A stretch of 22,730 nucleotides of DNA, from positions 1-22,730 of IMG/VR virus record IMGVR_UViG_3300046543_000008; one strand, given 5' to 3'. The stretch comes from a virus. The notes beneath the pieces are model-generated. The model saw only the letters and a program-made list of their open reading frames with translations. It ran no database searches and was not told the origin of the DNA. Each line of letters starts with the position of its first letter. Within the stretch, counting starts at the first letter, position 1. Position numbers and translations under genes: made by a program. Positions 1 through 22,730 of this stretch are shown here, piece by piece.

Positions 1-32
1 GGATTAATGAACCGCTATACCGAGTACCGGGG

Positions 33-974
33 CTAGCGAACCCGGCGTGCTCGGATAAAGCCGTTTACCGTCATCGTGCTCACGGTGAACGTCGACTGCA
101 CCACGCAATAGGTCGTCGTCGTGCTCGATAGACTGATCCGCACCGTCGGCGTCACGACGACTTGAGCGGCGCCAGCCGGGAAGCTGCTGGCGAGCTGCAC
201 ATAACCGCCCACATTGGAACCCGGCAGCGTCGCCGACGTCGTGGTGACGCCAGCCGCGAGAATCGAAGGCACTGTCGATCCTGCCGGCGCGAACGTCGGC
301 GTACACGACACATCCCAATCCCCCGCCGTCAAGCTCGCGCTCGTCGCGTTCGCCGTTGTCGCCGTCGACAGCGACGTGCCCGCCGTCGAATTCGTGATGT
401 ATTCGCCGATCGCGCCTGCGCTCGCGTTGTTGTTCGTCGGCGTGCCAGTAATGCCGACGGTCGAGACGGGCGTGATCGCGCCGGTCGCCATCGTCAGCCC
501 GCCGGTAACGCCGACCCCGCCGGATGAAACCGTAAGCGCCGGTGTCGTCACCGTGCCGGTGAACGTCGGCGAAGCGAGCGGCGCACCACCGAGCGCAGTG
601 AGCGCGGCGCCAGCCGACGTCTGCCCGGTGCCGCCGTTTGCGATCGGCAGCGGGTCGGCGATGAACGAATATGCACCCGCGCCAGTTCGCTTGATAAAGC
701 CTGTCGACGCAAAGCCGCTGATGTTGTCGAGCGCCGGGCCGCCGGCCGCGCTCGCGCCGGTCCCGCCGTGGTTGACGGCAAGCGTACCGGTGACACCGGT
801 CAACGGTACACCACCCCAAAGCGGCGCCGTCGTCGGCCCCGTCGACAAGATGGCTTGCCCGCTCGTCGATCCGGCCGGGTTCAGAAGCTGCACTGGCGTC
901 GTTGTCGCCGCGAACGCAGCGAACGAAAGAAGCGCGAATGCGCCGGCAAAGATTCGTTTCATGGGGTTTCTCAT
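33..974 (-). CDS. Secreted tail-fibre-like protein with receptor-binding-type C-terminal domain
   Basis: The 313-residue product begins with a signal peptide: basic n-region (R2, K6, R7), hydrophobic stretch at residues 8-20 and a likely cleavage after the alanines near 22-23. The body has tail-fibre-type Gly/Thr motifs (HGGTGAS near 69-75, NGGTGQTSAGAALTALGG at 113-130) and a Ser/Thr/Ala-rich C-terminal half ending in a TFTVST...GFIRARRVR block that I recall from the ends of betaproteobacterial phage fibre and receptor-binding proteins. The start overlaps the preceding gene's stop as ATGA (971-974); a second ATG at 962 (MKRIF) would also give a good signal peptide. Virion fibres normally lack signal peptides, so the product probably leaves the cytoplasm. 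Function unknown; a role at the host surface is inference. Confidence 0.75.
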   Translation of the reverse strand: MRNPMKRIFAGAFALLSFAAFAATTTPVQLLNPAGSTSGQAILSTGPTTAPLWGGVPLTGVTGTLAVNHGGTGASAAGGPALDNISGFASTGFIKRTGAGAYSFIADPLPIANGGTGQTSAGAALTALGGAPLASPTFTGTVTTPALTVSSGGVGVTGGLTMATGAITPVSTVGITGTPTNNNASAGAIGEYITNSTAGTSLSTATTANATSASLTAGDWDVSCTPTFAPAGSTVPSILAAGVTTTSATLPGSNVGGYVQLASSFPAGAAQVVVTPTVRISLSSTTTTYCVVQSTFTVSTMTVNGFIRARRVR

Positions 975-1228
975 TTCGCAGAGGGTTTCCAGCCGCAGAT
1001 CTTCGCGCCGGTCAGGTTGTGCGCCAGGATCGCTTTGGCCGTGTCATCACTGAGCACGTCCGACTTGCTGACATAGATCGGCTTGACCCAATCACAGCCG
1101 GTGTCGACGATCTTGGTTTGCGTGACGATCTTGACGTCGGGCGGCGGTGCTTCAGCCGCGGGTCCAGTCATTGAGCAACTGCTTTGCAGCGTCGCCACTA
1201 GGCTGACTAGCAATAGGCGTTTCAACAT
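971..1228 (-). CDS. Rz1-like outer-membrane spanin lipoprotein (o-spanin)
   Basis: Predicted 85-residue lipoprotein that would pair with the inner-membrane spanin just upstream to fuse the inner and outer membranes at the last step of lysis. The N-terminus MLKRLLLVSLVATLQSSC is a lipoprotein-type signal with the lipidated cysteine at residue 18; the -3 residue is Gln, which is unusual for a lipobox. A short proline-rich stretch follows (PAAEAPPPD), as in Rz1 proteins. The C-terminal part has two cysteines (CDWVKPI and KICGW) in a pattern seen in spanins of related phages. I chose the ATG at 1228 because AAGGA lies 8 bases upstream; a GTG at 1234 is only 2 bases from that site. It overlaps the i-spanin gene by 77 bases in another frame, an arrangement typical of spanin pairs. 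Confidence 0.72.
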   Translation of the reverse strand: MLKRLLLVSLVATLQSSCSMTGPAAEAPPPDVKIVTQTKIVDTGCDWVKPIYVSKSDVLSDDTAKAILAHNLTGAKICGWKPSAK

Positions 1229-1466
1229 TTTCACGTTCCTTTAGCGCCACGGCGCCGGCTTGTGCTGCGGTTGCGTTCGCTTGTGCGGCGGCGTCTTGCA
1301 CTTGCGCCGCTTGCGTCTGCGCTTGCGCGGCGACGGTTTGCGCTTCGGCTGTTTTCTGTTCGGCTGCGGCCTTCGTCGACTTCGCGCTGAGATGCGCGAA
1401 CACGCCGAATAAGATGCCTACGCCAGCTACCAGAAACGGCCAGATACTTCCGAGCAATGCGAGCAT
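1152..1466 (-). CDS. Rz-like inner-membrane spanin (i-spanin)
   Basis: Small 104-residue protein with one N-terminal membrane segment (residues 2-25, LLGSIWPFLVAGVGILFG) followed by a long Ala/Gln-rich segment (about 28-80) with coiled-coil character, the layout of class II membrane i-spanins that reach across the periplasm. It begins two bases after the endolysin stop (TAGCCATG), with an AGGGG ribosome site six bases before the ATG. Its 3' end contains the start and ribosome site of the o-spanin in a different frame. Position directly after the endolysin and overlap with a lipoprotein gene make the spanin call strong; the sequence itself is too low in complexity to prove it. Confidence 0.75.
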   Translation of the reverse strand: MLALLGSIWPFLVAGVGILFGVFAHLSAKSTKAAAEQKTAEAQTVAAQAQTQAAQVQDAAAQANATAAQAGAVALKERENVETPIASQPSGDAAKQLLNDWTRG

Positions 1467-1468
1467 GG

Positions 1469-2005
1469 CTAACCCCTGTCAGTTAAAGCGTCTTTCGCCA
1501 GCGCGAGCAGCGCGAGCCGGTCGACATATCCGTTCATCCCACCGTTGATCCGAAGCGTGATGCGCCGGAAGTCGCCGACGTCTGCAAGTTCGTTGCAGCC
1601 GTGCGTGTTCCAAAACCATGCGGCCGACAGCGCGGCGTTCGCCGGCTGCTCAAGCAGCTGCGGTTGCTCGATGAAATCCACACCGAGCGCGTCGCCGACT
1701 GCTTTGTAATTCGTGCGACCGGTGATCTGAATCAGCCCCCGCCCGAGATACCGCTTGCCGTCGCCCGGCTGCGTGTTGCCGAGATCCGCGCGGCCTTCAT
1801 AGCGGATCTGCGCGGGCGTCGGCCCCCACAACTCGCGCACATACAGAAGCCGCCCGCTTTCGTGCCCGATCTGCGCGAGGAACGCAGCCTGGCGCGCGTC
1901 GGTGTCGATCGCCCAAAGTGCCATCGCCGCGGTGATCGGGTCGGCCCATTCCTGCGTGCGCGCGACATTGACGCCGATCGCAGCGGCGAGTGTTTGCGGC
2001 GTCAC
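1469..2005 (-). CDS. Endolysin, glycoside hydrolase family 19 (chitinase-like lysozyme)
   Basis: The 178-residue protein degrades host peptidoglycan glycan strands at the end of infection. It carries GH19 landmarks: GHESG with the likely catalytic Glu49, a second acidic residue Glu58 in VRELW where the family has its other catalytic Glu, the highly conserved GRGLIQITGRTNY block at 88-100, and LRINGGMNG near 151-159. It has no signal peptide or membrane anchor, so it would need the holin encoded just upstream for release. The start overlaps the holin stop as ATGA (2002-2005). Length is normal for a single-domain phage GH19 enzyme with no added cell-wall-binding domain. Confidence 0.93.
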   Translation of the reverse strand: MTPQTLAAAIGVNVARTQEWADPITAAMALWAIDTDARQAAFLAQIGHESGRLLYVRELWGPTPAQIRYEGRADLGNTQPGDGKRYLGRGLIQITGRTNYKAVGDALGVDFIEQPQLLEQPANAALSAAWFWNTHGCNELADVGDFRRITLRINGGMNGYVDRLALLALAKDALTDRG

Positions 2006-2259
2006 TGCGTAGGCCCGGCCTTGTCAGGGTCGGTCTTTTGAACCGACGTATATCGGACCAGCACCATCAGCGCGAACGCGGCCATCGTTGCGTAGCGCGC
2101 GACACCGGCCGGCAATGCGGCTTTCATGTCGGCCGGAATGAAGTTCCATGCCTGCACGATTGACGGCCCGAAGCCGGTGAGCGCCGTGAATACAAGACCG
2201 AGAATCACCGTGCCGCGCTTGTGCAGCGACCGCCAGTTGTCCGCGAGTGTGATTTTCAT
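2002..2259 (-). CDS. Holin with two membrane segments
   Basis: 85-residue membrane protein with two hydrophobic helices, about residues 17-38 and 52-70, a short polar N-terminus (ADNWRSLHKRG) and a charged C-terminal tail. The NWRSLH...  start and two-helix layout match a holin family common in proteobacterial phages. It would form the inner-membrane lesion that lets the endolysin out. I placed the start at ATG 2259 rather than ATG 2268: the GGAG site is 9 bases from the former but touches the latter, and 2259 makes an ATGA overlap with the previous gene's stop, matching the next junction. The endolysin follows with the same ATGA overlap. Confidence 0.85.
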   Translation of the reverse strand: MKITLADNWRSLHKRGTVILGLVFTALTGFGPSIVQAWNFIPADMKAALPAGVARYATMAAFALMVLVRYTSVQKTDPDKAGPTQ

Positions 2260-2588
2260 TTCGCCCATCTCCGTATCCCCGGCGTGTTGCCGGCAGTGTT
2301 CAGTAGCAATTGATCGTTGAGCTTGTCGACTTTCGTGTTCGTGTCTTTCACATCCGAACCGATGCTCTTGAGCTGCGCGTTGATGTCGCTGCGCTGCTGG
2401 TCGATCGTTCGCTCGATACGGTCGAAGTGTTTTTCCTGCTCGATGTCGTGAATCTCAAGTGACGACACCCGGCCGAGCAGCCCGATGTACACGACGACAA
2501 GCGCGACGGCCGCGCCGATGACACCGGTCGCGAGCGTCTGCAGGTTGATGGACGTGTCGAGCCAGTGGCGTTTCTGTGCGTCACTCAT
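2256..2588 (-). CDS. Small membrane-anchored coiled-coil protein of the lysis cassette
   Basis: 110-residue protein with a polar N-terminus (MSDAQKRHWLDTS), one membrane helix at about residues 19-40, and a C-terminal heptad-like region (about 44-95, rich in Glu, Asp, Lys, Ile, Leu) likely to form a coiled coil. Proteins of this shape often sit just before the holin in phages of this type. It may regulate the holin (antiholin) or act as an accessory lysis factor, but nothing in the sequence proves either. Its stop overlaps the holin start as ATGA (2256-2259), so the two are probably translated together. The ribosome site (GGGG, 7 bases before the ATG) is weak. Confidence 0.75.
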   Translation of the reverse strand: MSDAQKRHWLDTSINLQTLATGVIGAAVALVVVYIGLLGRVSSLEIHDIEQEKHFDRIERTIDQQRSDINAQLKSIGSDVKDTNTKVDKLNDQLLLNTAGNTPGIRRWAK

Positions 2589-2600
2589 GGCGGGCCCCGA

Positions 2601-2888
2601 TTACGACGCGCGCGACGCAGCGCGTTCGGCGGCGCCGGCAGCTTGCGCGGCAGCGATAGCCGGGTCAGTCGGCACTGGCGCCTGCTGCACTGCTGCCGGT
2701 TGCGGTGCTTCGGCCGGCTGCTGTTGCGTGGCAGCGCGTTGCTTCTGATCGAGCATCTGCAGCGTTTCGAGCGCGCCGTTGAGCGCGGCGAGCTTCTTCT
2801 CTTCCTGCTCGCGCGCGGCGTGGAATTCGTACAATCGCGCCTTGCTCTGTGCGATCTGTGCGGTGATAAAGTCGATGTCGTTTTGCAT
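2601..2888 (-). CDS. Hypothetical coiled-coil protein
   Basis: 95-residue protein. Residues 1-50 form a probable coiled coil (IDFITAQIAQSKARL, then EEKKLAALNGALETLQML); residues 50-95 are low-complexity Gln/Ala/Pro. An AAGGA ribosome site lies 7 bases before the ATG. It begins 12 bases after the stop of the tail spike and ends 12 bases before the membrane/coiled-coil gene, so it bridges the tail and lysis modules. Small proteins with this N-terminal pattern are common next to fibre or lysis genes in phages, with no known function. It could help fold or trimerise the spike, but that is speculation from position. Confidence 0.7.
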   Translation of the reverse strand: MQNDIDFITAQIAQSKARLYEFHAAREQEEKKLAALNGALETLQMLDQKQRAATQQQPAEAPQPAAVQQAPVPTDPAIAAAQAAGAAERAASRAS

Positions 2889-2900
2889 TGTTGTTTCCTT

Positions 2901-4835
2901 TTAGAATGCGTGGTCCGCTGCGGTCAGATCGAAATAGCCGCGGCGGTCAAACGTCGAGCCGTTGTAAACCCAAAGTTCGATCTTGTTTTGCGCAGCGTTG
3001 AATTGGAAAAACGAGAAGCTGCCGAAGCCGAGCCGTTGATCGCGCATGTGAATCGCGCACTGGTTCGCAGCCGCGCCGTAAGCCGCACTGGCTTGCGGTC
3101 CGACGTCAAGCCCGATGCCACCCGGCGTGATGCCGGTGCCGTCGGTCGACGCGCCGTACTTAAAATTGATCAGCGTCGCCGGTTGCGCCTGGATATCGAT
3201 CCCGATGTGATCGATCGAGAACGTCTTCATGTAGATGCCGGTGCGCCACATATTCGCGACGCTGCCGCTCGCGATGCCGCTCGCGAACGTGTTTTTATTC
3301 GGCCCGAAAGAGATATTCCAGTCGCCGCAAGTGAACGGCGCCGTCGTCGGAAACGCGTCGTTGTATACGTAATCGCTACCGGAATAATTGAACGTGTCGT
3401 GCTCGAATGAGGTCGCGGTAACGTTGTGGTTATGCGCCCATGCTTCCGAATACAAACCCCAAATAGCACCCGCGGTGATACCGTGCGCCGAGCCCGACAA
3501 CGCGACCGACTGCGCGGCGCCCGACGTCGAATGGTCTTCGAGATAGTTGTAATTCGTGGTGAGCCAGCCCGTACCGCCGGCCGCGCGCTTGAGCGCGTTG
3601 TACTTCAGGAAGATCAGGTGCGCGGCATCGTCGCCGACAACCGACTGATCGACGCGCTGCGTGTACGACGTCGCCGTCACGCCGTCGGTCGTCGGGTTCG
3701 CGTCGGTGCCGTGCCAGATGCTATGCCGCTTGCCGACGTTCGGCGTCGAGTTGTACGCCATCGTCGCGGCGTGGTGCGCGAGCTTGCCCGGCCCTGTGAG
3801 CGACGCGCCGCTCGCGAAGCGCCAGTTGACGGTGCCGGCGCCCGCGGCGACGTTCGTCGCGAGATAGTACGAACCCGCCGGCACGTCGACGTCGAGCACC
3901 TGGCCCGCGGCCGTCGAGTTACAGATCGCTTGGAACGCGATCGTGTCATTCGACACGCCGTCACCGATGGCGTTAAACGGTGCGTCTTTCGCGTTCGCGA
4001 TGAAATTGATTCGGTTGAGCAGCTTCGTGCCGGCGGCGACCGATGCGTCGAACACGCTGCCGGTCGACGGCAGATAGATCGAAAGCGCCGAGCCGCCGCG
4101 CACGTACACTCGTTGGACGCCGACAGGGATCGCGGCGGTGAACGTGAGCACGGCGCCGGTGAGCGACTGAAAGTTTTCCGGCCCTTGGTACGCTGCGTCG
4201 AAAAATACTTCGATGTTGGCGAGCGAACCCGGCGCGCGCGACAAGACGAGCGAGTTAGACACGCCCGACGTAAAGTCGATTCCGCTGGTGAAGGTGTCGG
4301 TGCGCATGTCACCGGCGCCGACACTTGCCGTGATCGGCAGGGTTTCGAGATTACCGAGCGCATCGAAGCCAAGGATCGTATTCGCGCGTGCGGCGCTCGA
4401 CGGTAGCTCTGCGGTCGATGTGTCAGACGCGCCGACGACGATCGCCCGGCTGACGACTTCGGCGACCTGCTGGATCTGGATCGTCGCGCGATCCACCATG
4501 TCTTCGATGATCTCGGGGTAAAACCCCCCGCTATTCGTGATGTCCGTCTGCTGTTCGATCGGCAGATCGCCGAGCACGACCAGCTTGTAAGGCGACGGTA
4601 ATGCCGAGCCGGTGATCGGGTAGGTGATCGTACCGCCCGGCGCGTCGGTCTGATTCGGGTTCAGTGTGACCGAGTAATCAGAGTCGAGCGTGAGCGTCGT
4701 CGAAGTACCGTTCGAATCGATCAGTTGCAGCTCAACGTCGGTCTTCGCGAAGATCTTGAAGCCGAACGGGAAAACAGTGGTTACCCCGTTACCGATGAAA
4801 GGGCCGGCTTTTCGTGTTGTGCTGGAAATGGTCAA
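2901..4835 (-). CDS. Tail spike/fibre protein with T7-like virion-anchor N-terminus
   Basis: 644-residue host-binding protein. From the TTG start the N-terminus reads MTISSTTRKAGPF, then GNGVTTVFPFGFKIF, typical of the anchor domain (about 1-135) that attaches podovirus fibres to the tail. A linker LPSSAARANTILGFDALGNLE follows near 145-165, then a small beta domain (about 180-250, ending PVGVQRVYVRGG) often seen in these fibres, then FNAIGDGVSNDTIAFQAIC near 287-305, the usual entry into a beta-helix spike domain. No catalytic residues can be assigned. An upstream TTG at 4862 keeps the frame open, but the TTG at 4835 has AGGAG at a spacing of 8 bases and restores the family's usual N-terminus. 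The gene follows the giant ejection protein after a 63-base gap. Confidence 0.85.
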   Translation of the reverse strand: MTISSTTRKAGPFIGNGVTTVFPFGFKIFAKTDVELQLIDSNGTSTTLTLDSDYSVTLNPNQTDAPGGTITYPITGSALPSPYKLVVLGDLPIEQQTDITNSGGFYPEIIEDMVDRATIQIQQVAEVVSRAIVVGASDTSTAELPSSAARANTILGFDALGNLETLPITASVGAGDMRTDTFTSGIDFTSGVSNSLVLSRAPGSLANIEVFFDAAYQGPENFQSLTGAVLTFTAAIPVGVQRVYVRGGSALSIYLPSTGSVFDASVAAGTKLLNRINFIANAKDAPFNAIGDGVSNDTIAFQAICNSTAAGQVLDVDVPAGSYYLATNVAAGAGTVNWRFASGASLTGPGKLAHHAATMAYNSTPNVGKRHSIWHGTDANPTTDGVTATSYTQRVDQSVVGDDAAHLIFLKYNALKRAAGGTGWLTTNYNYLEDHSTSGAAQSVALSGSAHGITAGAIWGLYSEAWAHNHNVTATSFEHDTFNYSGSDYVYNDAFPTTAPFTCGDWNISFGPNKNTFASGIASGSVANMWRTGIYMKTFSIDHIGIDIQAQPATLINFKYGASTDGTGITPGGIGLDVGPQASAAYGAAANQCAIHMRDQRLGFGSFSFFQFNAAQNKIELWVYNGSTFDRRGYFDLTAADHAF

Positions 4836-4836
4836 A

Positions 4837-4860
4837 GCGGGCACTCCTATGAATGCCCGC
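4837..4860 (-). promoter_or_regulatory. Hairpin containing the ribosome binding site of the tail spike gene
   Basis: In the minus-strand transcript GCGGGCATTC, loop ATAG, GAGTGCCCGC can form a 10-pair stem (nine Watson-Crick pairs, one G-U). The AGGAG ribosome site (4848-4844) lies half in the loop and half in the 3' arm, and the TTG start follows at 4835. Folding would partly hide the site. There is no U tract after the stem, so it is a poor terminator. A role in lowering or timing spike translation is inference. Confidence 0.55.
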
Positions 4861-4883
4861 AATTTTCCTTTTCAATCAGTCTA

Positions 4884-4900
4884 GTAAGTGAACGCAGCCT
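4884..4900. repeat. 17-base repeat copy A, at the end of the giant ejection gene
   Basis: GTAAGTGAACGCAGCCT on the + strand matches 20478-20494 at 16 of 17 positions. This copy overlaps the stop codon of the 2157-residue gene and extends into the gap before the tail spike gene. Unlike the other copy it has no complementary arm, so it does not form a terminator here. Confidence 0.5.
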
Positions 4901-7900
4901 AGTGCTTCGGCCCCCGCCCGAGCGCCAGCCCTTGCGCGAATTCCAGTGCGTTCGCCGGGTGCTGCTTGCCCGACGCAACGTCGGCGGCGTACTGCGCAGT
5001 GGCACCGGCCTGACCGAGCCCGGGGATGTGCAACCCCATGCCGGCGGCGTTCGCGATGTCTTTGATCGGCGCGTTCGCGTGTTGCCCCGTCGCGATGCGC
5101 GCGACATCCTTACCTGCCGTCACCATCGTATTGAGCCACGACTCTACACCGACCTGACCCGCGTGGCTGTAGCCTTCGACCATCGCCGCGGCGTCGCGCA
5201 CGAAGGGCACCATGCCGGCGACTTCGACACCGATCGACTTCGCGATCCAGTGCGCCCACCCGTCTTTATCGTTCGGCGGGCCGTCGGTCAGATACCCGGC
5301 CCAAAGCGCCGGCACGATCAACGCCATCATGCCGCGCGCGAGCGTCTGCGGGTTACTGATACCCGCCGTCTTCAGCTTGTCGACGATATCGGCGGTCTGC
5401 CCGTAGGTGTTGTTCATGAACCCGTACAGCGTCGTGAACATCTTGACCGCTTCCGACGAGTTGTTGATCACCATCGAGCGCGCCGACGCGATGTTGCTGC
5501 CGTGAGCTTCGCGCACGACTTTGCTCGCGTAGGCAACCGCTTGTTCTTCCGTCATCGGCTTGCCGGTGCCGCCCATGTTTTTCGGGATGCCTTCGGTAAT
5601 CGCGCGGTCGTATGCCGCCCACGCCGTCGGTACGGCCGTCATCATGTCGGACCATGCCACGGCGGCGTGGCCGAAGCGCTCGCCCTTCGCGATCTTGCCT
5701 TCCGGCTCAAACAGGTTTGCCGACATCGCTTTGAAGTCGCGGTCTTGCTGCAGCAAGCGCGCGCGGATCTCAGGAAACTTTTCCTGCGCGCCCTTGATCT
5801 CGGCGGCGTAGTTCGTCCCCATCGCGGCGAAGCGCGACAGCAGATACTTTTCACCGCCGCCGGTGAAGTATCCGCCGGTCTTGATTGCGGCCGAGCCGCC
5901 GTGCTTGAGCACCGTCGAGATCCGGAACGCGATGCCGTTGATCACCATGCCGGTGCGCGTGTACTGCAGGATCTTGCCGAGCGCGCCGATCTCGCGGTCC
6001 TGGTTGTCGGCGTTGGCGGTCTTGCCGAGCCATTCCTGCAGCGAGCGGTAAGCTTCCGGGCCGTAGGTCTTTTTGAACTCGCGCGCAAAGTCGCCGTTGG
6101 TGATGATCTTGTGCACGTCGATCAGCGCTTCGCGATACGCGAGATCGTGGATTGTCTCGTGCATCGTGCGCGGGATCGTATGGAAGTCGAGATCCACGAC
6201 GTCGTTATATCCGTGGTTTCGCGCGTTGAGCGACCCGTTCGTCGTGGTGTCCGGGCGATAGTAACTCTTACCGAATAGCCCTTCGCCCGGGTCGATCGCA
6301 CGGCCGGCGGCTTCTTTCTCGCCGCGGCGCGAGCGCAGCGGGTCGTACTTGATCGCGGCATACCCGCCGCGCATCTCGCCAAATTGCGTCTTGAAGGCGC
6401 GCGGCTCGATGCGTTCCGGCGACGTGTTGCCGAGTCGCTGGTTCATCGCGACCATATCCGGCCAGTGCTTATCGTACTGGTCCCACACGGATTGCACCGC
6501 TTTCCAGTCCTTCTCGGTCATGTTCTGGTGCAGGAACGACCAGACGTCTTGTGGGTTCCACTTCCACCCTTGCGTCATCTTGTCGAAGTTCGACTCATTG
6601 CCGACGTGCAGCGCGATGCCGAGCATCCGGCCGCGCGTCATGCGTAGCGGTTCGCCTGGTCGGTTCACGTCCATCAGCTTCGTGTTCGTCACACCATCGC
6701 GCAAGCTGTCTTGCCACTTGCGACCTAGGTGATCGGCCATCTTTTGGAAGTCGTCAGACATACCCTTGAGCATGTCGACTTCGTGATAGTTGGCATTGAA
6801 CACCGGTTCGTAGATCGCTTCGCCGAACGGCCCGAGCAGCTCGTGCATGTCGTACTGATTGCGCTTGTATTCCTGTGGCTTCAGTTGTGCGCGAAGCGCG
6901 CGCAGCTGCGACGACAGGTGATCAAGCGCGATCTTGAACGGGTTGTCGCTGCGGTCGCTCGGCTTGTCGAAAATCTCGGCGTCGGTGAACTTCTGCCCGC
7001 GTTCCTGCATTTTTGGGATCAGCTTCTCGTTCACGTATTGCGCGATGTCTTGGCGCTCGCCGTTGATCATTGCGGTCTTGCGGTCGCGGCCGATCTTTTC
7101 CAGCGACTTCACGGCGTCGGTCAGTCCGCGGAATGCTTCGAGCGGCATGTCGCCGTACGGCTGGCGATAGGCCGGGTTCATCATCTCGGGCGTGACGTTC
7201 GGCGCCATGCCGAGCGCGGTCTGCGACTCGACCCACTTTTCGAGGTTGATCTGCTGGCGTGTCGGCGTGTCGACGGGATTCTTGCGCAGGTCGAAGCGAC
7301 CGAGCATGTCGTCGATCTGATCGCGAATGTCGACGTCGAGCTTGCCGCGCACGCTGTCTTTGTTGAACTTCTTCAGGTAGTCGAGCGCCTTGACGACTTC
7401 GGCCGCCGCGTTGCGCGCCGTCTTCTCAAGCTGGTTATTCAGCAGTTGATTGCGCTTCTGCGTCGCGGCTTCGGTCAGGTCACCTTTGACGCGCGCAGCG
7501 TCGGCGGCCTTGCCGGCGCGCGCTTCGGCGGCGGCGTACTTCGCGGCGTTGATGTCGCGCACGCGTTGCTTCGCGATCGACATCTCGGCGACTTGCTTCG
7601 CCGCGTCGACGAGCGGGCGCACCGGGCCCGTCGCCTTGCTGAGCGCCTTGAGTTCGGTCGCGACAAAGCGCGTGCGCACTTCGTTGTGGATCGCCTGATT
7701 CGCGGCGGCGTTCATCGCCTGTGGTGACGTGACATCGCCGTACTTTTCGAGCATGCGCTGATCGGTGAGCGCTTCGACAACCGACTTGACCGACTCGGCG
7801 TTGGCAATCGCCTTCGTCATGTCGGCCGCATTGTTGAAGCCGAAGCGGTCGGCGACGATATCCGCCGGCACCGGATCGGCCTTGTTCGCCTGCTCGATCA

Positions 7901-10900
7901 TGAAACGCTGCGCGGCGTACACCGGCTCTTTCGCGACTTCGGCCGCAACCTGCTCGCGCATATCGCGACGCTTCGCGGCGACGTCTTTCTGCACTTCGCG
8001 CAGCGCGCGGTTCTTCGAGATCTCGGTGAAGCGCATGTCGCGCAGCGTGCGCGCGGTCAATTCGTCCGATGCTTCGAGCGTCGCCTCGTTGCCGAGCGCG
8101 TGGTACGCCTGGAACTCGTCCGGCGTCATGTTCGCTTCTTCGGGCGTCTTGAACATCGGACCCATAGCGCGCTCGGCTTCGGCCGTACGGATCGCGTCGT
8201 TCGTGGCGAGCAGCCGGTCGAACACGCCGCGCACTTCCGGCGACAGTTGCACGTGCAGGTTCTGCAGCGACTTATAGACGTTAACCATCCACGCGCGCAC
8301 GCGCTGGAATACGCCTTGCAGTTCCGGCGTCGGCGCCTTGCCTTCGAACAGATACGACTCGAAGCCGCGCGCGAACTGCTCGTGCATCGGGCGCTTTTCT
8401 TCGAGCGACATGTTGCGCCATGCTTCCGGCGTCGTGCCGAGCCATTGCATCGTCGTGGCAAAGTCTTTCGCGACTTGCGGGTCTACCGACGGCTGCTCAG
8501 TCGTGGTTTGAGGCGCGGGTTCGTCCGGCGTGGCGCGCGTCGTCGCGGCTTGTGTGCGCAATTCAGCTTCTTTCGCGCGCAACTCTTTCGCCTGCTCCGG
8601 GTCCCCGAATTCGCTTTCCTGATCGGCTGCGGCGCGCGCGTAGTGATCGGCGCGGCGTTCCATCCCCTTCGCCTTTTCCGCATTCGTTACCGGCTTGCGG
8701 TTCGCCATCTCGGCAGCGTAACGGCGGTCGCGCTCTGCATGAAGCGCTTCTGTGGCGACGCCCGGTGATGTCGTACCGTCCGGATTCGGGAAATCCTGTA
8801 CAAGCCCAGCATCTTTCAACTTCTGCCAGTCGTCAGGATGAACCATGCCTTCGCGCAATTCTCTGCCCGGTCCGAGATCGCCGACCTGCTGGATCGTCGT
8901 ATCGGAAAGCTTCGCGAGAGGGTTGTCGCTGTGCGCTTCGACACCTTTCGCCATGTGCGAAAGCATCTCAAGGTGGAAGTGCCCGAGTTCGTGAACGAAC
9001 GTGCTTAAATCTGCGTCTTTGTTGAGCGTGATCGTGCTCGGCGACTTGCTGATGTCGTCGGCGAATGACAGCTTGCCGCGTGCGGCTTGGTTTACTTCGT
9101 TCGGCGCTTGCGGCGGGCGATACATCGACTCGCTGACTTCGTAGTCTTTGTTCTTTCCCTTGTTCTCGACGAACCCGAATTGCTTATAGAAGTCTTTCAG
9201 CCGCTTAACCGACGATGCGCCGAAGTCGGTCGACGGCGTAAGTTCAACGCGCTTGCCTTGACTGTCAGCGTACGCCGTAACGTCGCGCATGAATTGCGAG
9301 CCGGCACCCTGCCCGCGCGAGTCTTCCGGCACGACGACTTTCGACACCTTGACGGCGTTCGCGTTTTCGCTGACTGCGTGCGAAATGCCTTGCTCGCCCC
9401 ACTTCGCTTTTAGGTCGTCGAGCGACGGCTTCGCCGCCTGATCAACCGAGTTCGCACCCGGCGCTTCGTCGGCCGCAATCCGCAGCGGGTAGCGCTCGAA
9501 CATCGATTCGGGTGACAGCCCCGCGCGGGCGCCGGCTGCGGTATAGCTGTCGCGCACGAGCGCGGCGTACACCTTGTTCACATCCGGCCGGAAGCGGTTT
9601 GCCTGCGTCAACTGGTCGAGCACGTTGTCGTGCACGGCTTGCGCCGACTTCGCGATCGCGTCTTCGTTCTGCTTGTCCGTGACGACGCCTTCGGCGGCTT
9701 GCTTGAACGTGTCGACGTGCGACTGATAGAACTCCTGCGCCTGCAACTGCGTCATGCCGTCCGGGTCGGTCTTCAGGTGCGGCATGATCGCGTCTTGCAT
9801 CGGTCCGCCCGCGATGTGCGTCGCGAAGTCTTCGACCGGGATCTGCACATCGCCGCCCGTCGACAGCGCTGTCGGCAACTGCTCGGCGACGCGCGGCATC
9901 GTGGCTTCGACGTCGCTGATCTTGAGCCCCGACTGCTGCAGCGCGTTCGCGAGCGCGGCGCCGTCGACATAGACGTTTTGCACCGGGCCGTTCTCGTTCG
10001 CTTGCGCTACGAAATCCTTGAACGCTTGCGGGTCGCGCGTGCGCAGCTTCGAGTTAGCTGCCGACGTCGCGAGATCCGAAAGCGTCGCCGCGTCAGCCGC
10101 GGCCGTATCGGCCCGCGCCGCGTCGCGCATCCACCCGCCGGCCGCGCGGCCCGCGCCGTGCAGCGAAAATACGGTGTTTAACCCGTAGTCGAAAACCTTC
10201 TGCGCGGTCGAGCGGTCGTCGAACGGGTTCGTGCCGCCGATCGCGTCCATCATCGCATTCACGCCGACGGCGCGCGCGAGCGTCTGCACGATCGTGTTAT
10301 CGGGCAGGATGCGCCCGGCTGCGCCGAAGACGCCACCCATCTCGGCGCCGTGTGCGCCGGCCATGCCTAGCGTAGTCAGCGCGGCTTCAGGGCTATTCTG
10401 ATTCAGTGCGTCGCCGGTCGCGGTGAGCGCGGTCGCGAGCCCGAGCGTTGACGCCTGCGCGCCGACATCCTTCGCGGTCGCCTTCAGGAACGACTCACCG
10501 GCCGTGTGCTCTAGCACCTTGGCGCCGCCCTTCTCGACGGCCATCTCGGCGAGCTTGAGCGGTGCACCGATCATGAAGCCGGCGAGGTTACCGGCGCCGC
10601 TCGCGACACCGCCCGCGGTCGTCTGCGCGGGCCCGTTGACGTCGGGTGCAAGCCCGGCCGTGAACGAGTTTTCGAAGCCTTGCGCGAACTGCGTCGGGAT
10701 CTCCGACATACCGCCGACGGCATCGCGCATCGAGCCAACCGGGATATTGTTCTGCTTCGCGTAGTTTTGGATGAACGCCTGCGCAGCGCCCGCGCCTTGC
10801 GCGTTGCCTTCAGCCGGGCCGAGCCCGAGCAGGTTGCGCCCCCAATTCACGATCCGTTCGCGGTACGGCAGCGGCGTGTTGTCCGGCACAAGAAAGCCCG

Positions 10901-11372
10901 TCGTGCCTGGCGCGAGCGGTACGGTGTTGCCCGCCGGTCCCAGGTTCGCGGTCGACTGCTCGACCGACTGCAAGCCGGGAATGTCGTCGTGCGCGATCTT
11001 CGCGTTGTTCAGATCCTGATAGAACGCGGCCGTCGTCGGGTATTGCTTCGCGAGCCCTTTCCAGTCGGTGCTTTCCACGGCCGCGCGCTGCTTGACCTGA
11101 TCCGGGAATGCGCGAACGCTTTCGATCGGCGTGCCGGTCTGCTTCGCGAGCTGCGACAGCGACGCTTCGAGATCCGGATTCGCGCCGATCGAAAGCGCGA
11201 TATTGCTCTGCGCGGTCTGTGCGGTGTTCTGCAGATATGCCGCGGCCGGGCTAACCGTAGGCGCGGCGGGTGCTGCCGGCGCCGCCGCGTCGGGCGTGAA
11301 CGGGTTCGGCGTGGTTTGCTGCGGTTGAACGGCGCCTTGTGCGGTCGTGCCCGGTACGGTCAAGTCAGCCAT
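4899..11372 (-). CDS. Giant polyvalent ejection protein with GNAT and zinc-protease domains
   Basis: 2157-residue protein, probably packaged in the head and ejected with DNA. Residues 1-60 are Ala/Pro/Gln rich. Residues about 650-752 resemble a GNAT acetyltransferase: KVSKVVVPEDSRGQGAG (R686-G691 fits the acetyl-CoA loop) and FYKQFGFV at 728-735. A zincin motif HELGH lies at 794-798 in LSTFVHELGHFHLEM. HEQFARGFESYLFEGKAP (997-1014) then matches the segment that normally follows this zincin in phage polyvalent proteins and probably supplies the third zinc ligand (a Glu); about 150 extra residues separate the two parts. Residues 1100-1360 are helical and charged; the C-terminus (1800-2157) has hydrophobic stretches. 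Such multi-domain proteins are thought to counter host defences or modify host targets early in infection. The start overlaps the preceding stop as TAATG. Substrates are unknown. Confidence 0.85.
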   Translation of the reverse strand: MADLTVPGTTAQGAVQPQQTTPNPFTPDAAAPAAPAAPTVSPAAAYLQNTAQTAQSNIALSIGANPDLEASLSQLAKQTGTPIESVRAFPDQVKQRAAVESTDWKGLAKQYPTTAAFYQDLNNAKIAHDDIPGLQSVEQSTANLGPAGNTVPLAPGTTGFLVPDNTPLPYRERIVNWGRNLLGLGPAEGNAQGAGAAQAFIQNYAKQNNIPVGSMRDAVGGMSEIPTQFAQGFENSFTAGLAPDVNGPAQTTAGGVASGAGNLAGFMIGAPLKLAEMAVEKGGAKVLEHTAGESFLKATAKDVGAQASTLGLATALTATGDALNQNSPEAALTTLGMAGAHGAEMGGVFGAAGRILPDNTIVQTLARAVGVNAMMDAIGGTNPFDDRSTAQKVFDYGLNTVFSLHGAGRAAGGWMRDAARADTAAADAATLSDLATSAANSKLRTRDPQAFKDFVAQANENGPVQNVYVDGAALANALQQSGLKISDVEATMPRVAEQLPTALSTGGDVQIPVEDFATHIAGGPMQDAIMPHLKTDPDGMTQLQAQEFYQSHVDTFKQAAEGVVTDKQNEDAIAKSAQAVHDNVLDQLTQANRFRPDVNKVYAALVRDSYTAAGARAGLSPESMFERYPLRIAADEAPGANSVDQAAKPSLDDLKAKWGEQGISHAVSENANAVKVSKVVVPEDSRGQGAGSQFMRDVTAYADSQGKRVELTPSTDFGASSVKRLKDFYKQFGFVENKGKNKDYEVSESMYRPPQAPNEVNQAARGKLSFADDISKSPSTITLNKDADLSTFVHELGHFHLEMLSHMAKGVEAHSDNPLAKLSDTTIQQVGDLGPGRELREGMVHPDDWQKLKDAGLVQDFPNPDGTTSPGVATEALHAERDRRYAAEMANRKPVTNAEKAKGMERRADHYARAAADQESEFGDPEQAKELRAKEAELRTQAATTRATPDEPAPQTTTEQPSVDPQVAKDFATTMQWLGTTPEAWRNMSLEEKRPMHEQFARGFESYLFEGKAPTPELQGVFQRVRAWMVNVYKSLQNLHVQLSPEVRGVFDRLLATNDAIRTAEAERAMGPMFKTPEEANMTPDEFQAYHALGNEATLEASDELTARTLRDMRFTEISKNRALREVQKDVAAKRRDMREQVAAEVAKEPVYAAQRFMIEQANKADPVPADIVADRFGFNNAADMTKAIANAESVKSVVEALTDQRMLEKYGDVTSPQAMNAAANQAIHNEVRTRFVATELKALSKATGPVRPLVDAAKQVAEMSIAKQRVRDINAAKYAAAEARAGKAADAARVKGDLTEAATQKRNQLLNNQLEKTARNAAAEVVKALDYLKKFNKDSVRGKLDVDIRDQIDDMLGRFDLRKNPVDTPTRQQINLEKWVESQTALGMAPNVTPEMMNPAYRQPYGDMPLEAFRGLTDAVKSLEKIGRDRKTAMINGERQDIAQYVNEKLIPKMQERGQKFTDAEIFDKPSDRSDNPFKIALDHLSSQLRALRAQLKPQEYKRNQYDMHELLGPFGEAIYEPVFNANYHEVDMLKGMSDDFQKMADHLGRKWQDSLRDGVTNTKLMDVNRPGEPLRMTRGRMLGIALHVGNESNFDKMTQGWKWNPQDVWSFLHQNMTEKDWKAVQSVWDQYDKHWPDMVAMNQRLGNTSPERIEPRAFKTQFGEMRGGYAAIKYDPLRSRRGEKEAAGRAIDPGEGLFGKSYYRPDTTTNGSLNARNHGYNDVVDLDFHTIPRTMHETIHDLAYREALIDVHKIITNGDFAREFKKTYGPEAYRSLQEWLGKTANADNQDREIGALGKILQYTRTGMVINGIAFRISTVLKHGGSAAIKTGGYFTGGGEKYLLSRFAAMGTNYAAEIKGAQEKFPEIRARLLQQDRDFKAMSANLFEPEGKIAKGERFGHAAVAWSDMMTAVPTAWAAYDRAITEGIPKNMGGTGKPMTEEQAVAYASKVVREAHGSNIASARSMVINNSSEAVKMFTTLYGFMNNTYGQTADIVDKLKTAGISNPQTLARGMMALIVPALWAGYLTDGPPNDKDGWAHWIAKSIGVEVAGMVPFVRDAAAMVEGYSHAGQVGVESWLNTMVTAGKDVARIATGQHANAPIKDIANAAGMGLHIPGLGQAGATAQYAADVASGKQHPANALEFAQGLALGRGPKH

Positions 11373-13561
11373 TAGTTCGCGCTCATTTTTTGTTGCGTTG
11401 TTTTGAAGTGCCAGTAAGCGCCGAGCAGCTGGCCCGGCGACGGCTTCGCGACGCCGTTCGCCTTGAAGTCGGCGGTGAGCTTCGCGCGCACGTCATCCGG
11501 AATCTGGTCCGGCGTCATCGACATCATGTTTTGCGTCGTGTCCGGCCGGTTGACTGAGAACACGCCGAAGTCGAGTTTATTACGGAACGTGACCGACTTA
11601 GCGAATAGCCCGTCGATGTGATTCTCGATGTCGACTTCGGTGAACTTCTTCCCGGCTTCTTTCTGTGCGTCGAGCAGGCTCTGCGTCACGAACTGGCGGA
11701 TCGCGCCGACCTGTGACACCGCTTCGGGGTCGGAGTTGAAGCCGACCGATTTCGGGTACGGGTTGATCCCCATCGTCTGCAGGCGCTGCGTCAGAGTCTC
11801 GTTCATCGCGCGCAGGTTCACCGAGCCGGGTGCGTTCGTGCCGGTGTTGTTGATCAGATCGGCGCGGATCTGCGACAGGTGTTTGAAGTCGTCGACAGAG
11901 AAGTTCGGCGCCTGCGTCTGCCACTGGTCCGGCGTCATGCTCGACATCATCTTCGGGTTCGTGATCAGCGTCTGGTAAAGCGCGGTGTTCGTCGTGTTCG
12001 TGCCTTCGGCCATCGTCTTCGCGTACGACATCACGTCCTTCAGATCCGCCGGATTCAGCGCCGCGAGATCCGCCGGGTTCACCGACTGGATGTTGCCGCG
12101 GTTCTGCGACAGCGTGCGATAGACCTGCGCGACGTTGGCGGTGTCCTTCTGCGCGATGGCGGCGGTCTGCTCGTCGTACTGCTGACCAGCGAGCGTCACG
12201 GCTTGCGCCATCCATTCCGGCTTCTGTTGCAGGATCGGATCTGCACGTACCTGATTAATCACGTCGAGCTTCGACGGGCGAGCGGCGACGGCCGTACCCG
12301 ACTGGTATTGCGCGACGTTCTTCTGCACGTACGCCTGCGTTTCCTGCGGCATGTTCGCGAGCCACGCGCCCGGCGTGCCGGCGGCGTTGGCCTTCGCGAC
12401 TGCGGCGTCGACGGTGCCTTCGCCGCCGTTATATGCCGCCCATGCCTTCGCCGGGTCGCCGTACTTCTGCACCATCGCTTGCAGTTTCTGCACACCTACG
12501 CGGTTCCATTCGGCGGGGGTATCGCTCTGCGCCGGCTGAATACCATAGCCGGGTTGCGCTGCGGTTGCCGGCGTGACTTGCATTTTGTAACGCGCACCCG
12601 CCGACGAAGTAACGATCGACCCGTCTGCGTTCGTGTCCTTGTTGCCCGATTCGCTCTGCGCGGTGATCGCGACCATGCGATCGATCGGACTGTTCGACAG
12701 CGCCGGACCGACGGTCGACATCACGCGCGAGACGGTGTTCGCCGCGGCTTGCGTGCCGAGAAAGCTATTCATCTTGCCGTTGACTTTCAGGATGTCGTCG
12801 GCCGTCATCTGGTCGCTGTACTTCTTCAGTAGCCCGTTCGCGTATGTCGTCTGGCCTTGCTGCAGTGCGGTGTCGATCGCGCCGGTCAGCGCGTTGCTCG
12901 TCATCGTGCGTTGGTTGGCTTCGATCTCGGTCGCAGCCAAGCCGTTGATCTGGCCGGCTTGATACACGGCCGCTTTGATCGACTGCAGCCCGTTGTCGAT
13001 CTGCGTCGGATTATTGAAGGCGAGCCCGACCTGATCGGTTGCGAGCTTGATCGTGCCGTTCTGCGTCGACAGCGCGTATTGCTTGAACTGCTGGCCTTCC
13101 CATTGCGTCGTCGCGCCGTGGAACTGCGTCGTGATGTCGTTCGCTTGCTGCTGAAACATGCGTTGCTGCATCGGGTTCGCGAGCGAACTCGCGAGCGTCG
13201 AAGCGGTGTCGTTGAGCTTGCCGGTGTATTCATCGGCCAGGCTCATACCGCTGTCGCGCTGCAGCGCCTTAACACCCGTCTGCGACGTGACACCCGTCTG
13301 CGGGTTGTACATCAAGTCTTGCTGTTGTGTCTTGAGCTGGTTGAGCGCGTCGTTCACCCGCGTCTGATTCGCGAGATTCTGCGCGTCGATCGCCATCTGC
13401 GACTGCGCATTCGCGGCTTGCCCGAGCGCGTCGCCAGCTTGCGAAAGCTGCTGCGTTCCCTGATTCAGTAGCCCGGCGGTGACGGCCGTCGTCGACTGTG
13501 TGTCGGGGTTGACGGTCGGCGTGACCGCTTGTGAAGGATCGAGCGACGGAACTACGGGCAT
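11372..13561 (-). CDS. Internal virion protein with lytic transglycosylase domain (T7 gp15/gp16-like role)
   Basis: 729-residue inner-core/ejection protein. Residues 1-290 are Gln/Ala/Asn-rich and helical. A soluble lytic transglycosylase (SLT) domain spans about 292-415: catalytic Glu304 in AQSESGN, SSAGARYKMQVTPATA at 319-334 (the usual Gly-Leu/Pro-Met-Gln block here reads YKMQV), and AWAAYNGG at 373-380. The C-terminal 310 residues are mainly helical. T7-like phages use such a domain to cut the cell wall locally so that the ejected proteins and DNA can pass. The gene lies between the gp14-like and giant ejection genes; its ATG abuts the previous stop (TAAATG) behind an AGGGG site, and its own stop forms TAATG with the next gene. 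Confidence 0.85.
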   Translation of the reverse strand: MPVVPSLDPSQAVTPTVNPDTQSTTAVTAGLLNQGTQQLSQAGDALGQAANAQSQMAIDAQNLANQTRVNDALNQLKTQQQDLMYNPQTGVTSQTGVKALQRDSGMSLADEYTGKLNDTASTLASSLANPMQQRMFQQQANDITTQFHGATTQWEGQQFKQYALSTQNGTIKLATDQVGLAFNNPTQIDNGLQSIKAAVYQAGQINGLAATEIEANQRTMTSNALTGAIDTALQQGQTTYANGLLKKYSDQMTADDILKVNGKMNSFLGTQAAANTVSRVMSTVGPALSNSPIDRMVAITAQSESGNKDTNADGSIVTSSAGARYKMQVTPATAAQPGYGIQPAQSDTPAEWNRVGVQKLQAMVQKYGDPAKAWAAYNGGEGTVDAAVAKANAAGTPGAWLANMPQETQAYVQKNVAQYQSGTAVAARPSKLDVINQVRADPILQQKPEWMAQAVTLAGQQYDEQTAAIAQKDTANVAQVYRTLSQNRGNIQSVNPADLAALNPADLKDVMSYAKTMAEGTNTTNTALYQTLITNPKMMSSMTPDQWQTQAPNFSVDDFKHLSQIRADLINNTGTNAPGSVNLRAMNETLTQRLQTMGINPYPKSVGFNSDPEAVSQVGAIRQFVTQSLLDAQKEAGKKFTEVDIENHIDGLFAKSVTFRNKLDFGVFSVNRPDTTQNMMSMTPDQIPDDVRAKLTADFKANGVAKPSPGQLLGAYWHFKTTQQKMSAN

Positions 13562-14179
13562 TTATTCGACCCCTGCACGTTGATTGCGATACCAGTTAGA
13601 CGCGACGCTCGACGCGCTCGTGAGCAGCGATGTGGCACCCGCCAGCGTCGGACTGACCGAAGACGCTGCGGCGCTATACTGACCGGCCGCGCGCACGTCG
13701 TTGTCTTCCTGCTGGTTGTAACCCATTGCGGCGCGCGCAGCGTTCGCCGTGATCGTCTGTACGTTCTGATCGGTGACGAACTTCGTCGACGCCTGCACGT
13801 TCGTGGCCGTGCCTGCGGCGTTCACGTCGATGCCATTCGCCGCCATCGCCGCGCGCTGAGACGCGACGGTCTGCGCGCCTTTCGTCTCGGTGTTGGCGAC
13901 CGATGCCGCGCCGCTCGTGTATGCGCTCGCGGCGGCTTGCTCGGCGATCAGCGCGTTCGTGCGCGCCGTTTCGGCCTGCGCGTTGTCGGCCGTGATCGTG
14001 TTGTGTGCGCCGCCGAGCGCGCCCATCAAACTCATGACGGTGCCGGCCGCGCCGAGCGCGAGTGTGGTGTTGCCCGGCGTCATGACGTTCGGGATCGCGG
14101 GCGCAGCCGAGCCGCCGCCGAATGCGTACGGCGCCCCCGAGCCGGTCGTCGCGCTTCCCGACAGATTAGGCAGACACAT
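13562..14179 (-). CDS. Internal virion protein B-like (T7 gp14 family)
   Basis: 205-residue Ala/Ser/Thr-rich protein. Residues 36-57 are hydrophobic (TTLALGAAGTVMSLMGALGG), a likely membrane-active segment. Residues 60-160 show the pattern of the gp14 family: helical stretch with TARTNALIAEQAAASAY, ASQRAAMAANGIDVNAAG near 105-125, then ANAARAAMGYNQQ near 143-156. T7 gp14 forms a pore in the outer membrane during DNA ejection. The gene sits between the gp13-like and transglycosylase genes, the same order as in T7. Start overlaps the gp13-like stop (TAATG), and the stop abuts the next start (TAAATG). Confidence 0.78.
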   Translation of the reverse strand: MCLPNLSGSATTGSGAPYAFGGGSAAPAIPNVMTPGNTTLALGAAGTVMSLMGALGGAHNTITADNAQAETARTNALIAEQAAASAYTSGAASVANTETKGAQTVASQRAAMAANGIDVNAAGTATNVQASTKFVTDQNVQTITANAARAAMGYNQQEDNDVRAAGQYSAAASSVSPTLAGATSLLTSASSVASNWYRNQRAGVE

Positions 14180-14637
14180 TATCTTTTTATCCCGAAGCGG
14201 TGAAACGGTAAGCCGAAAGCCCCGTAAGGCTCGGTTTCAGCGTTCACCGTGAAGCCGAGACGCGCGAGCCAGTAGACAGATTTCAGGCTGCGCGCGTCAA
14301 CATAATTCAGCAGCGTGGCGTATTTGGCGCTCATTAAGTGAACGTAACGCCGGCCGAGCTTCGTGAGTTGCTTCGGCGCGCGCTCAAGCGCGGGCGTGCC
14401 GAGCATCCACGGAACACCGAAGCCGTCGGCCGGTGTCACACCAAATAGCCCGGCCGGCTCACCGTCGACTTCAATCGTCCATAGCATCGCCGCGATCTCG
14501 GCACCGTTGCGCAGCACGGCGAGCGCGTCGCGGTGCCCGGCTGATGCGTGGATCTCGTCGACGTCGGCCGTGCGCAGATCCGCGGCGATGGTTTCAATGT
14601 CACCCGCGCGCACGTCGCGCACGATCAGCTTCGCCAT
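14179..14637 (-). CDS. Internal virion protein A-like (T7 gp13 family, GNAT-like fold)
   Basis: 152-residue protein recognisable from the gp13 pattern: RDVRAGDIETIAADLR at the start, GEPAGLFGV near 80, VPWMLGT near 95, then LLNYVDARSLKSVYWLARLGF near 108-128. Gp13-like proteins have an acetyltransferase-like fold but in T7 serve in assembly of the internal core; no acetyl-CoA loop of the R-G-x-G-x-G kind is visible, so catalysis is not supported. The ATG directly abuts the nozzle gene's stop (TAAATG), and its own stop overlaps the gp14-like start (TAATG). Confidence 0.8.
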   Translation of the reverse strand: MAKLIVRDVRAGDIETIAADLRTADVDEIHASAGHRDALAVLRNGAEIAAMLWTIEVDGEPAGLFGVTPADGFGVPWMLGTPALERAPKQLTKLGRRYVHLMSAKYATLLNYVDARSLKSVYWLARLGFTVNAETEPYGAFGLPFHRFGIKR

Positions 14638-16905
14638 TTATCCCCCGATTGCTGCTTCGATTGTCATCGACGCCACGATCAGCGGTAGCGGATCGCTCTG
14701 ACGAATGCAGACCGATCCGTCTTGCTGCCACGACGGCGTGAGCGTGATCTCGATCTCGCCCGTCACCATTGCGGGCGGCGAACCGTACGGCTCGGTCGTG
14801 CGCTGCTTGAACTGTGTGAGCTTCGCGAACGACGGGCCGGCATATACACCCGACGAGTTGTGCACTCGCAGCCACACCTTATTAACGTTCTTCGCCCGGC
14901 CCTGGCCGTAACCTTCAGTCGCGAACGAGAACGGCAGCGTCTGCAGGTCTGCCGTGATCGGCAAGCCGACGACGGCAATGTTCGCGGCGTGCGACAGTGA
15001 TACGGCGCCGTTTTTCACGACTTGCTGCGGCGCGACCGCGCCGTCGGCCAGGATGCTCACCGTCTTGCCTTCGAGATGACTGAGCCCGACGACCGACGTG
15101 ATCCCGTTGCCGACGACCTGCACACCGCAGTCGACGAAGAAGCTGTCGGTGAGCTTGTCGACCTGGCGCGTGTGCATGCGCTCGACGTAGCGCACCTGGC
15201 GCCCGTTGACTGTGCGATTGACGATCGCGTAGAGCACCGATTCGGCGCCTTCGGTCACGACGCACACCGATTCGAATTTGCCGTCGGTGTCGTGGTGATG
15301 CCATGCCGACACCTTATGCGTCGGTGAATATGTCAGCCCGAGCAGCGTACCGTCGGACGATACGCACCAGACGATCGGGTAAGGCGCCTTCGCGTACGCC
15401 ATGTCGACGATCGTCTTGAAGTCGAACAGGTGCGGCGCCATCAGGCTAATGTCTTGCGTGACATAGCCGCCGGCGTAGTAGTTATACGTCATCTCGCCGA
15501 CGTGGCCGCCCATCGCGAACGCATAGAGCAGCGAGTTGCTAACCGTCACCGGCACGACGTTCGACGCGCCGTTATAGCCTTGCGGCTGCACTGATACCGT
15601 GCTCGGCGTGATCGCCTGCGTCGCCGAGCCGTTCGCGGTGACCGCCCATTCGGAACTAGACGTAAGCAGCACCAGCTCGGACAGTGGCACGATGTGCCGG
15701 ATCGTGTTCGACTCGCGCGCGGCAATGCGGTAATTCAGCGCGTCAGTGTCGCGCGACGGCAGCGACGCCGAGAGGTTTGACTCGGTGCCGGTGCGCGTCA
15801 TCCACGTCGTTTGCGGTAGGGTAATCGTGCCCGCGAACACGCGGCGCTGCTGGTGATAGCCGACCGCGCCGGGATAGTTGTTGACGCCTGAAAACGGGTT
15901 CGTCAGTTCGGGCGGCGTCGTGCCGGTGTCCGGCGTGATGTTGTTGTCGATGATCGTCAGGTCTTCGGTCTGACCGATGAACGAGAAACTGCCCTGGAAT
16001 TTCCGATAGACGTTGTACCGGCCGGCGCCAGTTGCCGCGCCCCAGGTGATCGTATTGTAATAACCCGCGAGCGTCAGATCGTTCACGCACCCCGCGATGG
16101 TCGCTGCGGGCGACTCCTCATTCGTGCCGGCCGCGAGCGACGTGACGACGTAGGAATACGCGACGAGATTCGGCGTGCCTGTCGTGCCGAGCGTCGCGAC
16201 TGCGGCGACACCGGGCGGCGCCGGCACCGTCGACACGAAGCTGATCAGCGTCAGCGTCCAATTCGTCGGACCGAGCCGGCGCAGTTCCATCGGCGGGTGC
16301 GCCGGGTGCGTGATCGTCAGTACGTCGGCCGACTGCACATAATGCAGATCAAACAGATCCGCTTCGGCGTACGGTGTCGAGATCTGATAGACGCGCGCGA
16401 CCGAGCCGCCGACGCCACTGATCCGCGTCATGTCGATCGCAACGCCCGCCGGGTCGACGAGCGCGAAGGCGTTCGGTCCGGCGCCGAAGACGACACCCCA
16501 CATCGGCGCCCCGGCGGCGTTGGCGACGTACACCCAATCCCCATTCGAATAGCCGTGCGGCACAGGCGTCGTCACTGAGTACGGGCCGATCGTCGCAACC
16601 TGGCCCGCTTCGAGCAGCGTCGCGCCGTTCGTGTGAAAGCGGATATACCCGACACCGAATTCGAGCACCATCGTCTGTGTCGTGCTGTACGAAAACGGGA
16701 TCACCCGCGTTTTCAGCACGCTTTCGAATGTCTCAAGCACGAACGCCGTGCCGGCGCGGTTCGTCGCCGGGCCGTGCGGCAAGGTGATGAAATTGCGGCA
16801 GAGTGCGAGCCCGGTTTGAAACTGGTCGAGATCGACGCGGCCGTACAGTTCCGGCGTGATTTCGCCGGCAGCGAACGAGCGGGATAGATTGCGGACGTTT
16901 GGCAT
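14638..16905 (-). CDS. Large tail nozzle/tubular-like structural protein
   Basis: 755-residue structural protein beginning MPNVRNLSRSFAAGEITPELYGRVDLDQFQTGLALCRNF, shown here only as a description of its hallmark: a family with the NLSRSF.AGE.TPEL.GR start and LPHGPATNRAG near 50-60 is found in the neck region of many podoviruses. The rest is beta-rich with YxxxYVVTSLAAGTNEESPAA near 245-265 (fibronectin-type-like) and no enzyme motifs. The role equivalent to T7 gp12 (nozzle) is inferred from size and place after the adaptor. The frame is open upstream to 17262, but that part lies inside the adaptor gene and has Arg-rich shadow composition; the start at 16905 forms TAATG with the adaptor stop. 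Confidence 0.8.
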   Translation of the reverse strand: MPNVRNLSRSFAAGEITPELYGRVDLDQFQTGLALCRNFITLPHGPATNRAGTAFVLETFESVLKTRVIPFSYSTTQTMVLEFGVGYIRFHTNGATLLEAGQVATIGPYSVTTPVPHGYSNGDWVYVANAAGAPMWGVVFGAGPNAFALVDPAGVAIDMTRISGVGGSVARVYQISTPYAEADLFDLHYVQSADVLTITHPAHPPMELRRLGPTNWTLTLISFVSTVPAPPGVAAVATLGTTGTPNLVAYSYVVTSLAAGTNEESPAATIAGCVNDLTLAGYYNTITWGAATGAGRYNVYRKFQGSFSFIGQTEDLTIIDNNITPDTGTTPPELTNPFSGVNNYPGAVGYHQQRRVFAGTITLPQTTWMTRTGTESNLSASLPSRDTDALNYRIAARESNTIRHIVPLSELVLLTSSSEWAVTANGSATQAITPSTVSVQPQGYNGASNVVPVTVSNSLLYAFAMGGHVGEMTYNYYAGGYVTQDISLMAPHLFDFKTIVDMAYAKAPYPIVWCVSSDGTLLGLTYSPTHKVSAWHHHDTDGKFESVCVVTEGAESVLYAIVNRTVNGRQVRYVERMHTRQVDKLTDSFFVDCGVQVVGNGITSVVGLSHLEGKTVSILADGAVAPQQVVKNGAVSLSHAANIAVVGLPITADLQTLPFSFATEGYGQGRAKNVNKVWLRVHNSSGVYAGPSFAKLTQFKQRTTEPYGSPPAMVTGEIEITLTPSWQQDGSVCIRQSDPLPLIVASMTIEAAIGG

Positions 16906-17576
16906 TATCGAATCGAGATCCACGGTGCGTTGCGCTGCGACTGCGTGCGCGAGCGGCGGCGGTTGTTCGCGTCGCTGGTCTTCGCGATCGACAGGCTTGT
17001 CGCGAATCCCTGCATCATCGACTTCGCCATCGCGGCACCCGCGTCGCCCTTGATCACCGGGCCCGCGAGATACGCGGCGAGTAGCCACGCGATCGTGTCG
17101 ACGACCTGCGCCGGGAACTTCGTCGTGTCGGTTATGCCGGCGACGTAGCGTACTTGAGCGTTTTCGAGATTCGTGTAAATCACCGAGACGCCGGCCGTGT
17201 TCGTTTCCAGTTCGTACGGGATCGGATCGGTCGGCAGCGCCGACCCTTCCCAATGGTTGCAACGTTCATCGGTCGGGTAGAGCGTGAGCGCAACCGGGTC
17301 GACCAGATCGATGATGTTGCGGCAGTTGTTCGGCGCCTGATAGACAAACGCGAAGCCGGGTGGCGGTGTATCGGTGAGCAGCGCGAGATTCGCGCGACGT
17401 GTGGCGAACCCCCATTCATGCGCTTCGAGCACGATGTCGCGCGCGAGCGGGTAGAAGCGCTGGCAGTGTTCGGCCTGCGCGCTTCCTTCCGGCGGGTTGA
17501 TGCTCGACACCGTGGCGTCGTCGCCGAGATGCCCTAGCGCCAGGTTGCAAATGTCGACTTCTGATGCCACGGCCAT
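16905..17576 (-). CDS. Head-tail adaptor / tail tubular protein A-like
   Basis: 223-residue protein starting MAVASEVDICNLALGHLGDD, with the E-x-x-ICN-x-AL-x-x-LG pattern of gp11-like adaptors that sit between portal and tail tube in podoviruses. Further family-like blocks are CQRFYPLARDIVLEAHEWGFATRRANL (about 38-64) and VDTIAWLLAAYLAGPV near 160-175. Start uncertainty: the AGGAG site is one base from ATG 17576 but seven bases from an in-frame GTG at 17570, which would give 221 residues; the GTG is at least as likely. It lies just after a terminator and is the first of six genes joined end to end. Confidence 0.75.
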   Translation of the reverse strand: MAVASEVDICNLALGHLGDDATVSSINPPEGSAQAEHCQRFYPLARDIVLEAHEWGFATRRANLALLTDTPPPGFAFVYQAPNNCRNIIDLVDPVALTLYPTDERCNHWEGSALPTDPIPYELETNTAGVSVIYTNLENAQVRYVAGITDTTKFPAQVVDTIAWLLAAYLAGPVIKGDAGAAMAKSMMQGFATSLSIAKTSDANNRRRSRTQSQRNAPWISIR

Positions 17577-17587
17577 TCTCCTAAAAC

Positions 17588-17615
17588 AAAACGGGAACCC
17601 GCGGGCTCCCGTTTT
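17588..17615 (-). terminator. Rho-independent terminator between the 73-residue gene and the adaptor gene
   Basis: Minus-strand transcript forms AAACGGGA ... TCCCGTTT (8 pairs) around a CCCGCGGG core, followed by TTTTGTTTT. The + strand also reads TCCCGTTTTT, so it could act in both directions. The adaptor's AGGAG site begins immediately after the T tract. Confidence 0.75.
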
Positions 17616-17638
17616 TACTCACCTGAGCGCCGCGCCGC

Positions 17639-17860
17639 TTACGCCAGATCGTGCGCAGGATTGGGCGGCATCGCACCGATCGGGTTGTTGCCGGTCGTGC
17701 CCGTCACTTCGTTCTTCTTTGCGCGCTTGACGGGTTTGCCGTCGGCGCGTTCCATCCACGTTTCCGAGAACAGGCTTTCGTCTGCGATCTCGAATTCGTC
17801 GCCTGGCTCGCGGAAGTGACCGTATACGCCCTTCTCGATCGCGATAACTTTGATGCCCAT
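17639..17860 (-). CDS. Small conserved phage protein of the head-neck junction
   Basis: 73-residue soluble protein: GIKVIAIEKGVYGHFREPGDEFEIADESLFSETWMERAD, then a basic and low-complexity tail rich in Asn and Pro. The pattern of a short beta-rich start with YG...RxxGDxF, then FSxxWMExxD is common in small proteins next to capsid or neck genes in many phages; no function is known to me. A GAGGG site lies 7 bases before the ATG. The gene is alone between two terminators, unlike every other gene in the window. Confidence 0.75.
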   Translation of the reverse strand: MGIKVIAIEKGVYGHFREPGDEFEIADESLFSETWMERADGKPVKRAKKNEVTGTTGNNPIGAMPPNPAHDLA

Positions 17861-17873
17861 GTCCTAACCCTCG

Positions 17874-17895
17874 AAAAGCCCGGCCGAAGCCGGGC
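17874..17895 (-). terminator. Rho-independent terminator after the cement protein gene
   Basis: On the minus strand GCCCGGC-TTCG-GCCGGGC forms a perfect 7-pair stem with a UUCG tetraloop, followed by TTTT. It starts 7 bases after the cement gene stop. The stable stem and tetraloop fit a classical terminator; the T run is short. Confidence 0.85.
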
Positions 17896-17902
17896 GCCCC
17901 TA

Positions 17903-18361
17903 TTACGAGACGGTGTAACCCTTCGCGTAATCGGTCGTACCGTTGATCGTCTGCAGGTCTTCGACCAAGCCGGCGGTGATCGAGCCGGCAGTCGCGGACG
18001 AGCCGCCGACCGTGTAGATCAGACCGACGTAGCGGCGATACTTGCCGTACGGCATATCGATTCCGATCAGACGCGCCTTCGCCGTAAGCGCGGCGAGCAG
18101 GATCGCGCCGGTCGTGTAGTGCGTGATCACGTTCGTCGTCAGTGCGGCGTCATCGGCCGACACCAGCGCGATCGTCAGCGACGTCAGCGTGGCGAAGTTG
18201 ACCGAGCCGACTTGTGCGAACAGGCTGATGTCTTGCCCGTCGCCGATGCCCGACTTCGTATTCGGTCCGCCCGACGGCAGGGTGTCGATGACGTTCGACG
18301 AATTCGCCGTAGCCGTGATGGCCTGCGAATCCGAGAACAAGGATTGTTGATCCATGATCAT
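17903..18361 (-). CDS. Capsid cement/decoration protein (Bbp16-like)
   Basis: 152-residue protein beginning MIMDQQSLFSDSQAITATANSSNVIDT, the hallmark start of the cement protein family typified by BPP-1 Bbp16, whose members bind between capsomers on the outside of the capsid. The rest is beta-strand rich (GQDISLFAQVGSV, LTSLTIALVSADD, RYVGLIYTVGG) and ends ITAGLVEDLQT near 130-140. It lies 58 bases after the major capsid gene, as in BPP-1. AAAGGAG is 9 bases before the first ATG, which therefore is preferred over the ATG two codons later. A terminator follows the stop. Confidence 0.88.
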   Translation of the reverse strand: MIMDQQSLFSDSQAITATANSSNVIDTLPSGGPNTKSGIGDGQDISLFAQVGSVNFATLTSLTIALVSADDAALTTNVITHYTTGAILLAALTAKARLIGIDMPYGKYRRYVGLIYTVGGSSATAGSITAGLVEDLQTINGTTDYAKGYTVS

Positions 18362-18390
18362 GATGTGCTACTCCTTTGTTCGTTTGCAGA

Positions 18391-18406
18391 GCGGGCCGAG
18401 GCCCGC
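18391..18406 (-). other. Intergenic hairpin between major capsid and cement genes
   Basis: Minus-strand GCGGGC-CTCG-GCCCGC makes a perfect 6-pair GC stem. No T run follows (next bases TCTGCAAAC), so it is not a normal terminator. It may protect the 3' end of capsid mRNA or mark a processing site; that is inference. Confidence 0.55.
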
Positions 18407-18419
18407 GCAGTGGATTCGC

Positions 18420-19442
18420 TTAGACGACTCGCGTTTCGGTGGACAGCAGCGCGTCGACGATCCGGATCGGAATACCCAGGAACGACGTCGTGATCTGCCC
18501 TTGTGCTTCCGACACGCTCAACGCGTTCTGCGACTTGTTCAGTGCTTGAACGCGCAGCATCTCGCCGACCGTGCGGTTGACGTAGAACACCGGACGACCC
18601 ATGCCCTGACGCGGAATGCGCGCGGTCATGCGGATCATCGTCTGGATCAGATCGACTGGCGACGTGCCGTTGACGCCAGGGAACGTCGGCGCCGTTGCGA
18701 TCGTCGTCAGATCCGCCACGTTGATGTTCGCGGCGCGCACGACATAGCGCCAGTCTTTCAGCGCGATACCACACTTCCATTGCCAGCGATCAGCCACGGC
18801 GCGGAAACGGTTGTTGTTCGAATCGAACGCGTCGATCGTGCCGAGGTCTTCGTGGAACACGCCGGCCTTCGAGCCCTTCGGGAAGATGCCGGTGACGGTC
18901 TGATCGCCCCAGTTCATCAGCCAGATCGAGCAGTTGTTCGAACCGGTGCCGCCGCAGTCGATGATGTTGTTCGCGTTGCCTGCGCCCGAGATCGTGCCGT
19001 AGCGCGTCGCGAGACCGGTGAAGCGTTCCGGATTGACCGACACGTCGCCGTAGAACAAGGTCGACGCCATCGTTTCGTTCATCGCTTCAAGGAACGAGCT
19101 GGCTTCGGACAGGCGGAACGCGGCCGTGTTGCCATTCAGGTTCGCGACGTCGACGTCGATTTCGTTGCGTGCTTCGAGCATGCCCGTTGCTTCGTCGACC
19201 TGCGCGCGGGTCGACTTGCTCGGCGGCACACCGCCGTAGAGCTTGCGCCACACGACAGTCGGCAGACCCGTACGCACGGTCGTGCGGTGACCGGTCGGGA
19301 GGTTGCCTTCGGCCCACACGGCGTCGAGCAGGATCTCGTTCGTCTGGTTCAGCAGTTCGATCACGTCGGCGGTCGCGCCGGACGGGTCGAGCGATTTCGC
19401 TACGTCGAGCAGCGTCGGATTCTTTGTACCAAGTACGGCCAT
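18420..19442 (-). CDS. Major capsid protein (Bbp17-like, HK97-type fold expected)
   Basis: 340-residue coat protein. Strongly recognisable start: MAVLGTKNPTLLDVAK, then EGNLPTGHRTTVRTGLP near 64-80, PSKSTRAQVDEATGMLEA near 93-110, LNGNTAAFRLSEA near 120-132 and GIFPKGSKAGVFHEDLG near 205-221. These blocks belong to a podovirus/siphovirus capsid family that includes the BPP-1 coat protein. There is no N-terminal scaffold-like extension, consistent with a separate scaffold gene just before it. An AGGGG site is 8 bases before the ATG; 13 bases separate it from the scaffold gene. Confidence 0.93.
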   Translation of the reverse strand: MAVLGTKNPTLLDVAKSLDPSGATADVIELLNQTNEILLDAVWAEGNLPTGHRTTVRTGLPTVVWRKLYGGVPPSKSTRAQVDEATGMLEARNEIDVDVANLNGNTAAFRLSEASSFLEAMNETMASTLFYGDVSVNPERFTGLATRYGTISGAGNANNIIDCGGTGSNNCSIWLMNWGDQTVTGIFPKGSKAGVFHEDLGTIDAFDSNNNRFRAVADRWQWKCGIALKDWRYVVRAANINVADLTTIATAPTFPGVNGTSPVDLIQTMIRMTARIPRQGMGRPVFYVNRTVGEMLRVQALNKSQNALSVSEAQGQITTSFLGIPIRIVDALLSTETRVV

Positions 19443-19455
19443 GATTTACGCCCCT

Positions 19456-20118
19456 TTATTTCATGTTCGGATAGAGGCGGTTCTCAAGCGGCGTCGTGGT
19501 GCGGTCTACTTGCCCCGCGTTGCCGCTGATAATGCGCCCGTCTTCACTGATTGCCTTGCCGGCCTTAACCATGAACCGGACGATTTCCGGATGATTGCCA
19601 AGGCCGCTTTGATTCAGCAGCGTTTTCAACTCAGGCGAACCGAAGTTGTCGAGCGCTTTCTTTGCGACGGCCAGGTTCTCGGGCAGCTTGTCGCCGCCGA
19701 TTTCCTTGTCGGCCGTGGTCTGTTCAGCCCACTGCGCCGTCATCGCTTTCTGCTGCTCGGCGACTTGAGCCGCAAACCCTTGCGCCTGTTTGGCGCCGAG
19801 ATCCGCGAGCTTCTGCGCTTCGTCCTGCGTCAAGCCCTTCTCTTTGGCGAACGCCTTCAACTCGTCAAGCGCTTCGCCTTTCAGGTCAACGCCTTCGGGC
19901 AGCTTGAATTCGTATTCGACGGGTGCAGCTTCGGTCGGCTTCTCGCCTTCCTTCGGTGCTTCGCCATCGGCGGGCTTCGCCGTTGCTTCCGTTGCCGGCG
20001 CGGTGCTGGCTTCGGTTGCGGTTGTTGCTGCTTGGCTTTCGGGTGCGGTGACGGGCGCTGCCGTCTCGCTGGCCGTAGTTGCCGGTGCCGCTTGGCTTTC
20101 AGTGATCGGGTCAGCCAT
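19456..20118 (-). CDS. Capsid assembly scaffolding protein
   Basis: 220-residue acidic, helical protein. Residues 1-70 are low complexity (Ala, Thr, Glu, Pro); residues about 75-175 contain FKLPEGVDLKGEALDEL and LAKEKGLTQDEAQKLADLG-type segments followed by a long helix (QVAEQQKAMTAQWAEQT) and EIGGDKLPENLAVAKKALDNFG, the usual pattern of scaffolding proteins located just before the major capsid gene. No protease motif is visible. It overlaps the previous gene by 8 bases (20111-20118) with AAGGA 8 bases before the ATG, and is followed closely by the capsid gene. Confidence 0.85.
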   Translation of the reverse strand: MADPITESQAAPATTASETAAPVTAPESQAATTATEASTAPATEATAKPADGEAPKEGEKPTEAAPVEYEFKLPEGVDLKGEALDELKAFAKEKGLTQDEAQKLADLGAKQAQGFAAQVAEQQKAMTAQWAEQTTADKEIGGDKLPENLAVAKKALDNFGSPELKTLLNQSGLGNHPEIVRFMVKAGKAISEDGRIISGNAGQVDRTTTPLENRLYPNMK

Positions 20119-20446
20119 TTGGTTTTTCCTTTACCTGTGCTTCGTTCGCCATCTGCGCGTAGAGCCCGGCGCCGCCTTCGATCGAATGGATCTGAGCGAC
20201 GAGCCGTAGCGCAATGCTGCGTTTACCTTCGTTGAAAATCGACCAGTTGGTATTGCCGTCGAAAGACTGCTGGTACAGTCTCGCGTCGCCGAGCAGGCGC
20301 CACATGAAACGACGGCCGCGCTTTCCGCTCATGAGCCAGCGCACGTCATCCAACTCGATCGCCAATTCGAACCGTGATTGCTCGCGCGCGTTGGCGCGTT
20401 GCTCGTCGATTGCGGTGAGATCAGTCGGATTAAAGTCGTCGCTCAT
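20111..20446 (-). CDS. Bbp19-like head protein
   Basis: 111-residue protein with the core ELDDVRWLMSGKRGRRFMWRLL at about 31-52, which marks the family of BPP-1 Bbp19, small proteins found between portal and scaffold genes. The C-terminal half continues NEGKRSIALRLVAQIHSIEGGAGLYAQMANEA and is helical. Role unknown; the conserved place suggests head assembly. No clear ribosome site precedes the ATG: the 12 bases after the upstream terminator stem read ATTCCGCTCACC. It overlaps the scaffold gene by 8 bases, suggesting coupled translation. Confidence 0.88.
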   Translation of the reverse strand: MSDDFNPTDLTAIDEQRANAREQSRFELAIELDDVRWLMSGKRGRRFMWRLLGDARLYQQSFDGNTNWSIFNEGKRSIALRLVAQIHSIEGGAGLYAQMANEAQVKEKPNG

Positions 20447-20458
20447 GGTGAGCGGAAT

Positions 20459-20498
20459 ATAAAGGCCGCGTTCAGAGGTAAGTGAACGCGGCCTTTAT
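20459..20498 (-). terminator. Strong hairpin terminator after the fibre-glycosidase gene
   Basis: Perfect 16-pair stem: ATAAAGGCCGCGTTCA pairs with TGAACGCGGCCTTTAT around an 8-base loop. A/T ends of the stem supply the T-rich trailer on either strand (CCTTTATATT on the minus strand), so it can act in both directions. It lies 5 bases after the stop at 20504 and 12 bases before the Bbp19-like ATG. Confidence 0.85.
20478..20494. repeat. 17-base repeat copy B, in the terminator of the fibre-glycosidase gene
   Basis: GTAAGTGAACGCGGCCT on the + strand, matching 4884-4900 at 16 of 17 positions. Here it forms part of the loop and most of the right arm of the terminator stem. Confidence 0.5.
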
Positions 20499-20503
20499 CT
20501 GCG

Positions 20504-22690
20504 TTACGTCGTCGAGATACGCATCCAGTAACCGCCGGTTGCGTTGTACTGCAAGATGCCGCATTGATCTTGCGACAACACCAGCGTCGATGCGCCGGCT
20601 CGACCGGTGTAGTTCACCGTGAAGCTGACGGCAGCGGATGCCGAATTGACGAAGATCCGGATCTGGCCGTCTTCCGGTGCGGCTTCGACGGTGATCGTGC
20701 CGGCGCCCGCGCCGGTCCACTCGGTCGTGGATGGTGCCGACGGGTTCGCGAGCGTCGTCCCGCTCGTCGACGTGCGCGCGATCTTCAGGTTGATGCCGTA
20801 GAAGTAGCCGCGCAGATAGCGCGTCGTCACGCTGCCAAGGTTGTAATTCTGGTCCGTGACTGGTGACAAGCTGCCCGCATTGAACGCGAGCAGGTCGATC
20901 CCGTTGATCGTGTAGCGCGTACCGGGCGGCGAGCCGGTGCCGATCTTGTCGGTGCCGAAGTGGAAGTTGCCGCCCGCGTACCACATCCCGCCGAACGAAC
21001 CATTAGCGAGCCCGGCGTCGATCGTCTGCCAGATCCGCAGCGTCTGGTTATTCGTCCCCCGGCGCACCGACAGCACATCCGGTGAATCCATGAAGATGTT
21101 GCAGGCGCTCGGTATGTCGGTCGCGGCCGGGATCACGCGCGCGGCGCCCGGCCATCCGGCCGTGCCTGGCGTGGTGTTCGATGCGTGGTACGACTTCATT
21201 GCCGTGTACGCGGCTTTCTTCGTCGAACCGTCGTACTTGATCAAACCGTAGTTCGACGTGTTGACGCCACCGAGATCCGAGCCGGTGCCCGAGTCTGCCG
21301 TATCGGCGAACAGCGTATAGAGCAACACCGCTTGAATGTTGTACGTCACGCGGTTGCTAAACCACACGGCATATTGCGACGTCAGGTAGCTCGCCTGATT
21401 CGCTTCCGTGTCGATCGTGCCCCACTCCGAGACGATCGTCGGCAAGCCATTGCACCGGCTTTGCAGCAAGGCGAGCACGTTCGGGTTCGGCGTGCCGGAC
21501 GGCGGTGCATCCGGACAATACGATCCGGTGCCCCCGGTGCGACCCTGCCGGTGATTCGACGGGCCGGCGAAGACGACGTTGTTCATCGTCTTGTACCAGT
21601 GCAGGCACACGAAATCGAACGGGATCGGCGTCTGCGTGATCGCGCCGGTCGTGTCCATGCCCTTGATGAGCATTTCCTGCACGACATACGAATACGGGTT
21701 GCCGGTCGCCATGCCGCACTTGGCGGTCGGAATGATCGACTTAATACCCGCGATCATGCCGCCGACCAGCCCGCGCAGCATCTCGATCGCAGCCGGGATA
21801 AAGTCGGTGCGCACCGAGCCGTCAGGCCCGAACCCGTCGATCGGATTGACCGCGCTCGCATTGCCCTGCTTGTCGATCCGGCAGATAAAGTCGAGCTCGT
21901 TCGTACATTCCCAGATGATCTTCGTCGGGTCGCTGATGCCCGCGACTGCCGCGTTCGCCATCGCGATACCGAGCGTCTGGCCGGCGCTGTAGTTCGCCGC
22001 ATAGGTCGTATTCACGACGTTGTAGCTGGCCGGCGTGATGACGATCAGTGGCGTACAGCCGTTCGCGATCCACGAATTGATGATCGCCAGGTTGTTCGAA
22101 CTAGACAGGTTCGCCGCGGTCGTCATGTCCGTGCGCATGATCTGCAGACCGAGATCCGAGATCAGCGACGCGTAGCTCGATGGCGTCATCGCCTGGTACG
22201 GCGCCCATCCGCGATTCAAGTGCGTATTGAGCCCGAAGAAACCCGACGGCGTGGGCGCGGTCGACGCCTGCTTCGGCGCCCAAAAGTTACCGGTGTTCGG
22301 ATCGTAGGCGGCTTCGCCGATGTTGCCGAGCGTCGCGGCCGGCGTGCCGGTCGTGATGTTCGGGCCGCGAAAGCTGTTCGTTGCGCCGTCGATGCCGTCA
22401 CGCCCGCGCAGCGAGCCGACTGACTGTGCGCCGTACGTGCCGCCGGCCTTTTGATAGTACTGATACGACCCGTTCGGATCGGTGTCGAGATACAGCGTGC
22501 CGTTCGGCTTGCCGTCGCCGTCGTTCGGCGCTCCGACCCCGCTTGTCCAGCCGACGCCTGGCGAGCCCGCACCGCCCGCGCCGGTGTACGCGGTCAATAC
22601 TGACGCCGGCACTTGAACGAGCTGGCCGTCTTGAATCAGCGTCAGCTTGTCATTGTCGGACAGCGGACGGGTGGACTGTTGCGGGTGCAT
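20504..22690 (-). CDS. Tail-fibre-like protein with clan GH-A glycosidase domain (putative depolymerase)
   Basis: 728-residue protein. Residues 1-110 are fibre-like (QQSTRPLSDNDKLTLIQDGQ, Gly-rich linker, a GRDGIDG collagen-like turn at 96-102). Residues about 148-505 look like a (beta/alpha)8 glycosidase of clan GH-A: FFGLNTHLNRG (strand 1), LQIMRTD (2), PLIVIT (3), IIWECTNELD with putative acid/base Glu265 (4), CGMATGNP (5), FDFVCLHWYKT (6), LPTIVSEWGTID with putative nucleophile Glu422 (7) and IQAVLLYTLFAD (8). Residues 515-728 are beta-rich with a fibre-like repeat NLGSVTTRYLRGYFYGINL. The likely job is recognition and cleavage of a host surface polysaccharide; GH39 or GH5 are the nearest families from the motifs. 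AGAGG lies 6 bases before the ATG, and a terminator follows. Confidence 0.85.
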   Translation of the reverse strand: MHPQQSTRPLSDNDKLTLIQDGQLVQVPASVLTAYTGAGGAGSPGVGWTSGVGAPNDGDGKPNGTLYLDTDPNGSYQYYQKAGGTYGAQSVGSLRGRDGIDGATNSFRGPNITTGTPAATLGNIGEAAYDPNTGNFWAPKQASTAPTPSGFFGLNTHLNRGWAPYQAMTPSSYASLISDLGLQIMRTDMTTAANLSSSNNLAIINSWIANGCTPLIVITPASYNVVNTTYAANYSAGQTLGIAMANAAVAGISDPTKIIWECTNELDFICRIDKQGNASAVNPIDGFGPDGSVRTDFIPAAIEMLRGLVGGMIAGIKSIIPTAKCGMATGNPYSYVVQEMLIKGMDTTGAITQTPIPFDFVCLHWYKTMNNVVFAGPSNHRQGRTGGTGSYCPDAPPSGTPNPNVLALLQSRCNGLPTIVSEWGTIDTEANQASYLTSQYAVWFSNRVTYNIQAVLLYTLFADTADSGTGSDLGGVNTSNYGLIKYDGSTKKAAYTAMKSYHASNTTPGTAGWPGAARVIPAATDIPSACNIFMDSPDVLSVRRGTNNQTLRIWQTIDAGLANGSFGGMWYAGGNFHFGTDKIGTGSPPGTRYTINGIDLLAFNAGSLSPVTDQNYNLGSVTTRYLRGYFYGINLKIARTSTSGTTLANPSAPSTTEWTGAGAGTITVEAAPEDGQIRIFVNSASAAVSFTVNYTGRAGASTLVLSQDQCGILQYNATGGYWMRISTT

Positions 22691-22730
22691 GGCATACCTC
22701 TAACCGTAAATTCGATTAGCGATCGGCTTC

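Follow-up and report, generated by a model that had tools for sequence, protein, structure and literature searches.

Does a TIM-barrel glycosidase form part of a phage fibre, and would that fibre belong to the tail? Both questions are raised by a 728-residue open reading frame on the minus strand of the window, the 22,730 bp IMG/VR record that was analysed here. A preliminary description, made from the letters alone, had called its product a clan GH-A-type glycosidase built into a podovirus tail fibre. The coordinates of the relevant features are collected in Table 1.

Table 1. Location of the fibre gene, its predicted domains and active-site residues, and related genes of the window. Residues are numbered along the fibre protein.
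Feature	Position	Strand	Remarks
Putative accessory fibre gene	20504–22690	minus	728 amino acids, stop codon included in the interval; AGAGG ribosome-binding-like site upstream
Putative amino-terminal anchor and collagen-like, glycine-rich stalk	22244–22690	minus	residues 1–149; GAGGAGSPG, GRDGIDG
Predicted glycosidase domain (allele A), a (beta/alpha)8 barrel of the clan GH-A type	21167–22243	minus	residues 150–508
Predicted carboxy-terminal beta-rich fibre domain	20507–21166	minus	residues 509–728; low model confidence
Arg186	22133–22135	minus	strand 2; invariant, as clan GH-A expects
Asn264-Glu265	21896–21901	minus	follows strand 4; Glu265 is the expected catalytic acid/base; both residues invariant in the family
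His364-Trp365-Tyr366	21593–21601	minus	final residues of strand 6; His364 and Tyr366 invariant
Glu422 (SEWG)	21425–21427	minus	in strand 7; expected nucleophile; invariant
Bbp19-like gene	20111–20446	minus	directly downstream of the fibre gene
Major capsid protein GP7 (PF20911)	18420–19442	minus	marks the epsilon15/BPP-1 group
Other receptor-binding protein	2901–4862	minus	usual tail-fibre slot; tail-protein amino-terminus, possible beta-helix start

Host phage and location of the fibre gene

The phage of the window is a podovirus of the BPP-1/epsilon15 group, as its GP7 major capsid protein (1.8e-135) indicates; a Bbp19-like protein and the tail proteins phrog_376 and phrog_394 are further markers of this kind. 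The ribosome-binding-like site upstream of the fibre reading frame can be seen in a longer sister contig, L002. The fibre gene is inserted beside the portal, between homologues of bbp20 (38% identity) and bbp19 (40% identity). In BPP-1 these two genes adjoin, separated by 42 bp, so the Bbp19-like gene forms one border of the insertion, and a fibre gene of this kind is likewise missing at that position from phages phiV10, Tyrion, AF and BcepC6B.

The slot of bbp9 in BPP-1, which follows the large internal virion protein, is occupied in the window by the gene at 2901–4862. A tail-fibre gene of BPP-1 type is expected in this slot, after the internal virion proteins, and the fibre gene lies outside it. 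Of the "podovirus tail fibre" first proposed, podovirus and fibre-like protein can therefore be retained; "tail" is not supported, given the portal-side position and the occupied tail-fibre slot. The protein encoded by 2901–4862 matches a tailspike PHROG at its amino-terminus and has Pfam matches below the cut-off (E 0.04–0.05), from which the beta-helix start ascribed to it earlier is possible. Elsewhere in the window, positions 4899–11372 encode a 2157-residue internal virion protein (phrog_9880), of which residues 650–760, approximately, match phrog_10691 and, weakly, an acetyltransferase family; a third fibre-like gene (33–974, phrog_11393 tail fibre) is located downstream of the lysis genes.

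Predicted structure of the barrel

The barrel was modelled with AlphaFold2 from a 36-row alignment of relatives; a model from the single sequence had a pLDDT of 32 and was discarded. Residues 150–508 are confidently predicted to form an eight-stranded barrel of the clan GH-A type, with most ten-residue blocks at 82 to 98 and low-confidence loops near residues 284–286, 377–398 and 467–478. The strands comprise residues 152–156, 184–189, 213–218, 259–262, 324–326, 361–366, 418–424 and 452–458, with helices in between. The model thus agrees with the eight-stranded TIM barrel read earlier from positions 21176–22249, which correspond to residues 148–505. Among the Foldseek matches listed for the barrel are GH1 (1.5e-10), GH39 (1.6e-10), PslG (2.5e-10) and GH5 enzymes; GH79 is absent from the matches listed, which has no bearing on membership. 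GH1 structures can be superposed with VIA-align over 292 residues (3.2 Å, Z about 26), and klotho proteins are also found among the structural matches.

Active site

The recomputed codons of Asn264 (21899–21901), Glu265 (21896–21898) and Glu422 (21425–21427) place both glutamates where they had first been located. In the AlphaFold2 model, Glu265 directly follows strand 4, Glu422 is inside strand 7 and the His-Trp-Tyr motif ends strand 6, an arrangement that had been anticipated from the motifs. Across the 292 well-filled barrel columns of the 36-row alignment, no acidic residues other than Glu265 and Glu422 are invariant, which is far beyond chance. Arg186, Asn264, His364, Tyr366 and Tyr458 are likewise invariant, the last of these taking the place of the strand-8 tryptophan usual for clan GH-A, which was not seen. 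Arg186, Asn264, Glu265, His364, Tyr366 and Glu422 are identical in all 80 of the bacterial relatives compared (the best 80 of 232 loci), and the catalytic residues are kept in both phage alleles of the barrel described below. In the family profile, the glutamate of the [ST]EWG motif is aligned to the region of the GH1 nucleophile (ITENG). Model and alignment together contain the clan GH-A features of a (beta/alpha)8 fold, a strand-4 Asn-Glu pair and a strand-7 glutamate at the expected nucleophile position; with the structural matches to GH1, GH39, PslG and GH5, they sustain the proposal of a clan GH-A-type enzyme.

Stalk and carboxy-terminal domain

The first 36 residues or so of the fibre vary from phage to phage, and no known anchor family was matched at the amino-terminus. 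The length of the stalk varies too, the fibre reaching 918 residues in contigs L118 and L119 (2907–5663 in each), where the stalk contains several collagen-like repeats (NGDYAYD...MYGPK...GTNGTNG). The carboxy-terminal domain is 73–82% identical to its versions in other phages and is found only together with the barrel. Both stalk and carboxy-terminal parts were modelled poorly by AlphaFold2; a likeness of the carboxy-terminal domain to the StcE beta-sandwich (E 0.004) was below the cut-off and was taken as weak. Neither the stalk nor the carboxy-terminal domain, searched alone, has a match among named phages, and the full-length protein has none in 50,697 phage genomes, nor at close range in GTDB genomes.

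Occurrence among phages and exchange of the barrel

The fibre, or a fragment of it, is carried by 16 soil IMG/VR contigs, which the neighbours of the gene sort into four architectures. In the first, of BPP-1 type (the window and L002), the fibre gene is located between the bbp20 and bbp19 homologues. The second (L006 and L120–L122) has the order terminase (phrog_3717), fibre, portal (phrog_12082). In the third, which is P22-like (L114/L018, L115 and L116), the fibre gene precedes the head-closure gene phrog_578, while in the fourth (L118 and L119) the major head protein phrog_1328 is upstream of it. In all four, the gene is in the portal, head and neck block and never in the tail-fibre slot.

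Two further observations concern related proteins. In contig L019 (6994–9023), a fibre reading frame is accompanied, before the head-closure gene phrog_578, by a separate reading frame for a related 443-residue glycosidase; this protein shares its amino-terminal domain with a Caballeronia enzyme (38% identity) and is probably a second, independent capture. Five viral contigs (L021–L025, for example L021:3231–4943) encode a 571-residue protein that combines a beta-rich amino-terminal part with a distant member of the barrel family.

The phage barrels occur as two alleles that are 42–45% identical, while the carboxy-terminal domains carrying them are 74–78% identical. When L006 (allele A) and L120 (allele B) are compared, the upstream sequences are 95.5% identical across 3.1 kb and the sequences from the carboxy-terminal domain onwards 92% identical across 852 bp, while the barrels are mostly 40–63% identical; the two contigs thus differ by a swap of the barrel cassette. 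The barrels of the window and L006 are 85% identical at the DNA level, with a different terminase and neighbourhood. Between these two copies (94% identical) dN/dS is 0.06, so the barrel is under purifying selection. Since the fibre is common to unrelated phages, which exchange its enzyme part, the enzyme probably strips the slime coat of the bacterium in a type-specific way.

Bacterial relatives of the barrel

A tblastn search against plasmids found relatives of the barrel in Caballeronia, Paraburkholderia and Mycetohabitans, several of them annotated as glycosyl hydrolases. The Burkholderiaceae proteins are 25–34% identical to the phage barrel, and the bacterial relatives start with lipoprotein- or TAT-like signals. 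A profile scan of GTDB confirmed 232 loci, the best 80 of which are all from Burkholderiaceae genera. The barrel is present in 66 of 299 Burkholderiaceae genomes (E below 1e-20), many with five to seven matches, and in 6 of 398 genomes of a phylum sample, of which three recur from the family set and the remaining three match far more weakly. The barrel is a member of a glycosidase family that occurs mainly in Burkholderiaceae. The highest copy number, nine secreted-glycosidase paralogues each, was observed in two Caballeronia genomes (L031 and L033). Polysaccharide genes are near two of the five annotated bacterial loci.

In a tree whose drawn root is arbitrary, the phage barrels form a single clade (support 100/99) on a long branch amid the bacterial ones, which fits an old capture from a Burkholderiaceae-like host, as far as an unrooted tree can indicate. 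No prophage with the fibre was found in the 299 Burkholderiaceae genomes, where two weak matches concern the carboxy-terminal domain only. The relatives of the barrel and the GC content of the window (62.8%) point to a host in the Burkholderiaceae, and the same relatives suggest an exopolysaccharide as the substrate.

Proposed function

Taken together, the protein is probably an accessory virion fibre that bears a host-derived, retaining GH-A depolymerase of exopolysaccharide or capsule, is mobile as a module and has its barrel exchanged. The collagen-like stalk, the conserved carboxy-terminal domain and the gene neighbourhood point to a fibre located on the virion, and this architecture and neighbourhood fit a predicted virion-associated polysaccharide depolymerase. 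The fibre, presumably a trimer, would be anchored to the particle by its amino-terminal stalk and capped by the conserved carboxy-terminal domain; the barrel held between them would hydrolyse the capsule or exopolysaccharide of a host in the Burkholderiaceae by a retaining mechanism, in which Glu265 would serve as acid/base and Glu422 as nucleophile. The barrel would descend from the many-copy secreted glycosidases of Burkholderiaceae, and the fibre gene would travel as a module among unlike phages, with recombination exchanging the barrel, as is expected if the barrel must match the polysaccharide of the host. More tentatively, the fibre may be attached to the head or neck, swapping captured host glycosidases as a host-range or slime module independent of the tailspike. 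Such a location is possible because the fibre gene adjoins portal, head-closure or major-head genes in other phages, gene order being no proof of location.

The same enzyme might instead act outside the virion, being made in the infected cell and freed at lysis to clear slime for the phage progeny or disperse biofilm. In bacteria the relatives are secreted enzymes that stand alone, the glycosidase of L019 is encoded by a reading frame of its own next to that of the fibre, and the fibre amino-terminus resembles no known anchor; but the protein has a collagen-like stalk, its carboxy-terminal domain is conserved together with the barrel and the gene is amid structural genes in every phage seen, which makes this reading rather unlikely. 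It is less probable still that the barrel of the fibre only recognises polysaccharide and leaves it uncut, in the manner of the klotho-type pseudo-glycosidases found among its structural matches, since both glutamates, Arg186, Asn264, His364 and Tyr366 are invariant in bacteria and in both phage alleles and the low dN/dS argues against it as well. That a bacterial gene was joined to a phage contig by an assembly error is scarcely credible and was rejected: the closest cellular relatives of the barrel are bacterial, but they are at most 34% identical (best 80 of 232 GTDB loci), with no close copy among them, and separate contigs, representing four architectures, have the same gene flanked by phage structural genes.

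If the accessory depolymerase fibre is the correct reading, the presence of its gene within the head and neck genes of four types of phage makes one ask whether virions may also bear depolymerases at sites other than the tail. The barrel family has numerous members in bacteria and phages and a conserved active site; with its two natural phage alleles and a swap that nature has already performed, it opens to experiment the way in which phages convert enzymes of their hosts into enzymes of the virion. It also provides enzymes for studying the polysaccharides of Caballeronia and Paraburkholderia.

Comparison with known systems

The phage barrel proteins match no PHROG or NCBIfam family. In protein P0001, PF00150 (GH5) is matched below the cut-off (E 0.03), the fibre has no GH39 or GH79 Pfam match, and PslG and GH39 appear only through their fold or through weak profile matches. 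PF11790 (Glyco_hydro_cc) matched none of the phage proteins and was marginal for the bacterial relatives, two of six exceeding 21 bits. The suggestion that the protein may define a different class is too strong for the fold, but the phage members of the barrel family have no assignment in Pfam, PHROGs or NCBIfam.

The closest system is the Burkholderiaceae "glycosyl hydrolase" family (for example Caballeronia sp. M1242 WP_241270078.1 and Mycetohabitans WP_237574357.1), with which the whole barrel aligns, including all catalytic positions. Its members are stand-alone and secreted, some with an amino-terminal accessory domain, and lack the collagen stalk and the fibre carboxy-terminus. PslG of Pseudomonas aeruginosa (GH39-like), which acts on an exopolysaccharide, and GH39, GH1 and GH5 enzymes have the same fold, strand-4 Asn-Glu and strand-7 Glu as the fibre, but are only 9–16% identical to its barrel, and the sequence match is confined to the second half of the barrel. 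The closest viral folds in BFVD are a 414-residue protein of Ralstonia phage RSB3 (U3TJ01, E 7e-20, 20% identity) and a GH5-like protein of Pseudomonas phage POR1 (1e-12).

Most known phage depolymerases are beta-helices, on which prediction tools have been trained. Beta-helix tailspike depolymerases have the same probable role, virion-borne cleavage of polysaccharide with swappable specificity domains, but differ from the fibre in fold, catalytic machinery and their place in the tailspike slot. For TIM-barrel tailspikes, the literature search returned mainly DepoScope, in which TIM barrels account for 10 of 984 phage proteins with a polysaccharide-degrading fold and were omitted from training, the examples being too few (PMC11326577); the fibre enzyme is thus uncommon, as first supposed. 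In the RcGTA preprint, a TIM barrel without known function is mentioned as part of a baseplate. TIM-barrel depolymerases are therefore rare but already known, and what is unusual here is the mobility of the fibre across architectures and its possible location at the head.
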